Assembly: GCF_003258595.1 (NCBI RefSeq)
Contig: NZ_QHHQ01000001.1
Coordinates: 930,001-994,000, forward strand
DNA from: Acuticoccus sediminis
GTDB taxonomy: Bacteria > Pseudomonadota > Alphaproteobacteria > Rhizobiales > Amorphaceae
Direction of reading: 5' to 3'
DNA: 64,000 nucleotides
How positions within the stretch are numbered: the first letter of the stretch is position 1; the number at the start of each line of letters is the position of its first letter. This document shows, in pieces, positions 1-64,000 of the stretch. A model generated the notes under the pieces. It was not told where the DNA came from. It ran no database searches and saw only the letters and a program-made list of their open reading frames with translations. The translations under genes and the position numbers were made by a program.

Positions 1-591
1 GAAGCCGATCGCGGCGGGGAAGATGACCGGGTAGTCCTCCGCGAAGTCCGGCCGCGGGAAGGCGAAGCCGACGTCCCGCAGCGGCAGCTCGCGCCCGGCG
101 AGCCAGGAGACGATGCCATGCGTCAGCTTCAGGAGGAGCATGTGGCCGAAGCGGTTCGGCACGAGGCCCTCGAACCGCGGGATGAGGCTGACGCGGATCT
201 CGTTGGCGTCGCGCTCCAGCTCCACGCGGTAGTCGTCGAGGAGCATGTTCCAGAAGCCGGTGAAACGGTAGATCCCGGTGCGGATCGACGACGCCTCCAG
301 GAGGACGGTGCAGAGGTATTTCAGGGTGCCGGAGCGGATGGGGCGGCTCCAGAGCCCCATCATCTCGTCCCCCGTCTCGGCGGCGACCTGCTGGTATAGG
401 CTGACGATCTGGTCGTGCGTGACGCGGGCGAGCTCGGGGTCGGTTTCGGGGATCGAAAGTCCGGCCTGTTCCAGGAAGTTGGCGAGCATGTCCGGGCCGC
501 ACTGCGCCCGCAGCGTGGCGAGCCAGTCCTCCACGAAGGCGTAGGACACCGTGGAGAGGTGGACGATCCTGCGAGCCGACGGCGTGACCAT
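1..591 (-). CDS. AraC-family transcriptional regulator, N-terminal part (truncated by window edge)
   Basis: The minus-strand frame is open from an ATG at 591 to the left edge with no stop, so only the first 197 residues are visible. The translation begins MVTPSARRIVHLSTVSYAF and resembles the N-terminal ligand-sensing (arabinose-binding-like) domain of AraC regulators, with motifs such as MGLWSRP, GTLKYLC and RVSLIPRFEG. The C-terminal helix-turn-helix pair would lie beyond position 1 and is not seen. It is divergent from the acyl-CoA dehydrogenase at 714, with 122 bp between the starts. Regulators of this subtype often sit next to acyl-CoA metabolic genes, so control of the neighbouring pair is a reasonable inference. 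The ligand is unknown. Confidence 0.8.
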   Translation of the reverse strand, partial: MVTPSARRIVHLSTVSYAFVEDWLATLRAQCGPDMLANFLEQAGLSIPETDPELARVTHDQIVSLYQQVAAETGDEMMGLWSRPIRSGTLKYLCTVLLEASSIRTGIYRFTGFWNMLLDDYRVELERDANEIRVSLIPRFEGLVPNRFGHMLLLKLTHGIVSWLAGRELPLRDVGFAFPRPDFAEDYPVIFPAAIGF

Positions 592-713
592 GGTTCGTTC
601 AAGGTGGTGCAGTTTGGCAGTTTTTGCAAATTGCGCGTCTGAAACAGCGATAGTGCCGGCCCGGGGTTCATTACTATGTTCCGGCCAGAATCGTGATAGC
701 GGGGGAGGCGGCC
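592..713. promoter_or_regulatory. Divergent promoter region, araC-type gene / acyl-CoA dehydrogenase
   Basis: This 122-bp region separates two divergent starts and is clearly more A+T-rich than the flanking coding DNA. On the plus strand a TTGCAA hexamer near 613 is followed about 17 bp later by GCGATA, a weak -35/-10 pair. A small inverted repeat, GCAAaTTGC, overlaps it. GGGGGAGG just upstream of 714 is a strong ribosome-binding site and decides that start over the GTG at 693. Assignments of promoter elements are tentative. Confidence 0.3.
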
Positions 714-2495
714 ATGGTCTTTTCGGCGCCCGTGAAGGACATGGTGTTCAACATCGAGCACCTCTCAGGCTGGGCCGAATTGTGCCATCTGCCGCAGTTT
801 CAAGACGTCGAGCTGGAGACGGCCGGCGCGATTATCGAAGAGTGCGCCCGCTTCGCCGAAGAAGTGCTTGCCCCGCTGAATGCCTCTGGCGACCGGGCGG
901 CCTCCCACTTCAACGGCGAGTCCGTTGTACTTCCGGAAGGCTTTAAGGAAGCCTACGAACAGTTCGTCGACACCGGTTGGCAGAGCCTGCAGCACCCGGT
1001 CGAGTTCGGCGGCCAGGGCCTGCCGCGCGCCGTCGGAGCCGCCTGCGGCGAGATCTTCAACGCCGCGAACATGAGCTTCGCTTTGTGTCCGCTTTTGACA
1101 GACGGCGCGATCGACGCGCTGCTGACCGCGGGCTCCGACGAGCAGAAGCAGACCTACCTCCACAACCTCGTCGCCGGCCGCTGGACGGGCACGATGAACC
1201 TGACCGAGCCGCAGGCCGGCAGCGACCTCTCGCTCCTGCGCACGCGGGCCGAGCCGCGCGGGGACGGCAGCTACGCCATTTCCGGCACGAAGATCTTCAT
1301 CACCTACGGCGACCACGAGCAGGCCGAGAACATCGTCCACCTGGTCCTCGCGCGCATTCCGGGTGCGCCGGCGGGGGTGAAGGGGATCAGCCTCTTCCTG
1401 GTGCCGAAGTACTTCGTCAACGCCGACGGCTCCCTCGGCGGCCGCAACGCGGTGCGCACGGTGAGCATCGAGCACAAGCTCGGCATCCGCGCGAGCCCGA
1501 CCGCGGTCCTCGAATACGAGGGCGCGACCGGCTATCTGATCGGCGAGGAGAACCGCGGCCTCGACATCATGTTCATCATGATGAACTCGGCGCGGTTCGC
1601 GGTCGGCATCCAGGGCATCGCGGTGGCCGAGCGGGCCTACCAGCAGGCGCTCGGCTACGCCAGGGAGCGGGTGCAGAGCCGCCCGGTTGACGGCTCGTCC
1701 AACGAGAGCGTCGCCATCATCCGCCACCCCGACGTGCGCCGCCTGCTGACCCGCATGCGCGCCGTCACCGAAGGCTGCCGGGCGCTCGCCGCCGCGACGG
1801 CCGGCTGGCACGACCTCGCCCGCCACGCGGACGACCCCGACCGGCGTGCCGAGGCGAAGGCGGTCGCGGAGTTCCTGGTGCCGCTGGTGAAGGGCTACTC
1901 GACCGAGATGAGCGTGGACGTCGCCTCCTGCGGCATCCAGGTGCACGGCGGCATGGGCTTCATCGAGGAGACCGGCGCCGCGCAGCACTACCGCGACGCG
2001 CGCATCCTGCCGATCTACGAGGGCACCACCGCGATCCAGGCCAACGACCTCGTCGGCCGCAAGACGCTGCGCGACGGCGGGCGCACCGCCTACCGCATCG
2101 CCGAGATGATCGCCGGGACCGAGGCGGAGCTGAACGCCTCCGACTCCGTCCCCGCCCGCGTGGTGGCGCGCAAGCTCGCCCGGGCGCGCGAGGCGTTCCT
2201 GGCGGTGGTGGACTTCGTCGTGCTCGAGACGCCGCGCGACCCGCAGACCGTCTTCGCCGGGTCGGTGCCGTACCTGATGCTCGCCGGCAACCTGATGGCG
2301 GGCTGGCAGCTCGCCCGCTCGCTCATCGTCGCCGAGGCCGAGCTCGCCAGGGGCGTCGAACCGGAGTTCATGGCCGCGAAGATCGCGACCGCACGCTTCT
2401 ACGCCGACCACATCCTCAACGAGGCCGAGGTGCTGCGCGAGCGCATCGTCGAGGGCGGCGAGAGCATGCTGGGCGCCGCGGCCGCCGCACTCTGA
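714..2495 (+). CDS. Acyl-CoA dehydrogenase, DmdC-like (593 aa)
   Basis: This is an FAD-dependent acyl-CoA dehydrogenase of the long, about 600-residue subfamily that includes 3-methylmercaptopropionyl-CoA dehydrogenase (DmdC). In order it shows the N-terminal helical domain, the middle beta domain with the flavin/substrate motif [13 protein letters not shown], the C-terminal helical domain with HGGMGFIEE, and IYEGTTAIQ with the likely catalytic base Glu near residue 436. A subfamily-specific C-terminal extension follows. The start at 714 fits the family opening ([10 protein letters not shown]) and follows GGGGGAGG. A crotonase gene lies 145 bp downstream on the same strand, which suggests consecutive oxidation and hydration of one acyl-CoA. 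Substrate specificity cannot be read from the sequence; methylthiopropionyl-CoA or another short-chain acyl-CoA are both possible. Confidence 0.88.
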
Positions 2496-2553
2496 CCCTT
2501 TCCGCCGCCGAGGGCGCGAACCCCGCACCGGGGGGCGCCCGAACGGCTCCTGC

Positions 2554-2588
2554 CGCGCCGGCCCGCCCTGCGGTGCCGGCGCCCCTTT
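2554..2588 (+). terminator. Hairpin after acyl-CoA dehydrogenase gene
   Basis: Perfect 8-bp arms, GCGCCGGC at 2554-2561 and GCCGGCGC at 2574-2581, enclose a 12-base loop and are followed by CCCTTTT. It could attenuate read-through into the crotonase gene. The U-tract is short, so the call is moderate. Confidence 0.35.
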
Positions 2589-2640
2589 TCGTCCGGACGT
2601 CCGCGCAGGGCGCGGTCCGGGAACCCGAGGAACGATCTTC

Positions 2641-3447
2641 ATGCTGAACGTCGCCCAATATACCAATCTCGACCTCGACACCTCGCGCGAGAACGGGGTG
2701 TGGGTGGTGACGCTGAACCGGCCGACGAAGCGCAACGCGCTGGACGCCGCCACCATCGAGGAGCTGATCGAGCTCTTCTCGACCGCTCCGCGCCGCGGCG
2801 CGAGGGCGATCGTTCTGGCGGCGTCGGGCGACCACTTCTGCGCCGGTCTCGACCTCATCGAGCACCACAAGGAAGACCGCAGCCCGGCCGACTTCATGCA
2901 CGTGTGCCTGCGCTGGCACGAGGCGTTCAACAAGATAGAGTACGGCGGCGTGCCGGTGATCGCGGCGCTGAAGGGCGCGGTGGTCGGCGGCGGGCTGGAA
3001 CTCGCGAGCGCAGCCCACGTGCGCATCGCGGACGCCAGCACCTACTTCGCCCTCCCGGAGGGGCAGCGCGGCCTCTTCACCGGCGGTGGCGCCACGATCC
3101 GCGTCGCCGACCTCGTCGGCAAGGCGCGCATGATCGACATGATGCTGACCGGCCGCGTCTATCAGGGGCAGGAGGCGATCGACATCGGCCTCGCCCAGTA
3201 CCTCGTCGAGGGGTCGAGCTTCGACAAGGCCATGGAGCTGGCCGACCGCGCCGCCGCCAACCTACCGCTGACGAACTTCGCCATCTGCTCCGCGATCAGC
3301 CACATGCAGAACATGTCGGCCCTCGACGCGGCCTACGCCGAGGCGGTCGTCGCCGGCGTCGTCAACACGCAGCCCGCCGCCCGCGAGCGTCTCGAGGCGT
3401 TCGCCAACAAGACCGCCGCGCGCGTCCGCCCGAACGCGACCGCCTGA
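2641..3447 (+). CDS. Enoyl-CoA hydratase/isomerase (crotonase) family protein (268 aa)
   Basis: A crotonase-fold enzyme of normal length that probably hydrates a 2-enoyl-CoA. The CoA/oxyanion-hole segment HFCAGLDL is present. The second glycine-rich segment, GGGLELAS, carries Glu120, and [10 protein letters not shown] carries Glu140. The 20-residue spacing matches the two catalytic glutamates of classical enoyl-CoA hydratases, so hydratase activity is likely. Many DmdC-type dehydrogenases are partnered with a crotonase such as DmdD, and the position 145 bp behind the dehydrogenase fits that, but specificity is inferred only. It is followed 23 bp later by a transporter gene on the same strand. 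Confidence 0.88.
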
Positions 3448-3470
3448 GCCGGTCCCGAAGGAGGCGCGTC

Positions 3471-4379
3471 GTGTCCACCGATGCCTCCGGCGGCCTTAAG
3501 GCCGGCCTCGACGCGCGCCTCCTGGGATGGGCCTGCCTGATGGTCACGGCCTTCGGCTGGGGCCTCGGCTGGCCGATGATCAAGATCATCATGGAGGACT
3601 GGCCGCCGCTGTTCGCGCGCGGCACGGCCGGTCTCGCCGCCGCAGCGGGGCTCCTCGCCGTCGGAGCGATGCGAGGCGACGCGATCGCGCCGCCGCCGGG
3701 CTCGTGGCGGCAGCTGGGCCTCGCGTCCTTCACCAGCGTCTTCGCCTGGATGGGGCTGACGGCGCTGTCGCTCCTGTGGCTGCGTGTGGCCGAATGCGCG
3801 CTGATCACCTTCACGATGCCGATCTGGGCGACGCTCTTAGCCTGGCCGGTCCTCGGGCAGCGCCCGGACCTGCGGAACTGGCTCGCCATCGCGCTCGGCA
3901 GCGGCGGACTGCTGGTGCTGTTCGGGGCGCGCACCGAGGGGGCGGCGGACCAGCTCCCTGGCATCGCGCTGGCGCTGACGGCGGCGATCCTGTTCGCGCT
4001 CGGCTCCGTCGCGTTCCGCCGCCCCGTCGCGCTGACGCCGCTGGTGCGCACCGGCTGGCTCATCGGGCTCGGCTCGGCGATGATGTTCCTCGCCGGACTG
4101 CTGGTGGCGCTGCCGGACCTCGGCGCGCTGACCTGGCGCGGCGCGGGCGCGCTCACGTACATGGCGCTCTTCCCGATGGCGCTCTGCTATCTCGCCTGGT
4201 TCGCGGCGGCGGCGCGCCTGCCGGTGGCGACGGCGTCGACCGGATTGCTGCTCATCCCGATCATCGGCGCGGTGTCGACCGCGGTGCTCCTCGGCGAGCC
4301 GCTGGGCCTGCGCGCCGCCGTCGCCTTCGCCCTCACGCTGGCGGGCGTCGCCATCGCGATGCGCGCGACGGCCGACTAG
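3471..4379 (+). CDS. EamA/DMT-family transporter (302 aa)
   Basis: An inner-membrane permease of the drug/metabolite transporter superfamily with about ten hydrophobic segments arranged as two EamA repeats of five helices. The GTG start at 3471 is chosen because GGAGG lies just upstream at about 3460 and the protein then begins right before the first helix (GWACLMVTAFGWGLGWP). The substrate is unknown. It may be co-transcribed with the upstream crotonase gene. Its TAG stop shares bases with the stop codon of the convergent ABC ATPase gene (CTAG at 4376-4379), leaving no intergenic space. Confidence 0.82.
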   Translation: MSTDASGGLKAGLDARLLGWACLMVTAFGWGLGWPMIKIIMEDWPPLFARGTAGLAAAAGLLAVGAMRGDAIAPPPGSWRQLGLASFTSVFAWMGLTALSLLWLRVAECALITFTMPIWATLLAWPVLGQRPDLRNWLAIALGSGGLLVLFGARTEGAADQLPGIALALTAAILFALGSVAFRRPVALTPLVRTGWLIGLGSAMMFLAGLLVALPDLGALTWRGAGALTYMALFPMALCYLAWFAAAARLPVATASTGLLLIPIIGAVSTAVLLGEPLGLRAAVAFALTLAGVAIAMRATAD

Positions 4380-5956
4380 ACGGCCATCGCCGGCGCCTGC
4401 ACCTCCCTGCGCCGTGCGAGGAGGCGGCGCGTCTCCGCGTGCCGGTCCGGAGCGTCGAGGGCGTCGGGAGCGAAGCGGTCGACCACCTCGCCGTGGTGCA
4501 TGACGATGATCTCGTCCGAGATCCAGCGCACGATGTCGATGTCGTGGCCGATGAAGGCCATCGCGAAACCGCGCTCGCGCTGAAGGCGCGCGAGGAGCGT
4601 CAGGATCTCCGCCTGCACGGTGGTGTCGAGGGCGGACACGACCTCGTCGCAGATGAGCACCTTCGGGTCGCACAGCAGCGCCCTCGCGATGCACACGCGC
4701 TGACGCTGGCCGCCGGAGAGCTGGTGCGGGTAGCGCCCGGCCATGCCGGCTTCGAGGCCGACGTCCTCCAGCGCGGCGCCGATCACCGCTGCGAGCCCGT
4801 CGCGGCGGCCGGCGAGGCGGAGCGGCTCGGCGAGCGCGCGGCCGACGGTGAGGCGAGGGTTGAGCGCACCTTGCGGATTCTGGAAGACGAACTGCACCGC
4901 GCGCCGGTCGCCGCGCGGCAGCGGCCCGCTCCCCGGCTCCAGGGTGGTGCCGAGGATGGTGACGCGCCCGCCGCTCGGCTGCTGCATGGCCGCGAGCGTC
5001 TGGGCGAAGGTGCTCTTTCCGGAGCCGGAGCGGCCGAGGATCCCCAGCGTGCGCCCGGCCGTCAGCGATGCGCTCACCCCGTGCACCACGCGGACCGGCC
5101 GCGTGAAGAGCTTGCCGCGAAAGGCGACGGCGACGCTCTGCGCCTCGGCGCGGACGGTGGCGTCGGACGGCGCGACGGGCCGCGGCCGGTCCAGCATCCG
5201 GCGCGCGTCGACGAGGCGGCGGGTGTAGTCCTGCCGCGGTGCGCCGAGGACGGCGCCGGCCGGGCCGCTCTCAACGACGCGGCCGGCGCGCATCACGGCG
5301 ACCGCGTCGGCGTCCGCCGCGAGACCGAGGTCGTGGCTGATCATGACGAGCGCCATCCCGTGGCTGCCGCGCAGGCGCGTCAGCAGGGCGACGATCTCGA
5401 CGGTGGTGGTCGGGTCGAGCGCGCTGGTCGGCTCGTCGGCGACCAGAAGCTGCGGCTCGCCGGAGAGGGCCATCGCGATCATCACGCGCTGCTGCTGGCC
5501 GCCGGAGAGCTCGTGCGGGTAGCGCCGGGCGATCGCCGCTTCCAGCTCCACCTCGGCCAGCAGCGACAGGATGCGCTGCCGCCGCGCATCGCCTCCACGC
5601 ATGCCGGCGCGGCCGAGCGCTTCGGCAAGCTGGCTCTCGACGCGCATGAACGGGTTCAGGGACGCCATCGGGTCCTGGAAGATCATGCCGATCCGCCGGC
5701 CGCGCAGCGCGCGCATGGCCCCGGCGTCGTCGAGCGGCAGGGGCGCGCCGTCGAACGCGACGGTGCCGTGGGTGACGGCGAGCCCGCGCGGCAGCAGGCC
5801 GGTGACGGCGAGCGCCAGCGTGGACTTGCCCGACCCCGACTCGCCGACGATGGCGAGCGTGCCGCCGGCCGGAACGCCGAGCGAGACGTCCTCGACGATG
5901 GGGCGCGTGCCCGCGCACACCGTGAGGCCGTGGGTGGCGAGGATCGGCAGGGTCAT
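4376..5956 (-). CDS. Peptide-type ABC transporter, fused double ATPase (526 aa)
   Basis: A cytoplasmic ATPase with two complete nucleotide-binding domains in one chain, equivalent to DppD plus DppF. Domain 1 has Walker A GESGSGKST near residue 36 and signature LSGGQQQRV. Domain 2, from about residue 270, has Walker A GRSGSGKST and signature LSGGQRQRV. Both have intact Walker B aspartates (LLVADEPTSALD, LICDEVVSALD). Its ATG at 5956 overlaps the TGA of the upstream permease gene (ATGA), so it is the last gene of the six-gene operon starting at 11831. With the two permeases and the binding protein it forms a complete importer, probably for a phosphonate-containing compound given the operon context. 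Confidence 0.93.
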   Translation of the reverse strand: MTLPILATHGLTVCAGTRPIVEDVSLGVPAGGTLAIVGESGSGKSTLALAVTGLLPRGLAVTHGTVAFDGAPLPLDDAGAMRALRGRRIGMIFQDPMASLNPFMRVESQLAEALGRAGMRGGDARRQRILSLLAEVELEAAIARRYPHELSGGQQQRVMIAMALSGEPQLLVADEPTSALDPTTTVEIVALLTRLRGSHGMALVMISHDLGLAADADAVAVMRAGRVVESGPAGAVLGAPRQDYTRRLVDARRMLDRPRPVAPSDATVRAEAQSVAVAFRGKLFTRPVRVVHGVSASLTAGRTLGILGRSGSGKSTFAQTLAAMQQPSGGRVTILGTTLEPGSGPLPRGDRRAVQFVFQNPQGALNPRLTVGRALAEPLRLAGRRDGLAAVIGAALEDVGLEAGMAGRYPHQLSGGQRQRVCIARALLCDPKVLICDEVVSALDTTVQAEILTLLARLQRERGFAMAFIGHDIDIVRWISDEIIVMHHGEVVDRFAPDALDAPDRHAETRRLLARRREVQAPAMAV

Positions 5957-6864
5957 CGTGAAAGCCTCGGGTCGACGGCGCGATGGATGATGTCGATGAC
6001 CGCGTTGATCACCACCAGTGCCACCGCGACGACGGTGATGGCCGCCTGCACCACCGGGTAGTCGCGGCCGTGGATGGCGTTCAGCATCAGGCTGCCGATA
6101 CCCGGCAGGCTGAAGAGGATCTCCATCGTGAGTGTCCCCGCGACAAGCCCGGCAAGCACCAGGCCGGACAGGGCGAGCGCCACCGGCAGTGCGGTCGGCA
6201 GGAGGTGGAAGAAGGCGATGCGCGGGCGCCCGAGGCCCTTGGCGTAGGCGGTGCGCACGTGGGCGGACGTCGCCGCCTCGCGCAACTCCTCGAAGAGGGG
6301 TTTGCCGATCTGGCCTGCGTTGTCGATGGCGATGATGACGATGGGCATCGCCAGCGCGCCGACGACCGGCAGCCACCCGAGCCACACCGAGAAGACGAGG
6401 ATCGCCACCACGCCGACGCAGAAGGTCGGCAGCGCGATGGACCAGACGTTGACGAGGTTGACGAGTCTCGCCAGCACGCGGTTGCCCGTCACCGCCGCCG
6501 ACACCGCGAGCCCCAGCGCGACGAGGAGCCCGAGCAGGAAGGAGCCGGCGGCCAGCGCGAGCGTCGTCGGCAGCGCCGTCGCCAGCATGCCCGCCACCGG
6601 GCGGTGGTAGCGCAGCGACTCGCCGAAGTCGCCCGTCAGCGCGTTGCCGGCCCAGGTGGCGAGATCGACGACGAGGGGGCGGTCGAGGCCCATCTCGTGG
6701 CGCAGCTCGGCCTCCTCGTGTGCGGTGAGGCCGCCCTCGAGGGCCATGCGGTCGACCGCGTCGCCCGGCGCGACACGGCAGAGCAGGAAGACCACGAGGA
6801 CGATGCCGGCGGCCTGCAGAAGCATGCGCGCCAGCGAGAGGAGGATCGCCCCGGCCTGCCTCAT
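5953..6864 (-). CDS. Peptide-type ABC transporter permease, DppB-like (303 aa)
   Basis: An inner-membrane permease of the DppB/OppB class with an N-terminal membrane helix, a periplasmic loop containing a typical GLDRPL...GDFGES pattern and about five further helices. The EAA loop that contacts the ATPase is around TAYAKGLGRPRIAFFHLLP. Start and stop both overlap neighbouring genes by four bases (ATGA), giving tight translational coupling with the second permease upstream and the ATPase downstream. Confidence 0.92.
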   Translation of the reverse strand: MRQAGAILLSLARMLLQAAGIVLVVFLLCRVAPGDAVDRMALEGGLTAHEEAELRHEMGLDRPLVVDLATWAGNALTGDFGESLRYHRPVAGMLATALPTTLALAAGSFLLGLLVALGLAVSAAVTGNRVLARLVNLVNVWSIALPTFCVGVVAILVFSVWLGWLPVVGALAMPIVIIAIDNAGQIGKPLFEELREAATSAHVRTAYAKGLGRPRIAFFHLLPTALPVALALSGLVLAGLVAGTLTMEILFSLPGIGSLMLNAIHGRDYPVVQAAITVVAVALVVINAVIDIIHRAVDPRLSR

Positions 6865-7736
6865 CGTGCCGCCCCCGACCGGGCGCGCAGCGGGTCGAAC
6901 CGCTCGCGAAGCGCGTCGCCGAGGACGAGGAGGCTCACCGTCAGCGCGATGAGGGCGAGGATCGGCGCCAGGATCGCGTGCGGCGACACTTCGAGGTAGC
7001 GGCTCGCGTCGGAGATCATGCGGCCCCAGGTCGGCGCGTCGGGGGAGGAGCCGAGGCCGAGGAAGGAGAGCACCGACTCGGTCACGATGCAGCGCGGCAG
7101 GATGATCGCCGCCTGCGTGATCAGGCTGCCGAAGAGGTTGGGCAGGATGTGGAGCCGCAGCACGTGCAGCCGCCCGCCGCCGAAGAGGCCGGCGACGCGG
7201 ACATAGTCCTGCGCCGCCTCGCGCTTGTAGGTGGCGCGGGCGACGTAGGCGAAGAACGGCGCGAAGGAGATGCCGAGCGCCAGCGTCACCGGTCCCGTCC
7301 CCTCGCCGACGGCGACGATGATGAGGAGGGCGAGGAGGATGCCCGGCACCGCGCGCACGAGGTCGATGAAGGCGAACACCGCCATCTCGCCCCACCGGCC
7401 GAGCGCCATGCCGAGGAGGCCCAGCGCTCCGCCGAGCAGGAAGGCGACCAGCGTGCCGCCGGCGCCTACCATCAGGGTCAGCCGCGCGCCCATGACGAGG
7501 CGGGAGAAGACGTCGCGGCCGATGTGGTCGGTGCCGAGGAGATGCTCTCCCCCCGGCGCCGCGTTGAGGCTGAAGAGGTCCTGGTCGAAGGGATCGTGCG
7601 TTGCGATCCACGGCGCGAACACCGCGGTGAGCACGATCGCGAGGACGACCGCCCCCGCGATACGGGCGGGCGTGAGGACGCCGGCTCTGCGGCGCCTCCC
7701 GGCCTTGTCCCCGATGGCTTCCATCGCGAGGGCCAT
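6861..7736 (-). CDS. Peptide-type ABC transporter permease, DppC-like (291 aa)
   Basis: The second permease of the importer, DppC/OppC class. It has the family-typical N-terminal helix followed by APWIATHDPFDQD and LLGTDHIGRDVFSRL, then five more helices and an EAA loop near QDYVRVAGLFGG...HILPN. The start at 7736 is preceded by GAGGA; an in-frame ATG at 7724 is also possible. The binding-protein gene ends 5 bp before this start, and the stop overlaps the next permease start. Confidence 0.92.
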   Translation of the reverse strand: MALAMEAIGDKAGRRRRAGVLTPARIAGAVVLAIVLTAVFAPWIATHDPFDQDLFSLNAAPGGEHLLGTDHIGRDVFSRLVMGARLTLMVGAGGTLVAFLLGGALGLLGMALGRWGEMAVFAFIDLVRAVPGILLALLIIVAVGEGTGPVTLALGISFAPFFAYVARATYKREAAQDYVRVAGLFGGGRLHVLRLHILPNLFGSLITQAAIILPRCIVTESVLSFLGLGSSPDAPTWGRMISDASRYLEVSPHAILAPILALIALTVSLLVLGDALRERFDPLRARSGAAR

Positions 7737-7741
7737 CGGGC

Positions 7742-9301
7742 TCAGTCCTCGGCGAGGAAGGTCTGGGCGATGCCGCCGGACGCCCAGTTCGGCGACCACG
7801 TGAAGCCCGGCTCGTAGCCCTTCACGGCCCGGCGCATGGCGATCGCGTTCGGCGCGTGGCCGAGCACCATCAGGTAGTCGTTGTCGAGGACGCGCTGGAA
7901 GGCCTCGGAGTAGAGCGCCTTGCGCTTCGCCTCGTCGGTCTCGGCGACGGCGGCCTTGATGACGGCGTCGAGCTCGGGGTCCTGGATACCGCCCCACAGG
8001 ACCGGGTTGGGACCGTCGCTCATCAGCCGCACGAAGCGCAGGAAGATGTCGGCGCGCGGGCCGGAGGCCATCACGTCCATGTCCCAGTCGTACTGGCCGA
8101 GGCGGTTCTGCGCGCCGAGGTCGTCGAGCGCGGAGTGCTCCACCTTGAAGCCGAGCCGGCGCAGCATCTGGACGACGACCTGCGGGTAGTTTTCCTGCCA
8201 GGAGACGAGGTCGATCGTGACCTCGGACGGGTCGACGCCGGCATCGGCGAGCATCGCCTTCGCCTTGTCGAGGTCGGCGGCCTTGTACTTGTCCGCCTCG
8301 GCGATCGCCTCGTCGTAATAGACGTGGCCGGGCATCACCATCTGGTTGGAGACGACGCCGGTTTCCGGCGCCAGGAACTGCATGAAGGCGCGCTTGTCGA
8401 TCGCATGCATGATCGCCTCGCGGACCTTCGGGTTGTCGAAGGGCGGGCGCGGATTGCGGTTGTTGAAGGCGACGAAGTACCAGGTCGAGTCCTTCAGCGT
8501 CGTCGTGCGCAGGTTCGGGTCCTGCGACAGGCGGCGGGCGACGTCACGGTCGACGTTGACGATGTCGAGGTCGCCGGCGCGCAGGGCGTTGCCCTTGTCG
8601 ATGTCCTCGCGGAGGTTGACCTCGACGGCCGCGAGGTACGGCATGCCCTCGCCGCGCCAGTAGTTCTCGAACGCCGGGGCCGTGAGGGAGACCTGCGGGC
8701 GCCACTCGCCGAAGGTGAACGGGCCGGTGCCGATCGGGGTCTGGATCGTCGCGTCCCAGCCCGGCGAGGCGGGGGAGAGGATCCAGAGCTCCGACATCAG
8801 GTTCACGAGCGGCGCATAGGGCTCGGTCATGGTCAGGACGACCGTGCCCTCGTCCGCGGCCTCGACGCTCTCGACGAGCTTCATCGCGGAGGCGAGCCAG
8901 CCGCCCGTCACGTTCTCCTTCACACGGTGGATGTTGGCGACGACGGCGTCGGCGGTGAGCGGGTCGCCGTTGTGGAAGGTGACGCCGTCACGCAGGCGGA
9001 AGGTGTAGGTCCTGCCGTCCTCGGAGATGTCCCAGCCCTCGGCGAGGAAGGGCTCGACGCGGCCGTCCGGGCCGATGGAGGTCAGCGCCTCGGCGTAGAG
9101 CTGCTGCACGGCGATGGAGCCGGTGTGGCGGTGCGGGTCGGAGGTGTCGAGGCCCAGCGTCGCGTAGCGCAGCGTGCCGCCGTGGACGGGCTCGGGGGAC
9201 TGGGCGAACGCCGGGGCGGCGGCGAAGAGGGCCGCCGCCGCGGTGCCGAGCATGAGCTGCCGGCGGTCGAGACGGAAGCGCGTCTGCGTCATGTGCGTCA
9301 T
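7742..9301 (-). CDS. ABC transporter substrate-binding protein, peptide/nickel class (519 aa)
   Basis: A periplasmic binding protein of solute-binding family 5 (OppA/DppA class). The N-terminus carries a twin-arginine-like DRRQLMLG followed by a hydrophobic stretch and a cleavage site at about AFAQS, so export is probably through Tat. Family landmarks are present: GGTLRYATLG, LAEGWDISEDGRTYTFRLRD, GTGPFTF and FNNRNPRPPFDNPKVREAI. It starts at 9301 behind GGAG and overlaps the stop of the phosphodiesterase gene upstream. Linkage to two phosphonate/phosphodiester hydrolases suggests a phosphorus-containing ligand, which is inference. Confidence 0.92.
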   Translation of the reverse strand: MTHMTQTRFRLDRRQLMLGTAAAALFAAAPAFAQSPEPVHGGTLRYATLGLDTSDPHRHTGSIAVQQLYAEALTSIGPDGRVEPFLAEGWDISEDGRTYTFRLRDGVTFHNGDPLTADAVVANIHRVKENVTGGWLASAMKLVESVEAADEGTVVLTMTEPYAPLVNLMSELWILSPASPGWDATIQTPIGTGPFTFGEWRPQVSLTAPAFENYWRGEGMPYLAAVEVNLREDIDKGNALRAGDLDIVNVDRDVARRLSQDPNLRTTTLKDSTWYFVAFNNRNPRPPFDNPKVREAIMHAIDKRAFMQFLAPETGVVSNQMVMPGHVYYDEAIAEADKYKAADLDKAKAMLADAGVDPSEVTIDLVSWQENYPQVVVQMLRRLGFKVEHSALDDLGAQNRLGQYDWDMDVMASGPRADIFLRFVRLMSDGPNPVLWGGIQDPELDAVIKAAVAETDEAKRKALYSEAFQRVLDNDYLMVLGHAPNAIAMRRAVKGYEPGFTWSPNWASGGIAQTFLAED

Positions 9302-10569
9302 GGCCGTTGATCTCCGTGGGGTTCCAGAGTGGCGAGGAGGTCCCGCCCATCGAGGCCCTCGTGGGGGACGCCGAGATGGGTGAGGATGGTGGGGGCGAGG
9401 TCGACGATGGAGGTCGGCTCGCCGGAGCGGATGCCGGGGCGGTGGCCGCGCCCGCGGATCATGAGGACCGGCGACTGCTCGTAGCGGCCGAGACCGCCGT
9501 GCTGGCCGCAGCCGAGCCGGTCGGGCTTGCCGCCGGCGGGCCTCGCCGCGGCGCTGGTGCCGGGGACCCCGTAGGTGTTGGGCGCATCGCTCGCCGCCAT
9601 GGACACGGCGATGGCGAGACCGCCCGTGGGGGCCTGCCCGATCTCCGCGAGCTGGTCGCCGGCGAGGACGGTGCCGGACCAGGGCGCCGCGGCGATGGCG
9701 TCGGCGATGGCGCTGACGCGGTCGGCCGCCTCCGGGGCGACGTAGACGAGCGCGCCGGTGCCGTTGGGGGCGACCACGACGTCCGCGCCCCCCTCCCGCT
9801 TCAGCCCGGCGGCGACGAGGTAGGCGTCGATGTCGACGACCTCGCCGACGGTCTGGTGCCCGTGGTCGGAGCCGACGACGAGGAGGGTGTCCTCGTCCAG
9901 CCTGTCGATGGCGGCGAGGACGCAGCCGGCGATGGCGTCCGCCTCCGCGAGCACGGCGAGGTGCTCCGGGGAACCGAGCGGCGTCGCGTGCTGCGTCGTG
10001 TCCGGCTCGGAAAGCCAGAGGACCGAGAGCGCGGCGGCGCCGTGGACCGCCTCGGCGACGAAGCGCTCGGCCATCGCCCTGTCGCCCTCGATGCCGAGGG
10101 TGACGTCGAGCGGTTTCGCGACCGGGGCGAGGCCGGGGGCGTGCGAGCCGGCGCGGTGGTAGACGGTGCCGTATCCGTCCGGGTCGTGGGCGTAGGCCGC
10201 GCCGGGCGAGACGTTGTTGAAGACGACCACGCCGCCCCGGTCCTTGAGGCGCTCGGCCATCGTGGGGCGGTGGAGGGCGGAGCCGGTGAGGGCCCGCTTG
10301 GCCGCGAAGAAGTCCGGCCTGCCGACGTCGTGGAGAGTCAGCGCCCCGTCCTTCACCAGCGCGACGGTGTTGCCCTGGAGGCCGTTGCGCGCCGGGTAGC
10401 ACCCGGTCGAGAAGGCAGCCGACACCACCCGCGTCGCCGACGGGAAGACCGAGCGGTGGGCGGTGAAGGTCGTCGCGCCGGCGGCGAAGCGGGTGAGGTT
10501 GGGCGTCGTCTCCGGCGAGACGAGGTCCCGCCGAAGTCCGTCGAGGATGACGACGAAGGCGCGGGTCAC
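9298..10569 (-). CDS. Alkaline phosphatase superfamily phosphodiesterase/pyrophosphatase (423 aa)
   Basis: A type I phosphodiesterase/nucleotide pyrophosphatase-like member of the alkaline phosphatase superfamily. The complete two-metal site can be assigned: Asp10 (VILDG), the probable nucleophile Thr46 (PSATR), Asp190 and His194 (SEPDTTQH), Asp235 and His236 (GSDHGH) and His357 (CGQHGG). There is no signal peptide, so it should act in the cytoplasm. It starts with GTG at 10569 overlapping the TGA of phnA (GTGA), and its own stop overlaps the start of the binding-protein gene. A likely role is to hydrolyse an imported phosphodiester or phosphonate monoester before PhnA acts. Nucleotide pyrophosphatase activity is the alternative. 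Confidence 0.85.
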   Translation of the reverse strand: MTRAFVVILDGLRRDLVSPETTPNLTRFAAGATTFTAHRSVFPSATRVVSAAFSTGCYPARNGLQGNTVALVKDGALTLHDVGRPDFFAAKRALTGSALHRPTMAERLKDRGGVVVFNNVSPGAAYAHDPDGYGTVYHRAGSHAPGLAPVAKPLDVTLGIEGDRAMAERFVAEAVHGAAALSVLWLSEPDTTQHATPLGSPEHLAVLAEADAIAGCVLAAIDRLDEDTLLVVGSDHGHQTVGEVVDIDAYLVAAGLKREGGADVVVAPNGTGALVYVAPEAADRVSAIADAIAAAPWSGTVLAGDQLAEIGQAPTGGLAIAVSMAASDAPNTYGVPGTSAAARPAGGKPDRLGCGQHGGLGRYEQSPVLMIRGRGHRPGIRSGEPTSIVDLAPTILTHLGVPHEGLDGRDLLATLEPHGDQRP

Positions 10570-11831
10570 TGGACCGTCCCGTTGAGCGCGAAGTCGAAGA
10601 TGTCGAAGTTGCGCAGCGTCCGGGTCGCGGCCGCCTCCCGGTAGGCCTCGTTGAGGGGATGGGAGAGGACGAACGGCACCGTCTGCTCGGCGAGCCCGCC
10701 GTGCGAGCGGAGCCGCGCGCCTGCGAGCGCGGAGAGGTCGTGGTCCGCCGCGTGCGCGCCGAGCGCCCAGCCGTGCGCGCCGATCGCGACGACGTCGCCC
10801 TCGCGTTCAGGCGGCATCTCGAAGCGGGCGGCGGCCTCGGCCCCCGTCAGCGCCTCGCCGACGCCCTCGATGGCGGCGACGGCCCGGTGGACGTCCTCCG
10901 CGGCGAGGCCCGGGTCCGTCACGTGGACGCGCACGAAGCCGCCGAGCGCACCGTGATGGCGCACGAACGGGTCGGTGATGGGGCAGATCACCCGCGTGGC
11001 GCCGCCGCCGAACGCCGCGTCGAGCGTGTCGGCGATGTAGGCGACGCGGGGCGCGCCGGCGGCGTCGGTCATGTCGTTCATGCCGTGGTCGGCGACGATG
11101 CCGACGACCGCGCCCGCTGCCAGCAGCCGGCCGACGCGCTCGTCCACCGCGGCCATGAAGGCGTTCGCCTCGGGCGTGCCGGGGGCGTGGGCGTGCTGGA
11201 TGAGGTCCGAGAGGGAGAGGTAGGCGATGTCGACCATCCCATCGCCGATCAGCCTCACGCCGGCGTCGAGCACGAAGAGGGAGAGGTCGGGGACGTACGG
11301 CTCGGGCGCGGCGCGGCCGACGAGGCGGGTGGCGTCGTCGATGCCGTTCTCGGCGAGGGTGGCGGCGTCGGCGCGCTCGGCGGAGAAGGCGATGCCGGTG
11401 AGGTCCCGGGCGAGCGCCTTGAGGAGCTTGTCCTTCGCCGTCACGGCCGCGACCCGCGCGCCCTTCCGGGCCAGCGCGGCGAGGATCGTGCCGGCGCGCA
11501 TCCCCTCGGCGTCCAGCATCATGACCTCGCGGCCAGTCGCCGCGTCGAAATAGTAGTTGCCCGATATGCCGTGCACCGCCGGCGGCGCGCCGGTGACGAT
11601 GGAGACGTTGTTGGGGTTGGTGAACGTCGGCATCGCGGCGAGGGCGGTCGCGGCGAAGCCGCCGTCCATCATGGCCGAGAGGTGGGGCACGACACCCGCG
11701 GCGCGGGCGGCTTCGACATAGGCCGGGTCGCAGCCGTCGTAGCAGATCACCGCGGTCGGGCGGCGCGGCAGGGCGTAGCTGCGGCCGTTGGCGACGGCGA
11801 CGTCGGGTGCGCCGTTCAGTGCGGGAGCCAT
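10566..11831 (-). CDS. phnA: Phosphonoacetate hydrolase (421 aa)
   Basis: This enzyme cleaves the C-P bond of phosphonoacetate to acetate and phosphate using two zinc ions. Recognition rests on family-specific stretches: PTAVICYDGCDPAYVEA, MPTFTNPNNVSIVTGAPPAV, VTAKDKLLKAL, ADHGMNDMTD and ITDPFVRHHGALGGF. All seven expected metal or nucleophile positions are present: Asp32, Thr71, Asp209, His213, Asp248, His249, His377. The ATG at 11831 follows GGAGGA and gives a normal length; longer in-frame extensions run into the promoter. It is the first gene of the six-gene operon and is divergent from a LysR regulator, an arrangement also known for phnA in Pseudomonas. No PhnW/PhnY homologue is nearby. 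Confidence 0.92.
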   Translation of the reverse strand: MAPALNGAPDVAVANGRSYALPRRPTAVICYDGCDPAYVEAARAAGVVPHLSAMMDGGFAATALAAMPTFTNPNNVSIVTGAPPAVHGISGNYYFDAATGREVMMLDAEGMRAGTILAALARKGARVAAVTAKDKLLKALARDLTGIAFSAERADAATLAENGIDDATRLVGRAAPEPYVPDLSLFVLDAGVRLIGDGMVDIAYLSLSDLIQHAHAPGTPEANAFMAAVDERVGRLLAAGAVVGIVADHGMNDMTDAAGAPRVAYIADTLDAAFGGGATRVICPITDPFVRHHGALGGFVRVHVTDPGLAAEDVHRAVAAIEGVGEALTGAEAAARFEMPPEREGDVVAIGAHGWALGAHAADHDLSALAGARLRSHGGLAEQTVPFVLSHPLNEAYREAAATRTLRNFDIFDFALNGTVQ

Positions 11832-11997
11832 CGGTCCTCCGAGTGAGAAAGCACCGCCCGTTATCAAACCGCCATGTGTTTGATGTATAAGGAGGTTTAT
11901 CAAAGATATGTAACGCTTTCGCGTCGCTGAATGGGGTAACCGCAAGCACTCTCGCCGTGCAATCGAAATAAATTCGTTTGATGTGAGATGAATTCAC
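11832..11997. promoter_or_regulatory. Divergent phnA / lysR regulatory region with repeated operator motif
   Basis: An A+T-rich 166-bp region. It contains ATCAAAC at 11863-11869 and its inverted copy GTTTGAT at 11878-11884 (8-base gap), a further TTTATCAAA at 11896-11904, and a second GTTTGATGT at 11976-11984 that repeats 11878-11886 exactly. The inverted pair lies 32 to 53 bp upstream of the phnA start, where a LysR-type activator would bind. These are seen directly; binding is inferred. Confidence 0.6.
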
Positions 11998-11999
11998 AT
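11981..11999 (+). promoter_or_regulatory. Inverted repeat overlapping the lysR start codon
   Basis: ATGTGA (11981-11986) and TCACAT (11994-11999) form perfect arms around seven bases. The right arm includes the first bases of the regulator's ATG. A protein bound here would block translation initiation or transcription of the regulator, so autoregulation is plausible. Confidence 0.35.
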
Positions 12000-12891
12000 G
12001 ACAAAACGACGACTTCCGCCGATCAAATCATTAATTGCACTTGAAAGCGTGGTCCGGACGGGGAGCGTGTCCGCGGCGGCGGAGGACTTGTCCGTGACGC
12101 ATGGTGCCGTGAGCAAGCAACTCGCGCATCTGGAACAGTGGATCGGCATGCCGATGTTCCGCGAGCGGCGCCGCGGCATGATCGCCAATGCCGCCGGCGA
12201 GCGCCTGGCCGCCGCCGTCGGCGGCGCGCTGGAGGAGATCGAGGACGCGCTCGACGCCATCCTCGTCGCCGAGCGGCAGAAGGTGCTGACCGTCGTCGCC
12301 CCGGCGACCTTCGCGATGCGCTGGCTGATCCCGCATCTCCCGGCGCTGGAGATGGACGGCGGCGAGGCCGGCATCCGCGTCCGCCCCACGCACACGACCG
12401 AGGACTGGGACGCGCTGGAGTTCGACCTCGTGGTGCGGCGGGGCGAGCCGCTCGCCGGACGCCTCGCGCCCCGGCCGCTGTTCGTCGAGGCGCTCGGCCT
12501 CTTGGTGCCGCCGGCGCTGGCGGACGTCGCCGACACGCGGCAGCTCCCCTTCGTCGACGCGGCCACCCGCACCGGCGAACTCGCCCGCTGGTGCCAGCGC
12601 GCGTACGGCGGTCCGCCCGTCAGGCCGGCCAGGGTCTACCCGCACTTCTACGTGGCGATGGAGGCCGCGCTCGCAGGGCTCGGCGCGATCGTCGCCCCGG
12701 TGGAGCTGCTCGGGCCGCAGCTCGCGCAGGGGGCGCTCATCGACCCGCTGCCGGCCGTCCGCGTGCCGGGCGCGGCCTATACCATCGGCGTCGCCCCGGA
12801 CGGGCCGAACCGCTCGGCCGCCGAGGGGCTTGCACGGACCATGGTGCGCGAGTGGCACAAGGTCCCTGCCGCCGTGCCCGTCACGCCGTAG
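11998..12891 (+). CDS. LysR-family transcriptional regulator (297 aa)
   Basis: The N-terminal winged helix-turn-helix (residues 1-65: LIALESVVRTGSVSAAAEDL, VSKQLAHLE) and a C-terminal periplasmic-binding-like effector domain (from about 90, VLTVVAPATFAMRWLIPHL) mark a GcvA-like LysR regulator. It is divergent from phnA with repeated ATCAAAC-type half-sites in between, so it most likely activates the phosphonate operon in response to an organophosphonate. A LysR regulator next to phnA is known in Pseudomonas fluorescens. The start has no strong ribosome-binding site, consistent with low expression. Confidence 0.88.
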   Translation: MTKRRLPPIKSLIALESVVRTGSVSAAAEDLSVTHGAVSKQLAHLEQWIGMPMFRERRRGMIANAAGERLAAAVGGALEEIEDALDAILVAERQKVLTVVAPATFAMRWLIPHLPALEMDGGEAGIRVRPTHTTEDWDALEFDLVVRRGEPLAGRLAPRPLFVEALGLLVPPALADVADTRQLPFVDAATRTGELARWCQRAYGGPPVRPARVYPHFYVAMEAALAGLGAIVAPVELLGPQLAQGALIDPLPAVRVPGAAYTIGVAPDGPNRSAAEGLARTMVREWHKVPAAVPVTP

Positions 12892-12901
12892 CCGGCAGGA
12901 G

Positions 12902-12916
12902 GGGCGCGTTGCGCCC
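12902..12916 (+). terminator. Short hairpin after lysR gene
   Basis: GGGCGC and GCGCCC with a three-base loop lie 10 bp after the regulator's stop, between convergent genes. There is no U-tract, so termination is only suggested. Confidence 0.25.
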
Positions 12917-13088
12917 GACGAACGGCGAGGTCGAGGACACGGGCGCTATCTGCGGGCAGCGGGGGGGCGAGACCCTGCCAGGGCGCGAAGCGGACGACAG
13001 GCCGTGCCGGCGTCCTGCGGCGCATCGGTTTGCCGGGGCGGGGCAGTCCCGACCGGCCCCGGCTCCGGCTCCCGGCTCCGGTCCGTGG

Positions 13089-15392
13089 TCAGGCGCGGCG
13101 CTGTTCTTCCTCCTGGTTGAGGATCTGCTCGGCCGCGGCGGCCGCTGCCTGCTGCTGGTCGGCCGGCGCGTCGGGCGGGTCGATCCGCACCGTGACGTAG
13201 CGGTGCGCGAACTGGATGCCCTCGCGGTCGAAGAGCTCGCCGATCCGCGTGTAGACGTGGCGCCGCACGACGAACTGGTCGCCCGGCTTGGTCATGAACT
13301 TCACGCGGATGATCATCGCCGAGTCTTCCATCTCGATGACGCCCTGCGACTTCAGCGGCGCCAGGAAGAGCGGCCCGCACTCGGGATCCTCCAGCAGCTC
13401 CTGGCCGAGTTTCTTGATCAGCTTGCGGACCCGCTCGACGTCGGTGCCGTAGGGGATGCGCAAGGGGAGCTTCATCACCACCCAGTCTCGCGAATAGTTG
13501 GTGAGCTGCTTGATCTCGCCGAAGGGGATGGTGTGCAGGGGCCCGTTCTGGTGGCGGAGCTGGAAGGAGCGGATGGAGATCTTCTCGACCGCCCCCATCA
13601 CGCCGCCGACGTCGATGAACTCGCCCTTGCGGAAGGCGTCGTCGGCGAGGAAGAACGCGCCGGAGAAGACGTCGCGGATGAGCGTCTGCGCGCCGAAGCC
13701 GATGGCGAGGCCGAGGACGCCGGCACCCGCGAAGAGCGGCGCGACGTTCACCCCCATCGCCGCGAGCGCGATCGTCAGCATCAGCGTGAACATGGCGGCG
13801 ATCAGGATGTTGCGCAGCAGCGGCAGCAGCGTCGCGAGGCGTGATGAGCCCGGCCCCATTCCGTCCTCGCTGTCGCCGTGTCCGACGGCCGGCATCTCGT
13901 CCCGCATCCGGCCGTCGATCCACGTGCGCATCGCATCGTAGACGCCCCATACGGCGAAGAGGATGACGACGTAGCCGAGGGTCTGCGTGAGATCGTGGTC
14001 GAGCTTCAGGACACCGAGCGAGACCACGAGCACGACGATCGCGACCACGATCGCGGCGAGCCCCGCGAGGCGCCGGAAGAGCGCGTGCCAGCGCGCCTGC
14101 CATACGAGGAGCGGTTCGACCTCTGCCTCCGTCGGACCGCTCGGCGGGGCGGCGGCGAGCGGCGCTTCGCCCGGCGGGGCGGGCGGCAGCGGCGCGTCGT
14201 CGGCGGCCGCGAGCGCATCGGCGGGCCTGATCGTGGCGCGCAGCGTGTTCTCCAGCGCGGCGAACCGGCGGGACAGGACGATGACGCACGCGCCGTAGAT
14301 CGATAGCCCGACGATGGCCGCCAGGATGGGCGCCAGCAGCGGCCCGGCGTGCGGATTGTTGGTCGTGACGACCTGGCTGATGTGCGCGGCGCCGGCGATC
14401 ACGAGGTAGCCGAGAACGATGAACGCCCAGATCGAGCCGAGGAACTTGCGGAACGTGTTCGGGCGCGGCGATGTCCCCCGGATCATCGCGGTGATGACCC
14501 GGCGGTGGATGATCAGCCAGATGCAGAGAAGCGTGATCGGCACGGCCGAGGCGAGGATCTGGAGCGCGTCGGTGGAGCGCTCGTCGACGCCGATCTCGTT
14601 GGTCCACAGCGCGAGGCCGAAGAACGCGAAGCCGGTCGCCGCCATCACCTTGAAGGCCCGCAGCATCCTCGCGGCCGTCGCGTCGTCGACCGGCAGCAGC
14701 CTGATCGTGGGCCGGCTCGGCATGAACACCGCCGTCATCAGGGCGATGGTGATCCGGTAGGCGGTGATCGCGACGAGGATGATCGCCGCCGTCGCGCGCG
14801 CCGGCCCGGGCGTCGGCACGAAGACGACGATCACCGCGATGCCGGAGAGCAGGAAGGCGGCCGCCGCCGCCATCGCGAGCAGTGTCCGCAGCATCGCGTA
14901 GCTGGTGCGGGGCGCGGGGACCGCTTCGGCCCGCGCTTCCAGCGAGGCGAGCACGCGGCTGGCCCAGCGCCAGACGAGCCATCCGACGATGGAGCCGACG
15001 GCGAGGGCGATCAGGGTCAGGGGGATTGCGAGCCAGAGCCAGCCGGCCGACCCGTCGCCCCGGGCGGTCAGCACCGCATGGCCGATGGCGCCGGGGATCT
15101 CCGGGATCCGGCTGATCGTCTGGGCGAGGCCGTGGCGGACGGCCACCGCGCTCTCGAGCGCCGCGCTGGGGGAGGCCGCGGTGCCCGGCGAGCCGGCCGT
15201 GGCTGCCGGTTGCGTGCGTCCGTCGATCAGGATGGTGGCCCCGCTGTCGCGGGCCGCCTTCACCAGTTCGTCGAGAGTCGGGGAGGGGGTGGTCCCGCCG
15301 TCCGGCTGCGCGAGAGCGCCGCCGGCGAACGAGAGGACCAAGGCGAAGGCGAGGGCGAGGCCACCCCAGCTCCATGCTCGACGTGACAACAT
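13089..15392 (-). CDS. Large MscS-family mechanosensitive channel (767 aa)
   Basis: An inner-membrane channel of the extended MscS type (as in MscK/YbdG/YjeP-like proteins). It has a probable signal peptide at 1-30 (ending GGALAQPDG), a periplasmic segment, about ten membrane helices and a cytoplasmic proline/alanine-rich loop near residue 410. The MscS core follows, with pore helix GAGVLGLAIGFGAQTLIRD and the beta domain (GEFIDVGGVMGAVEKISIR). The C-terminal alpha/beta domain ends in an alanine/glutamine-rich tail. It relieves turgor by opening under membrane tension. The start at 15392 gives an N-terminal hydrophobic export signal; a longer frame upstream is unlikely. It is divergent from the RTX protein gene at 15687. 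Confidence 0.9.
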   Translation of the reverse strand: MLSRRAWSWGGLALAFALVLSFAGGALAQPDGGTTPSPTLDELVKAARDSGATILIDGRTQPAATAGSPGTAASPSAALESAVAVRHGLAQTISRIPEIPGAIGHAVLTARGDGSAGWLWLAIPLTLIALAVGSIVGWLVWRWASRVLASLEARAEAVPAPRTSYAMLRTLLAMAAAAAFLLSGIAVIVVFVPTPGPARATAAIILVAITAYRITIALMTAVFMPSRPTIRLLPVDDATAARMLRAFKVMAATGFAFFGLALWTNEIGVDERSTDALQILASAVPITLLCIWLIIHRRVITAMIRGTSPRPNTFRKFLGSIWAFIVLGYLVIAGAAHISQVVTTNNPHAGPLLAPILAAIVGLSIYGACVIVLSRRFAALENTLRATIRPADALAAADDAPLPPAPPGEAPLAAAPPSGPTEAEVEPLLVWQARWHALFRRLAGLAAIVVAIVVLVVSLGVLKLDHDLTQTLGYVVILFAVWGVYDAMRTWIDGRMRDEMPAVGHGDSEDGMGPGSSRLATLLPLLRNILIAAMFTLMLTIALAAMGVNVAPLFAGAGVLGLAIGFGAQTLIRDVFSGAFFLADDAFRKGEFIDVGGVMGAVEKISIRSFQLRHQNGPLHTIPFGEIKQLTNYSRDWVVMKLPLRIPYGTDVERVRKLIKKLGQELLEDPECGPLFLAPLKSQGVIEMEDSAMIIRVKFMTKPGDQFVVRRHVYTRIGELFDREGIQFAHRYVTVRIDPPDAPADQQQAAAAAAEQILNQEEEQRRA

Positions 15393-15686
15393 CGCGATCG
15401 TGTCCCCTTCCGGCACATCTGTGTCCGTGGTGCGATCATGATTGATCGCCGCCAGTACAACAATGCTGCGCGTGCCACACCGCTGATGAATTGGACGAAT
15501 CCCTGTATCCGGGGAAAGCAAACGTTCGCGGGCGAAGTCCCCGGAAATCAGTGGACGAACGGAGTCCTACAAAAATTGTAATGCAGGCGCGCTGCGTCGT
15601 GTGGCAGGTCTTGGCGACGTCTGAGCGTGATCCAGTCTGAAATCGGCTGGCCACAAGTGCAACATATTGCAATCTGGGGAGTGCCC
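15393..15686. promoter_or_regulatory. Divergent intergenic region with nested repeats, upstream of RTX gene
   Basis: The 294-bp gap holds several ordered repeats. TGGACGAA occurs at 15492-15499 and again at 15552-15559, exactly 60 bp apart. Between them CCGGGGA (15509-15515) pairs with TCCCCGG (15538-15544), and inside this TTCGC/GCGAA (15525-15536) forms a second hairpin. Just downstream TACAAaaaTTGTA (15568-15580) is a 13-bp palindrome. GGGGAG at about 15676 is the ribosome-binding site of the RTX gene. No clear sigma-70 promoter was identified. Confidence 0.4.
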
Positions 15687-17063
15687 ATGTCGACAGGACT
15701 CGATCTGAAGACGGTCACCGTAAAAATCAGCAACAATTTCTTCGGTCCGAACTTCGTCGCAGGCTTGGCGTTGCAGTCGTCGAGCTACACCGTCGTCAAT
15801 AAGAATTTGGCGACGTTGGAATTTCAGGCCGCCTACGACCCGTCGATGACCATCGTCCAGGAGGTGCACGGGACCGGATTCGGCTTCGACGAGAACGGCC
15901 GGTACACCGGTCACGTCACGCACTGGAACGCCTACGACAAGGACAATCCGGAGAACGGGTGGTCCTTCTCGCCGCTGGACAATTCGCTGGACCGGCAGAA
16001 CGAGCTCGCCGCCAACCCGAACGTGACGTTCCAGAACCTGCTGGTGATCCCGCTCGTCTACAACTTCGTCGGCGCGCAGTACGACGACTTCTACATCTTC
16101 GGCTCGTTCGACGACATCGGCCGCGGGTTCGAGGGCAACGACGAGTACAAGACGCTCGACGGTGACGACACCCTCTACGGCCACAGCGGCGACGACACGC
16201 TGATCGGCGGCAACGGCGACGACCTCCTCTACGGCGGTCAGGACGACGACGCGATCCGTGGCGGGCAGGGCCGGGACACGCTCTACGGCAGCCAGGGCGA
16301 CGACCGCATCAACGGCGGCACCGAGTCCGACCTGATCGGCGGCGGGGCCGGCTCCGACACCATCTTCGGTGACGACGGCGACGACGTCATCGAGGGCAAC
16401 GGCGCCTTCGACCGGATCAACGGCGGCAACGGCAACGACCTGATCTTCGGCGGCGGCGGCGGCGACAGCCTGCTGGGCGATGCCGACGCCGACACGATCG
16501 AGGGCGGCGACGGCAACGACTCGATCTACGGCGGCACCGAAGGCGACAGCCTCCTCGGCGACGCCGGCAACGACACCATCCGCGGCAATGCCGACGACGA
16601 TACGGTGCGCGGCGGCAGCGGCGACGACCTGATCCGAGGCGATGCCGGCGTGGACTTCCTGTTCGGCGACGCCGGCAACGACACCGTCCTCGGCGATGCC
16701 GATACCGACCAGGTGTTCGGCAACCGCGGCGACGACCAGGTCCACTCGGGCACCGGCGCGGACTTCATCGTCGGCGGCCTCGGCGACGATACCCTCTGGG
16801 GCAACGCGTCGGGCGGCGCCGGCGACTACGACATCGACTCGTTCATCTTCGAGGGGCCGTTCGGCAACGACGTCGTGGCGGACTTCGAGATCGGCTTCGA
16901 CGGCATCAACTTCATCGGCGTGCCCGAGGACGATGTCGTGACCACCACGGTGGGCGACGATGTCCTCATCACCGCCGACCTCGGCGATCTCGGGATCAGC
17001 ACCGTCCTCGTCGTCGGCGTGGCGGACCTGTTCAATCCGGACTCCGACATCCTGTTCGCCTGA
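15687..17063 (+). CDS. RTX calcium-binding protein (458 aa)
   Basis: An acidic protein with no signal peptide. Residues 1-150 form an N-terminal domain with the pattern GTGFGFDENGRYTGHVTHW. About residues 155-370 are tandem nonapeptide repeats of the GGxGxDxUx type (for example GHSGDDTLIGGNGDDLLYGG), which bind calcium in a parallel beta roll. A C-terminal domain (DVVADFEIGFDGINFIG) resembles the secretion-signal region of type I exported RTX proteins. The start at 15687 follows GGGGAG. Its position at the edge of an exopolysaccharide cluster suggests a matrix or surface role. The needed type I exporter is not in the window. No enzymatic domain is recognised. Confidence 0.85.
   Translation: MSTGLDLKTVTVKISNNFFGPNFVAGLALQSSSYTVVNKNLATLEFQAAYDPSMTIVQEVHGTGFGFDENGRYTGHVTHWNAYDKDNPENGWSFSPLDNSLDRQNELAANPNVTFQNLLVIPLVYNFVGAQYDDFYIFGSFDDIGRGFEGNDEYKTLDGDDTLYGHSGDDTLIGGNGDDLLYGGQDDDAIRGGQGRDTLYGSQGDDRINGGTESDLIGGGAGSDTIFGDDGDDVIEGNGAFDRINGGNGNDLIFGGGGGDSLLGDADADTIEGGDGNDSIYGGTEGDSLLGDAGNDTIRGNADDDTVRGGSGDDLIRGDAGVDFLFGDAGNDTVLGDADTDQVFGNRGDDQVHSGTGADFIVGGLGDDTLWGNASGGAGDYDIDSFIFEGPFGNDVVADFEIGFDGINFIGVPEDDVVTTTVGDDVLITADLGDLGISTVLVVGVADLFNPDSDILFA
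16150..16800 (+). repeat. Tandem 27-bp coding repeats (RTX nonapeptides)
   Basis: Imperfect 27-bp units rich in GGCGACGAC and ATCxxCGGCGGC encode the calcium-binding nonapeptides of the RTX protein. The repeats are in frame throughout and vary mainly at third positions, so they are old protein repeats, not a recent expansion. Confidence 0.8.
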
Positions 17064-17105
17064 CGGTCGCGCGCGACGCCGGACCGCCGCCGCGCGTGGG
17101 GGCGG

Positions 17106-18059
17106 TCAGCTCGCCGCAGCCTCGGGCGCCCCGCCGCGGAAGAGGCGGTGCAGCCGGGCGCCGATCGGGTAGCGGAAGTGGATCGCCGAGCGCGGGCGCC
17201 GCATCACGGCGACCGCCGCGGACACGGGGCGGCGGGCCTTGAGCTGCTCGATCGCCTCGGCGAACGCGAGCGCATCGCTGAGGGCGGACCGGCGGGCGGC
17301 GATCGCTTCGACCACTTCCTCGCACAGGGTGTGGTGGGCCTCGAAGCAAACGTCGGCCGCCAGCATCGCCTCGATGTGTCTCACGCCGAGCCGTGCCGAG
17401 ATGGATCCCGCCCGGCGGCGGTAGACGTAGCCGGCGTCGGGAACGACGGCGCACCGGGCGCCGCAGGCGAGGGCCTCGGCCATCAGCAGATAGTCCTCGC
17501 CGATCCGCAGGAGCGGGTCGTAGTGGAGGCCGTTCGCCTCGAGGAAGGTGCGGCGGAAGAGGGGCTTGGTGTAGCCGAGCGTGTCCTTGCGCGCCATCGG
17601 GCTGTTGAGGCGCACGTAGTCGGTGAGGTCGAGCGTCGGCCCGCCCGCCGCCTCGGCGACGTCCAGCGTGCGCGCCGGCCGGCCCGTCTCCTCGATGGTG
17701 ATGCTGTCGATGATGATGTCGGCGTCCTCGCCCCGGGCGAGGCAGCGGGCGAGGCGGCCGGGACGGAAGGCGTCGTCCGCGTCGAGCACCGCGATGAACG
17801 TGCCCGTCGCCGCCGCGAAGCCGGAATTGCGCGCGACGCCGGGGCCGCCATTGTCCTCGAGCCGCAGAACCCGGACCCTCGGGTCGTCCACCGCCTCGGC
17901 GGCCTCCGCGGTGCCGTCGGGGGAGGCGTCGTCGACGACGATGACTTCGAGGTCCACGTCCTGCGCGAGCGCGCTGGCGATGGACGTCGCGATGGAGTCC
18001 TCGGCGCAGTACGCCGCTATGATCACCGATACGTCAGGCAATGGCTTCGTCTCCTCCAT
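17106..18059 (-). CDS. Family 2 glycosyltransferase (317 aa)
   Basis: A GT-A-fold glycosyltransferase, probably cytoplasmic or membrane-associated, for exopolysaccharide repeat-unit assembly. It opens with DVSVIIAAYCAEDS and has the nucleotide-sugar motif VVDDASPDGT, NGGPGVARN, the metal-binding LDADD near residue 95 and the acceptor-side GEDYLLMAEAL. It resembles the ExoU/ExoW/ExoO group. The ATG at 18059 lies inside the preceding gene by 26 bp. A TTG at 18041 has GGAGGAG at the right distance and may be the true start, shortening the protein by six residues. It is the last gene of a three-gene minus-strand run and a paralogue of the GT2 gene at 21344. Confidence 0.87.
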   Translation of the reverse strand: MEETKPLPDVSVIIAAYCAEDSIATSIASALAQDVDLEVIVVDDASPDGTAEAAEAVDDPRVRVLRLEDNGGPGVARNSGFAAATGTFIAVLDADDAFRPGRLARCLARGEDADIIIDSITIEETGRPARTLDVAEAAGGPTLDLTDYVRLNSPMARKDTLGYTKPLFRRTFLEANGLHYDPLLRIGEDYLLMAEALACGARCAVVPDAGYVYRRRAGSISARLGVRHIEAMLAADVCFEAHHTLCEEVVEAIAARRSALSDALAFAEAIEQLKARRPVSAAVAVMRRPRSAIHFRYPIGARLHRLFRGGAPEAAAS

Positions 18060-19974
18060 AGATTGCGAGCTTGCGCATCCCGAAGAGTCGCGAGACCACG
18101 CCCGCATGCATGGCCGCACGGAGGCTCCAGAACGCCAAACGGCGGGTAGACCAGAAGCACGCCACCGCCGCAGCGGCGCAGACCGAGGCCTTGCCGCTGG
18201 CGATGACGATCTGCTTGAGCCGCCCGGCCCGGCTGAGGCCGCGCGTCTCAAGCAGCAGCCCGTGGCTCTGCCCGGCCCTGAAGCGGCGGCGCACCAGCCA
18301 GTTCACAGTCGCGCGCGGGCCGGTGACGTCCTCGAACACCGCCGCGGCCGGGGCCGAGGCGATGCGGGCGCCGGCGTTGAACGCGTCGTGGAAGAAGGCG
18401 GTGTCCTCGCCGCCGGAGCGGCCGAGCGCCACGTCGAAGCGCCGCCCCTCCAGCGCCGGCGAGGTGCGGGCGAAGAGGACGTTGGACGTATAGCCGGTCC
18501 GGATCGCGCCGCCTGCGACGACCGGGTGGGCCGAATGGAAGTCGCCCGCGCGGATCCAGCGCGGCACGTCCGGCGCGTAGCGCGCGATGGCCGGGCCGAG
18601 GACGACGTCGGCCCGGGTGGTGCGCTGCACCTCGAGGAGGTTCGCCAGCCAGTCGGGGCTCGCCACCTCGTCGTCGTCGAGGATCGCGATCCAAGGCGCG
18701 ACCGCCGTGTCGAGCGCGGCATTGCGCGCCGTGGAGATGTTGCGCGCGGGCGCGTGGACGTACAGGACGTCGAGGCCGTTCTCGCGGCCGAGCGCCTCGA
18801 TCCGTCCGCGCGCCTCGTCGGTCTCGTCGTTGTCGGCGACGATGACGCGCACCGTCATGCCGTCCGGCAGGCGCAGGGCGGCCAGCGAGCGCAGCGTGTC
18901 GGCGATGGAGCCGCGCCGGAAGGTGCAGACGCAGATGTCGACCGAGGTGTCGAGCTCGGCGGGCACCTGCCAGGCGAGTCGGGTCTGGGTCGGTTTCCTG
19001 GCTGTCAGGAACCGGCTGATGAAGCCGAGCGACCAGGACAGATGCATCGTCATCGCGGCGAACCCCGAGCATAGAACGCAGGTGTCCCGCTTTTGGGCTG
19101 CAAGGGCGATGCCACCTCCGATCGAGGCGGCGGCCCAGAGCAGGCCGGGGACGGCGGCGAGAACCGCGAGCGGCCAGTAGACCGTTGCAATCGCAGGTGA
19201 AACGAGGAGCCCCGCGGCGGACGGCGCGATCATGATCGACGCCACCTGGCGCAGCTTCAGCCGCATGTCGTGCTTGACCACGGTGGAGGCACGGCCGCGA
19301 CCGTAGCTGAGGTACTGCCGGAACAGCTTCGGCAGCGTCCGGCGCGGCAGGTAGACCGGCGGCTCGACGCCGGCGAGCCAGATGCGCCCGCCCGCATGGG
19401 TGAGGCGGTAGTCGAACTCGGCGTCCTCGTTGTGCGAGAAGCTCTCGTCGTAGCCGCCCAGCGCGAGGAAGCTGTCGATCCGCATCGCCGCGTGGTGGCC
19501 GTGGTCGACGTAGCCGGGCCCGGCGCCGACGCGGTGGGCCGAGTTGCCCGAGCCGAGGCGCGAATTCTGCGCCGCCGCGACCGCGCGCTGCATGCAGCCG
19601 AACCCCTCGGTGCGCATCGAGACCACAACCGAATCCGATCCCACCCGGGCGATCTCGGCGAGAAGCTCGGAGCAGAAGCGGGGCGGGTAGATGCAGTGCG
19701 CATCGACGCGGATGAAATGCTCCCGCCCCGCGCCGAACAAGCGCACCGCCGCGTTGACGCCCGCGCTCTGGATGCGCGCCGGGTTCTCCATCAGCTTCAC
19801 CCGCGGGTCGACCTTGGCGCGGTCCATCACGATGGCGCGCGAGGCGTCGGTGCTGCCGCCGTCCGCCACCACGACGAGGTCCGACGGGCCGATGTCGGCG
19901 CGGATCTGGTCGAGGAGGCCGGGAAGGTGCGCCTCCTCGTTGAGGCACGGGATGACGATGAGCGCTCCGGTCAT
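18034..19974 (-). CDS. Fused double GT2 glycosyltransferase, ExoA-like + ExoM-like (646 aa)
   Basis: One uninterrupted frame carries two glycosyltransferases. Residues 1-about 335 match ExoA-type enzymes: ALIVIPCLNEEAHL, VVVADGGSTDASRAIV, PARIQSAGVNAAV, IRVDAHCIYPP, GYVDHGHHAAMRI and HNEDAEFDYRL, followed by membrane helices near 270-330. From about residue 345 an ExoM-type domain starts: VDICVCTFRRGSIADTL, NISTARNAALD, AILDDDEV and SGGEDTAFF. In succinoglycan producers these are usually two separate proteins that add successive sugars. Its ATG overlaps the upstream gene's TGA by four bases. No frameshift is seen; the fusion looks intact. Confidence 0.88.
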   Translation of the reverse strand: MTGALIVIPCLNEEAHLPGLLDQIRADIGPSDLVVVADGGSTDASRAIVMDRAKVDPRVKLMENPARIQSAGVNAAVRLFGAGREHFIRVDAHCIYPPRFCSELLAEIARVGSDSVVVSMRTEGFGCMQRAVAAAQNSRLGSGNSAHRVGAGPGYVDHGHHAAMRIDSFLALGGYDESFSHNEDAEFDYRLTHAGGRIWLAGVEPPVYLPRRTLPKLFRQYLSYGRGRASTVVKHDMRLKLRQVASIMIAPSAAGLLVSPAIATVYWPLAVLAAVPGLLWAAASIGGGIALAAQKRDTCVLCSGFAAMTMHLSWSLGFISRFLTARKPTQTRLAWQVPAELDTSVDICVCTFRRGSIADTLRSLAALRLPDGMTVRVIVADNDETDEARGRIEALGRENGLDVLYVHAPARNISTARNAALDTAVAPWIAILDDDEVASPDWLANLLEVQRTTRADVVLGPAIARYAPDVPRWIRAGDFHSAHPVVAGGAIRTGYTSNVLFARTSPALEGRRFDVALGRSGGEDTAFFHDAFNAGARIASAPAAAVFEDVTGPRATVNWLVRRRFRAGQSHGLLLETRGLSRAGRLKQIVIASGKASVCAAAAVACFWSTRRLAFWSLRAAMHAGVVSRLFGMRKLAIYGGDEAIA

Positions 19975-21110
19975 GCTGCCTCCGCACGGGCTGGGGACTG
20001 GCCGGCCTTCTCGCGTCCGGAGATGAGGTCGACGAGACGCCGGCACTCGGCCTCGTCCGCCACGAAGGCGGACCGGTCGACCCGCGCCACCGCCGCGGCC
20101 AACGCGGCGTAGCGTTCGGGGGTCATGCCGGCGACGAAATCGGCGAGCGCGGCGGACGGATCGCCCCGGAGGACATGGCCGATGCCGAGCTCCGTCAGGC
20201 GCGCGGCCGTCGCGGTGCCTTCGCGGGCGATCGGGACCGCACCGTGCGCACCACCCTCGTAGAGACGGTTGGGGAGCAGCCACTCGGAGTTGGCGCCCGC
20301 CTCGTAGTAGTCGATGCACCAGATGAAGTGGACGTTGCCGTAGAGGCGGGGGAGGTCCGCCATGGTGTAGGCGCCGCCGAATGCGATGCGCGGGCGCGCG
20401 GCGACGGTGGCGCCGAAGTCCGCGAACACCGCCGGCGACGGCTTGCCGTGGACCTCGATCTCGAGGGCGCCCTCTCCGGAGGCCGCGGCATCGGCGAGGA
20501 TCTCGATGGACTGCTCGTCGCGCAGGGCGCCGAAGAGGCCGATGCGCCAGGGCGGACCCGCCGGCCGCGGCATCACGGTGCGCGGCGCGTCGATGAGCTT
20601 GTTCTCGACGAGGCTCACCGGACAGTCGAGGCGCGAGAGCGGGTCGAGGTAGGCATCCACGAAGGCCGGCGAGCTGACGATGACGCGCGACACGTCCGCG
20701 CCGAGCCGCCCCTCGACGGTGCGCAGCACCTGTCCCTTCCGCCCCAGGAGGAGGCGGTGGATGTCGAGCAGCTCGTAGGTCAGCGGCACGTCGCCGAGGT
20801 GGCGGCGGACGGCCGAGGCGACGGCGAGCGATTCCAGGTTGCGCGCCATCAGCGCGTCGACCGGGCCGAGCGCCTTTGAAATTTCTGCGTGTGCATACCT
20901 GCTCCGCAACACGCTGAGGGCGCGTGCGGCCAGCCTGCCGTCGGCGGTTCGGCCGAGTGAGATCGGGGCGATGCCCGCCACCTCAGCGGGTGGGGTCGGC
21001 GTGCGGTGGAAGCCCGCGAGGGCCACATCGGCGCCGCCACGCTGGAGCATGATCACGCGGCGGGCGACGGCCGCGTCCCCGAGGTCGTGAACAAAATAGC
21101 CTATACGCAA
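19971..21110 (-). CDS. Glycosyltransferase, ExoL-like (379 aa)
   Basis: The protein begins MRIGYFVHDLGDAAVARRVIML and has the ARNLESLAVA, LTYELLDIHRLLLG and VSSPAFVDAYLDP patterns typical of ExoL-type glycosyltransferases of exopolysaccharide clusters. The C-terminal half (RIGLFGALRDEQSIEILADA, IWCIDYYEAGANSEWLLPNRLYEGG) is consistent with a GT-B nucleotide-sugar domain. It is the first gene of the minus-strand glycosyltransferase run and overlaps the fused ExoA/ExoM-like gene by four bases. The sugar specificity is unknown. Confidence 0.83.
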   Translation of the reverse strand: MRIGYFVHDLGDAAVARRVIMLQRGGADVALAGFHRTPTPPAEVAGIAPISLGRTADGRLAARALSVLRSRYAHAEISKALGPVDALMARNLESLAVASAVRRHLGDVPLTYELLDIHRLLLGRKGQVLRTVEGRLGADVSRVIVSSPAFVDAYLDPLSRLDCPVSLVENKLIDAPRTVMPRPAGPPWRIGLFGALRDEQSIEILADAAASGEGALEIEVHGKPSPAVFADFGATVAARPRIAFGGAYTMADLPRLYGNVHFIWCIDYYEAGANSEWLLPNRLYEGGAHGAVPIAREGTATAARLTELGIGHVLRGDPSAALADFVAGMTPERYAALAAAVARVDRSAFVADEAECRRLVDLISGREKAGQSPARAEAA

Positions 21111-21343
21111 GGCAACGTCCTCGTTCGGTTCTCTTCAGCGCTACGGCGCATGCCCCGAGGCGTCTCCATCATTTGTTATTGAGCCGAACCCCCCGGGCCG
21201 CGCCAATGGCGGCTGGATCAATCCTGGGGCTTGCCGCGCGCAGCCGGGCCTTCGTCGCCCCGGCGCACCCGCCCCCCAGGCGACACCGGAGCGGCCGGAT
21301 CGCCCGTCGGCACCGGGCTCCGCTTCGGCACCGAGGAGGCACT

Positions 21344-22426
21344 GTGGCAGACCAATCGGGGCCGGTGACGGCCCGTGAGAGCGTGGCGGTGATCGTCCCC
21401 GCCTACAATGCGGCCGCCACCATCGGCGCCGCCGTCGCCTCCGCCCTCGCCGAGCCCGAGGTGAGCGAGGTGGTCGTCGTCGACGACGCCTCGCAGGATC
21501 CGACGTCAGAGGCCGCTGCCGCAGCGGACGACGGGACCGGTCGCCTCGCGATCCACCGGCTGGCGGAGAACGGCGGCCCGGCCCGCGCCCGCAACGTCGC
21601 GCTGGAGCGGTCCGGCGCGCCGATCGTGGCGATCCTCGATTCCGACGATCGCATCATCCGCGGTCGCTTCCGCCGGCTCCTCGCCATGCCGCACTGGGAT
21701 CTCATCGGCGACAACATGGTCTTCGTGTCCAGCGAGGTGGCGGCGGAGGAGGCGGCGGCGCGCTACGGCGCGAGCCCGCCGCGTCCCGTCCTGACCGGAC
21801 TCGACCTTGCGACCTTCGCGCGCGGCAACGTCCCGAGGCAGGGCCACCGGCGCCGCGAGATGGGTTTCATCCACCCGCTGATGCGGCGCGATTTCCTCGA
21901 CCGGCACGCGATCCGCTACAACGAGGCCATGCGGCTCGGCGAGGACTTCGAGCTCTATGCCCGCGCGCTGCTCTGCGACGCGCGGTTCGTCCTGTGCGCC
22001 GCGCCGGGCTACATCGCGGTGGAGCGCCCCGACTCGCTGAGCGCGCGGCACCGCGTGACCGACCTCGAGGCGTTTCTCGCCTGCCACGATCGCCTCGAGC
22101 GGATGCGGCCGCTGACCCGTGCCGAGGCCGACGCGCTCGCCCTCCACCGCCGCAGCGTGGCGGGGCGTTACGCCCTCCGCCGCGTCCTCGCCGACAAGTC
22201 CGACAAGGGCGTCGCCGCCGCGGCCGCGTGGCTCGCGATGCGTCCCCGCTCCTGGTCGCCGGTCGTCGCCGGGATCGCCCGCGACAAGCTGGCGGCGCTG
22301 AGGTCCGCCCCGGACGCCGCAGACACGCGCCCGACCACCCTCTTCGACATCCCGGCGCCCGATCCCGTCCCTGCCGCCCCTCGGACCGCGCGGGGCGACG
22401 TCCGCCTCGCAGGAGGAACGCAATGA
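21344..22426 (+). CDS. Family 2 glycosyltransferase, ExoO/ExoU-like (360 aa)
   Basis: A GT-A glycosyltransferase with SVAVIVPAYNAAATI, VVVVDDASQDPTSEAA, NGGPARARN, the metal-binding LDSDD, a long acceptor segment (LTGLDLATFARGNVP) and LGEDFELYARALL. GTG at 21344 is chosen because GAGGAGG sits seven bases upstream and the GT2 domain follows directly; an upstream in-frame start would add an unrelated arginine-rich leader. The C-terminus from about 300 is proline/alanine-rich and less conserved. Its TGA overlaps the ATG of the ExoP/Wzz-like gene (ATGA). It is divergent from the ExoL-like gene by 233 bp. Confidence 0.86.
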   Translation: MADQSGPVTARESVAVIVPAYNAAATIGAAVASALAEPEVSEVVVVDDASQDPTSEAAAAADDGTGRLAIHRLAENGGPARARNVALERSGAPIVAILDSDDRIIRGRFRRLLAMPHWDLIGDNMVFVSSEVAAEEAAARYGASPPRPVLTGLDLATFARGNVPRQGHRRREMGFIHPLMRRDFLDRHAIRYNEAMRLGEDFELYARALLCDARFVLCAAPGYIAVERPDSLSARHRVTDLEAFLACHDRLERMRPLTRAEADALALHRRSVAGRYALRRVLADKSDKGVAAAAAWLAMRPRSWSPVVAGIARDKLAALRSAPDAADTRPTTLFDIPAPDPVPAAPRTARGDVRLAGGTQ

Positions 22427-24618
22427 ACGAGCTGCCATCGAGCCTGCGCTTCGCCGACCGCCGCGGGGTCGACCCGTCCTACAACCAGCAGGGCACCGGC
22501 CAGGCCGAGGACTACATCGACCTGCGCGAACTGCTGCGGGCCTGCTTCCGCCAGGCCTGGGTCGTCGTCCTGTGCGTCATCGTGTTCGCGGGCCTCGCGA
22601 TCGCCTACGCCTTCTCGCTCCAGCCGAAGTTCACCTCCTTCGCGACGGTGCTGCTCGACCAGGACCGCGCGGCGCTGGTGGAGCTGATCTCCGAGCAGCA
22701 GACCGAGGCGCTGCGCGACGGCATCGTCCAGAGCGAGCTCGAGATCCTGAAGAGCCAGGAGCTGGCGCTGCGGGTGGTCGACAACCTGCACCTCGTCGAC
22801 CGGCCCGACATCCTCGACACCACCGCCTCGCCGGTGGCGGCGACCATCGGCGCGGTGAAGAACGGCCTCGGCGGCCTCGTGAAGAGCTTCGCCGGCGGGG
22901 ACCCCGACGCTCCGGTGGCCGCGCAGGCGGAGGCCGACCAGCTCGCCGCCATGAAGGAGAAGCTGGCGCTGAGGTTGCGCGGTATGCTGACCGCCGAGCG
23001 GATGGGGCGCAGCTATGTGCTGGGCCTGTCGGTCGAGGCGACGTCGCCCGAGCTCGCGCAGGAGATCGCCAAGGGCTTCGTCGATTCCTACCTCGAGTTC
23101 GGGCGCGCCGGCGACGCGGCGGCGCTCGACAGCGCGGTCGCCTGGCTGCGGCAGCGGACCGACGATCTCCGCCAGGCCGCGACCGACGCCGGGCGCGAGC
23201 TGGAGCAGTACCGGATCGACAACGGTCTGGTGAGCGTCGGCACCCGCCTCCTCTCCGAGCAGGAGGTGTCCGAGCTGATGAGCCAGCTCATCCTCGCCGA
23301 GGCGGAGGCGTCTGCCGCCCGCGCCGTGGCGGCGCACGGGCGCGACGCGGTCGCCGCGGGGCCGGAGGCGGCGCTCGCCAACCTCGCCTCGCTGCCGAGC
23401 TCGGCGCCCGACGAGGCGATCGAGCAGCTCCGCTCCGAGTTCCTGTCGCTCAGCCGCGAGCGCAGCCGCGTCGCCGAGCGCTTTGGCGCCGAGCATGCCG
23501 AGGTGGTCGCCATCGACCAGCGGCTTCAGTCCCTCGAGGGGCTGCTGTTCGACGAGGTGAAGCGCCGCGCGACGCAGGCCGAGAACAACGCCGACGTCCA
23601 GACGCGCCGCGTCGCCGCGCTGCGCGAGGGCCTCGACAGCGCCACGAAGAACGCCTCCGCCGACACCGGCGCGCAGTATGAGCTGATGCAGCTGCAGGAG
23701 ACGGCCGAGAGCTACAAGACGCTCTACCAGTCGGCGCTGACGCGGCTCGAGCGCACGGTGAACCAGCTCTCGCTGCCGATCGTCGACGCGCGCGTCCTCA
23801 CCGCGCCGGACATGCCGAGCGGGGCGAGCAGCCCGCAGAAGGCGAAGTACGCCGCCATCGGCATCGTCCTGGGCGGCTTCCTGGGGGCGCTGATCGGTCT
23901 CGTGCGGGAGCTGACGCGCAGCGCGCTGAAGACCAGCGGCGACGTGCGCCGCGCGCTCGGGCTGCCGGTGCTGGCGTCGGTGCGCCGCAAGCGCCTCGCC
24001 GGCTGGCGCCTCCCGCTCACCGGGCCGCGCCGCGACCGCGCGCTGATGAACGGCCTGCGCTCCATGAAGGTCGCGGTGGACGGGCACACGCGCCGGTCGG
24101 GACTGCGGACCGTCGCCTTCATCTCGGCGCGGCCGGGGGAGGAGCGCGAGCGGCTCGCCTACGAGTTCGCCGAGATGCTGGCCGAGCACGGCATCTCCTG
24201 CCTGCTCCTCGACGTCGCGCAGAACATCCGGCGTCCGCAGCACGGGCACAACCTCGTCGATATCCTCGACGGGGACGCGGTGCCGAGCTTCGGCGAGCTG
24301 ACCGTCGCGCCCGCACTGGCGCTGGCGCACCTGCCGGGCGGGCCGGCCGATTCACGCGATCCCGGCGAGACGGCGATGTTCGCCGGCAGCGAGCGGATGG
24401 CGGAGGTCATCGCCGCCGTGAGCCAGCAGGCGCAGTACATCGTCCTCGACCTGCCGGCCGCCAGCGAGGGGGCCTGTGCGCGGGCCTTCGCCGAGTATGC
24501 GCAGACGGCCATCCTCGTGCATCGCACGGGCCGTGCGAGCGACCGCGAGGTCCAGGCGCTGGCGATGACGCCGGACTGGGACGAGAAGCTCTGCGGTGCG
24601 GTCCTGGTCGAGAGCTGA
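22423..24618 (+). CDS. Polysaccharide co-polymerase, ExoP/Wzz-like with degenerate kinase domain (731 aa)
   Basis: An inner-membrane chain-length/export protein. It has an N-terminal Wzz domain with the first helix near residues 45-65 (VVVLCVIVFAGLAIAYAF), a long coiled-coil periplasmic region (about 90-450), a second helix near 480 and a cytoplasmic C-terminal domain resembling a bacterial tyrosine kinase. In that domain the Walker A position reads SARPGEERERLA, so the invariant Lys and Ser/Thr of PGxGKS/T are missing. The A-prime region keeps only its first Asp (LLLDVAQN) and Walker B keeps LDLP. No tyrosine-rich tail is seen. ATP hydrolysis and autophosphorylation are therefore unlikely. 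It is coupled to the GT2 gene upstream. Confidence 0.87.
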   Translation: MNELPSSLRFADRRGVDPSYNQQGTGQAEDYIDLRELLRACFRQAWVVVLCVIVFAGLAIAYAFSLQPKFTSFATVLLDQDRAALVELISEQQTEALRDGIVQSELEILKSQELALRVVDNLHLVDRPDILDTTASPVAATIGAVKNGLGGLVKSFAGGDPDAPVAAQAEADQLAAMKEKLALRLRGMLTAERMGRSYVLGLSVEATSPELAQEIAKGFVDSYLEFGRAGDAAALDSAVAWLRQRTDDLRQAATDAGRELEQYRIDNGLVSVGTRLLSEQEVSELMSQLILAEAEASAARAVAAHGRDAVAAGPEAALANLASLPSSAPDEAIEQLRSEFLSLSRERSRVAERFGAEHAEVVAIDQRLQSLEGLLFDEVKRRATQAENNADVQTRRVAALREGLDSATKNASADTGAQYELMQLQETAESYKTLYQSALTRLERTVNQLSLPIVDARVLTAPDMPSGASSPQKAKYAAIGIVLGGFLGALIGLVRELTRSALKTSGDVRRALGLPVLASVRRKRLAGWRLPLTGPRRDRALMNGLRSMKVAVDGHTRRSGLRTVAFISARPGEERERLAYEFAEMLAEHGISCLLLDVAQNIRRPQHGHNLVDILDGDAVPSFGELTVAPALALAHLPGGPADSRDPGETAMFAGSERMAEVIAAVSQQAQYIVLDLPAASEGACARAFAEYAQTAILVHRTGRASDREVQALAMTPDWDEKLCGAVLVES

Positions 24619-24675
24619 TCGGCTGTGGCGCCCGGTACCGGGCGCTGCGCCGTTCCAGAGAGGCGACGGAGGTCA

Positions 24676-24706
24676 GCCGGCCGGCGTGTGCGACGCGCCG
24701 GCCGGC
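24676..24706 (+). terminator. Strong GC hairpin after ExoP-like gene
   Basis: Eleven-base perfect arms, GCCGGCCGGCG (24676-24686) and CGCCGGCCGGC (24696-24706), enclose a 9-base loop 58 bp after the stop. No U-tract follows, so it may be a transcript-stabilising stem rather than an intrinsic terminator. Confidence 0.4.
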
Positions 24707-24750
24707 GCGCGTTCGGGGGCGGATGAGACTGAAGGGTATGCCGGTTGCAG

Positions 24751-24785
24751 AAGCGAACTCGCGAGTTCGCTTATTTGATTTTTGA
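24751..24785 (+). terminator. 22-bp perfect palindrome followed by T-rich tract
   Basis: Positions 24751-24772 read the same on both strands (AAGCGAACTC joined to GAGTTCGCTT by GC). It is followed by ATTTGATTTTTG. It could fold as a terminator stem for the ExoP-like gene or serve as an operator for a dimeric regulator. Confidence 0.4.
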
Positions 24786-25199
24786 TCCCACAGGATAAAA
24801 ATCTTGCCCCTGCGGGGCCACTTTGAATTTTTGCTGAATACATTCCGTCGCACTGGAGCGCGGAGCGCAACCGTCAAGGTCGTCGCACCGCGGCAAATAC
24901 AACAAAAAAGAGTTGCGATTCGCGCATAGCACGAATGTCGAAACGCGGTTTACCCGTCAACGCGCTGTCATGAACTCGGCAGGAGACGGCGGAAATCCGC
25001 GCCACTTGGCTTATAATATGATCATTCGCCCAAGTCTGACCGCATTTGTGGGCCGGAAAGGGGGAACTGCAATATTCCCGCCTGATTCAGAGGGTTGTCA
25101 CCCTCTTTGTGCCCGAAACTGAAATTAGCAAATGATAATGAGTGCTCCCGGAGCAACACCGTTTACTCGCTCGCATGAAGCCGCTCGGCGTCATTTCGA

Positions 25200-25973
25200 G
25201 TGGTGAGCAGTGCCAATGCGGGAACAACAATGGGTGGTGTTTTGAACTCGACCGTCCTCTCCGCGGGTGTGAATCGAAAGAGCGCGAAACCGTGGGGAAC
25301 CCGAACGACCAAGGCTAGGTATGCGGCCCTAGGTCATGCGGACAGCGGGCGGTCCAACCCGTTGAGCCGAGGGGCGAAACGGATGCTCGACGTGGCGATC
25401 GCCGCCTCGGGACTGGTGGCATGTGCGCCGCTCGTCGCCGGGGCCGCCATCGCCACCAAGGTGCTCGATCCGGGCCCGGTGTTCTTCGCGCACGAGCGCG
25501 TGGGCCGGGACGGGCGCCGCTTCCGCTGCCTGAAGCTGCGGAGCATGTCGGTGAACGGCGAGGGGATCCTCGCCGAGCACCTCGCAAACGACCAGGAGGC
25601 CGCCGCCGAATGGGCCGAGACGCAGAAGCTCAGGGACGATCCGCGGGTCAGCCGCTGGGGCCGCTTCCTGCGCAAGACGAGCATCGATGAGCTGCCGCAG
25701 CTCTTCAACGTGCTGCGCGGCGACATGAGCATCGTCGGACCCCGCCCGGTTACCGAGGCGGAGCTCGACCGGTACCGCAACCAGCGGCGGGCCTACCTCT
25801 CGGTCCGCCCCGGACTGACGGGCCCGTGGCAGGTGTCCGGACGGTCCAGCATCGGCTTCCAGCGCCGGGTGGCGCTCGATACGCACTACGTCAAAACGTG
25901 GTCGTTAATGAAGGACATACGCCTTATGGCGCAGACCATCCCCGCCGTCCTGGGAAGCCGAGGAAGCTACTGA
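25200..25973 (+). CDS. ExoY-type sugar-1-phosphate transferase (257 aa)
   Basis: The priming enzyme that moves a sugar phosphate, commonly galactose or glucose, from UDP-sugar to undecaprenyl phosphate at the inner membrane. It has a variable N-terminus, one membrane-entering hydrophobic helix near residues 62-88, and the family core: DPGPVFFAHERVGRDG, KLRSM, RKTSIDELPQLFNVLRGD with the catalytic Asp-Glu, SIVGPRP and RPGLTGPWQVSGR. It is the short ExoY form without the N-terminal helices of WbaP. The start is uncertain: GTG at 25200, or ATG at 25230 with GGGAA upstream. Its TGA overlaps the next gene's ATG by one base. Confidence 0.9.
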   Translation: MVSSANAGTTMGGVLNSTVLSAGVNRKSAKPWGTRTTKARYAALGHADSGRSNPLSRGAKRMLDVAIAASGLVACAPLVAGAAIATKVLDPGPVFFAHERVGRDGRRFRCLKLRSMSVNGEGILAEHLANDQEAAAEWAETQKLRDDPRVSRWGRFLRKTSIDELPQLFNVLRGDMSIVGPRPVTEAELDRYRNQRRAYLSVRPGLTGPWQVSGRSSIGFQRRVALDTHYVKTWSLMKDIRLMAQTIPAVLGSRGSY

Positions 25974-27280
25974 TGAACGTCCTCCGCGCTACGGCCATCG
26001 CAGTTGTCCTGACCCTTAGCGCGGCGGCCCATGCGGCGGCCGAAACCTCCGCCGACGTCGTCAGCCCGCTCGACAAGCTTGCGCTCGACGTCGCCGCGTG
26101 GTCGACCCAGACGCGCGCCCTGACCCCTCTCCCGTTCATGACGGGAGAGTTCAGCGTCGAGGCGAACGGGTCGGTGAGCTTCCCCGTCATCGGCCGGCTT
26201 CAGGTCGAAGGGCAGTCGCTCAGCGACCTGTCCGCCGAGATGACGGCGGCCCTCCAGGACCGTCTCGGCATCGTCGACGAGATCTTCGTCTCGCTGAAGA
26301 TCGCCGAGCACGCGCCCTTCTTCGTGGTCGGCGCCGTCGAGGCGCCCGGCGCCTTCGAGTACCGGCCCGGCATGACCGCGATCCAGGCGGTCGCGGTCGC
26401 GGGGGGCGTGCGGCGCTCCCAGTCCATCTTCTCGCGCGCGGACCGCGACGCGGCGCGCGCGCTGGGCGACCACCGCCTGCTCGAGCTGGAGCGGATGAAG
26501 ACCATCGCGGCGATCGCCCGCCTCGAGGCCGAGCGGGCCGGCAAGTCGGAGATCGACGTGCCGGGTGAACTCGCCGGCGACCCGATGGCCGCCGCCTACC
26601 TCGACGTCGAACGCGAGGTGATGCGCGCCCGCCAGGACGAGCACGCGGCGGCGCTCAAGTCGATCGAGGAGCTGAAGTCCCTGGTCTCGGCGCGGATCGA
26701 GACGATGGGCAAGGAATCGGAGATGCGCCAGAAGGTCGTCGAAGCGACGCGCGAGGAGCTGGAGACCATGCGCGGCCTCGTCGACCGGGGCCTTGCCCAG
26801 ACGTCACGCGCCAACAGCACCGAGCGGCAGCTCGCCGACTCGGAAGCGCGTCTCCTGGAACTCGAGACCGCCGTTCTGACGGCACAACAACAGCTGAACG
26901 AGGCCGAGCGCGACGAGGTGGAGCTGAAAGGCGACCGCCGCGTCACGATCGTCTCGGAGCTGCAGGACGAGCGCACCGAACTGGGGCGCATCGAAGTGAA
27001 GTTGCGGACCGCCGAATCGCTGTTCTCCGAGGCAGCGCGTTTCGGCTCGACGGTCGCCGAACTTTCTTCCGAGGAGAAGGATCGATCGGTCTCTCTGGTC
27101 GTTTCCCGCAAGGGCCGCGACGGGGATGCCGAGCGCACCTTTGTCGCTTCGTCCGCGACCGTGTTGCGGCCCGGAGACGTGTTGGAAGTTCGAGCACCGG
27201 ACGTGGATGGCGCGGGTGCGGGGTTCGACACGAGCCCGTCGCTCCCGAGAGCCGAGGCCGACACGACAGCCCTCAACTGA
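25973..27280 (+). CDS. Polysaccharide export protein, ExoF/Wza-like (435 aa)
   Basis: A periplasmic or outer-membrane export component. A signal peptide occupies about residues 1-24 (VVLTLSAAAHAAAE). A Poly_export (Wza N-terminal) domain follows, with FSVEANGSVSFPVIGRLQVEG, then a SLBB-like segment with FFVVGAVEAPGAFEYRPGMTAIQAVAVAGG. From about 160 to 360 is a long charged coiled-coil, as in ExoF, and a last beta segment (ATVLRPGDVLEVRAPD). No lipobox cysteine is seen. It overlaps the exoY-like gene by one base and precedes galE by 63 bp. Confidence 0.88.
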   Translation: MNVLRATAIAVVLTLSAAAHAAAETSADVVSPLDKLALDVAAWSTQTRALTPLPFMTGEFSVEANGSVSFPVIGRLQVEGQSLSDLSAEMTAALQDRLGIVDEIFVSLKIAEHAPFFVVGAVEAPGAFEYRPGMTAIQAVAVAGGVRRSQSIFSRADRDAARALGDHRLLELERMKTIAAIARLEAERAGKSEIDVPGELAGDPMAAAYLDVEREVMRARQDEHAAALKSIEELKSLVSARIETMGKESEMRQKVVEATREELETMRGLVDRGLAQTSRANSTERQLADSEARLLELETAVLTAQQQLNEAERDEVELKGDRRVTIVSELQDERTELGRIEVKLRTAESLFSEAARFGSTVAELSSEEKDRSVSLVVSRKGRDGDAERTFVASSATVLRPGDVLEVRAPDVDGAGAGFDTSPSLPRAEADTTALN

Positions 27281-27343
27281 AGGTCTTCGCTGCGAGACGG
27301 TCGCACTCCGGCCATCTTCGTCCTGCAATGGAGTGAGGTGATG

Positions 27344-28342
27344 ATGAGAGTACTGGTCACCGGCGGCGCCGGGTACATTGGCAGCCACTGCTGCAAGGCG
27401 CTTGCTTCGGCCGGATTTGAACCCGTGGTGTACGACAACCTCTCCACGGGGCACCGTCACTTCTGCAAATGGGGGCCGCTCGTCCCGGGGGACATCCGCG
27501 ACGCCGACACGCTGTCGCGGACGTTCGAGGCGATGCGCCCGGTGGCCGTGATCCACCTCGCCGCGCAGTCGATCGTGACCCGGTCCAACGAGGACCCGCA
27601 GGAGACGTTCGACGTCAACGTGGCGGGCACGCTGAACCTGCTCGACGTGATGAAGCGCTACGGCACCGACCGTATCGTGTTCTCGTCGACCTGCGCGATC
27701 TACGGCAACGTCGAGAGCCAGACGATCGACGAGGCCTGCCGCAACAACCCGATCAATCCGTACGGGTCGTCCAAGGCGATGGTCGAGGCGATCCTGGAAT
27801 CCTACGAGGCGGCGTACGGGTTACGTTCAGTTCGCCTCCGCTACTTCAACGCGGCCGGCGCCGACGAGAAGGCGGCGGTCGGCGAATGGCACGAGCCGGA
27901 AACCCATCTCATTCCGATCGTGCTGGACGTCGCCATGGGTCTCCGGCCCGCGTTGCAGATCAACGGCAACGACTACGACACCGCCGACGGCACGGCGATC
28001 CGCGACTACATCCACGTCGAGGACCTCGCCAGCGCCCACGTGTCCGCCCTGACCTACCTCCTGGAGGGAGCGCCGGGCGCCACGGTGAACGTCGGCACGG
28101 GCGCCGGTCATTCGGTGTCCGAGATCGTCCAGGTCGTGTCGCGGCTGACGCGCCGTCCGGTGCCCACCCTGCATGGTCCCCGGCGTCCGGGGGATCCGCC
28201 GCGCCTCGTCGCCAACGCGCGGCGGGCCGGCCAGCTGCTCCACTGGCAGCCAAGAAAAGACATCGACGCGATGATCCGTGATGCCTGGCGTTGGCATCAG
28301 GACCTTCGCAAGGCGGACGGCGTGCAGAGCCTGACGGCCTGA
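27344..28342 (+). CDS. galE: UDP-glucose 4-epimerase (332 aa)
   Basis: Interconverts UDP-glucose and UDP-galactose with bound NAD, supplying galactose for the polysaccharide. It is an extended SDR: MRVLVTGGAGYIGSH carries the NAD-binding GxxGxxG, HLAAQSIV follows, FSSTCAIYG contributes the catalytic Ser/Thr, and YGSSK near residue 140 gives the catalytic Tyr and Lys. IRDYIHVEDLA and VNVGTG are typical. ATG at 27344 is preferred because GAGG lies five bases upstream; ATG 27341 and GTG 27338 are in frame. It likely belongs to the exoY-exoF transcript. Confidence 0.9.
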   Translation: MRVLVTGGAGYIGSHCCKALASAGFEPVVYDNLSTGHRHFCKWGPLVPGDIRDADTLSRTFEAMRPVAVIHLAAQSIVTRSNEDPQETFDVNVAGTLNLLDVMKRYGTDRIVFSSTCAIYGNVESQTIDEACRNNPINPYGSSKAMVEAILESYEAAYGLRSVRLRYFNAAGADEKAAVGEWHEPETHLIPIVLDVAMGLRPALQINGNDYDTADGTAIRDYIHVEDLASAHVSALTYLLEGAPGATVNVGTGAGHSVSEIVQVVSRLTRRPVPTLHGPRRPGDPPRLVANARRAGQLLHWQPRKDIDAMIRDAWRWHQDLRKADGVQSLTA

Positions 28343-28463
28343 CGGCCGGACCTGCGCCGCCGACGCAACCGACGCGAACAGACTTCCGTGGCCTCGCCCC
28401 GGAAGGGTTCCATCCAATCCCCTCGAAGTCTTGCACCCTCGGTGTAGGGCAAGGAGTCGATGT

Positions 28464-29252
28464 GTGACTGCGAACAACAAGCTTCGGCCCATCAGTCGAC
28501 GAATCGAGGCGCTGAGCCACATCAATTCGAGCGCGCTGCATCACCTGGAGCGCCTGATCGGGCGCACCAACGACTTTTCCCGCGGGAGCCTCTTCAGCGA
28601 AGTCGGCTCGGTGCAGTCCCGCCCGCAGGTCATCGTGGAGGGGTGGATGCAGCGCACCCATCTCCTCCAGGACGGCCGGCAGCAGGTGCTCGGCCATCTC
28701 CTGCCGGGCGATTTCGTGAACTTCTCGCTGCACCCGCAGGTCCCCTCGCTGACCAACGTGGAGTGCGTCACCGACGTCGTCCTCGCCGACGCGTCGGAGC
28801 TGCGCGACCACATCGCGGCGGTGGGACCGGACGACCCGCTGGCAAGCGCGGTGCTCCTGGCGCTCGGCGTCGACGAGGCGATCACGATGAACTGCATCGT
28901 GCGCCTGACGCGGCAATCCGCCTACGAGCGGCTCGCCCACCTCTTCCTCGACCTTCACTACCGCCTGTCGCTGGCCGGCTTCGTGGAGGACAACAGCTTC
29001 GAGCTGCCGCTCACGCAGCAGGCGCTCGGCGAGGCGCTCGGCCTCAGCGTCGTCCACCTCAACCGCGTGCTGATGCAGCTCCGGCGCGACGGCTCGATCG
29101 AGCGGACCGGGCGGACGATCACCCTGAACGATCCGGAGCGGCTGCGCCGCCGGGTCGATCACAACATCCCGAGGTGGCGCATTCCGGCCCCGTTTCCCGC
29201 GGCCTGCGGAACCGTCCCGGCCCGGTCGTCGGCCATCTTCGCCACCGTCTGA
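28464..29252 (+). CDS. Crp/Fnr-family transcriptional regulator (262 aa)
   Basis: An N-terminal cyclic-nucleotide-binding-like beta barrel (about residues 20-135, with LLQDGRQQVLGHLLPGDFVNFSL), a dimer helix and a C-terminal winged helix (LPLTQQALGEALGLSVVHLNRVLMQLRRDG). The cysteine cluster needed for an Fnr iron-sulfur centre is absent, and the cAMP-contact residues are not obvious, so the signal is unknown. GTG at 28464 is chosen because AAGGAG lies eight bases upstream. Lying between galE and the UDP-glucose dehydrogenase gene, it probably regulates this polysaccharide locus. Confidence 0.88.
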   Translation: MTANNKLRPISRRIEALSHINSSALHHLERLIGRTNDFSRGSLFSEVGSVQSRPQVIVEGWMQRTHLLQDGRQQVLGHLLPGDFVNFSLHPQVPSLTNVECVTDVVLADASELRDHIAAVGPDDPLASAVLLALGVDEAITMNCIVRLTRQSAYERLAHLFLDLHYRLSLAGFVEDNSFELPLTQQALGEALGLSVVHLNRVLMQLRRDGSIERTGRTITLNDPERLRRRVDHNIPRWRIPAPFPAACGTVPARSSAIFATV

Positions 29253-29273
29253 CGCCAACGCGGATACAGGATC

Positions 29274-30650
29274 ATGAACGTCACCATCATCGGGACAGGC
29301 TACGTCGGGCTCGTGTCCGGCGCGTGTTTCGCGGACTTCGGCCACACGGTCACCTGTGTCGACAAGGACGCGGCGAAGGTGGAGCGGCTCAACGCGGGCG
29401 AGGTGCCGATCTACGAGCCCGAGCTCGACCGCCTGCTGGAGGCGAACCGGGCCGTCGGCCGCATCTCCTTCACGACCGATCCGGCGGACGCCGTCGGCAA
29501 GGCGGACGTGGTCTTCCTCGCGGTCGGCACCCCGTCGCGCCGCGGCGGCGGGCACGCCGACCTCACGTACGTCTACGAGGCGACCCGCGAGGTCGCGGCG
29601 CTGGTGAAGGGCTACACGGTCATCTGCACCAAATCGACGGTCCCGGTAGGCACCGGCGACGAGGTCGAGGCGATCGTCAGACAGGTCGCGCCGGACGCGG
29701 ACGTCGATGTCGCCTCCAACCCCGAGTTCCTGCGCGAGGGCGCGGCCATCGGCGACTTCAAGCGGCCCGACCGCGTCATCGTCGGCGCCGAGACGGAGCG
29801 CGCGATCGGCGTGATGCGCGAGCTCTACCGGCCGCTCTTCCTCAACGAGACGCCGATCATCTTCACCTCGCGCCGCACCGCGGAGCTGACGAAGTACGCC
29901 GCGAACGCCTTCCTCGCCACGAAGATCACCTTCATCAACGAGATGGCGGACCTTTGCGAACGGGTCGGCGCGAACGTGCAGGACGTCGCCCGGGGGATGG
30001 GGCTCGACAAGCGCATCGGCGCGAAGTTCCTCAACGCCGGCCCGGGCTACGGCGGTTCGTGCTTCCCGAAGGACACGCTGGCGCTGGCGGCGACGGCGAA
30101 CGACTACAACTCCCCCGTCACCATCGTCGACTCGGTCGTCGAGGCGAATGCGCGCCGCAAGGAGCGCATGGCGCAGATCGTCATCGAGGCCGCCGGCGGC
30201 TCGGTGAAGGACAAGACGGTCGCGATCCTCGGCCTGACCTTCAAGCCGCTGACCGACGACATGCGCGAGGCGCCGAGCCTCACCGTGGTGCCGATGCTGC
30301 AGAAGGCCGGCGCCATCGTGAAGGGCTACGACCCCGAGGGCATGGACGAGGCCGCCAAGCAGCTCGACATGCACTACGCGTCCGGGACGTACGAGGCCAT
30401 CAAGGGGGCCGACGTCACGGTCATCCTGACCGAATGGAACGAATTCCGGGCCTTGGACCTTCTTAGGGTGAAGGCCATGATGCGGGGCGACGTACTGGTG
30501 GATCTGCGCAACATCTATTCTGCCGACGCCGCTGCCAGGGCCGGCCTCGCCTATCGCTCCATCGGCCGCACCGACGCGCCCGCCGGCGTGCCCGCCCCCC
30601 ACGTCTCCGACGCGGGCCGCATCGACGGACAGAGCCTCCGCAAGAATTGA
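29274..30650 (+). CDS. ugd: UDP-glucose 6-dehydrogenase (458 aa)
   Basis: Oxidises UDP-glucose to UDP-glucuronate with two NAD. It shows the N-terminal Rossmann motif IGTGYVGLVSGACF, the central VASNPEFLREG, the active-site GYGGSCFPKDTLAL with the nucleophilic Cys near residue 263, and the C-terminal UDP-binding domain (ILGLTFKPLTDDMREAPS). Length is typical. It follows the Crp/Fnr gene by 21 bp on the same strand. It implies that the polysaccharide, or another envelope polymer, contains glucuronic acid or a derivative. Confidence 0.92.
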   Translation: MNVTIIGTGYVGLVSGACFADFGHTVTCVDKDAAKVERLNAGEVPIYEPELDRLLEANRAVGRISFTTDPADAVGKADVVFLAVGTPSRRGGGHADLTYVYEATREVAALVKGYTVICTKSTVPVGTGDEVEAIVRQVAPDADVDVASNPEFLREGAAIGDFKRPDRVIVGAETERAIGVMRELYRPLFLNETPIIFTSRRTAELTKYAANAFLATKITFINEMADLCERVGANVQDVARGMGLDKRIGAKFLNAGPGYGGSCFPKDTLALAATANDYNSPVTIVDSVVEANARRKERMAQIVIEAAGGSVKDKTVAILGLTFKPLTDDMREAPSLTVVPMLQKAGAIVKGYDPEGMDEAAKQLDMHYASGTYEAIKGADVTVILTEWNEFRALDLLRVKAMMRGDVLVDLRNIYSADAAARAGLAYRSIGRTDAPAGVPAPHVSDAGRIDGQSLRKN

Positions 30651-30711
30651 CGGTTCGGCGACGGGGACGGCGGCTTCACCACGCACGCCGCTCCCGTCGT
30701 CCATCCCGCCC

Positions 30712-30749
30712 CATGCGCCCGGCAGCCTCACCCGCTGGCCGGGCGCATG
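30712..30749. terminator. Bidirectional terminator hairpin between ugd and beta-helix gene
   Basis: CATGCGCCCGGC (30712-30723) pairs with GCCGGGCGCATG (30738-30749), and AGC/GCT extends the stem with one bulged G around a 7-base loop. It lies between convergent genes, so it can end both transcripts, although U-tracts are weak. Confidence 0.5.
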
Positions 30750-30771
30750 TCGTTTCGGCCGGGGCGCGCGC

Positions 30772-32589
30772 TCAGCCGAGAAGGAGCTCCAGCTCCGCCG
30801 GGCCCGCCTCGTGGAGGGAGACGTTCGCGAAGGTGCTGTTCGAGCCGCCGCCCGCGTCGTCGTCGGTGATGAAGACGAGGTCCACGAACTCGCCCAGCAG
30901 GTCCGCCTCCGCCAGCGCGCCGACGGGAATGTCGAAGTGGGTCACCTCTCCGTCCGCGGCGGCGACTCCGTTGACCGCCTGGTTGCCCCAGAGCTGGGTG
31001 CCGAGGAGCTGGAACGCGTTGTCCCGGTCGATGCGCTCGGCGGTGTCGAAGCCGATGGCGTGGATCTCGCCCTCGTCGGTGGAGGAGAAGTCGAACGAGA
31101 GCACCGTGTCCGGGGTGATCCGGAACGTCGACGTCTCCTTCCAGGCGTCCGTGCCGAGGGTGATTGCGCTGCCGTCGCGCGACACCGCGAAGGCACCCTC
31201 GTCCTGATCCTCGCCGAAGCTGCGGATGCGGTAGCTCTGGCCGCCGATCAGGAGGTCGCCGGTCAGGGTCGGCCGCTCCACCGCGCCGAGGTCGACCGAC
31301 GCGCCCGCGCCGCCGCCGTAGTCCGCGATGTCGACGTCGCGGGCGAGGCCCCGCGCGTCGGTGGCGAGGGGCGCTCCGTCCGCGCCGGCGGCCACGCTCG
31401 AATCACCGGCGTCCACGGCCGGGTTCTCGTAGGAGGAGCGCAGGTTGATCGTGCGCAGCGGCCCGCCGTTGTCGTCGAGCTGAACGCCGTTCCAGAAGAC
31501 CTCCCTGGCGTTGGTCGTCCCGTTCACCGTGCCGCCGGAATAGACCGCGTTGCCGACGATGTTGCCGCCGAGGAGCGTCAGCGTGCCGGCGCCGTCGTGG
31601 TTGTCGACGCCCACGCCGTCGCTGTCGAGGACGATGCTGTTGGCGAGCGTCACGGCACCGACGTTCTCGATCTCCGTGGCCGCATCGCGTGTCGCGGTAT
31701 GCCCGGCGACGGTCGACTGGATGAGCGTGAGGTCGCCTTCGTTGATGATCCCGCTGCCGTAGCCGACCCGCTGGTAGGCCGACGAGTTGAGCGCGAGCGT
31801 GCTGTTCACGAACACGGCCTCGTCGGCGTTGTAGAGCGCGGCGCCCTCGCCGCCGGTGTTCTCGGCGACGAGGCTCGCGTCGGCAGACAGGTCGCCGGTG
31901 TTGTAGATGCCGGCCCCGTAGCCGGCGAGGCGGCCCGAGGTGACGTTGCCGGACACCTCGACGCGCTCCATCGTCAGCGAGCCGCTGTTGGCGATGCCAC
32001 CGCCGGAGCCGCCCGCGAGGCCCCAGCCGACACCGTTTCCGGTGACCGCCACGTCCGTGAGGTCGAGCGTGCCGGCATTGCGCACGCCGCCGCCGAGGCC
32101 GCCCGAGCGGGCGTACCAGTTGTCGGCGATCTCGGCCTCGCGGATCGACACCACGGCCTCCTCGCCGACGGTGACGCCGGCGAGGTAGCCGGTGTCCGGG
32201 AAGTCGGCGCCGCCGGCCGGCGTGCTCCCGGCGCCCTCGATCCGTACGTTGTCGATGGCGACCATGCCTGCGGTGATCTCGAAGATGCCGGCCGCGGCGA
32301 AGACCTGCGTGCCGCCGTAGATGGTGACGTCGCCCTCGCCGCCACCGAGCGCGTCGCCATGGATCGCGACGTCGAAGTCGATGGGGAGGGAGCCGAATTC
32401 GAGCTTGAGGGTCTGGCCGGCGAGTTCGGGCGCGAACACGACCTCCACCTCGGCGCCGTCGTTGGAGAACGAGCGGGCGACGGACAGGGCCTCGCGCAGG
32501 CTGAGGCCGTCGCCGTCGGCGGTCTCGACGCCCTGCGCGCCGGTCCCGTCCACTTCGTCCGCAAGGGTCGTGACTGTCAGTGTCAGCAT
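30772..32589 (-). CDS. Right-handed beta-helix / choice-of-anchor-Q-type protein (605 aa)
   Basis: A large, acidic, glycine/asparagine/aspartate-rich protein. It opens LTVTTLADEVDGTG and contains DGLSLREAL, the usual start of choice-of-anchor-Q proteins. Residues about 100-380 are beta-helix repeats (for example GGGIANSGSLTMERVEVSGN). DNGGPLRTINL and NPAVDAGDS follow, and the C-terminal domain from about 450 (FRITPDTVLSFDFSSTDEGEIHAIGFD) resembles a carbohydrate- or surface-binding beta sandwich. No N-terminal signal peptide is visible, suggesting export by a C-terminal signal. No catalytic residues were recognised. Adjacent polysaccharide genes make a surface or matrix role plausible. Confidence 0.75.
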   Translation of the reverse strand: MLTLTVTTLADEVDGTGAQGVETADGDGLSLREALSVARSFSNDGAEVEVVFAPELAGQTLKLEFGSLPIDFDVAIHGDALGGGEGDVTIYGGTQVFAAAGIFEITAGMVAIDNVRIEGAGSTPAGGADFPDTGYLAGVTVGEEAVVSIREAEIADNWYARSGGLGGGVRNAGTLDLTDVAVTGNGVGWGLAGGSGGGIANSGSLTMERVEVSGNVTSGRLAGYGAGIYNTGDLSADASLVAENTGGEGAALYNADEAVFVNSTLALNSSAYQRVGYGSGIINEGDLTLIQSTVAGHTATRDAATEIENVGAVTLANSIVLDSDGVGVDNHDGAGTLTLLGGNIVGNAVYSGGTVNGTTNAREVFWNGVQLDDNGGPLRTINLRSSYENPAVDAGDSSVAAGADGAPLATDARGLARDVDIADYGGGAGASVDLGAVERPTLTGDLLIGGQSYRIRSFGEDQDEGAFAVSRDGSAITLGTDAWKETSTFRITPDTVLSFDFSSTDEGEIHAIGFDTAERIDRDNAFQLLGTQLWGNQAVNGVAAADGEVTHFDIPVGALAEADLLGEFVDLVFITDDDAGGGSNSTFANVSLHEAGPAELELLLG

Positions 32590-32765
32590 GGGGTTCCTCC
32601 GGACCCGCCTGCCGCCGCAGCGGCAGCAGGTGTGGGTGTTCTTCGGAGGACCAGTGTGCGGAACACGCCGGCGGCGCGCTCGCTCATAGGCAATTGCACG
32701 CGCCGGGGTGCAACGCTAAATTGGACGGATCGCCGCGTGACGGCGTTTCCCGAATTGTCCCGTGT
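32590..32765 (-). promoter_or_regulatory. Leader region of the beta-helix gene
   Basis: This 176-bp stretch separates the purD stop from the beta-helix start. It contains a hairpin CTGCCGC/GCGGCAG at 32609-32626 within the untranslated leader and GGAGGAACC as ribosome-binding site next to the start. A promoter is expected here but no convincing -35/-10 pair was found. Confidence 0.3.
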
Positions 32766-34028
32766 CTACAGGGCGATATCGCCGCGCATCCGCCCGCCCG
32801 GCCAGTCGAGGTGCTTCAGCGCCTCGTAGACGTCGCGCCGCGCGTCCGCCGGTGTCGCGCCGCGCGAAACCACCGTCAGCACCCGCCCGCCGTTGGAGAG
32901 GACGTCCGCGCCGTCCGGCATGGTGCCGGAGTGGTAGACCGCGGCGCCCGCCGCGGCGACGTCGTCGAGCCCGCCGATCCGCTCGCCCTTCCCGACCGGT
33001 CCGGGGTAGCCGTTCGCCGCCACCACGACGCCGACGGCACTGTCCGGCGAGACCTCGAGCGGGGCGTCCGCGAGCGTGCCGGCGGCCGTCGCGTAGAGCA
33101 GCTCGTACGGGTCGCTCGTCACCCGCTCCCACATGATCTGGCATTCCGGGTCGCCGAAGCGCACGTTGTACTCGATGAGCTTCGGGCCGTCCTCGGTCAG
33201 CATCAGGCCGGCATAGAGGACGCCGATATAGGGCGTCCCGCGGTCGGCCAGCCAGTCGAGCGTCGGGCGGACGATGGTGGCCATCGCCTCCTCGCACAGC
33301 GCGTCGGTGAAGCCCGGCGCGGGGGAGACGGCGCCCATGCCGCCGGTGTTGGGCCCCTCGTCGCCGTCGTAGGCGCGCTTGTAGTCCCGCGCCGAGGCGA
33401 ACTCGCGCACGACGTTGCCGTCCGACAGCGCGAACAGGCTGACCTCGGGCCCGGACAGCATCTCCTCGATGACGACGCGGTGGCCCGCCTCGCCGAAGGC
33501 GCCGTCCATGGCGTTGCGCACGGCGGCTTCCGCCTCGTCCTGGGTGTGGGCGAGGACGACGCCCTTCCCGGCGGCGAGGCCGTCCGCCTTCACCACCAGC
33601 GGCGCGCCCATCCTCTCCACGGCGGCGAGGGCCTCCTCGAGGGACTCGGCGATCTCGCAGCCGGCCGTCGGCAGCCCGAGGAGGGCGCAGACCTCCTTGG
33701 TGTAGGCCTTGGACGACTCGAGCTGCGCCGCCTCGGCGGAGGGGCCGAAGACGATCCGGCCCTGAGCGCGCAGGCGGTCCGCGAGGCCCTCGGCCAGCGG
33801 TGCCTCGGGGCCGATGACGACGAGGTCGGCCCGGGCGGCGGCGGCCTCGACGTCCTCGGGAGCGACGCGCTCGGCGATCGCGGCGAGGCCGGCGTTGGGT
33901 CCGCCGGCGAACGCGAGGTGCGCCACCTTGGGCGAGCGCTTCACGGCCGCGGCGAGCGCGTGCTCGCGCCCACCCGATCCGACGATCAGGACTCGTGCAC
34001 CCGAAGGTGCCCCGGAGGGAGACGACAT
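32766..34028 (-). CDS. purD: Phosphoribosylamine-glycine ligase (420 aa)
   Basis: The second step of de novo purine synthesis, joining glycine to phosphoribosylamine with ATP. It shows the ATP-grasp architecture: N-terminal VLIVGSGGREHALA, LVVIGPEAPLAEGLAD, the ATP-binding VVKADGLAAGKGVVLA, GPEVSLFALSDG, NTGGMGAVSPAPG and YNVRFGDPECQ. Full family length. ATG 34028 is chosen; GTG 34052 would add eight residues without homology. It is divergent from ubiA, whose start lies 80 bp away. Confidence 0.96.
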   Translation of the reverse strand: MSSPSGAPSGARVLIVGSGGREHALAAAVKRSPKVAHLAFAGGPNAGLAAIAERVAPEDVEAAAARADLVVIGPEAPLAEGLADRLRAQGRIVFGPSAEAAQLESSKAYTKEVCALLGLPTAGCEIAESLEEALAAVERMGAPLVVKADGLAAGKGVVLAHTQDEAEAAVRNAMDGAFGEAGHRVVIEEMLSGPEVSLFALSDGNVVREFASARDYKRAYDGDEGPNTGGMGAVSPAPGFTDALCEEAMATIVRPTLDWLADRGTPYIGVLYAGLMLTEDGPKLIEYNVRFGDPECQIMWERVTSDPYELLYATAAGTLADAPLEVSPDSAVGVVVAANGYPGPVGKGERIGGLDDVAAAGAAVYHSGTMPDGADVLSNGGRVLTVVSRGATPADARRDVYEALKHLDWPGGRMRGDIAL

Positions 34029-34107
34029 GCCGCGACGATCCTTTGCACTCACGTTTGCGAGCCGTCATAGAGCATGCGAGGGGTTTGTCGAACACCCGGA
34101 GGTGACA

Positions 34108-35049
34108 GTGGCAACGCGTGTGGACCAGGGCCGTGTGGCCGACGCACCCGTCAAGAACTTCGTCGACCGCACTTTGCCCGAGGCGCTGCGGCCCTACGCC
34201 CGGCTCGCGCGGCTCGACCGGCCGATCGGCTGGTGGCTGCTCATGTGGCCGGCCTGGTGGAGCGTGGCGCTGGCGGGCGTCGCCGCCGGGCAGCCGCCCA
34301 ACGTCTGGCACCTGGCGCTCCTGATGATCGGCTCCATCGTGATGCGCGGGGCCGGCTGCACCTACAACGACATCCTCGACCGCGACATCGACGCGCGGGT
34401 CGAGCGCACACGCTCGCGGCCGATCCCCTCGGGTCAGGTCAAGGTCGAGGCGGCGATGCTGTTCATGCTGGCGCAGGCCTTCGTCGGCCTCGCGGTGGTG
34501 CTGCAGTTCAACCCGTTCACCATCGTCCTGGCGTTCGGCTCGCTCGTCATCGTGGCGCTCTACCCGCTCGCCAAGCGCGTGATCGACATGCCGCAGCTCA
34601 TCCTCGGCTTCGCCTTCTCGTGGGGCGCGCTCGTGGGCTGGTCGGCGACGTTCGGGAGCCTCGCGGCCGCGCCGGTCCTCATCTACATCGGCTCGATCTT
34701 CTGGACGATCGGCTACGACACGATCTACGCCCACCAGGACCGGCGGGACGATGCGATCATCGGCGTGCGCTCCTCCGCGCGGCTCTTCGCCAACAACAGC
34801 AAGCTGGCCGTCGGCGTCGTCTACGCGGCGGCGGTGACGCTCTTCGCGTTGGCGACGGGGCTCGCGGGCGGCGGCGTACTGGCGTTCCTGGGGCTCGCGG
34901 CGTTCGCGGTGCACCTCGCGCGGCAGGTGACGCGCCTGTCGCCGGACGATCCGGCCGCGTGTCTCGACGCGTTCCGTTCCAACCGCTGGGCCGGCTGGCT
35001 CTTCTTCGCCGGCCTCGTGGCCGACTCGGTCGTCGCGCCGCTCCTCTGA
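34108..35049 (+). CDS. ubiA: 4-hydroxybenzoate polyprenyltransferase (313 aa)
   Basis: An integral-membrane prenyltransferase that attaches the polyprenyl tail to 4-hydroxybenzoate in ubiquinone synthesis. It has about eight membrane helices. The two magnesium-diphosphate motifs are YNDILDRDIDARVERTRSRP and YAHQDRRDD. DRPIGWWLLMWPAWW is a family hallmark. GTG at 34108 is chosen because GGAGG ends five bases before it and it gives the usual length. The gene ends six bases before the stop of the convergent metalloprotease gene. Confidence 0.95.
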   Translation: MATRVDQGRVADAPVKNFVDRTLPEALRPYARLARLDRPIGWWLLMWPAWWSVALAGVAAGQPPNVWHLALLMIGSIVMRGAGCTYNDILDRDIDARVERTRSRPIPSGQVKVEAAMLFMLAQAFVGLAVVLQFNPFTIVLAFGSLVIVALYPLAKRVIDMPQLILGFAFSWGALVGWSATFGSLAAAPVLIYIGSIFWTIGYDTIYAHQDRRDDAIIGVRSSARLFANNSKLAVGVVYAAAVTLFALATGLAGGGVLAFLGLAAFAVHLARQVTRLSPDDPAACLDAFRSNRWAGWLFFAGLVADSVVAPLL

Positions 35050-35055
35050 GGGGCG

Positions 35056-37149
35056 CTACAGGATGAAGTCGCCGGCGGAGAGGTCGGCGACCCGCAGCCC
35101 TTCCATGAGGAGGCTGGACGCGGCGTCGAACGCGATGAGGACGCCGCTCGACGTATTGTCCATGAGGCCGGAGAGGGCGGCGTAGCCGCCGAGGGTGAGG
35201 GCGGCGAGGTGGACCTTGTCGACGCCCGCCTCGAAGTCGCGGATGGTGTCGCTGCCCTGGTCGGGGCCGATCAGGAAGCGGTCCCCGCCCGCGCCTCCGG
35301 TCATGACGTCGGCACCGTCGCCGCCGCGGATGTTGTCCCGCCCGCCATTGCCGAACAGCGTGTCGTCGCCGGCCTGGGCGAGGATGATGTCGTTGCCGGC
35401 CCCGCCCCGGACAACGTCGTCGCCGCGGCCGCTGCGCACGTTGTCGCGCCCCGCTCCCCCCGCGACGACATTGTCGCCGGCGTTGCCGAGGATGAAGTTG
35501 TCGGCGCCGTCCCCGGTCACGGCGAGGTCGCTCTCGCCCATCAGGCCGACATGCTCGATGTTCTCGTAGTCGGCTAGGTCCAGGTCGGCCGCCGCGGAGC
35601 GGACCATGTCGGTGCCGCCGCCCTCGAACTCGATCACCCGGTCGCCGGACTGGTCGACGATGTAGGTGTCGTTGCCGGAGCCGCCCTCCATGTCGTCGGC
35701 GCCCGCGCCGCCGTCGAGAGTGTCGTCGCCCGCGCCGCCGCTCAGGGTGTCGGCGCCGGCGGCGCCCGCGAGCGCATTGCCGGCCGCGTTGCCGACGAGC
35801 CGGTCGCCGCCCGAGCCGCCGGCCGCGTTCTCGATGACGACGCCCGCAGCGATGGTGATGCCGCCGAAAATGCCGTCCGCGTAGGAGACGAAGCCACCGC
35901 CGCCCGTGTCCTCCGACCCGCCCAGCGTCGCGGCCCGCAGGTCGATGACGACATCGCGCGCCGTATCCTCGGCGACGATCGCGTCGGTGCCGCCGACGTC
36001 CCAGACCGTGCTGTACCCGGTCCCCGGTCCGTTCACCGTGGGGAGCGTGTAGATGTCGTCGCCCGCGTTGTGGTTGGCGTTGGCGCCGTATTTTTCCTGG
36101 ATCAGCGCGATGTCCAGGGCCGCCGGCGTCAGGTTGTAGCCGAACCGGTCGCTACGGGAGGCACCGTTCGGTCCCTCCGGCCAGCCGTCGTTGTACGACA
36201 TCACCGTGTAGACGCCCTGGTCGAGCCCGTAGGAGCCGCGGGTGCGGATGACGGTGGAGTCGCCGCCCCGATCGTGCGGGTGCGCCATGCCGAGGCCGTG
36301 GCCGAACTCGTGCAGGAAGGTGAGGAAGGTCGAGGAGCCCCGCTCGAGGAGGCCGCCGCTCTCGTCCGACCAGTACTCGCTGCTGTTGTTGAACCAGCCG
36401 ACACCCGCGCGGCCGGACAGGTCGGGGTCCGGAGGGTTGAACCAGCCGAGCGCGCTGCCGTTCCGGCCCTGCAGCAGCACGAAGTCGGCACCGGCGGATG
36501 CGTCGGTCTCGACGAAGCGGAGGCGGGACACGTCCTCATAGGTGCCGAGCGCCTCGAACACCTGCTGCCGCTCGTAGTCGGTCCAGGTCCTCTGGTTGCG
36601 GGTGAAGTCGAACACCTCGCCGGCGGCGGCGAAGTAGACCGTCACCTCGGTGCGGTCGAGCCTCACGCCCCAGTCGATCGCCGCGAGGGGATCGCTCGCG
36701 TCGCCGCGCGTGATCTCCAGGCGATATCCGCCCCGGTCGCTGCCGTAGAAGGAATCCGGGACGACGTAGCAGGTCGCGGTCTCGGTGAAGCTGACGGTGA
36801 GGGCGGCGTTGAGCGTGCGGCCGTTGGCGTCGTCGTTCTCGGCGACGACGTTGCCGTCTGCATCGACCAGCCTGAGGAAGGGGTCCGACAGGGAACGGCC
36901 GTCGACGCGGACCGCGTTGAGCGAGATGTCGTAGCTGCGCCCGGCCTGGAACTCGAACGCGTACCAGTCGGCGTCGTAGGCGGGGTGGGCGGGGCTCGAC
37001 CGGACGACGATCGAGTCGCGCACCGGCGTGTCCAGGAACAGGGGGGCGGCGGTGGCGGGCGTGTCGCCGGGGTCGTCGCCGGGCGTCGTCAGGCGCCGGG
37101 TCGTCGACAGGTCGTCCACGGCCGCTTGCGTCGAGTAGGTCTCGGTCAT
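35056..37149 (-). CDS. Serralysin-like (M10) RTX metalloprotease (697 aa)
   Basis: A secreted zinc protease. The N-terminal 40-150 segment resembles a pre-peptidase C-terminal-type beta sandwich (YDADWYAFEFQAGRSYDISL). The catalytic domain contains the zinc motif HEFGHGLGMAH near residues 279-289 and the Met-turn VMSYN near 317. A serralysin-type segment (YGANANHNAGDDIYTLP) follows, then RTX calcium-binding repeats from about 430 to 640 and a C-terminal DTIRDFEAGVDKVHLAAL segment typical of type I secreted proteins. There is no signal peptide. No type I exporter lies nearby. A role in matrix turnover or nutrient acquisition is inferred. Confidence 0.92.
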   Translation of the reverse strand: MTETYSTQAAVDDLSTTRRLTTPGDDPGDTPATAAPLFLDTPVRDSIVVRSSPAHPAYDADWYAFEFQAGRSYDISLNAVRVDGRSLSDPFLRLVDADGNVVAENDDANGRTLNAALTVSFTETATCYVVPDSFYGSDRGGYRLEITRGDASDPLAAIDWGVRLDRTEVTVYFAAAGEVFDFTRNQRTWTDYERQQVFEALGTYEDVSRLRFVETDASAGADFVLLQGRNGSALGWFNPPDPDLSGRAGVGWFNNSSEYWSDESGGLLERGSSTFLTFLHEFGHGLGMAHPHDRGGDSTVIRTRGSYGLDQGVYTVMSYNDGWPEGPNGASRSDRFGYNLTPAALDIALIQEKYGANANHNAGDDIYTLPTVNGPGTGYSTVWDVGGTDAIVAEDTARDVVIDLRAATLGGSEDTGGGGFVSYADGIFGGITIAAGVVIENAAGGSGGDRLVGNAAGNALAGAAGADTLSGGAGDDTLDGGAGADDMEGGSGNDTYIVDQSGDRVIEFEGGGTDMVRSAAADLDLADYENIEHVGLMGESDLAVTGDGADNFILGNAGDNVVAGGAGRDNVRSGRGDDVVRGGAGNDIILAQAGDDTLFGNGGRDNIRGGDGADVMTGGAGGDRFLIGPDQGSDTIRDFEAGVDKVHLAALTLGGYAALSGLMDNTSSGVLIAFDAASSLLMEGLRVADLSAGDFIL

Positions 37150-37334
37150 GCGGTACCGGTTGCCCTTGCTGCGCGTCTCGACCCCGCGTCCTGTCCCGGG
37201 AGCGGGGCGGAGGAAGCTAGCACCGGCCGGCAGGGTCCGACAGTGTCCCGACTGTCAAAGCCAGCCATCGTGAAATGACGCGATTGCCTCCTCGGGCGCC
37301 GGGCGCAGACGGATCTTTCGGAGGCGGCCGGCCG

Positions 37335-37898
37335 TCAGCGGATCCCGACGGCGGCGGCGCGGCGCTGGCGGGCGTAGCGGGAGCGGCGGCCGACGAGCGG
37401 GGAGCCGCGGCGGCGCGGGGAGGGGCGCTCGGCGAGGACGACGCCCAGCGGGGTCAGCTCGGCGTGGACGCTGCCGTCCTCGTTCACGGCGAGCAGCGGC
37501 AGGTTCAGCGCCTTGCCCCAGGCTTGCCACTCGCGCGCCACGTCCGCCGCCTCGGTCGACGTCGACAGCGGGATCGAAAGACGCGGGTTCTCGTGCACCA
37601 GGGTGAGGTTGAAGACCGGCTCGCCGTCGCCCCGACGCACCGCGACGCCCACACCGCGGAACGAGGAGACCGGGCGGGTCGAGATCCCGTCGGTGGCCGC
37701 CGAGACGGCCAGGGTGTGGTTCGTCACTTCCAGCGCCGGGCCGTCGTCCTCGAACGAGACCTCCTCGCGGGGGGAGCGGACGACGCTCATGCGCGCCGGC
37801 TCCATATCGTTGTCGGGCACCCAGCGGAAGGCCGAGAGGGGCGCGCGGACGGTCTGGGAATGAACGACATCGTGGGACATGCAGGCGGCGGCGTTCAT
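37335..37898 (-). CDS. Conserved hypothetical protein, possibly DUF6101 (187 aa)
   Basis: A soluble protein with a predicted beta-rich core (about 25-135) and a very basic C-terminus (RRRGSPLVGRRSRYARQRR). The layout and basic tail recall small proteins of Hyphomicrobiales annotated as DUF6101, but the match is from memory and not firm. No signal peptide or catalytic motif is seen. The ATG at 37898 has AAGAGACG upstream. No function can be assigned. Confidence 0.6.
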   Translation of the reverse strand: MNAAACMSHDVVHSQTVRAPLSAFRWVPDNDMEPARMSVVRSPREEVSFEDDGPALEVTNHTLAVSAATDGISTRPVSSFRGVGVAVRRGDGEPVFNLTLVHENPRLSIPLSTSTEAADVAREWQAWGKALNLPLLAVNEDGSVHAELTPLGVVLAERPSPRRRGSPLVGRRSRYARQRRAAAVGIR

Positions 37899-37993
37899 GG
37901 GGCGTCTCTTTGAAAACGTGTGGCTTCGTCGGTGAGGTGAATGTACCGCCGCCCGTTTTTCGTCCCGGCTAAGTCCGAATGGTGAATTCCGAA

Positions 37994-38011
37994 GCCTCTG
38001 TTGACAGAGGC
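37994..38011. terminator. Hairpin between hypothetical gene and pmbA
   Basis: GCCTCTG and CAGAGGC enclose a TTGA loop, a perfect 7-bp stem. It lies in the 201-bp gap between divergent genes, about 90 bp before pmbA. TTGACA within it could instead be a -35 box. The function is not settled. Confidence 0.3.
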
Positions 38012-38099
38012 GTAACCTTGTCCGGGCGGGGGCCGCAGAATCGCTGGACGTTGGGGGAATCCCTTGCCGTCGGGATTTAGGCTTCCTAAACCCTATTCG

Positions 38100-39455
38100 A
38101 TGCCAAACCCCTCCGCCTTTTCAGACATGGCCGATCTCACCAGCCTCGCCGAGGCAGCGCTCGACGCTGCCAGGGCCGCCGGCGCGGATGCGGCCGACAC
38201 CGTCGTCGCCGCCGGTTCGTCCACGGCCGTGACCCTCCGCAACGGCGTGACCGAGGAGGTCGAACGGTCCGAGGGATCGGACATCGGCCTTCGCGTGTTC
38301 GTCGGTGCCCGCAGCGCCCTCGTCGGCGTCGGCCATGTCCGGGACCTGGCGGACGCCGCCGCCCGGGCCGTCGCCATGGCGAAGGCCGCTCCCGAGGACG
38401 ACACCGTCGCCCTCGCGCCGGTCGACCTCCTCGCCAGGCCGCCCTTCCCGGACCTCGACCTCGACGACGGGGAGGAGCCGGACGCCGACGCCCTCACCAC
38501 GCGGGCGCGCGCGATGGAAGAGGCGATGCTGGATGTCGCGGGGGTGACCAACTCCAACGGCGTCTCCGCGGGCGCCCGTCGGGCGGAGCGCGTGTTCGCC
38601 ACGTCGACCGGCTTCCTCGGCGCCTACTCGGCGACGTTCCACCGCCAGAGCGCGACCGCGATCGCCGGCGACGGCACGCGGATGGAGCGCGACAGCTGGT
38701 CCAGCGTGAAGCGCCACCTCGCCGAGCTCGCCGCGCCGGAGGAGATCGGGCGCATTGCCGGCGAGCGCACCGTGCGGCGGCTCGACGCACAGCAGCTCAC
38801 CACGCGCAAGTGCGCCGTCGTCTTCGAGCCGCGCGCGGCCTCCGGCTTCGTCGGCCATCTGCTCGGCGCGGTGAACGGCTCGGCCGTGGCGCGTGGGGCG
38901 AGCATCCTCGCCGGCAAGCTCGGCACCAAAGTGATGCCGGAGGCGATCACCATCCGCGACGACCCGACCGTGCCGCGCGGCCTCGCCTCCCGCCCGTTCG
39001 ACGGCGAGGGCCTCGCCGCCGAGCCGATCGACATCGTCGCCGGCGGGACACTCGCGTCCTACATCCTCGACCTCTCCACCGCGCGGCGCATCGGCGCCAC
39101 CTCGAACGGCCGTGCGTCGCGCGGGACCGGCCTGCCGAGCCCCTCCTCGACCAACGTGTCGATCTCCGGCGGTTCGGGGGACCTGCAGTCGCTGATAGAG
39201 GAGGCCGGGTCGGGCGTCCTCGTCACCGACCTCATCGGCATGGGCGCGAACATCGTCAACGGCAACTATTCGCGCGGGGCTGCCGGCTTCTGGTTCGAAA
39301 ACGGAGAGATCGCCTATCCGGTGGCCGAGATCACGGTCGCCGGTTCGCTCGTCGACATGTTCGCCGCTGCGCGGTTCGCCGACGATGCGCCGGGGTTCTC
39401 GTCCGTCGACGCCCCGTCCATCGCCATCGCCGGAATGACGATCGGTGGCCGCTGA
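38100..39455 (+). CDS. pmbA: TldD/PmbA-family protein, PmbA-like (451 aa)
   Basis: The PmbA (TldE) half of the TldD/TldE peptidase, which matures or degrades small peptides in the cytoplasm. Typical segments are RNGVTEEVERSEGSDIGLRVF, VVFEPRAASGFVGHLLGAVNG, RDDPTVPRGLASRPFDGEG, SGGSGDLQSLIEE and GANIVNGNYSRGAAGFWFENG. As expected for PmbA, it lacks the zinc-binding HExxxH of TldD. ATG 38100 gives normal length; ATG 38127 is possible. It starts a same-strand block through lpxK and overlaps the next gene by 11 bp. Confidence 0.9.
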   Translation: MPNPSAFSDMADLTSLAEAALDAARAAGADAADTVVAAGSSTAVTLRNGVTEEVERSEGSDIGLRVFVGARSALVGVGHVRDLADAAARAVAMAKAAPEDDTVALAPVDLLARPPFPDLDLDDGEEPDADALTTRARAMEEAMLDVAGVTNSNGVSAGARRAERVFATSTGFLGAYSATFHRQSATAIAGDGTRMERDSWSSVKRHLAELAAPEEIGRIAGERTVRRLDAQQLTTRKCAVVFEPRAASGFVGHLLGAVNGSAVARGASILAGKLGTKVMPEAITIRDDPTVPRGLASRPFDGEGLAAEPIDIVAGGTLASYILDLSTARRIGATSNGRASRGTGLPSPSSTNVSISGGSGDLQSLIEEAGSGVLVTDLIGMGANIVNGNYSRGAAGFWFENGEIAYPVAEITVAGSLVDMFAAARFADDAPGFSSVDAPSIAIAGMTIGGR

Positions 39456-40221
39456 GTGCGACATCGAGCTTCTCGTGCGTGCGGCGCGCGCGGCGGGGCA
39501 CGTCGCCCTGACCTTCCGCGGCGCCGCGCAGAGCTGGACCAAGGACGACGGCACGCCGGTGTCCGAGGCCGACCTTGCCGCCAACGAGGCGCTGCGCACC
39601 ATCCTGATGGGCGCGCGGCCCGGCTACGGCTGGCTCTCGGAGGAGGACGGCCGGGCCAGCGGCGGCCCGCTCTCCTTCATCGTCGACCCCATCGACGGCA
39701 CCCGGGCCTATATGCGCGGCGACACGTACTGGACGGTCGTCGCCGCGGTGCTGGACGGCGGGCGGCCGGTGGCCGGCGTCATCTACCGGCCCTTCGTCGA
39801 CACGCTCTACTGTGCCCGTCTCGGCGGCGGGGCGACCCGCAACGGGCGACCGGTCCACGTGTCCGGCCGGCAGGAGCTGCGCGACGCGCGGGTGGCGCTT
39901 CCGGGGCCGCTCTACCGCGACGGAGGGTTCGAAACGGCAGGCGTCGTGCGGGCGCATAATGTCTCATCGCTGGCCCTGAGGCTTGCCAAGGCGGGCGAGG
40001 GCCGGCTCGACGCGGTCATCACCAAGTCAGGCCCGCACCATTGGGACCTTGCAGCCGCCGACCTCTTCGTGCACGAGGCAGGGGGAACGTTGACGAACCT
40101 GTCTGGCGAGACACTTGACTATGCGGCCGAGACCACAAGCCATGGTGCTGTGTTCGCCGGCACTCCCGATCTCGCGGAACCGTTGCGGCGCATGGCGGCA
40201 CGCCATGACGCAGCGGCATAG
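39445..40221 (+). CDS. Inositol-monophosphatase-family phosphatase, CysQ-like (258 aa)
   Basis: A lithium-sensitive-type magnesium phosphatase, likely 3'(2'),5'-bisphosphate nucleotidase or inositol monophosphatase. The metal sites are visible: LSEEDG, DPIDGTRAY and WDLAAAD. Length is typical. GTG at 39445 starts inside the end of pmbA (11-bp overlap). Its place before DUF4170 and waaA is a common Hyphomicrobiales arrangement. Substrate choice cannot be settled from the sequence. Confidence 0.88.
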   Translation: MAAECDIELLVRAARAAGHVALTFRGAAQSWTKDDGTPVSEADLAANEALRTILMGARPGYGWLSEEDGRASGGPLSFIVDPIDGTRAYMRGDTYWTVVAAVLDGGRPVAGVIYRPFVDTLYCARLGGGATRNGRPVHVSGRQELRDARVALPGPLYRDGGFETAGVVRAHNVSSLALRLAKAGEGRLDAVITKSGPHHWDLAAADLFVHEAGGTLTNLSGETLDYAAETTSHGAVFAGTPDLAEPLRRMAARHDAAA

Positions 40222-40277
40222 ATCTCACATGGCCCGTCTGCGTTTCGGACCGACACTATAAACTCATCGGATCGGAT

Positions 40278-40511
40278 ATGGCGGACAAGCAGCTTCTTCA
40301 CCTCGTTCTCGGCGGCGAACTGGCCGACCTTCAGGGCATCACGTTCCGCGATCTGAAGGACGTCGACATCGTCGGGGTCTTCCCGAACTACGCCGAGGCG
40401 CACAAGGCCTGGCAGCGGAAGGCACAGCAGACCGTCGACAACGCGCACATGCGCTATTTCATTGTCCATCTGCATCGTCTGCTCGACCCGGAGACCGGCG
40501 AACACGCGTGA
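40278..40511 (+). CDS. DUF4170-family small protein (77 aa)
   Basis: A short soluble protein, LHLVLGGELADLQGITFRDL followed by VGVFPNYAEAHKAWQRKAQ, matching the DUF4170 family of alphaproteobacteria. Its function is unknown. It almost always precedes waaA in related genomes, and here its stop overlaps the waaA start (GTGA), which suggests a part in lipopolysaccharide core assembly or its regulation. Confidence 0.85.
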   Translation: MADKQLLHLVLGGELADLQGITFRDLKDVDIVGVFPNYAEAHKAWQRKAQQTVDNAHMRYFIVHLHRLLDPETGEHA

Positions 40512-41761
40512 CGTCATTGATCTGGTCGCTCTACGGGGCGGCCGGGACGGCGGCCTCACCGCTGGCGCGGCGCTATCTGGAGCGTCGTGTCGAACGCGGG
40601 AAGGAGGATCCGGCGCGGCTGGACGAGAAGCGGGGCGTCGCGTCCGCCGCCGCGTTCGACAGCGCGCCGCTGTGGATCCATGCCGTGAGCATCGGCGAGA
40701 GTGTGGCGGCGCTGACCCTGGCGCAGCGGCTGGCGGCTGACGGCTGGCCGATCCTCCTCACCACGTCGACGCCGGCGGCCGCGGCGCGGATGGCGCCGGC
40801 GCTGACCGAGCGTATCGTGCAGCAGTACGCCCCGCTCGACACGCCGCCCTTCGTCGACCGCTTCCTCGCGCACTGGCGGCCGGCGGCGGCGATCATCATC
40901 GAATCCGAGATCTGGCCGACGACGCTGCTGGCGCTGAAGCGCCGCCGGATCCCGCTGGCCCACGTCAACGCGCGGCTCTCGGATCGCTCGTTCCGCAGCT
41001 GGCGGCGGTGGGGCTGGGTGGCGAAGTCGCTGTTCGGCGCCATCGACCTGGCGCTCGCCCAGTCGGAGGAGCAGGCGTTCCGCTTCGCCGCGCTCGGCAC
41101 CCGCGAGGTGCGGGCGACCGGCAACATCAAGTTCGACGCCGTCCCGCCCGAGGCCGACCCCGCGGCGGTGGCCGCGCTGCGCGGGGCGATCGGCGCGCGC
41201 CCCGTGTGGCTCGCGGCCAGCACCCATCCCGGCGAGGAGGAGGTGATCCTCGCCGCGCACCGCGTTCTCGCCGCCCGCTGGCCGGACCTCCTCACGGTGA
41301 TCGCGCCGCGCCACGTCGAGCGCGGGGAGGCGGTGGCGGCGCTCGCCTCGGACGTCGGGCCGGTGACGCGCCGCAGCGCCGGGGAGGGGCCGACGGGCGC
41401 GATCTACGTCGCGGACACGCTGGGCGAGCTCGCGACCCTCTTCGAGGCGGTGCCGACTGTGCTGCTCGGCGGCTCGCTGCGCCCCTATGGCGGTCACAAC
41501 CCCGCCGAACCGGCGGCCTTCGGCACGGCGTTGCTGACCGGGCCGACGCACGGGGTGATGTTCGAGCCGTTCCTCGCCGCCGGCGCGGCCCGCGCCGTGG
41601 ACGACGCCGCGCTGCCGGGCGCCGTCGCCGAGCTGATTTCCGATCCCGCCGAGCGCGCCCGCCGGGGCGAGACGGCGCTCACGGTCCTTGCCGCCGAGCG
41701 CGGCGCCGTAGACCGCACCCTCGAGGCGCTCGCCGCCTGGCTCCCGGCGCGTCCGGCATGA
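40508..41761 (+). CDS. waaA: 3-deoxy-D-manno-octulosonate (Kdo) transferase (417 aa)
   Basis: Transfers Kdo from CMP-Kdo to lipid A precursor at the inner face of the inner membrane. It has the N-terminal anchor segment, HAVSIGES with the likely catalytic Glu, ILLTTSTPAAAARM, QYAPLDTPPFVDRFLAHWRP, ESEIWPTTL, a second Rossmann domain with ASTHPGEEE, and LLGGSLRPYGGHNPAEPAAFG. GTG start overlaps the DUF4170 stop by four bases. lpxK follows 67 bp downstream. Confidence 0.94.
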   Translation: MTSLIWSLYGAAGTAASPLARRYLERRVERGKEDPARLDEKRGVASAAAFDSAPLWIHAVSIGESVAALTLAQRLAADGWPILLTTSTPAAAARMAPALTERIVQQYAPLDTPPFVDRFLAHWRPAAAIIIESEIWPTTLLALKRRRIPLAHVNARLSDRSFRSWRRWGWVAKSLFGAIDLALAQSEEQAFRFAALGTREVRATGNIKFDAVPPEADPAAVAALRGAIGARPVWLAASTHPGEEEVILAAHRVLAARWPDLLTVIAPRHVERGEAVAALASDVGPVTRRSAGEGPTGAIYVADTLGELATLFEAVPTVLLGGSLRPYGGHNPAEPAAFGTALLTGPTHGVMFEPFLAAGAARAVDDAALPGAVAELISDPAERARRGETALTVLAAERGAVDRTLEALAAWLPARPA

Positions 41762-41828
41762 CCCTTCCGCTCCGTGATACCCCCCGGGGCGCTGTCGCCC
41801 GGTGGTCGCCGGGCACGGCGGGGCAGAG

Positions 41829-42809
41829 ATGAAGGCGCCCGGCTTCTGGTGGGCGGACCGGCCGGGTCTCGCCGCCGCGCTTTTGGCGCCGGCGGGCTGG
41901 GTGGTCGGGACGGTCGCGGCGCGGCGCATGCGCCGCCCGGCGGGGGTCCGGCTCGACATCCCGGTGATCTGCATCGGCAATCCGACCGTCGGCGGGGCGG
42001 GGAAGACGCCCGTCGCCATCGCCGTGGCGCGGGCGCTTCAGGCGGCGGGGGCGCGGCCGGTGTTCCTCACCCGCGGTTACGGCGGCAAGGCGACCGCCCC
42101 GCGTGCCGTCGCCGGCGACCCGGCCGGCGAAGTGGGGGACGAGCCGCTCCTCCTCGCGGAAGTCTCGCCGACGGTGGTCTCGCCGGACCGCGTGGCGGGC
42201 GGCCGGCTCGCCGCGACGCTCGGGGACGTCGTCGTCATGGACGACGGTTACCAGAACCCCGGCCTCGCCAAGACATGGTCGGCGATGGTGGTCGACGCGG
42301 CGGTCGGGATCGGCAACGGCGCGGTGACGCCTGCCGGGCCCATGCGCGCGCCCCTCCCGGCGCACGCCGGCGCCGATGCCTGGCTGGTCGTGGTCGGCGA
42401 CGACACGCGGCGCGCACCGCTGCCGCCGGTCCCCGGGCCCGTCCACGAGGTCCGTCTCCGGGCCGCTTCCGCCGAGCCGCTCGCCGGCCGGCCGGTGGTC
42501 GCCTTCGCGGGGATCGGCCGCCCGTCGAAATTCTTCGCCAGCGTCGAGGGGCTCGGCGCGGACATGCGCGAGCGCCACGCCTTCGCCGACCACCACCCCT
42601 ATGCCGAGGCGGACGCCGCGCGCCTGCTGGCGCGTGCGCAAGCGGCCGGCGCACAGCCGGTGACGACGGCGAAGGACATGGTGCGGCTGAGGTCCGGCGG
42701 GCCGACGGCGCGGAGGCTCGCCGAAGCGGCGCTCGTCGTCACGGTCGAAGCGGAGTTGCCGGATGAGGTGGTGGCGGCTGTGACGGGGCTGGTCCGGCCG
42801 TCGTCCTGA
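41829..42809 (+). CDS. lpxK: Tetraacyldisaccharide 4'-kinase (326 aa)
   Basis: Phosphorylates the 4' position of the lipid A disaccharide. It opens MKAPGFWW, has an N-terminal membrane-associated helix, the P-loop GNPTVGGAGKTP, FLTRGYGG, VVMDDGYQNPGL with the catalytic Asp pair, and FAGIGRPSKFF. The kinase follows waaA in the usual order. ATG 41829 is preferred over GTG 41802 since it matches the family N-terminus and has a purine-rich GGGCAGAG upstream. Confidence 0.94.
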   Translation: MKAPGFWWADRPGLAAALLAPAGWVVGTVAARRMRRPAGVRLDIPVICIGNPTVGGAGKTPVAIAVARALQAAGARPVFLTRGYGGKATAPRAVAGDPAGEVGDEPLLLAEVSPTVVSPDRVAGGRLAATLGDVVVMDDGYQNPGLAKTWSAMVVDAAVGIGNGAVTPAGPMRAPLPAHAGADAWLVVVGDDTRRAPLPPVPGPVHEVRLRAASAEPLAGRPVVAFAGIGRPSKFFASVEGLGADMRERHAFADHHPYAEADAARLLARAQAAGAQPVTTAKDMVRLRSGGPTARRLAEAALVVTVEAELPDEVVAAVTGLVRPSS

Positions 42810-42922
42810 CGACGTGCTCCCCTTCTGGCTCGAGGGAGAACGCTGGACCGCCGACGGGCCGCCCGCCGGAAGCGCGCAAATCGGAATGGGCCGAGCGGGT
42901 GTCGGCCCGTCTTATAGGTTTT

Positions 42923-42948
42923 CCCTGCACCCTGGTGCGGGTGCAGGG
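42923..42948 (-). terminator. Hairpin after the 60-aa gene / between convergent genes
   Basis: CCCTGCACC (42923-42931) and GGTGCAGGG (42940-42948) form a perfect 9-bp stem with an 8-base loop four bases beyond the minus-strand stop. On the plus strand a short TTTT follows about five bases later. It may terminate lpxK as well. Confidence 0.45.
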
Positions 42949-42951
42949 CCG

Positions 42952-43134
42952 TCAGTTTTGGACGCTGCGGAAGCCGAGGTAGCGGATCCCCCAGCGGATC
43001 GTCGCCGCGGCGTGGTACGTCTCGTAACCCCTCTGGCGCACGGTCGTTCTGCCCTGAGGCGTGCGGTTCTCGATCGGCCAGCCTTCACGTGCGAGGCGTC
43101 TGATCTCTCCACTCTCGAAGTCGACAAACGGCAT
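42952..43134 (-). CDS. Small hypothetical protein (60 aa)
   Basis: I do not recognise this protein. It begins MPFVDFESGEIRRLAREGWP and ends IRWGIRYLGFRSVQN. It has no membrane helix or signal peptide. The case for a real gene is a strong ribosome-binding site (GGGGGTG five to six bases before the ATG), balanced amino-acid content unlike the arginine-rich shadows around it, and a hairpin just behind its stop. It lies upstream of nothing on its strand and is separated by 54 bp from the malonyl-CoA decarboxylase stop, so it could be the end of that transcript. Confidence 0.55.
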   Translation of the reverse strand: MPFVDFESGEIRRLAREGWPIENRTPQGRTTVRQRGYETYHAAATIRWGIRYLGFRSVQN

Positions 43135-43188
43135 TGTATCACCCCCGTCCTAAAGTCATGTTCTGAAGCAGTATGGGGGACATATAGG

Positions 43189-44625
43189 TTACGCTGTGGT
43201 CGCTCGTGTGCCCTCTGTCACAGACTTGTGTTCTTTTTTTTCGTTTGACGTAGCAGAAGGTGGCGGAAGTTGCGCGGGGGCGGACGAAGGTGTCCGCTCG
43301 GCGATCTTCACGGACCGGGCCAGCCGCGTGACGGCCGGCGCCACGGCGATCTTTCCCTCGTTGACGAAGGCTTCGTGGTTCTTCTCCACCTCGGAGAGGA
43401 CGTAGCGGTAGTTGACCATCATCCCGTGGGCGCTGGCGATCCCGCGGGGCGAGACGTCGCCGCCGAAGTTGATCTGCTCGAGCCGTGCGCCGTTGCCGAG
43501 GTGGAAGCGGGCCACCGGGTCGCGCGGCCGGTTGTTGTCCTTCACCTCCAGCAGGTAGTGGGCCGTCAGCGGCCCGAAGGCGGCTTCGGCGGACTTCGCC
43601 TGGGCGGTGTTGTTGATCCAGTTGTCCGCCAGCTCCTCCAGCAGGCCGCGCGTCGTGTCGTCGACGGCGCTGGTCGGGCGCGCCGCCTCCTCCTTCAGCC
43701 ACTTGGCGAAGCCCGGCACGGGGGAGAGGGTCACGAAGTTCTTGAGGTTCGGCAGCTCGCTCGCGAGGTCCGTCGCCACCTGCTTGATGAGGAAGGAGCC
43801 GAAGGAGATGCCCCGCAGCCCGTCCTGGCAGTTGGAGATGGAGTAGAAGACCGCGGTCGTCGCCGTCTGCGGGTCGATCGGCTCGCGGTTGCCGGACAGG
43901 ATCGGGCCGATCGCGCGCGGGATGTCGGTCGTCAGCGCGACCTCGACGAAGATCAGCGGCTCGTCGCCGAGGCGCGGGTGGAAGAAGCCGAACAGGCGGC
44001 GGTCCGGGACGTCGATCCGCCGCCGCAGCTCGTTCCAGTCGGTGATCGCGTGGACCGCCTCGTAGCGGATGATCTTTTCCAGGATCGCCGCCGACGTCTG
44101 CCAGTTGATCTCGCGCAGCATCAGGAAGCCGCGGTTGAACCAGGCCGCGAACAGGCGCTTCAGGTCGTCGTCCACCGGGGCGAGGTCCGGGTGGTTGCCG
44201 AGACGCTCGACCAGCTCGCAGCGCATGGCGACGAGCGCCTGCGTCCCGCCGGTCACCTGGTTGAGGCGGCGGAAGATCTCCACGCGGCGCGGCTCGGCGG
44301 CCCTCTGCAGGTCCTTGGCGGTGGTGCCCGACGGCTTGTCCAGGTAGGCCTGCGCGGCGGCGGCGAGGCGCTCCGGCTCGGGCCCGTAGTCCGCCGCGAG
44401 GGTGCGGAACACGAAGGTGCGGCCGGCGCTGTCGAGGTCGCGGTAGGCGCGCAGAAACTCCGCCGCCCGCTCCAGCGAAGACGATTCGCCGCGTCCGGTC
44501 AGCAGGCTTTCGATGAGCTGTGCCAGATCCGCCCGGCTCGTCCGGCGCGGCTTGCGCCGCTCGCCGAAGATGCGCGTGTCGGTGATTGTCGATAACAGGT
44601 CATTGATGACGCTGGTCTGTCGCAT
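43189..44625 (-). CDS. Malonyl-CoA decarboxylase (478 aa)
   Basis: Converts malonyl-CoA to acetyl-CoA and CO2. The N-terminal helical domain (about 1-150) and the C-terminal acetyltransferase-like catalytic domain are complete, with INWQTSAAILEKIIRYEAVH, RLFGFFHP, EVALT, VFYSISNCQDGLRGISFG, the catalytic-Ser region TLSPVPGFAKWL and the His of ASAHGMMVNYRY. The last 50 residues are a low-complexity tail. It stands alone, divergent from the Nudix gene, which argues for a housekeeping role in malonate/malonyl-CoA balance. Confidence 0.93.
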   Translation of the reverse strand: MRQTSVINDLLSTITDTRIFGERRKPRRTSRADLAQLIESLLTGRGESSSLERAAEFLRAYRDLDSAGRTFVFRTLAADYGPEPERLAAAAQAYLDKPSGTTAKDLQRAAEPRRVEIFRRLNQVTGGTQALVAMRCELVERLGNHPDLAPVDDDLKRLFAAWFNRGFLMLREINWQTSAAILEKIIRYEAVHAITDWNELRRRIDVPDRRLFGFFHPRLGDEPLIFVEVALTTDIPRAIGPILSGNREPIDPQTATTAVFYSISNCQDGLRGISFGSFLIKQVATDLASELPNLKNFVTLSPVPGFAKWLKEEAARPTSAVDDTTRGLLEELADNWINNTAQAKSAEAAFGPLTAHYLLEVKDNNRPRDPVARFHLGNGARLEQINFGGDVSPRGIASAHGMMVNYRYVLSEVEKNHEAFVNEGKIAVAPAVTRLARSVKIAERTPSSAPAQLPPPSATSNEKKEHKSVTEGTRATTA

Positions 44626-44698
44626 GGGTACGCTCCCGCGCGGCGTGGCACAAAAGTGGCCTTAGGGTATAGCACTCTGCGGTTTGATGAGGATGCCG

Positions 44699-45289
44699 AT
44701 GCCCGAACAGAGCTATAGCGTCCGGCACGTGAAGACAGCCTACTCGGGCTTCATGACGCTGGACCTCTACGAAGCGACGATCGAACACGACGGGCGTACC
44801 ACCGAGATGGTGCGCGAGGTCCACGATCATGGCCACGGAGCCTGTGTTCTGCCGTTCGACCCGGTTCGCCGCACTTGCCTCCTCGTCCGCCAGCTCAGGT
44901 TGCCCGTCCATGTGGTCGAAGGCAATGGCCTCATTCTGGAAGCGGCCGCCGGCCTGATCGACCCGGAGGACGAGAGCCCGGCCGCGGCGGCACAGCGTGA
45001 GGCGGCCGAGGAGCTGCGCTACATGGTGCGCAATGTCCAGTCGGTGGGCACCGTGTACACGATCCCCGGCCTCGTCACCGAGCTGATGTACTGCTTCACG
45101 GCCGAGTATAGCGAGAGCGACAGGATCACCGAGGGCTTCGAGGCCGATCCCGACGAGGTGATCGAGGTCGAGGAGTGGAAGCTCGACGACCTCTGGAAGG
45201 CCTGGAAGGACGGCGCGTTGCGCGACGCCAAGGCGGTGATGTGCCTGATGGGCCTCAGGATCGACCGCCCCGACCTCTTCACCGTGTAG
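44699..45289 (+). CDS. Nudix hydrolase (196 aa)
   Basis: A NudK/ADP-sugar pyrophosphatase-like Nudix enzyme hydrolysing a nucleoside diphosphate linked to another group. The Nudix region GLIDPEDESPAAAAQREAAE keeps the REAAEE metal-binding core, but the glycine-to-glutamate spacing is one residue longer than the canonical G-x5-E, and the final Gly is Arg. The upstream half (VLPFDPVRRTCLLVRQLRLP) is typical of the sugar-nucleotide group. The start at 44699 has GAGG six bases upstream; several earlier in-frame starts back to 44684 exist. It is convergent with the DUF3422 gene, 9 bp apart. Confidence 0.85.
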   Translation: MPEQSYSVRHVKTAYSGFMTLDLYEATIEHDGRTTEMVREVHDHGHGACVLPFDPVRRTCLLVRQLRLPVHVVEGNGLILEAAAGLIDPEDESPAAAAQREAAEELRYMVRNVQSVGTVYTIPGLVTELMYCFTAEYSESDRITEGFEADPDEVIEVEEWKLDDLWKAWKDGALRDAKAVMCLMGLRIDRPDLFTV

Positions 45290-45298
45290 GCCGGCGCG

Positions 45299-46528
45299 TC
45301 AGGCGTCGTCGGCGTCCCAGCGGGCGCGGATCCGGCGCATGATCGTATAGACCGCGCCGGCCACGAAGGGCGCCAGGATGCCGAGCGCCACGTACTCCGA
45401 CACCGGCAGCACGTGGACCGCCTTCAGCGCCCGGACGGGGTAGGCGAGGAGGCCGAGGAGGTAATAGCTGATCGCGATGACCGACAGGCCCTCCACGGCC
45501 TCCGACAGGACGAGCTGGCGGTGCTGGCGCTCGTTCATGGAGCGCATGATCTCCTGGTTGGCCTTGTCCATCGAGACGTCGACCCGCGTGCGCAGGATGT
45601 CGAGGGCGCGGCCGATGGCCTTCGACAGCTCGTCCTGCCGCCGCTCCGTCGAGGCGATGGTGCGCACCGCCGGCCCGAGGCTCGCGGTGATGAAGCCCGA
45701 CAGGGTCGCCCGTTCCTCCAGCTTGACCTCGAGGAGGGCCTCGAGGCGCTCCTCCACCAGCTTGGCGTAGGCGGTGCTGGCGGCGAAGCGGTAGCTCGTG
45801 GCGGCGCGCATCGCCTCGGTCCGCGCCGACAGCTTCTGCAGCTTCTCGAGGATGTCCTCGTCGCTCTCCCGGCCCTCGGTAAGGGATTCGGTGACGTCGG
45901 CGAGGTCGCCCTCCAGCTTGTCGAGCACGGGGGCGAAGCGGCGGGCGACGGCGATGCCGATGAGGGCGAGCGTGCGGTAGGTCTCGGCCTCCAGAAGGCG
46001 CTGGATGCGCCGGCCGAGCTGGGCGGGGCCCATCTCCGCCACCGCGACCTCGATGGAGATGAAACCGTCCTCCTCCGGCCTCGCGGTGGTGGCGAGGACG
46101 AGATTGCCGCGCATGACGCCGCCGATGGTGTCGTCGCAGATCGGCCCCGGCTCGTCGACCAGGGACAGGCGGAGCGCGACCAGCAGCTCGGCGCTGTCCG
46201 GCGTGTGCGCGGCGATCTCGGCGATCCGCGCGGCCCCCGCCTCGGGTCCTGATGCCGAGATGAGGGTGAGGGACATGAACTCGGTGTGCGGCTCGAGCCG
46301 GACGGTGAGATCCCCGTCCTCGCGGACGGTGTGGGGCGCGGATGCCGCACTCTCCAGCCCGAAGACCGCCGCGTAAAGCGCGAGGCGCGAGGCGCGGTCC
46401 GGGGTGAGGAAGGCGAGGTGATGGAGCGTCGTCGGCACCGTCAACGGCAGAAAGGGCCGGTCGTGCGCTTCCTTGATCGCGGTGTCGCGGTCGGGGTGGT
46501 TGCGAAAGGGAAGGCGGCTCGCCGCCAT
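45299..46528 (-). CDS. DUF3422-family membrane protein (409 aa)
   Basis: A conserved proteobacterial protein of unknown function. Family features are NHPDRDTAIKEAHDRPFLPL, HHLAFLT and PHTEFMSLT in the N-terminal half, a long helical middle (SYRFAASTAYAKLVEERLEA, SMDKANQEIMRSMNERQHRQ) and two C-terminal membrane helices (VIAISYYLLGLLAYP and EYVALGILAPFVAGAVY). ATG 46528 is chosen because GAGGAG lies six bases upstream. Related proteins resemble metal-ion transporter scaffolds in layout, but no function is shown. Confidence 0.87.
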   Translation of the reverse strand: MAASRLPFRNHPDRDTAIKEAHDRPFLPLTVPTTLHHLAFLTPDRASRLALYAAVFGLESAASAPHTVREDGDLTVRLEPHTEFMSLTLISASGPEAGAARIAEIAAHTPDSAELLVALRLSLVDEPGPICDDTIGGVMRGNLVLATTARPEEDGFISIEVAVAEMGPAQLGRRIQRLLEAETYRTLALIGIAVARRFAPVLDKLEGDLADVTESLTEGRESDEDILEKLQKLSARTEAMRAATSYRFAASTAYAKLVEERLEALLEVKLEERATLSGFITASLGPAVRTIASTERRQDELSKAIGRALDILRTRVDVSMDKANQEIMRSMNERQHRQLVLSEAVEGLSVIAISYYLLGLLAYPVRALKAVHVLPVSEYVALGILAPFVAGAVYTIMRRIRARWDADDA

Positions 46529-46637
46529 GGTTGACTCCTCACCGTTTCTGCGCATCGGCGCCGCTACGGTGAGCCCGGCAACTCAAGATGGCAACAGGGC
46601 CAAGGGTCGGAGATCGGCCGGGCGAACCGGCGATGCG

Positions 46638-47399
46638 TCAGCTCTGCAGGCGCTTGACGATCGGCAGGAGGAAGCGGCGCGGGCCGTGCTGGGAGAAGAC
46701 CGAGGAGATGCGGTTCTGCCAGCCGGGGATCACCACGCGCTTGCCGGCCTTGAAGCTTGTCCAGCCGATGTCGGCCACCTGGCTCGACGGCATGCGCTTC
46801 ATGGCGCGGAAGAGCAGCGACCTGTCCATGCCGGAGACGGCGCCGAACTCGGAGTGCGTCGGGCCCGGGCAGAGGGCGCAGATGGTGACGCCCGTGCCGC
46901 GCACCTCCTCCGACAGCGCCTGCGAGAGGGAGAGCACGAACGCCTTGCTCGCGTAGTAGACCGAGACGCCGGGGCCCGGCAGGAAGGCGGCCGTCGAGGC
47001 GACGTTGATGATCCCGCCGTGGCGGCGTTCGATCAGCAGGGGCAGCACGCGGTGGCTGAGCTCGACCAGGGCGCGGATGTTGAGGTCCACCATGCCGAGC
47101 TGCGGCTCGAGAGGCGACTTGGCGAAGGGCCCGGCGTGGCCGAAGCCGGCGTTGTTGACGAGGACGTCCACCGGCCGGCCGTAGCGCGCCACCTCCGCCA
47201 TCAGCGCCTCGGGGGCGCCACGTTCGGTCAGGTCGAGCGGAACGACGTGGGTCTCGACCGGGAGCTCGGCGGCGAGGGCGCGCAGGCGATCCTCCCGACG
47301 GGCGACCAGGATGAGGTCCACACCATCGGCTGCGATCCGCTGCGCGAGAGCTTCTCCGATGCCTGACGAGGCGCCGGTGACGAGTGCGAGTTGGGCCAT
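46638..47399 (-). CDS. Short-chain dehydrogenase/reductase (253 aa)
   Basis: A classical SDR: cofactor motif TGASSGIG near residue 9, NNAG, the catalytic Ser in NVASTAAF and YYASK with the Tyr-Lys pair. ARRED after the second strand suggests NADP preference. The C-terminal tail (GPRRFLLPIVKRLQS) resembles the DltE/YbbO-like group. The substrate is unknown. It lies 109 bp upstream of the DUF3422 gene on the same strand. Confidence 0.88.
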   Translation of the reverse strand: MAQLALVTGASSGIGEALAQRIAADGVDLILVARREDRLRALAAELPVETHVVPLDLTERGAPEALMAEVARYGRPVDVLVNNAGFGHAGPFAKSPLEPQLGMVDLNIRALVELSHRVLPLLIERRHGGIINVASTAAFLPGPGVSVYYASKAFVLSLSQALSEEVRGTGVTICALCPGPTHSEFGAVSGMDRSLLFRAMKRMPSSQVADIGWTSFKAGKRVVIPGWQNRISSVFSQHGPRRFLLPIVKRLQS

Positions 47400-47504
47400 A
47401 GACGGCTACTTGCGCGCGGCACGCTCAGGGGCAAGGGTTTCATCTAGTTTACACGCCGAATTGTGCTGGCTCGCACGGTCGCCATGGCCGAAACGGCCTG
47501 CAGG

Positions 47505-48815
47505 TCAACGTGTGGTATCCGCTCCGGGACGGGGAATCGACGGGAGCGCGAGCCGGTCGCGCAGCGAGAACCACGTCATCGCCATCACCGCCAGCGGGCC
47601 GAGGAAGCGCGTGCCGCCGGGGAAGGGCGGCACGGGGAGGTGGGCGAAGACGTCGAGCTTCCCGGTGTCGCCGACGATCGCCTCGGCGATGACCTTGCCG
47701 GCGAAGGTGGCGAGGCCGACCCCCTGGCCGGAGTAGCCGACCGCGGCGTAGACCCCCGGCTCCAGCCGCCGGATGAATGGGCAGCGGGTGCGGGTGATGC
47801 CCAGCGTGCCGGACCACGCGGCGGCGATCGGCACGTCCCTGAGGTGCGGGTACACCTCGGCGAGGTAGGGCCGGACGATGGAGGCGACGTCCGCGGCGAC
47901 CGGGCCGTAGCTCTCCCCGCCGCCGAAGATCATCCGGTTTTCCGCGTCGACCCGGAAGTAGCGGATGACGGCGCGGGTGTCGGCGACCGCCTCCCCGCCG
48001 GGGATCGGGGAGACGTCGAGCGGCTCGGTCGCGGCGATGTGGTTCACCAGCGGCAGGACGCGCGTCTCGATCCGCGGCTCGAGGCCGGAGAGGTAGCCGT
48101 TGCCGGCGAGCACGACGGCGTCGGCGGCGATCACGTGCGCGCGGGCGCCGCGGCGGCGGACGGTGACGTCGACGCCGTCGCTGCGCGGCTCGAAGCCTTC
48201 CGCGGTGGTGTACTGGAAGAGGTGGGCGCCGGCCTTCTCCGCCGCCTCCGCGAGGGCCGTGACGAGCGCCAGCGGGTTGAGGTGGCCGCCGCTGGAATCG
48301 TGCACGCCGCCGACATAGCGCGTCGAGCCGATCGCCGCGGCGAGGGTGTCGCGGTCCATGATCTCGGGCGTGACGCCGTAGCGCTCGAAGAGGTGGTCGG
48401 CGTAGGCGCGCGACTCGTCGAAGGCGGCCTTGGTGTGGGCGGCGTCGATCAGGCCGGGGCGGAAGTCGCAGTCGGCTCCGAGCTCGGCGCGCAGCGAGTG
48501 GACGAGGGCGATCGCCTCCTCGCCGAGTTCCCAGAGCTCGTCCGCGATCGCTTCGCCGACGCGCTTGGTCAGCCAGATCTGGTCGCGCCGCTGGGCGGGA
48601 TGGAGCTGTCCGCCGTTGCGGCCGGAGGCGCCGTCGCCGATGCCCGCCGCCTCGACCAGCGCCACGGCGCGCCCCGCGCGGGCGAGGTGCAGCGCGGTGG
48701 ACAGACCCGTGAGGCCGCCGCCGATGATGACGACGTCGGTCCGCGTCGGCAGGTCCTCCGGCGCGGTCTGAGGGGCCGGGACGCTGGCATCCTCAGCGTA
48801 GACGGTATCGGACAT
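47505..48815 (-). CDS. FAD-dependent oxidoreductase, gamma-glutamylputrescine oxidase-like (436 aa)
   Basis: A DAO-family flavoenzyme with the FAD-binding VVIIGGGLTGLSTALHLAR near residue 28, GDGASGRNGGQ and C-terminal YSGQGVGLATFAGKVIAE. Overall layout matches PuuB/OrdL enzymes that oxidise gamma-glutamylputrescine to the aldehyde. It starts 9 bp after the glutamine-synthetase-like gene, which supports a polyamine-utilisation pair. The exact amine is not determinable here. Confidence 0.87.
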   Translation of the reverse strand: MSDTVYAEDASVPAPQTAPEDLPTRTDVVIIGGGLTGLSTALHLARAGRAVALVEAAGIGDGASGRNGGQLHPAQRRDQIWLTKRVGEAIADELWELGEEAIALVHSLRAELGADCDFRPGLIDAAHTKAAFDESRAYADHLFERYGVTPEIMDRDTLAAAIGSTRYVGGVHDSSGGHLNPLALVTALAEAAEKAGAHLFQYTTAEGFEPRSDGVDVTVRRRGARAHVIAADAVVLAGNGYLSGLEPRIETRVLPLVNHIAATEPLDVSPIPGGEAVADTRAVIRYFRVDAENRMIFGGGESYGPVAADVASIVRPYLAEVYPHLRDVPIAAAWSGTLGITRTRCPFIRRLEPGVYAAVGYSGQGVGLATFAGKVIAEAIVGDTGKLDVFAHLPVPPFPGGTRFLGPLAVMAMTWFSLRDRLALPSIPRPGADTTR

Positions 48816-48824
48816 AGGCGGACG

Positions 48825-50237
48825 TCAGACGTTGAGGAGCAGGTACTCGCGCTCCCACGGGCTGATGACGCGCATGAACGTTTCGTACTCGGCCTGCTTG
48901 ATGGCGCGGAAGGTCGAGACGAAGCTCTTGCCGAAGATGTCGCTCAGCGGCTCGCACTCCTCGAACAGGGTGACGGCGCCAAGGATGTCGCGCGGCAGGT
49001 CGAACGGGAGGGAGGAGGCCGACCCGTCGATCGGATCGTCGGGGTGCTGCCCTTCCTCGAGGCCGAGGAGGCCGCAGGCGAGCGAGGCGGCGATGGCGAG
49101 GTAGGGATTGGAGTCGGACGAGGGAATGCGGTTCTCCAGCCGCCGGGCCGAGGGCGGGCTGTGCGGCACGCGCAGGCCGACGGTGCGGTTGTCGTAGCCC
49201 CAGGAGACGTTGGTGGGGCTGGCCGAAAAACGCTCCAGCCGCCGGTACGAGTTCACGTACGGGGCGAGGATGCACATGACCGCCGGCAGGTACTTCTGGT
49301 GCCCGGCGATGAAGTAGAAGAACTCCTTCGTCGGGTTGCCCTCGTCGTCGGAGAAGATGGTCTTGCCGGTCTCCGTGTCGACGAGCGAGGCGTGGATGTG
49401 CATCGCCGAGCCCGGCTCGCCGGACATCGGCTTGGCCATGAAGGTGGCGTACATCTTGTGGCGCAGCGCGGCCTCGCGGATCGTGCGCTTGAAGAGGAAG
49501 ACCTGGTCGGCGAGGTCCACCGCGTCGCCGTGCAGCAGGTTGATCTCCATCTGCGCGGCGCCCTCCTCGTGGATGAGGGTGTCGATCTCCAGCCCTTGTG
49601 CCTCGGCGTAGTCGTAGATGTCGTCGAACAGGTCGTCGAACTCGTTGACGGCGGCGATGGAGAAGGACTGGCGGCCGATCTCGGGCCGTCCGGAGCGGCC
49701 GATCGGCGGCTCGAGCGGGTAGTCCGGGTCGGTGTTCGGCTTGACGAGGTAGAACTCGATCTCCGGTGCGACAACGGGGCGCAGACCTTTGCGCTCGTAG
49801 AGTTCGACCACGCGCTTCAGCACCTGGCGGGGCGCATGATCCACCGGGCGGCCGTCCTTGTGCCGGGCGTCGTGGATGAGCTGGGCGGCGGGGTCCGACG
49901 CCCACGGGACGATCGACAGGGTCGAGTAGTCCGGATCGAAGATCAGGTCGCCGTCGGTCGGGTCGTAGACGAATTCGCCGTCCTCGGGCGGATAGTCGCC
50001 GGAGATCGTCTGCGCGAAGATCGAGGTGGGCATCGTGATCGACGGGGAGCGTGCGAACTTCTCCGTCGGCATCATCTTGCCGCGCGCAACGCCCGCCTGA
50101 TCGGGGACGATGCACTCGACGTCCTGGATGCCGCGCGACTTCAGCCACTCCACCGCGGACTTGTGGTCCGGGACACCGCGCGCTCTCGCGTCGGAGTTCT
50201 CGAGCGCGGAAACGGAGGAAGGGGTCTTCTGGTCCAC
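48825..50237 (-). CDS. Glutamine-synthetase-family, gamma-glutamylpolyamine synthetase-like (470 aa)
   Basis: An ATP-dependent ligase of the PuuA/GlnA-III group that probably glutamylates putrescine or another amine. Segments include VPDQAGVARGKMMP, PEIEFYLVKPN with the metal ligand Glu, GAAQMEINLLHGDA, GSAMHIHASL, NRIPSSDSNPYLAIAASLAC and the PuuA-like C-terminus ISPWEREYLLLNV. The adenylylation tyrosine site of GlnA is absent. The start is GTG at 50237 with a weak ribosome-binding site. With the adjacent flavoenzyme it forms two consecutive steps of the Puu pathway; the aldehyde dehydrogenase and hydrolase are not in the window. Confidence 0.88.
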   Translation of the reverse strand: MDQKTPSSVSALENSDARARGVPDHKSAVEWLKSRGIQDVECIVPDQAGVARGKMMPTEKFARSPSITMPTSIFAQTISGDYPPEDGEFVYDPTDGDLIFDPDYSTLSIVPWASDPAAQLIHDARHKDGRPVDHAPRQVLKRVVELYERKGLRPVVAPEIEFYLVKPNTDPDYPLEPPIGRSGRPEIGRQSFSIAAVNEFDDLFDDIYDYAEAQGLEIDTLIHEEGAAQMEINLLHGDAVDLADQVFLFKRTIREAALRHKMYATFMAKPMSGEPGSAMHIHASLVDTETGKTIFSDDEGNPTKEFFYFIAGHQKYLPAVMCILAPYVNSYRRLERFSASPTNVSWGYDNRTVGLRVPHSPPSARRLENRIPSSDSNPYLAIAASLACGLLGLEEGQHPDDPIDGSASSLPFDLPRDILGAVTLFEECEPLSDIFGKSFVSTFRAIKQAEYETFMRVISPWEREYLLLNV

Positions 50238-50550
50238 GGAATTGCCATCTGGAGTTGCGCCCCGACGTCTGGGGCATCTCCTCCATCAGAACGCCTTGGC
50301 CGCGCATGTCAACGGGTTGCGCCGTCCGTTCCGAGTCCGCCGCAGGGCCGCGCGCGAGGGCGCCGAGTCGTTCGAAAAAGAAAAAATCGTTTTGTGCGAA
50401 TTGGAACCATGTTCGGGCTCAGCCATTTACTCACCGCGATGCAGCTGTGCGGCCAGCGCTAGTCATCAGACAGCGTAGTGCCGGCAGTGAGCATAGGGTC
50501 GGGGAGTAAAACTCCTCGGTATTACTGGACACACCACAAAAGGCACTGTC
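50238..50550. promoter_or_regulatory. Divergent intergenic region, puuA-like / PRC-barrel genes
   Basis: A 313-bp gap with an A-rich stretch near 50375-50400. It includes GGAGTaaaACTCC (50513-50525), a 13-bp palindrome 26 bp before the PRC-barrel start, which could be an operator. No convincing core promoter was assigned for either gene. Confidence 0.3.
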
Positions 50551-51288
50551 ATGTCTGCGAAGAAGAACCTTTGGCTTGCGACCGCGTCCGCTCTGGTGCT
50601 GTTCTCGGCAGCCCCTGTGATGGCGCAGAACGACTCCAATGTGACCGTCGTCGAGTCCGATGGCCCGGCCGAGCAGGCTGGCGAGGCGGTCGACAACGCC
50701 GCGTCCGCGACCGTCGACGCCGCTGACAAGGCTGCTGAGAAGACGGCTGAAGCTGCTGGCGAGGCTGCCGAGGAATCCGCCGAGGCGGCTGACGCGGCGG
50801 CCGACCAGGCCGAGCAGGCTGCCGACGCAGCCGGCGACGCCATGGACGAGGCCACCGAGACCGACACCGAAGAGGTTGCCGAGGGCACCCCGGTCGAGGG
50901 CCAGATCTTTGAACAGTCGGCCGACACCTATCTCGCGTCGACCCTGCTCGACGCCACCGTGTTCAACGCTGCCGACGAGGAAGTCGGCGACGTGAACGAC
51001 ATGATCATCACCTCCGACGGCAAGATCGAGGGTGTCGTGATCGGCGTCGGTGGCTTCCTGGGCGTCGGCGAGAAGAACGTCGCCATCGAGCTCTCGCGTC
51101 TCGAGATGACGCAGGACGAAGACGGCGACACGACGTTCATGGCCGACCTGACGGCCGAGGAGCTGAAGGCCGCGCCTGAGTTCCGCACGGCCGAGGACGC
51201 CGCCTCGGAGAGCGAGGCGGCTGCCGCCAGCGCCAGCGCCGGGTCCACGATGACCACGACGACGGGTGCGTCGACGCCGACGAACTGA
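50551..51288 (+). CDS. Exported PRC-barrel protein with Ala/Glu-rich linker (245 aa)
   Basis: A signal peptide spans about residues 1-25 (VLFSAAPVMAQ). Residues 40-105 are a low-complexity Ala/Glu/Asp segment with helix- and coil-forming repeats (AADKAAEKTAEAAGEAAEE). A PRC-barrel domain follows at about 120-205 (STLLDATVFNAADEEVGDVN, GKIEGVVIGVGGFLGVGEKN), then a Ser/Thr/Ala tail. PRC barrels bind RNA, protein or small-molecule partners; exported forms of this type are common in Hyphomicrobiales and have no established role. A good terminator follows the gene. Confidence 0.87.
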   Translation: MSAKKNLWLATASALVLFSAAPVMAQNDSNVTVVESDGPAEQAGEAVDNAASATVDAADKAAEKTAEAAGEAAEESAEAADAAADQAEQAADAAGDAMDEATETDTEEVAEGTPVEGQIFEQSADTYLASTLLDATVFNAADEEVGDVNDMIITSDGKIEGVVIGVGGFLGVGEKNVAIELSRLEMTQDEDGDTTFMADLTAEELKAAPEFRTAEDAASESEAAAASASAGSTMTTTTGASTPTN

Positions 51289-51317
51289 TCGGCGTCCACC
51301 AGTCGGGCAATAGGAAG

Positions 51318-51345
51318 AGGGGTCGCTCATGCGGCCCCTTTTTCT
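51318..51345 (+). terminator. Intrinsic terminator after PRC-barrel gene
   Basis: AGGGGTCGC (51318-51326) and GCGGCCCCT (51331-51339) form a 9-bp stem with one G-U pair and a four-base loop, followed by TTTTTCT. It lies 30 bp beyond the stop. Confidence 0.85.
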
Positions 51346-51374
51346 GTGTGCGCGGGGCTTTGCCGGCCCGGCCC

Positions 51375-52208
51375 TCAGGCGGCGCTCGCGTCGGCCTTGG
51401 GCGAGATGATCTGGCGGTGCGGGTAGGGGATCGACATGCCGGCGCCCTCCACCGCCTCCTTCGCGCGCTGCTGCAGCTCGCGCTTCATCGGCCAGTAGTC
51501 GTCCGCCGCGACCCAGACGCGAAGGACGAGGTCGACCGACGACTCGCCCAGCCCGTGCACGAAGGCGTTCGGCGCCGGTTCGGACATGATCTTCGGGTGG
51601 GTATCGGCGAGCTGGCGCAGGGTCTTCAGGGCCGTGTCGATCGGGTCGCCGTAGTCGATGCTGACGGGGATGTCGATGAGCCGGGTGGGGAAGACGGAAT
51701 AGTTCGTCACCGTCGCCCCCCAGACCTGCGAGTTGGGCATCAGCTTCTGCACGTTGTCGAAGGTCGCGAGCTCGGTCATGAAGAGCGTGATGGACTTCAC
51801 CGTCCCCGCATGGCCGGACACCTCGATGTAGTCGCCGATCCTGAACGGCCGCATCGCGATGATCATCACGCCCGCCGCGAGCGAGGTCAGCGAGCCCTGC
51901 AGGGCGAGGCCGATGGCGAGGGAGGCCGCGCCCAGCACCGCGATGAGGCTCGCCGTCTGCACCCCGGCGACGTTGAGGGCGACGATCAGCACGATCGCCA
52001 GCAGGCCGTAATAGAACAGCGAGGCGAGGAAGCTCTCGACGATCGGGTCGAGCCGGTCTGATCGCGCGAGGTAGAGGCCGAGCCACCCCTTGAGCCGCCG
52101 CGCCAGCCACCAGCCGACGATGAGGACGACGACCGCCGTCAGCAGATTGACGCCCTGGACGGCGAGCCAGGTGCCGATGGTGTCTAGAATGCTTTCGTTC
52201 TGATCCAT
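51375..52208 (-). CDS. Small-conductance MscS-type mechanosensitive channel (277 aa)
   Basis: A three-helix MscS channel of standard size. TM1 and TM2 lie within residues 15-85, the pore helix is VLGAASLAIGLALQGSLTSL, and the beta domain starts PFRIGDYIEVSGHAGTVKSI with LMPNSQVWGATVTNYS. The protein gates on membrane tension during hypo-osmotic shock. It is the second MscS gene in the window and unrelated in size to the one at 13089. A neighbouring small minus-strand gene ends 154 bp upstream. Confidence 0.94.
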   Translation of the reverse strand: MDQNESILDTIGTWLAVQGVNLLTAVVVLIVGWWLARRLKGWLGLYLARSDRLDPIVESFLASLFYYGLLAIVLIVALNVAGVQTASLIAVLGAASLAIGLALQGSLTSLAAGVMIIAMRPFRIGDYIEVSGHAGTVKSITLFMTELATFDNVQKLMPNSQVWGATVTNYSVFPTRLIDIPVSIDYGDPIDTALKTLRQLADTHPKIMSEPAPNAFVHGLGESSVDLVLRVWVAADDYWPMKRELQQRAKEAVEGAGMSIPYPHRQIISPKADASAA

Positions 52209-52362
52209 GCCGGGTCTCCGTGCTGTCCCCTGGGCTTAAGGGACGGAGCCCGGCAATGGCAAAACCCGGCGGCCCGATCCCCGTGAACCGGTCCCGGCGG
52301 ACGGGATCCAGGGTCCGCTGCGACGCGTCGGCGCGGGTGGGGCCAAGCGTCGCGCGCCGGGC

Positions 52363-52569
52363 CTAGGAGTCGGGCGTCTCGGGATCGTCGTCGGTGGGGG
52401 AGGCGGCCGCGCGGACCGGCGCCTCACCGGCGCTTTCCGCGGGCCCGCCGGCGCCATTTCCGCCGGTCTCCTCACGTTCGGTCTCACGCACACGTGTCTG
52501 CGCCTTGCGTCTGCGCAGGTTGGATCTCAGCGCTGCGGCAAGTCGCGCGTCGCGGTCAGGTGGGGTCAT
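52363..52569 (-). CDS. Small conserved hypothetical protein (68 aa)
   Basis: A short, charged protein opening MTPPDRDARLAAALRSNLRR, a pattern I associate with small conserved Hyphomicrobiales proteins of the form DRDARLAxxLRxNLxRRKAQ. The C-terminal half is disordered-looking (GGNGAGGPAESAGE). The longer frame start at 52647 lies close to the divergent promoter of the solute-binding gene and is not preferred. The function is unknown. Confidence 0.6.
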   Translation of the reverse strand: MTPPDRDARLAAALRSNLRRRKAQTRVRETEREETGGNGAGGPAESAGEAPVRAAASPTDDDPETPDS

Positions 52570-52668
52570 CACAAATTCAATGCCTTGAGTTACCGGCCTT
52601 TGTAGCGCTCCGGGCACCACCTTATCTGTCGTGGTGCGATTGCGCACCCCGAGAGGAAGGGACCAAGG

Positions 52669-53652
52669 ATGAAGAGACTGCTAGCCCTCGCCGCCGTTAT
52701 CGGCATGACGACGGCCGCCGCAGCGCAGACGACCGAGATCGTCATCTACACCGGCGGCGCGCCGACCGGTGAAGGCTCGACCTACCACAACGGGATGGGC
52801 CAGGCGGTCGAAGAGCAACTCAAGACGCTCGCCAAGCCGTTCGGCTACGAGGTTCGCCGGGTCCCCTCGGCCGGCGCCGTGGCCAACGCAAACGCCTGCG
52901 CGAACGAGACGAACAACATCTGCTTCGGCATCGGCCAGGGCGGTCTCCAGTACGACGCGGTCACGAGCGGCAACACCCAGATCGTGCGCAACGACCTGCC
53001 GGGCGAGTGCGCCATGGCCTTCACCGCGGAAGCGCGCCTGCCGAACTGGAAGTCGGTCATGGACAACGCGCGCCGCGTGACCTTCGTGGTGCCGGAGGGG
53101 TCGGGCTCGGAGGCGTTCATCCGCAAGCTCTTCGCCGCCGAGCCGTCGCTGCAGGGCATCGAGCCGACGTTCGAGTATGCGTCGGGGCAGGAGGCGATCT
53201 TCAAGGCCGTGCGCGGCAAGCGCGGTGCGGTGGGTGTGTTCTACGCCTATCCGAACCCGACCGACGGCATGGTCAACGCCGCCTCCGACGATGGCATGAC
53301 GGTCATGGGAATTCTCTCGCCGGCCGTTGCGAAAGGCTCGCAGGACTTCTATCTGAACCGGAAGGCACCGTATGACCTGTCCTGGTTTGGCCTCGGCGAG
53401 ACCAAGACGGTGCCGGCCATGTGCTCCAAGGCACTCCTCTTCTCGGGCGATCCGTCCAAGCTGCAGGATACCTGGGCGCAAGGCGATTATCAGGAGTTCA
53501 TCGACAAGCTGAAGGCGCTGCCGCCGGAGGCCTTCATCCCGCAGGGCGGCTCGCTCTCCAAGCTCATGCTTGAGGTCGAGAAGCTGTCCGAAGAGTACGG
53601 GGTGAACGAGATGGTGACCGACCTGAACAAGCAGGTTTCCGAGCGCTTCTGA
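52669..53652 (+). CDS. Periplasmic solute-binding protein, TAXI-like (327 aa)
   Basis: A signal peptide at residues 1-19 (LAALAAVIGMTTAAAAQ-like) is followed by a two-lobe binding-protein fold: EIVIYTGGAPTGEGSTYHNG, VPSAGAVANANACANETNNI, ICFGIGQGGLQYDAV. The pattern recalls TAXI-type (TRAP) receptors. No TRAP membrane subunits or ABC components are adjacent, so it is an orphan receptor. Four cysteines (in NACANETNNIC, GECA and PAMCSK) could make disulfides. A strong ribosome-binding site (AAGGGACCAAGG) precedes it and an intrinsic terminator follows. Confidence 0.75.
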   Translation: MKRLLALAAVIGMTTAAAAQTTEIVIYTGGAPTGEGSTYHNGMGQAVEEQLKTLAKPFGYEVRRVPSAGAVANANACANETNNICFGIGQGGLQYDAVTSGNTQIVRNDLPGECAMAFTAEARLPNWKSVMDNARRVTFVVPEGSGSEAFIRKLFAAEPSLQGIEPTFEYASGQEAIFKAVRGKRGAVGVFYAYPNPTDGMVNAASDDGMTVMGILSPAVAKGSQDFYLNRKAPYDLSWFGLGETKTVPAMCSKALLFSGDPSKLQDTWAQGDYQEFIDKLKALPPEAFIPQGGSLSKLMLEVEKLSEEYGVNEMVTDLNKQVSERF

Positions 53653-53714
53653 TCTTCAGACGCTTGTGTAACCGGGCGGTCGGCGCTCGGCAGTATTTGT
53701 AGTGTGACGGTCAG

Positions 53715-53746
53715 CCGGCGTGCGGGTTCCGCGCGCCGGTTTTGTT
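53715..53746 (+). terminator. Intrinsic terminator after solute-binding gene
   Basis: CCGGCGTGCGG (53715-53725) and CCGCGCGCCGG (53729-53739) form an 11-bp stem with one G-U pair and a GTT loop, followed by TTTTGTT. It lies 62 bp after the stop, between convergent genes. Confidence 0.85.
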
Positions 53747-53824
53747 CGGACGGTTTCCCCGTACCAGAGTTTTGCTCGCGTGCAGCAAGGCCGGATCCGG
53801 GCCGCGGCGAACGCCGCGCGTCCC

Positions 53825-54661
53825 TCAGGCGCCGGTCAGGGTTATGCGTGTAAAGGCGCCTAACCGGCCGAGCTGCGCGCGGGCATCGACGGACGCGTCG
53901 GGCCACAGGGCAGCCATGTGGAACAGTCCCGGCGTCAGGTGCAGGCCGACCCTCACCCCGTCCACCGTCGCCTTCTCGACGAAGGCGAGACTGTCGCCGA
54001 GCAGGATCTCGGCCCCTCCCACCTCCACATGCGTCGGCGGCAAGGCGCTGAGATCGGCCATCGCCGGCGAGACGTCGGGGTCGAGCCGGTCGGCGTTCCC
54101 CAGCGCCATCGTGGCGAGCTCGGCGTCGGTCTCGTCGTCGTTCATCGCGTCGCCGGCGATCGCGGTGCGCGCGGCGTCGGTGCCGGTGCGGTCGGTGTTG
54201 GGGGAGAGCACGGCGAGGCCGGCGGCGAGGTAGGGGTGGCGCCGCGCGAGCGCGATGGCGAGGTGGCCGCCGGCGCTGACGCCCCCGACCACGATCGGAC
54301 CGTCCTCCCGCGCGGCGGTCGCGGCCTCGACGGCGTCGTCCAGCATCGACGGCCAGGCGTGCTCGGGCGCGAGGCGATACCGCGGCAGGATGACGCGGAT
54401 GCCCGTCGCCGCGAGCGCCATCGCCATCATCGCGTGCGACTCCGGCGAGCCGAAGACGAAGCCGCCGCCATGGAACCACAGCAGGGTCGGACCCTCGCCG
54501 ATCGCCAGCGCCTCCGTCCGGCCGAGGCGGATTCTCTCGGCCTGCGGCTGTCGCCCGGCCAGATCGGCAAACGCCACGCGCCGTGCGTCGGGCGTGCCGG
54601 CGACGGGATGGGCGCCGATCCGCACGCGGACGTCGTCGAGGGTGGTGGGGCGTTGGTCCAT
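53825..54661 (-). CDS. Alpha/beta hydrolase, hormone-sensitive-lipase-like esterase (278 aa)
   Basis: A family IV esterase. The oxyanion-hole motif is WFHGGGFVFGS, the nucleophile elbow is GGVSAGGH with the catalytic Ser, the acid is likely the Asp of GAEILLGDS, and the His lies in GLFHMAAL. No signal peptide is present, so it is cytoplasmic. The physiological ester is unknown. It is divergent from the EamA transporter gene by about 150 bp. Confidence 0.88.
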   Translation of the reverse strand: MDQRPTTLDDVRVRIGAHPVAGTPDARRVAFADLAGRQPQAERIRLGRTEALAIGEGPTLLWFHGGGFVFGSPESHAMMAMALAATGIRVILPRYRLAPEHAWPSMLDDAVEAATAAREDGPIVVGGVSAGGHLAIALARRHPYLAAGLAVLSPNTDRTGTDAARTAIAGDAMNDDETDAELATMALGNADRLDPDVSPAMADLSALPPTHVEVGGAEILLGDSLAFVEKATVDGVRVGLHLTPGLFHMAALWPDASVDARAQLGRLGAFTRITLTGA

Positions 54662-54810
54662 GGAGCAGTCTCCTTCGCCAGAGCCAACGGCGGGACACGA
54701 ATGGGTGTTCCCTCGCTCTATTCAGGAGACGTTGAGAGAGATTGTGCTATGTGCGTCGCAGAGCCGCAGACACTCCGGAAATCGATGCGGCCAGGAATGA
54801 AGACACTTCC

Positions 54811-55752
54811 ATGACCGCACGTGTGACCGTGGCCTCGAATCCCGCCGTCGGGGTCATGTGGAAAATCGTCTCCGTCGTCGTGTTCACGATGATGCTCACG
54901 ATGGTGAAGCTTGTCGGCGACCGAATACCCGTCGGGCAAATGCTGTTTGCGCGAAACTTCTTCGGTCTCATCCCCGTCCTCATCGTGATCGTCTGGACGG
55001 GTCATCTGCACGACGCGCTGGAGACCAAGTCGATCACAGGTCACGTCAAGCGTGCGGCGGCAGGTATGTTCGCGATGGGGCTGTGGTTTGCGGCGCTCGA
55101 CCATCTGCCCCTCCCGGAGGCGACCGCGATCGTCTATGCGGCCCCGCTGATGATGGTCATGATGGCCGCGCTTCTACTGGGCGAGACCGTTCGCATCTAC
55201 CGCTGGTCGGCGGTGGGCATCGGCTTCGTCGGCGTCGTCGTCATCATGATCCCGCAGATCCGGGCCGGCTTCGACATCACCCACGACGCCAAGGCGCTCG
55301 GCGCGCTGCTGGCGCTGATCGCCGCGGTCTTCATGGCGATGGCGTCGGTCTTCGTGCGCCAGCTCGCGCGCACCGAGGCGACGAGCACCATCGTCCTCTA
55401 CTTCCTGCTGGCGGGCACGGGCATGACCCTGCTGACGCTGCCGACCTGGGTGGTGCCGTCCTGGCTCGACCTTCTGGGGCTGGTGGCGATCGGGGTGTCC
55501 GGCGGCGTCGGCCAGCTTCTGCTGACGCAGGCCTACCAGCACGCCGAGGCGTCGCTGATCGCCCCCTTCGAGTACACCTCGATCATCTGGGTCGTCCTGT
55601 TCGGCTACGTGATCTTCGGCGAGGTGCCGAGCATCTACGTCGTCGTCGGCGCGGCGATCGTCATCTCGTCCGGCATCTTCGTCATCTTCCGCGAGCGCCA
55701 GCTCGGCCTGCAGCGAGAGGAGCGCAAGGTCGGCGCCCCGCTGAGGCCCTGA
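54811..55752 (+). CDS. EamA/DMT-family transporter (313 aa)
   Basis: An inner-membrane permease with about ten helices in two EamA repeats (for example LPLPEATAIVYAAPLMMVMM and QAYQHAEASLIAPFEYTSI), similar to SAM/riboflavin-type DMT carriers. ATG 54811 places the start right before the first helix. Its TGA overlaps the ATG of the cyclo-ligase gene by one base, so the two are translationally coupled. The substrate is unknown. Confidence 0.86.
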   Translation: MTARVTVASNPAVGVMWKIVSVVVFTMMLTMVKLVGDRIPVGQMLFARNFFGLIPVLIVIVWTGHLHDALETKSITGHVKRAAAGMFAMGLWFAALDHLPLPEATAIVYAAPLMMVMMAALLLGETVRIYRWSAVGIGFVGVVVIMIPQIRAGFDITHDAKALGALLALIAAVFMAMASVFVRQLARTEATSTIVLYFLLAGTGMTLLTLPTWVVPSWLDLLGLVAIGVSGGVGQLLLTQAYQHAEASLIAPFEYTSIIWVVLFGYVIFGEVPSIYVVVGAAIVISSGIFVIFRERQLGLQREERKVGAPLRP

Positions 55753-56336
55753 TGGCGCGCAGCGGTCCGACCCCCGCGGCGCCCGGCGCCGGACAGTCGC
55801 CGGCCGAGCTGAAGGCGCGGCTGCGCACCACCGCGATGCTGCGCCGGCAGGAGGCCGCCCGGACGGTGCGGGGGGCCGGCGCGGCCATCGCCGCACGCGC
55901 CGACGAGCTGCCCGGCGCCGCCATCGTCTCCGGCTACCTGCCGATCCGCGACGAGATCGATCCGCGGCCGCTGATGGCCGCGCTGGGGTCCACCGCGCAG
56001 ATCGCCCTGCCGAAGATCGAGGACGGCCGCATGCGCTTCGTCGTCATGGGGGAGGGGGACAGGCTCGTCTCCGGCCGCTTCGGCCTCACCGAGCCGAGCG
56101 GCGGGGCGGAGGTGGTGCCCGACCTGGTGCTGGTGCCGCTTCTCGCCTTCACGCGCACCGGCGGGCGGCTCGGCTACGGCGCCGGCCACTACGACCGCTG
56201 GCTCGGCGAGCACCCGGGCCGGCGGACGGTCGGCCTCGCCTACGCCGCGCAGGAGCTGCCGGAGCTGCCGATCGAGCCGCACGACCACCCCCTCGACGCG
56301 ATCCTCACCGAGCAGGATCTCATCCGAATCGGCTGA
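55752..56336 (+). CDS. 5-formyltetrahydrofolate cyclo-ligase (194 aa)
   Basis: ATP-dependent conversion of 5-formyl-THF to 5,10-methenyl-THF in the cytoplasm. It has LKARLRTTAMLRRQ, SGYLPIRDEIDPRPLM, the substrate loop and the C-terminal VPLLAFTRTGGRLGYGAGHYDRWL, which carries the ATP/metal-binding residues. Length is normal. It starts within the stop of the transporter gene (TGATG). The YmdB-like gene follows 99 bp later, the order usual in alphaproteobacteria. Confidence 0.93.
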   Translation: MARSGPTPAAPGAGQSPAELKARLRTTAMLRRQEAARTVRGAGAAIAARADELPGAAIVSGYLPIRDEIDPRPLMAALGSTAQIALPKIEDGRMRFVVMGEGDRLVSGRFGLTEPSGGAEVVPDLVLVPLLAFTRTGGRLGYGAGHYDRWLGEHPGRRTVGLAYAAQELPELPIEPHDHPLDAILTEQDLIRIG

Positions 56337-56435
56337 CATTGCCCGGAATTTGGAGTTGACGGGGGCCCGGGCGCGCCCCACGACGCGTGCCATGAAACAG
56401 AACAAGCCGCTTATGCCTCATCGCCGGAGCCGCGC

Positions 56436-57257
56436 ATGAGGATTGTCGTGTTGGGTGATGTCGTCGGCCGCGTCGGGCGGCAGGCGATCCAGACCCATCT
56501 TCCCCGCCTGGTGGAGCGCTGGTCGCTCGATTTCGTGGTCGTCAACGGCGAGAACGCCGCCGGCGGGTTCGGCATCTCGGAAGAGATCGCACAAGAGATC
56601 CTCGACGCCGGGGCGGACTGCATCACCACCGGCAATCACGTCTGGGACCAGCGCGAGGCGCTCGTCTTCATCGAGCGGCAGCCGCGCATGCTGCGCCCGA
56701 TCAACTTCCCGCCCGGCACGCCCGGTCACGGTGCGGCGATGTTCACTGCCCGCAACGGCGCGCGAATACTTGTGGCGAACGTCATGGGCCGCATCTTCAT
56801 GGACCCGCTGGACGATCCGATACGGCCGCTGGAGGCCGCGCTCGACGTGCACAGGCTCGGTTCCGAGGTGGACGCCGCGATCGTCGACATCCACGCCGAG
56901 GCGACCAGCGAGAAGCAGGTCTTCGGCCACATGCTGGACGGCCGCGTTTCGATCGTGGTGGGCACGCACACCCACTGCCCGACCGCCGATCACCGCGTGC
57001 TGCCGGGCGGCACGGCGTTCATCACCGATCTCGGCATGTGCGGCGCCTATGACGGCGTGATCGGCATGGACAAGGAGGAGCCGGTTCGCCGGATGATCGA
57101 GCGTGTTCCCGGCCAGCGCATCACACCCGCGACCGGACCGGCGACGATTTGTGGCATCGCGGTGGAGACGGACGATTCCACCGGTCTCGCAAAATGGATT
57201 GTGCCGATCCGGATGGGCGGCGTTCTCCACGAGGCTGGCCCCTCCGAATGGGGCTAA
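56436..57257 (+). CDS. YmdB-like metallophosphoesterase (273 aa)
   Basis: A calcineurin-fold phosphoesterase of the TIGR00282/YmdB family. The metal-binding motifs are GDVVGRVGR, VNGENAAGGFGI, TTGNHVWDQRE, VDIHAEATSEKQ and VVGTHTHCPTADHRVLPGG. Bacillus YmdB hydrolyses 2',3'-cyclic nucleotides in vitro; the role in alphaproteobacteria is unsettled. The ATG at 56436 has GGAG upstream. Confidence 0.92.
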   Translation: MRIVVLGDVVGRVGRQAIQTHLPRLVERWSLDFVVVNGENAAGGFGISEEIAQEILDAGADCITTGNHVWDQREALVFIERQPRMLRPINFPPGTPGHGAAMFTARNGARILVANVMGRIFMDPLDDPIRPLEAALDVHRLGSEVDAAIVDIHAEATSEKQVFGHMLDGRVSIVVGTHTHCPTADHRVLPGGTAFITDLGMCGAYDGVIGMDKEEPVRRMIERVPGQRITPATGPATICGIAVETDDSTGLAKWIVPIRMGGVLHEAGPSEWG

Positions 57258-57456
57258 CCGCCTCTAGTTGCTTAAGGCGGGGCGCAATTAACGAACGCTT
57301 TGCGCGCACGCGGACCCGCCAGTTTTGCCAACTCTCACGCTATAGTTTGCTTCTCGTCTATCTATACGTGTGCGTCATATACTAATTGACGTTTACCTAA
57401 ACAATTCCCTTCAATAATCATCTTCTCTGTCAGCAATTCCGCTGATGGAGGACGTT
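57258..57456 (+). promoter_or_regulatory. Upstream region of luxI with a 12-bp palindrome
   Basis: An A+T-rich 199-bp region. GTTTAccTAAAC at 57391-57402 is a perfect palindrome within a looser TTGAC...CAATT symmetry, 55 bp before the luxI start, and could be a LuxR-type binding site. TATACT at about 57379 resembles a -10 box, but no -35 is evident. GGAGG at 57447-57451 is the ribosome-binding site. Confidence 0.35.
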
Positions 57457-58107
57457 ATGTATTTCGCCATCGAATCCCACCAGTTCGCCACGTTCGGTCA
57501 TCTTCTCGACCAAATGTACAACCTTCGTCACCGTGTGTTCTGCGAGCAGCTGAAATGGGTAAGTGCAGAGGGAGGTAAAGAGCGCGACATCTATGACAAC
57601 CTGTCGCCGGTGTATCTGCTCCATACTGATGAAAATGCTGAGTTTCTGTATGCGGCAGCCCGGTTGATGCCCACGTCGGGCCGGACACTACTTACGGATG
57701 TGTTCGCAGAGACCATGCCGGACGCGGTCGCGTTTCAGTCTCCCTTCGTTTGGGAAATCACCCGGCTGTGCGTGGACGAGGAATTGATCCGCCAGCATCA
57801 GCCCAAACGGCGCATGCTGGACGTGCTGCGCATGATGCTGCTGGCCGGGATGGAGTTCGGCTACCGCAACGGCGTCGACACCTTCCTGTCGAACTTCGAC
57901 GAGGCCCGGCTGCGCATCTGGAGGCGGGCCGGCGCACGCATCGACATCATCGGCCAGTGCGATGACTTCAGCGTGCCGGTGATGCTCGGCCTGACGGAGT
58001 CGGGCCGTGATGCGCTGGAGGCGGTCCGGGAGCGGCTGGGCCACCATGACCGTGTGCTGTCGCGCGCCCCGCGGCTGCATTCTTCGATCACGCGGGTGGC
58101 GGCTTAG
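57457..58107 (+). CDS. LuxI-family acyl-homoserine-lactone synthase (216 aa)
   Basis: Makes an N-acyl-homoserine lactone signal from acyl-ACP (or acyl-CoA) and S-adenosylmethionine. Conserved residues are in place: the N-terminal LRHRVFCEQLKWV (Arg, Phe, Trp of the SAM pocket), ERDIYDN with acidic residues, AAARLMPTSGRTLLTDVF and the core WEITRLCVDEE. ATG 57457 is set by GGAGG five bases upstream; ATG 57445 is in frame but lacks one. The gene converges with a luxR-type gene 387 bp away. The acyl chain cannot be predicted. Confidence 0.92.
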   Translation: MYFAIESHQFATFGHLLDQMYNLRHRVFCEQLKWVSAEGGKERDIYDNLSPVYLLHTDENAEFLYAAARLMPTSGRTLLTDVFAETMPDAVAFQSPFVWEITRLCVDEELIRQHQPKRRMLDVLRMMLLAGMEFGYRNGVDTFLSNFDEARLRIWRRAGARIDIIGQCDDFSVPVMLGLTESGRDALEAVRERLGHHDRVLSRAPRLHSSITRVAA

Positions 58108-58116
58108 GGACGGCGC

Positions 58117-58140
58117 CGCATGACCGGACAAGGTCATGCG
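58117..58140 (+). terminator. Hairpin 1 after luxI
   Basis: CGCATGACC (58117-58125) and GGTCATGCG (58132-58140) are perfect 9-bp arms around a six-base loop, nine bases after the luxI stop. No U-tract follows. Confidence 0.5.
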
Positions 58141-58168
58141 TACGCCGACCAGCCACCGGGAGTTGGCG

Positions 58169-58193
58169 ACGCGCCGGACATTGTCCGGCGCGT
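58169..58193. terminator. Hairpin 2 between luxI and luxR
   Basis: ACGCGCCGGAC (58169-58179) and GTCCGGCGCGT (58183-58193) form a perfect 11-bp stem with a three-base loop. It is symmetrical and may act on both convergent transcripts. Confidence 0.5.
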
Positions 58194-58493
58194 GGCGGCT
58201 CCCGGAGCCGGCCGCGTCACGCCACGGCCGACCCACCGCGCGGCGACGGGCCGACGGCAGCGGGCGGGCGCCGATCGATCCGGCCTTCGCATCACGCCGG
58301 TCACCGTCCCGCCGCGGCACGCACCGGGGGAAACAGGTGATGCCATACGCCAGGGCTGGTGCCGCAACCCGCACAGCCGCACGCGACCCGCTCGCACGGC
58401 GCGCACGCGCCTCGGCCGCCATGGCGACGAGGGACGACCTTGCTGTGATGGAGACTCCGGCCCTGATGGACGACGGGGCCGCCGGGCTGCCGC

Positions 58494-59279
58494 CTACGAC
58501 TGCTCCGTGAGGAGGCCGAGCCGCTCGGCCTTGATGACGGCCTGCGCCATCGTCGACGCGTCGAGCTTGAGGCGCGCGGACTTCAGGTAGGTTCGCACCG
58601 TGTGCTCGGAGAGGCTCGTGATCAGCGCGATGTCCGGCACTTCCTTGCCCAGGCTGATCCAGTGCAGCATTTCCTTCTCGCGCGGGCTGAGCCGCGGAGG
58701 GGCGCCGACCTCACCGAAGATCTCGCGTGCCGCGCGGCCGTGCAGGACCTGGCCGATCTCGATGAAGGTGGGGAGCTCGTCGAACGCGAAGTCCTCCCAC
58801 ACGTCCTCCGGCTCGTCGCTGTTGATCGACAGGATGCCGCGCTGGTTGGCCTTGTTGGTCAGCGGAATGAGGAGTCCGGAGCGCCCGAGCCCGTGCTTGT
58901 ACGCGTCCTCGAAGAATTCCTCGACCTCCGGCGTTCCGTCGCCCAGCTCGTGCCAGTTGAACGGCGTGGTGCGGCGAAAGCCTTCGCGGCCGACGGGGTC
59001 GATCCGCCAGTACTGCTTGAAGAGGTAGCGCACCAGCCACGCGGGCGGGTACGTCGTGCGCACATAGGGGTCACGATGCGGTTCGGTTCCGTAACGCGCC
59101 GCGACATAGGTGACATGGCGCACGATCTCATAATGATCGCGAACGGCACGCACCGCGCGATTCATGCTCGTCGCTGCCCCAACGACGTCAACAATGTGGT
59201 CACGTGGAGAATCCGGCAACAGGTCAGCGCGGCCGGAAACTCCGCGATCCTCTTTCATCGTATGGCCCCGGCGATCCAT
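58494..59279 (-). CDS. LuxR-family quorum-sensing regulator (261 aa)
   Basis: Residues about 35-175 form an autoinducer-binding domain: YPPAWLVRYLFKQYWRIDPV carries the conserved Trp, Tyr and Asp of the lactone pocket, TPFNWHEL the second Trp, and HGLGRSGLLIPL the conserved Gly. Residues about 195-255 are the LuxR helix-turn-helix (LSPREKEMLHWISLGKEVPD, SEHTVRTYLKSARLKLDAST). The start is ATG 59279 or 59258; neither has a strong ribosome-binding site. It is the cognate receptor candidate for the convergent luxI product. Confidence 0.92.
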   Translation of the reverse strand: MDRRGHTMKEDRGVSGRADLLPDSPRDHIVDVVGAATSMNRAVRAVRDHYEIVRHVTYVAARYGTEPHRDPYVRTTYPPAWLVRYLFKQYWRIDPVGREGFRRTTPFNWHELGDGTPEVEEFFEDAYKHGLGRSGLLIPLTNKANQRGILSINSDEPEDVWEDFAFDELPTFIEIGQVLHGRAAREIFGEVGAPPRLSPREKEMLHWISLGKEVPDIALITSLSEHTVRTYLKSARLKLDASTMAQAVIKAERLGLLTEQS

Positions 59280-59456
59280 GGATCAGACCCAACCGCTCGA
59301 TTTAATTCTCGTTCATCTCAGACGGGGCAGAGGGGCGCAAGTAGGCATTGCAATCTGCGTGCGCGTCGGCGCCCTCCCCAATTTGGGGATATACCGTTTT
59401 ATGGCGACAAAATTTAGAAAACCCGTGGGTGAAACGACGTCCCAAAGGTGGACCGG

Positions 59457-59723
59457 ATGTCTACGGCGATGCTGGACGACAAGTGCCTCGCGATGGCACG
59501 GAATCTCTTCAACAACAGCCGCGGGTCGGATGAAATTGCGATCTCCGACGCGCGCTATATGATGGAAGCCATTCATGGCGACGGCGCGGCGACGATTGCC
59601 GTTGCCATCGCCTGCGACCGTCTGCTTGATGACAAGTTCGATGAAACGCGGTTCTGGATGCGGGTGTATCGCTCGATCATCGGGGCCGATACGGGGGAGC
59701 AGGATTCCGTCGCCATTCACTGA
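59457..59723 (+). CDS. Small hypothetical protein beside the quorum-sensing genes (88 aa)
   Basis: I do not recognise it. It begins MSTAMLDDKCLAMARNLFNN and is predicted largely helical, with acidic C-terminal residues and no signal peptide or membrane helix. AAGGTGG five to six bases upstream of ATG 59457 is a good ribosome-binding site. It lies divergent from luxR (177 bp apart) and 68 bp before yebC. Amino-acid composition is balanced, unlike the GC-rich shadow frames, so it is probably real. Confidence 0.65.
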   Translation: MSTAMLDDKCLAMARNLFNNSRGSDEIAISDARYMMEAIHGDGAATIAVAIACDRLLDDKFDETRFWMRVYRSIIGADTGEQDSVAIH

Positions 59724-59791
59724 CGGCGGAGACGGCCTTACGTTCGTGTCCCAATGCGGCTAGATACCGCCCGTGAGTTGAGGGGACGACG

Positions 59792-60541
59792 ATGGCCGGC
59801 CATTCCAAGTTCAAGAATATCATGCACCGCAAGGGCGCGCAGGACGCCAAGCGGTCCAAGCTCTTTTCCAAGCTGTCGCGCGAAGTCACTGTCGCCGCGA
59901 AGATGGGAACCCCCGATCCTGCGATGAACCCGCGCCTGCGGCTGGCCGTTCAGGCCGCGAAGGCGCAGTCGGTGCCGAAGGACGTCATCGAGCGCGCCAT
60001 CAAGAAGGCGCAGGGTGACGAGGACGCGAACTACGACGAGGTCCGCTACGAGGGTTACGGCCCCGGCGGCGTCGCCGTCCTGGTCGAAGCGCTGACGGAC
60101 AACCGCAACCGCACCGCCGGTGTGGTCCGCGCCGCCTTCTCCAAGCATGGCGGGGCGCTCGGCGAGTCCGGCTCGGTTGCATTTATGTTCGATCGGGTGG
60201 GCGAGATCGAGTACGGCCCAACCGTAGGTGATGCCGAGAAAGTGATGGAAGCGGCGATTGAGGCCGGCGCGGAAGACGTCGAGTCCGACGACGAGGGCCA
60301 CGTCATCACCTGCGCGTTCGAGGACCTCGCCGAAGTCTCCACCGCGCTGACCGAGCAGCTGGGCGAGCCGGTGAACGTCTCGATCGTCTGGCGCCCCCAG
60401 AACACCACCCCGGTGGACGAGGAGAAGGCCGCGACGTTGATGAAGCTCATCGACGTGCTCGAGGACGACGACGACGTCCAGAAGGTCTTCGCCAACTACG
60501 AGATCTCCGACGAGGTGATGGAGAAGCTGGCGGCCGCCTGA
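59792..60541 (+). CDS. yebC: YebC/PmpR-family DNA-binding/translation factor (249 aa)
   Basis: The family signature [20 protein letters not shown] is followed by [11 protein letters not shown], the central [34 protein letters not shown] and a third domain ending in WRPQNT. These proteins bind DNA or act on ribosomes at difficult proline stretches. Full length. It is the usual gene preceding ruvC in alphaproteobacteria. Confidence 0.95.
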
Positions 60542-60572
60542 GGCCGTCCGGCCGCCCGGTCCGGTCCGTCGC

Positions 60573-61064
60573 GTGCTGCGCCTCAGCGAATGGGGCCGCG
60601 CCATCGAGCGCGCGATGGCGATGGACGAGGCGACATGGGCCCGCCATGCGAGCCCCTGGAGCGTCTGGACCCGCGTTCCGATCCTGCCGGCCATGGCGCT
60701 CGCCGTGTACAGCCGGGCGTGGATCGGATGGTGGGCGCTCCTGCCCGTGGCGCTCCTCGCGTTTTGGACGCTCGTCAATCCGCGCATCTTTCCGCCGCCG
60801 CGCTCGCTCGGGTCCTGGGCATCGCGCGGGGTGATGGGCGAGCGGATCTGGCTGGCGCGGTCCGAGCGCCCGATCCCGCCCCACCATGCCCGCGCCGCGA
60901 CCATGCTGTCGGCCGCCTCGCTCGTCGGCGTGGCCGTGCTCGCCTACGGCCTCCTCGTGCTGGATCCCTGGGCGACCGTCGCCGGCACCATCCTCGCCGC
61001 GGGCGCCAAGCTCTGGTTCGTCGACCGCATGGTCTGGCTCCACGACGAGACCGACGCGCGCTGA
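60573..61064 (+). CDS. DUF6653-like membrane protein (163 aa)
   Basis: A small membrane protein with about four hydrophobic segments, opening MLRLSEWGRAIERAMAMDEA and containing HASPWSVWTRV, IGWWALLPVALLAFWTLVNP and a C-terminal WFVDRMVWLHDE. The pattern resembles the DUF6653 family, recalled and not confirmed. The start is GTG at 60573. It sits between yebC and ruvC on the same strand and may be co-transcribed. No function is known. Confidence 0.65.
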   Translation: MLRLSEWGRAIERAMAMDEATWARHASPWSVWTRVPILPAMALAVYSRAWIGWWALLPVALLAFWTLVNPRIFPPPRSLGSWASRGVMGERIWLARSERPIPPHHARAATMLSAASLVGVAVLAYGLLVLDPWATVAGTILAAGAKLWFVDRMVWLHDETDAR

Positions 61065-61210
61065 TCGAACCGCCCGGCCCTCGGGCGCGTCCCGGCGCTG
61101 CGGCGGGTCCGGTGCGGCTCGGCGGTGGACCGCGTCGCGGTATCGGCGTGAAACGGGTGACGGACGGTTCACTTTGGGCTGATATCGTGCCCGCGTCCTG
61201 AGGGAGCGGC

Positions 61211-61702
61211 ATGATTACGATTTTGGGTATCGATCCGGGGCTGCAGGCGACCGGCTGGGGGGCGATCCGTGTCAACGGGTCGGCGCTGTCGTTCGTCGGA
61301 TCCGGCACCATCACCTCGGATACCCGCGCGCCCCTCGCCGTCCGTCTCGCCGCACTTTACGCGGGCCTCCAGCAGGTCGTGGCGGAGATCGCGCCCGAGG
61401 AGGCCGCCGTCGAGACGACGTTCGTATCGCGCGACGGCGCCGCGACGCTGAAGCTCGGCCAGGCGCGGGGCATCGCGCTCCTCGCCCCGGCGGCGCAGGG
61501 CATTCCGGTATCGGAGTACGCGCCGAACCTCGTGAAGAAGTCCGTCGTCGGCGCCGGCCACGCCGACAAGCGCCAGATCCGGCACATGATCGGCGTCCTG
61601 CTGCCGCGCGCGACGGCCAAGAGCGACCACGCTGCCGACGCGCTGGCGGTCGCCATCTGCCACGCCAGCCACCGCACCGCGCGCGCCTGGGCCGCCGCAT
61701 GA
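61211..61702 (+). CDS. ruvC: Holliday junction resolvase RuvC (163 aa)
   Basis: Cuts Holliday junctions symmetrically. The four acidic catalytic residues are present: Asp in GIDPGL, Glu in AAVETTFVS, and the Asp pair in [12 protein letters not shown]. Normal length. ATG 61211 has AGGGAG upstream. It overlaps ruvA by four bases (ATGA). Confidence 0.96.
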
Positions 61703-62310
61703 TCGGGCGCCTGCGCGGCACGGTCGCGGACGTCGACCGGGAGTCGCTGATCCTCGACGTCAACGGCGTCGGCTACGAGGTGTTCCTGCCGACGCGCGAT
61801 CTCGCCGCCGCGGCCACGGGCGAGGCGCTGACGCTCGTGATCGAGACGCTGGTGCGCGAGGACCTCATCCGCCTTTACGGGTTTCGCGATCACGTCTCGC
61901 GTGATTGGTTCCGCCTGTTGCAGAGCGTGCAGGGAGTGGGAGCCAAGGTGGCACTCGCCGTTTTATCCGTGCTGCCGGCCGACCAGCTGGCGGTCGCCAT
62001 CGCGACGAACGACCGGGCGGCGATCGCGCGGGCGCCGGGCGTCGGCAAGCGCGTCGCCGAGCGGATCGCGACGGAACTGAAGTCCAAGGCCCCGGCGCCG
62101 GGCATCGCCATCGCGGCGGCCGCGGCGGGAGCCTCCGCGGGCGTGGCGGCGGCCGAGGACGATGCACTGGCCGACGCCATCTCGGCGCTCACCAATCTCG
62201 GCTACGACGAAGTGTCGGCGCGCAGCGCGGCGATGACGGCGCGCAAGGATCGGCCTGAGGCGGGCGCCGCCGAGCTGATCCGGGCCGGTCTCAAGGTGCT
62301 CTCGGCATGA
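61699..62310 (+). CDS. ruvA: Holliday junction branch migration protein RuvA (203 aa)
   Basis: Binds the four-way junction and recruits RuvB. It has the N-terminal OB domain ([31 protein letters not shown]), the helix-hairpin-helix domain ([37 protein letters not shown]) and a C-terminal domain that contacts RuvB. Start and stop overlap ruvC and ruvB by four bases each. Confidence 0.97.
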
Positions 62311-63326
62311 GCGACCGCACCCTTTCCCCGGAGGAGCAGGACGGCGACCACGACCGCGCCCTGCGCCCGCAGCGCCTCGCCGACTTCGTCGGCCAGCCGG
62401 CGGCCCGCGCCAACCTCGAGGTCTTCGTAAAGGCCGCGGCCTCGCGATCCGAGGCGCTGGACCATGTGCTGCTCGTCGGCCCGCCGGGCCTCGGCAAGAC
62501 GACGATGGCGCAGATCGTCGCCAAGGAGCTCGGCGTCGGGTTCCGCTCCACCTCCGGGCCGGTGATCGCCAAGGCTGGCGACCTCGCCGCGCTGCTGACC
62601 AATCTCGAGGAGCGGGACGTCCTCTTCATCGATGAGATCCACCGCCTGTCGCCCCACGTGGAGGAGATCCTCTACCCGGCGATGGAGGACTTCCAGCTCG
62701 ACCTCATCATCGGCGAGGGGCCGGCGGCGCGTTCGGTGAAGATCGACCTCGCCAAGTTCACCCTCGTCGGCGCGACGACGCGCCTGGGACTGCTGACGAC
62801 CCCGCTGCGGGACCGGTTCGGGATCCCGCTCCGCCTTGAATTCTACTCGGTGGAGGATCTGACGACGATCATCCGCCGTGGCGCCAACCTGATGGGGATC
62901 GCCACCACGGACGAGGGCGCGGTCGAGATCGCCCGCCGCTCACGCGGGACGCCGCGCATCGCGGGCCGGCTGCTGCGCCGGGTGCGGGACTTCGCCATCG
63001 TCGGCGGGGCGGAGGCGATCGACCGCGAGATCGCCGATTCCGCGCTCCTGCGGCTCGACGTCGATGCCGCGGGGCTCGACGCGCTCGACCGGCGCTACCT
63101 GAAGCTCATCGCCGAGAACTACGGCGGCGGTCCGGTCGGGATCGAGACGATGGCCGCCGCGCTTTCCGAGCCGCGCGACGCGCTGGAGGACATCGTCGAG
63201 CCGTACCTGTTGCAGCAGGGGTATCTGCAGCGCACGCCGCGCGGCCGCCTGCTGACGGCCCGGGCGTTCGAGCATCTCGGCATCGAGGCGCCCCGCGGCC
63301 CGGGCCAGGGTGCGCTCTTCGGCTGA
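62307..63326 (+). CDS. ruvB: Holliday junction helicase RuvB (339 aa)
   Basis: An AAA+ motor that drives branch migration. It has [12 protein letters not shown], Walker [10 protein letters not shown], Walker [11 protein letters not shown], sensor 1 [18 protein letters not shown], and the C-terminal winged helix ([17 protein letters not shown]). Full length. It is the last gene of the ruvCAB cluster, followed by a CCGAAACcGTTTCGG palindrome at 63331-63345 just behind the stop. Confidence 0.97.
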
Positions 63327-63330
63327 CGCG

Positions 63331-63345
63331 CCGAAACCGTTTCGG
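63331..63345 (+). terminator. Short palindrome after ruvB
   Basis: CCGAAAC and GTTTCGG around a single C begin four bases after the ruvB stop. It could form a small terminator hairpin; no U-tract follows. Confidence 0.25.
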
Positions 63346-63398
63346 AATGGGAGGAGGGGCCGCGTGTGTTCGCCCGCCATGGCGGGGGGCGCCTGGCG

Positions 63399-63752
63399 TC
63401 AGGCGCCGATGGCCTCGAAAAGGGCCTCGTCCCGGATCGAGGCGGCGATGTCGATCGAGAGCCCCTCGAGCGAGGCGATGGGCGTGTGGGTTCGCTCGTC
63501 GACGACGAAGATCGCCCTCACCGTGCCGGCGACCAGGCGCCGGCCGCGCGGCTCGAAGCGGAAGCCGCAGCCGACCACGGTGATCGCGGTGCCGTCGGCG
63601 GTGTGGAAGATGAAAGTGGTGTCGGTCCCCACCGTCACCTCAGCGGTCTCGAACTGTGCGAGATCGATCGGCAGGCGACAGGGGATGACCGGGAAAGCGT
63701 TGCAAGGTCTCATCGGTCTGAAGCTCGGTTGCAGTTGATGGATTTGGGTCAT
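63399..63752 (-). CDS. Short protein resembling an RTX-protein N-terminal domain (117 aa)
   Basis: Residues about 33-105 (TAEVTVGTDTTFIFHTADGT, VVGCGFRFEPRGRRLVAGTV, PIASLEGLSI) follow the beta-strand pattern of the N-terminal domain found before calcium-binding repeats in many alphaproteobacterial RTX proteins, including the one at 15687. Here no GGxGxDxUx repeats follow; the frame ends after the domain. It could be a stand-alone protein or a remnant. The ribosome-binding site is weak. Function is unknown. Confidence 0.55.
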   Translation of the reverse strand: MTQIHQLQPSFRPMRPCNAFPVIPCRLPIDLAQFETAEVTVGTDTTFIFHTADGTAITVVGCGFRFEPRGRRLVAGTVRAIFVVDERTHTPIASLEGLSIDIAASIRDEALFEAIGA

Positions 63753-64000
63753 CGGACTGAAGTCGGTTCGGTGAGCTCCGTGTCGCTCTCGAAAAAGGTC
63801 CCGGCCGAAGCCGGGATCAGTGTCGAGGAGATCGCGCCGGCGGCGGGGAAGCGGTGCCCTTGCCGGCTCCCAGAAGATGGTCCCGTCAGGCGCGGCCGGG
63901 TTTGACGCACGTCACACTTTTTGCGTCTGCGGCCTCCGGGCAAAAAAAAGGCCCCGGCGCGGGGCGCCAGGGGCCAGTTGCGAGGAGGATCGCACCGAAC
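63753..64000. other. Non-coding right end of window
   Basis: No supported gene. A 64-codon minus-strand frame at 63749-63943 is low-complexity and overlaps the start region of the gene before it. The stretch contains a minus-strand terminator (63942-63975) and probably the promoter of the gene at 63752. Confidence 0.5.
63942..63975 (-). terminator. Intrinsic terminator for a minus-strand gene beyond the right edge
   Basis: On the minus strand GGCCCC-x-GGCGC, a CCC loop and GCGCC-GGGGCC form an 11-bp stem with one bulge, directly followed by eight T. It marks the 3' end of a minus-strand transcript entering from beyond 64000. Confidence 0.8.

Follow-up and report, generated by a model that had tools for sequence, protein, structure and literature searches.

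In the PhnWYA pathway for 2-aminoethylphosphonate, known from Sinorhizobium meliloti, phosphonoacetate is supplied by PhnW and PhnY, and phosphonoacetate hydrolase (PhnA) is the last, phosphate-releasing step. A census of two alphaproteobacterial orders reports phnA clustered with phnY in 121 of 145 cases (PMC12366243). In Pseudomonas fluorescens 23F, phnA is accompanied by a LysR-type regulatory gene, phnR, and by transporter genes, with neither PhnY nor a phosphodiesterase named in the accessible part of the description (PMC10574752). In the agrocinopine scheme, a phosphodiester is taken up via the binding protein AccA and cleaved in the cell by the phosphodiesterase AccF (PMC7356202).

The window analysed here, a stretch of 64,000 nucleotides from Acuticoccus sediminis, resembles each of these systems in part. 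Like the 23F region it has phnA, a LysR-type regulator and transporter genes, and as in the PhnWYA pathway PhnA would be the last step. Unlike that pathway, a phosphodiesterase (PDE) is encoded beside phnA and the genome has no PhnY match over the cut-off. The binding protein of the window is related to AccA, and import of a phosphodiester followed by phosphodiesterase cleavage is proposed here also. However, agrocinopine is a sugar phosphate diester and PhnA is not mentioned in the accessible part of its description (PMC7356202). The two systems are likened by function only.

Operon Organization

The six operon genes lie on the minus strand between positions 4376 and 11831 in the 5′ to 3′ order phnA, pde, sbp, permC, permB and atp (Table 1). 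The earlier note on this DNA had described a one-strand run with four 4-base overlaps and a 5-base gap, and these junctions were reproduced, namely GTGA at phnA/pde (-4), ATGA at pde/sbp, permC/permB and permB/atp (-4 each) and a gap at sbp/permC (+5). As the gene set recurs in other genera, the operon goes beyond chance.

Table 1. Features of the phnA-pde locus and its proposed regulator (positions in the window)
Feature	Position	Strand	Basis
phnA, phosphonoacetate hydrolase, 421 aa, operon gene 1	10566..11831	-	TIGR02335, 1ei6/3szy, invariant metal site
pde, NPP-type alkaline-phosphatase-superfamily phosphodiesterase, 423 aa, proposed phosphonoacetate P-ester hydrolase	9298..10569	-	PF01663, NPP fold
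sbp, family-5 solute-binding protein, RR-containing leader, loop motif SGPRAD (R416)	7742..9301	-	PF00496, 252.1 bits
permC, DppC/OppC-type permease	6861..7736	-	PF00528 and OppC_N
permB, DppB/OppB-type permease	5953..6864	-	PF00528, 95.4 bits
atp, fused double ABC ATPase (YejF-like arrangement), final operon gene	4376..5956	-	two PF00005 stretches
lysR, divergent LysR-type regulator (GcvA-like), proposed PhnR-like activator	11998..12891	+	HTH_1 and LysR_substrate
Candidate LysR operator ATGTGA-N7-TCACAT, near-palindrome overlapping the lysR start codon	11981..11999	.	arms compared across intergenic regions

The Two Hydrolases

The product of phnA passes the equivalog model TIGR02335 (570.2 bits, cut-off 407.55) and its closest solved structures are the phosphonoacetate hydrolases 1ei6 and 3szy. 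Its metal site (D32, T71, D209, H213, D248, H249, H377) is complete and, together with K133 and K135, invariant in 19 of 19 aligned PhnAs. Two lysines of PhnA are described as serving the leaving group (PMC10574752).

The PDE matches PF01663 with 99.9 bits, and no match to the NCBIfam models was obtained at E 1e-3. Its metal site is also complete (D10, T46, D190, H194, D235, H236, H357), with the 13 positions checked being identical in 31 of 31 orthologues. The residues of both enzymes confirm the complete metal sites reported previously, and the N-termini, viewed by eye, agree with the claim that neither hydrolase has a signal peptide. The structure model of the PDE (pLDDT 95.5) finds its nearest PDB folds in ENPP5 (TM 0.67/0.75), ENPP6 and Xac NPP. 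Of its 50 best fold matches (11–18% identity), 49 are to chains of the NPP type and one is to an alkaline phosphatase, with no PhnA chain among these 50.

With the NPPs the PDE has in common its fold, the two-metal site, a Thr nucleophile (Thr46) and an Asn 21 residues further on. The NPP fold is that of a diester-cleaving family. In NPPs an aromatic residue after the nucleophile lines the nucleotide pocket. The PDE differs from them in lacking this residue, as the Phe of ENPP4 aligns with Arg47, which is invariant in 31 of 31 orthologues, as are Thr46 and His138-Arg139; it is also without a visible signal peptide. Phosphonate monoester hydrolases (PMH/PEH), which give weak profile matches (4upk, 2w8s), likewise belong to the alkaline phosphatase superfamily and resemble the PDE in the proposed hydrolysis of a phosphonate mono-ester. 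Their nucleophile is a modified Cys or Ser, in contrast to the invariant Thr in the NPP-type site of the PDE, which does not carry their motif.

As PDE and PhnA share a superfamily and their profiles match (96.1% probability, E 3e-9) with the nucleophiles aligned, the PDE might be a second C–P hydrolase, a diverged PhnA-like enzyme for a different phosphonate, for example 2-phosphonopropionate or 2-hydroxyphosphonoacetate. This is improbable, given that the two lysines kept in all aligned PhnAs correspond in the PDE to S121 and a gap, and that its best fold matches are of the NPP type. A rather unlikely alternative, though a less remote one, is that of a general organophosphate unit, in which the PDE cuts an ordinary phosphodiester (glycerophosphodiester, nucleotide or sugar) imported by the Dpp system, with PhnA as an independent phosphorus scavenger sharing the operon and its regulator. 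The nearest folds, including the glycerophosphodiesterase ENPP6, and the agrocinopine precedent are in its favor, and the retained Thr and Asn of NPPs keep an ordinary phosphodiester among the candidate substrates, whereas the invariant Arg in place of Phe argues against it.

Recurrence of the phnA-pde Pair

A genome search for phnA together with this phosphodiesterase and Dpp-type genes had been proposed in the earlier note, which also named confinement of the association to this genome as grounds for rejection. For 36 distinct PDE orthologues collected, neighborhoods were scored within 8 kb. In 19, phnA is directly followed by pde with a gap of -8 to +3 bp (by our start calls); 14 of these have a Dpp-type importer, and others have PhnDEC, Liv-type or TRAP importers. 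The pair recurs in other genera and is not limited to this genome, and its coupling persists when the importer type changes, which argues against a general organophosphate unit. Two genome samples yielded 88 phnA genes, of which 67 lie near phnY, 11 have an adjacent pde and one has both (Fisher p 7.5e-7 for phnY versus pde, a statistic that ignores kinship). An adjacent pde is present at 10 of the 21 loci without phnY, while a Dpp set is near only one of the 77 without pde. Thus phnA and pde recur as a closely coupled pair, at phnA loci mostly without phnY and usually with an importer alongside.

At the genome level, 10 of the 11 genomes with a PDE in the class sample encode PhnA, compared with 44 of 385; in the order sample the corresponding figures are 11 of 13 and 42 of 199. 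This co-occurrence partly reflects genome type, as genomes with only low-identity PDE paralogues often carry PhnA too (5 of 11 and 5 of 7). The remaining 17 of the 36 PDE orthologues lie more than 8 kb from phnA or are without it; at least three Dpp parts occur within 8 kb in nine of them, and PhnA was not found in six PDE-bearing genomes (G093, G545, G563 and those of L006, L007 and L008, of which L006 and L007 are metagenome-assembled). Both observations favor the organophosphate alternative, and the distant orthologues and the genomes without PhnA weigh against a phosphonoacetate ester as substrate. Counted among these 17, however, is Variovorax, in which phnA lies approximately 8.6 kb upstream of pde in a single run of genes. 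This run also includes genes for a PsrA-type alcohol dehydrogenase, PhnY, a Dpp importer, another phosphodiesterase and an acetate-CoA ligase.

In a PhnA tree of 102 rows, 19 pde-linked and 70 phnY-linked proteins are split by one change (branch support 87), compared with a mean of 17.4 changes for shuffled labels and none of 500 shuffles as low as that observed. That the pde-linked PhnAs stand apart in this way speaks against PhnA being an independent scavenger in a general organophosphate unit. The 23F PhnA (1ei6) groups with the PhnA of a Caballeronia locus that includes an MFS transporter but lacks pde, and apart from the pde-linked PhnAs. The separate sub-lineage of pde-linked PhnAs had been missed in the earlier note.

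An amidase gene, also overlooked before, joins 7 of the 19 phnA-adjacent pde loci and 10 of all 36. It could be taken to suggest detoxification or the handling of an antibiotic prodrug, whereby the PDE-PhnA pair destroys an imported microbial phosphonate natural product and nutrition is secondary. According to two reports, phosphonoacetate inhibits viral DNA polymerases and Streptomyces make natural products derived from it (PMC12288639, PMC12723261). A defensive role nevertheless seems hardly likely, as a dedicated importer points to use and the acetate-CoA ligase of Variovorax to a nutritional step.

Proposed Supply of Phosphonoacetate

The gene content of the operon confirms that PhnW and PhnY are not part of it. 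Genome-wide (assembly 97.25% complete), the best of 14 PhnY matches reaches 298.7 bits against a cut-off of 635.65 and the best for PhnX 55.2 bits against 220. There is one PhnW-like gene just below the cut-off (376.3 vs. 400.8 bits), and two PhnJ genes are present. With PhnY below its cut-off, the PhnWYA pathway was not assigned to this genome. As the pde and phnY loci are largely separate, the PhnA tree splits accordingly and neither PhnY nor PhnX reaches its cut-off in this genome, the PDE appears to stand in for PhnY as the supplier of phosphonoacetate.

The Importer

The importer has the parts of a Dpp/Opp-type (family 5) system, these being SBP_bac_5, two BPD_transp_1 permeases and two ATPase domains, and the RR-containing leader that had led the binding protein to be called Tat-like is present by eye. 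A PhnCDE-type importer does not fit, as the permeases are Opp-type and reach just 32.1 and 30.1 bits for PhnE (cut-off 216.7). The Dpp type was correctly recognized, but the view that it is an unusual route for a phosphonate was overstated in light of the agrocinopine system and the variety of importers found with the pair. AccA chains are included in the PDB matches of the binding protein.

The fused ATPase has YejF as its best NCBIfam model (411.6 bits, under the cut-off of 834), and its halves pass NikE (372.9 vs. 332.55) and NikD (366.2 vs. 318.7). For the other parts the best models are nickel-type Opp/Nik, all under the cut-off (NikA 143 vs. 393 for the binding protein, NikB 175.3 vs. 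447 and NikC 161.5 vs. 358.45), and a complete NikABCDE is thus lacking. With NikE and NikD passed and NikA the top model of the binding protein, a metal is still conceivable as ligand. An importer of nickel or of a metallophore complex merely co-regulated with phnA-pde is, however, very improbable in view of the low NikA score, the other importers used by the pair and the near absence of Dpp sets from phnA loci without pde.

In family-5 binding proteins, peptide specificity involves the Asp of a GDxGDP loop. In the window protein SGPRAD aligns with GDPDNF of 3tpa, and of 35 binding proteins aligned, this GPR loop occurs in 18 of 18 cassette or phnA-linked ones and in 0 of 17 others.

Proposed Function

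With modest confidence, we consider the operon to be probably a catabolic, phosphate-scavenging unit for a phosphonoacetate conjugate esterified at the phosphonate group, and the interpretation in the earlier note is in this respect partly supported. Gene content, coupling, recurrence, the occurrence of pde in place of phnY and the fold and active site of the PDE are observed here, and for the substrate, the direction of flow and the regulation we infer the following. The NPP fold, the lack of the two PhnA lysines and the invariant Arg47 and His138-Arg139 of the PDE speak for this reading, as do the phnA-pde coupling and the Variovorax run of genes. The binding protein and Dpp-type importer would take the intact conjugate into the cell, where the PDE would cut the P–O–R bond through Thr46 and its two-metal site, giving R-OH and free phosphonoacetate, which PhnA would convert to acetate and phosphate. 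The recurrence of amidases at the phnA-pde pair favors an amino-acid or amide moiety in the conjugate, and O-phosphonoacetic acid serine, a known natural product, might fit. A nucleoside-monophosphate ester of phosphonoacetate is described as a proposed intermediate toward this compound (PMC12288639).

A more specific version, quite possible but put forward tentatively, is that the PDE is an NPP-family enzyme specialized for phosphonoacetate esters, with the carboxylate held by Arg47 and/or His138-Arg139, and that binding proteins with the GPR loop, which would replace the peptide-type loop, serve to import intact conjugates, which it would open to feed PhnA. If so, esterified phosphonoacetate would be a real environmental nutrient of alphaproteobacteria. 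An esterase step unmasking phosphonoacetate for PhnA was not found described in the searchable literature. The proposed function, if true, would open a new way into the hydrolytic use of phosphonates and provide a gene marker for it, would suggest that esterified phosphonoacetate occurs naturally and would make the GPR-loop group a tool for finding conjugates.

Proposed Regulation

The divergent LysR gene was not remarked on in the earlier note. A LysR homolog occupies the same divergent position in all 14 phnA-pde-Dpp cassettes collected, the window included, and its product probably turns the operon on with phosphonoacetate, like PhnR of P. fluorescens 23F. In 15 intergenic regions, again including the window, the two 6-base arms of the candidate operator are exact in four, have one mismatch in four and at least two mismatches in seven.

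The phnA-pde operon

Six genes lie on the minus strand at the positions that had been claimed for them in the earlier note, and their five junctions comprise, also as described there, four 4-base overlaps (one GTGA and three ATGA) and a single 5-base gap. No NCBIfam model matched the product of pde, an NPP-type phosphodiesterase (PDE), and the nearest solved relatives of PhnA are phosphonoacetate hydrolases. Beyond the divergent lysR, inspection of translations by eye showed a long membrane protein with the look of an MscS-type mechanosensitive channel (13089-15521, minus strand) and a predicted protein with many GGxGxDxLx-type repeats, which are RTX-like and calcium-binding (15627-17063, plus strand).

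Features of the phosphonoacetate hydrolase operon and its divergent LysR gene
Feature	Position	Strand	Remarks
phnA	10566-11831	-	TIGR02335, 570.2 bits vs cut-off 407.55 (equivalog)
pde	9298-10569	-	PF01663, 99.9 bits
binding protein gene	7742-9301	-	
permease gene	6861-7736	-	
permease gene	5953-6864	-	
fused double ATPase gene	4376-5956	-	
LysR gene, divergent	11998-12891		absent from the earlier note

Structure and active site of PDE

The structural model of PDE (31 sequences) has a mean pLDDT of 95.5, and its nearest folds in the PDB are the diester-cleaving enzymes ENPP5, ENPP6, Xac NPP and ENPP1 (E 1.8e-17 to 1.1e-16). Residues D10, T46, D190, H194, D235, H236 and H357 are invariant in all 31 orthologues, as are R47, N67, S121, H138, R139 and D163. 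In the alignment to ENPP4, the Thr of the KTF motif pairs with T46, its Phe with R47, and the Asn that lies 21 residues after the Thr with N67. In NPPs, the Phe of KTF forms an aromatic wall of the pocket. PDE is therefore predicted to have an NPP-like build with a pocket wall that is charged where that of NPPs is aromatic, and such a pocket would suit substrates in which phosphonoacetate, or a similar anionic head, carries a P-O ester.

A profile search with PDE gave weak matches to PhnA and to PMH, neither of which is found among the best 50 PDB fold matches to the model. That PDE is a second PhnA-like enzyme is made less probable by its lack of the two lysines of PhnA; K133 and K135 of the window PhnA, presumably the equivalents of the leaving-group lysines, align to S121 of PDE and to a gap. 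A stabilising role toward the leaving group is attributed to these lysines (PMC10574752). A classical PMH identity was also set aside, as the nucleophile differs.

Recurrence of the cassette

A contig scan with PDE returned eight loci, four of which, in Lutibaculum and three Bosea, carry the full set of divergent lysR and phnA-pde-sbp-permC-permB-ATPase. The association of phnA with PDE, which the earlier note required to extend past this genome, is thus not confined to it. The remaining loci have phnA-pde beside other importers (1/8) or pde without phnA (3/8). PDE was detected at E 1e-20 in 22 of 385 sampled genomes of the window's class and in 20 of 199 of its order, and TIGR02335 at E 1e-60 in 44/385 and 42/199 respectively, with class-wide searching scoring only four first-look candidates per genome. 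Forty of the 42 order genomes exceed the TIGR02335 cut-off; G454 (402.2 bits), where pde adjoins phnA, and G469 (398.1) were kept below it. A phylum-wide PDE search at E 1e-50 found 4/398 genomes, every one in the window's class, and Variovorax is the sole non-alphaproteobacterial case seen. Neighbourhoods were scored with a panel of 30 proteins drawn partly from the window and partly from plasmid regions with annotation, and a missing neighbour can reflect a contig end because some contigs are short.

Among the 36 distinct PDE orthologues, gathered by similarity and not randomly from the samples, 19 have phnA within 8 kb and in all 19 it is directly adjacent. At least three parts of a Dpp-type importer (family-5 binding protein, permeases and ATPase) accompany 23 of the 36, on the same strand in 21, and an amidase 10. 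For the 19 phnA-linked loci the figures are 14 with the Dpp set and seven with an amidase, and the Dpp set occurs at 1/77 phnA loci without pde. The importer varies. In Rhizobium sp. 007 phnA-pde is found with PhnDEC and an amidase, in Phyllobacterium and genome G148 with the Dpp set and an amidase, at loci L005 and L150 with Liv-type permeases and an amidase (L150 also having an SBP_bac_8-type set after pde), and at L152 and L156 with TRAP. The Variovorax run consists of an amidase, phnA, a PsrA-type alcohol dehydrogenase, phnY, the Dpp set, a second phosphodiesterase, pde, a porin, PhoD and an acetate-CoA ligase. The retention of phnA-pde while importers are exchanged suggests that the two enzymes are the core and that the conjugate brought in differs between loci.

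phnA beside pde or phnY

The class and order samples contain 46 and 43 phnA genes, which amount to 88 distinct genes because the window occurs in both. With phnY scored as a neighbour at 45% identity or more, within 3 kb and on the same strand, it is present at 67/88 (34 class, 33 order), and pde, scored as adjacent within 300 bp, adjoins 11 distinct genes (3 class, 9 order). Only L156 has both, and 11 have neither; of the 21 phnA loci that lack phnY, 10 therefore have pde next to phnA. A Fisher test on the two neighbours gives p 7.5e-7, relatedness being ignored. In a study of 1098 Hyphomicrobiales and Rhodobacterales genomes, phnA clusters with phnY in 121/145 cases (PMC12366243).

In a PhnA tree of 102 rows, one branch (SH-aLRT 87) parts 19 pde-linked from 70 phnY-linked rows, these counts leaving out 13 rows with neither label, some of them on the pde side. 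Shuffles of the labels gave means of 17.4 and 17.5 changes, and 0/500 were as low. The pde-linked PhnAs of L152 and L156 are long rows which stand apart from the other 17. The split was kept, with support 92, in a reduced tree of 69 rows plus 1ei6 and 3szy, in which 3szy (S. meliloti) groups with the phnY-linked rows and 1ei6 (P. fluorescens 23F) adjoins a Caballeronia phnA that has an MFS transporter. Chance neighbourhood was ruled out by this tree together with the recurrence in several genera. Beside the pde-linked lineage lies a PhnA sub-lineage (L113, L119, L124 and L097) without pde or phnY at the cut-offs used; at L119, the genes after phnA encode a phosphonate-associated alcohol dehydrogenase of the HpnZ-like kind, an aldehyde dehydrogenase and a TRAP permease.

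PDE without PhnA

Counting a PDE orthologue at 43% identity or more, PhnA is present in 10/11 orthologue-bearing genomes of the class sample (p 1.4e-9) and 11/13 of the order sample (p 6.6e-7). Genome type contributes to this co-occurrence, because genomes with low-identity paralogues only also often have PhnA (5/11 and 5/7 respectively). In a PDE tree of 52 rows, the phnA-adjacent rows, 20 including one duplicate, all lie inside a 37-row orthologue clade, and phnA was near none of the 15 low-identity paralogues. The adjacency label needs six changes within the clade; adjacency to phnA therefore arose or disappeared on several occasions.

PhnA was not found in six PDE genomes, namely G093, G545, G563 and those of loci L006, L007 and L008, and the PDE family, taken overall, is consequently not tied to phosphonoacetate. 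No phnA was found elsewhere in the genomes of the last three, the L007 contig stopping about 1 kb past pde. The neighbours at L006 are a chaperonin and DUF7700. In L007 and L008 (Bradyrhizobium), a Peripla_BP_6 binding protein, an amidase and pde stand in a row in genomes without detected phnA, and these loci may represent a related, PhnA-independent use of PDE.

The binding protein

In DppA/OppA proteins, an Asp in the loop corresponding to GDPDNF of 3tpa holds the peptide amino group. At this loop, GPR (SGPRAD in the window protein) is present in 18 of 35 aligned family-5 binding proteins, two identical duplicates having been removed, and in none of the other 17. The holders are 16 members of the cassette group (14 near phnA, plus L133 and L151) and the distant L169 and L174 from phnA-phnY clusters, which resemble each other and are the only support beyond one orthologous group. 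With 16/18 holders in that group, the loop was set aside as independent proof. It is worth mentioning that the L169 and L174 importers, in Variovorax and Ensifer, are Dpp-type and lie within phnA-phnY-alcohol dehydrogenase clusters. Two results speak against a phosphonate ligand: the halves of the ATPase exceed the NikE and NikD cut-offs, and among NCBIfam models the binding protein scores best with NikA, at 143 bits vs a cut-off of 393. The NikD and NikE scores kept a nickel importer in consideration, as a very improbable alternative.

Supply of phosphonoacetate and proposed pathway

The window genome assembly (7,759,911 bases, 44 contigs) is 97.25% complete, and in it none of 14 matches to the PhnY profile exceeds the cut-off (best 298.7 vs 635.65). 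TIGR02335 has three matches, one over the cut-off, PhnX is under its own (55.2 vs 220) and a single PhnW-like gene falls narrowly short (376.3 vs 400.8). Since this genome showed no PhnY route that would turn aminoethylphosphonate into phosphonoacetate, the window PhnA is probably fed from another source. Two PhnJ (C-P lyase) genes over the cut-off (C1:1362523-1363335 and C9:70965-71774) indicate that a further pathway for phosphonates may exist in the genome. It also encodes, at C2:394689-395939 (L146), a second paralogue of PDE that is of NPP type and has 32% identity; the surrounding 8 kb contain parts of a Dpp-type importer and lack phnA.

None of PhnA, LysR control and Dpp-type import is new by itself. 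Agrocinopine, a phosphodiester, is taken up via AccA and cleaved in the cell by the phosphodiesterase AccF (PMC7356202), which rules out that Dpp-type import of a phosphorus compound is unprecedented. Alkaline-phosphatase-like enzymes have been postulated to hydrolyse phosphonate esters of marine polysaccharides (PMC5649143). Neither the phnA-pde pair nor a dedicated esterase feeding PhnA was found in the open-licence PMC literature, among the matches listed.

In the proposed pathway, the conjugate would be imported intact and its P-O-R bond hydrolysed by PDE in the cytoplasm, where this step is placed because no signal peptide was seen; PhnA would then hydrolyse the C-P bond, and the resulting acetate and phosphate would be used. 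The LysR protein may control the operon, given the precedent of PhnR in 23F (PMC10574752) and a partly conserved palindrome. This putative operator has at most one arm mismatch in 8/15 intergenic regions, of which six belong to Bosea or to the genus of the window, and it also overlaps with the start of lysR, so that it was rejected as firm evidence. O-phosphonoacetic acid serine, a product of Streptomyces NRRL F-525 (PMC12723261), is a possible natural substrate, and a nucleoside-monophosphate ester of phosphonoacetate has been proposed as an intermediate toward it (PMC12288639).
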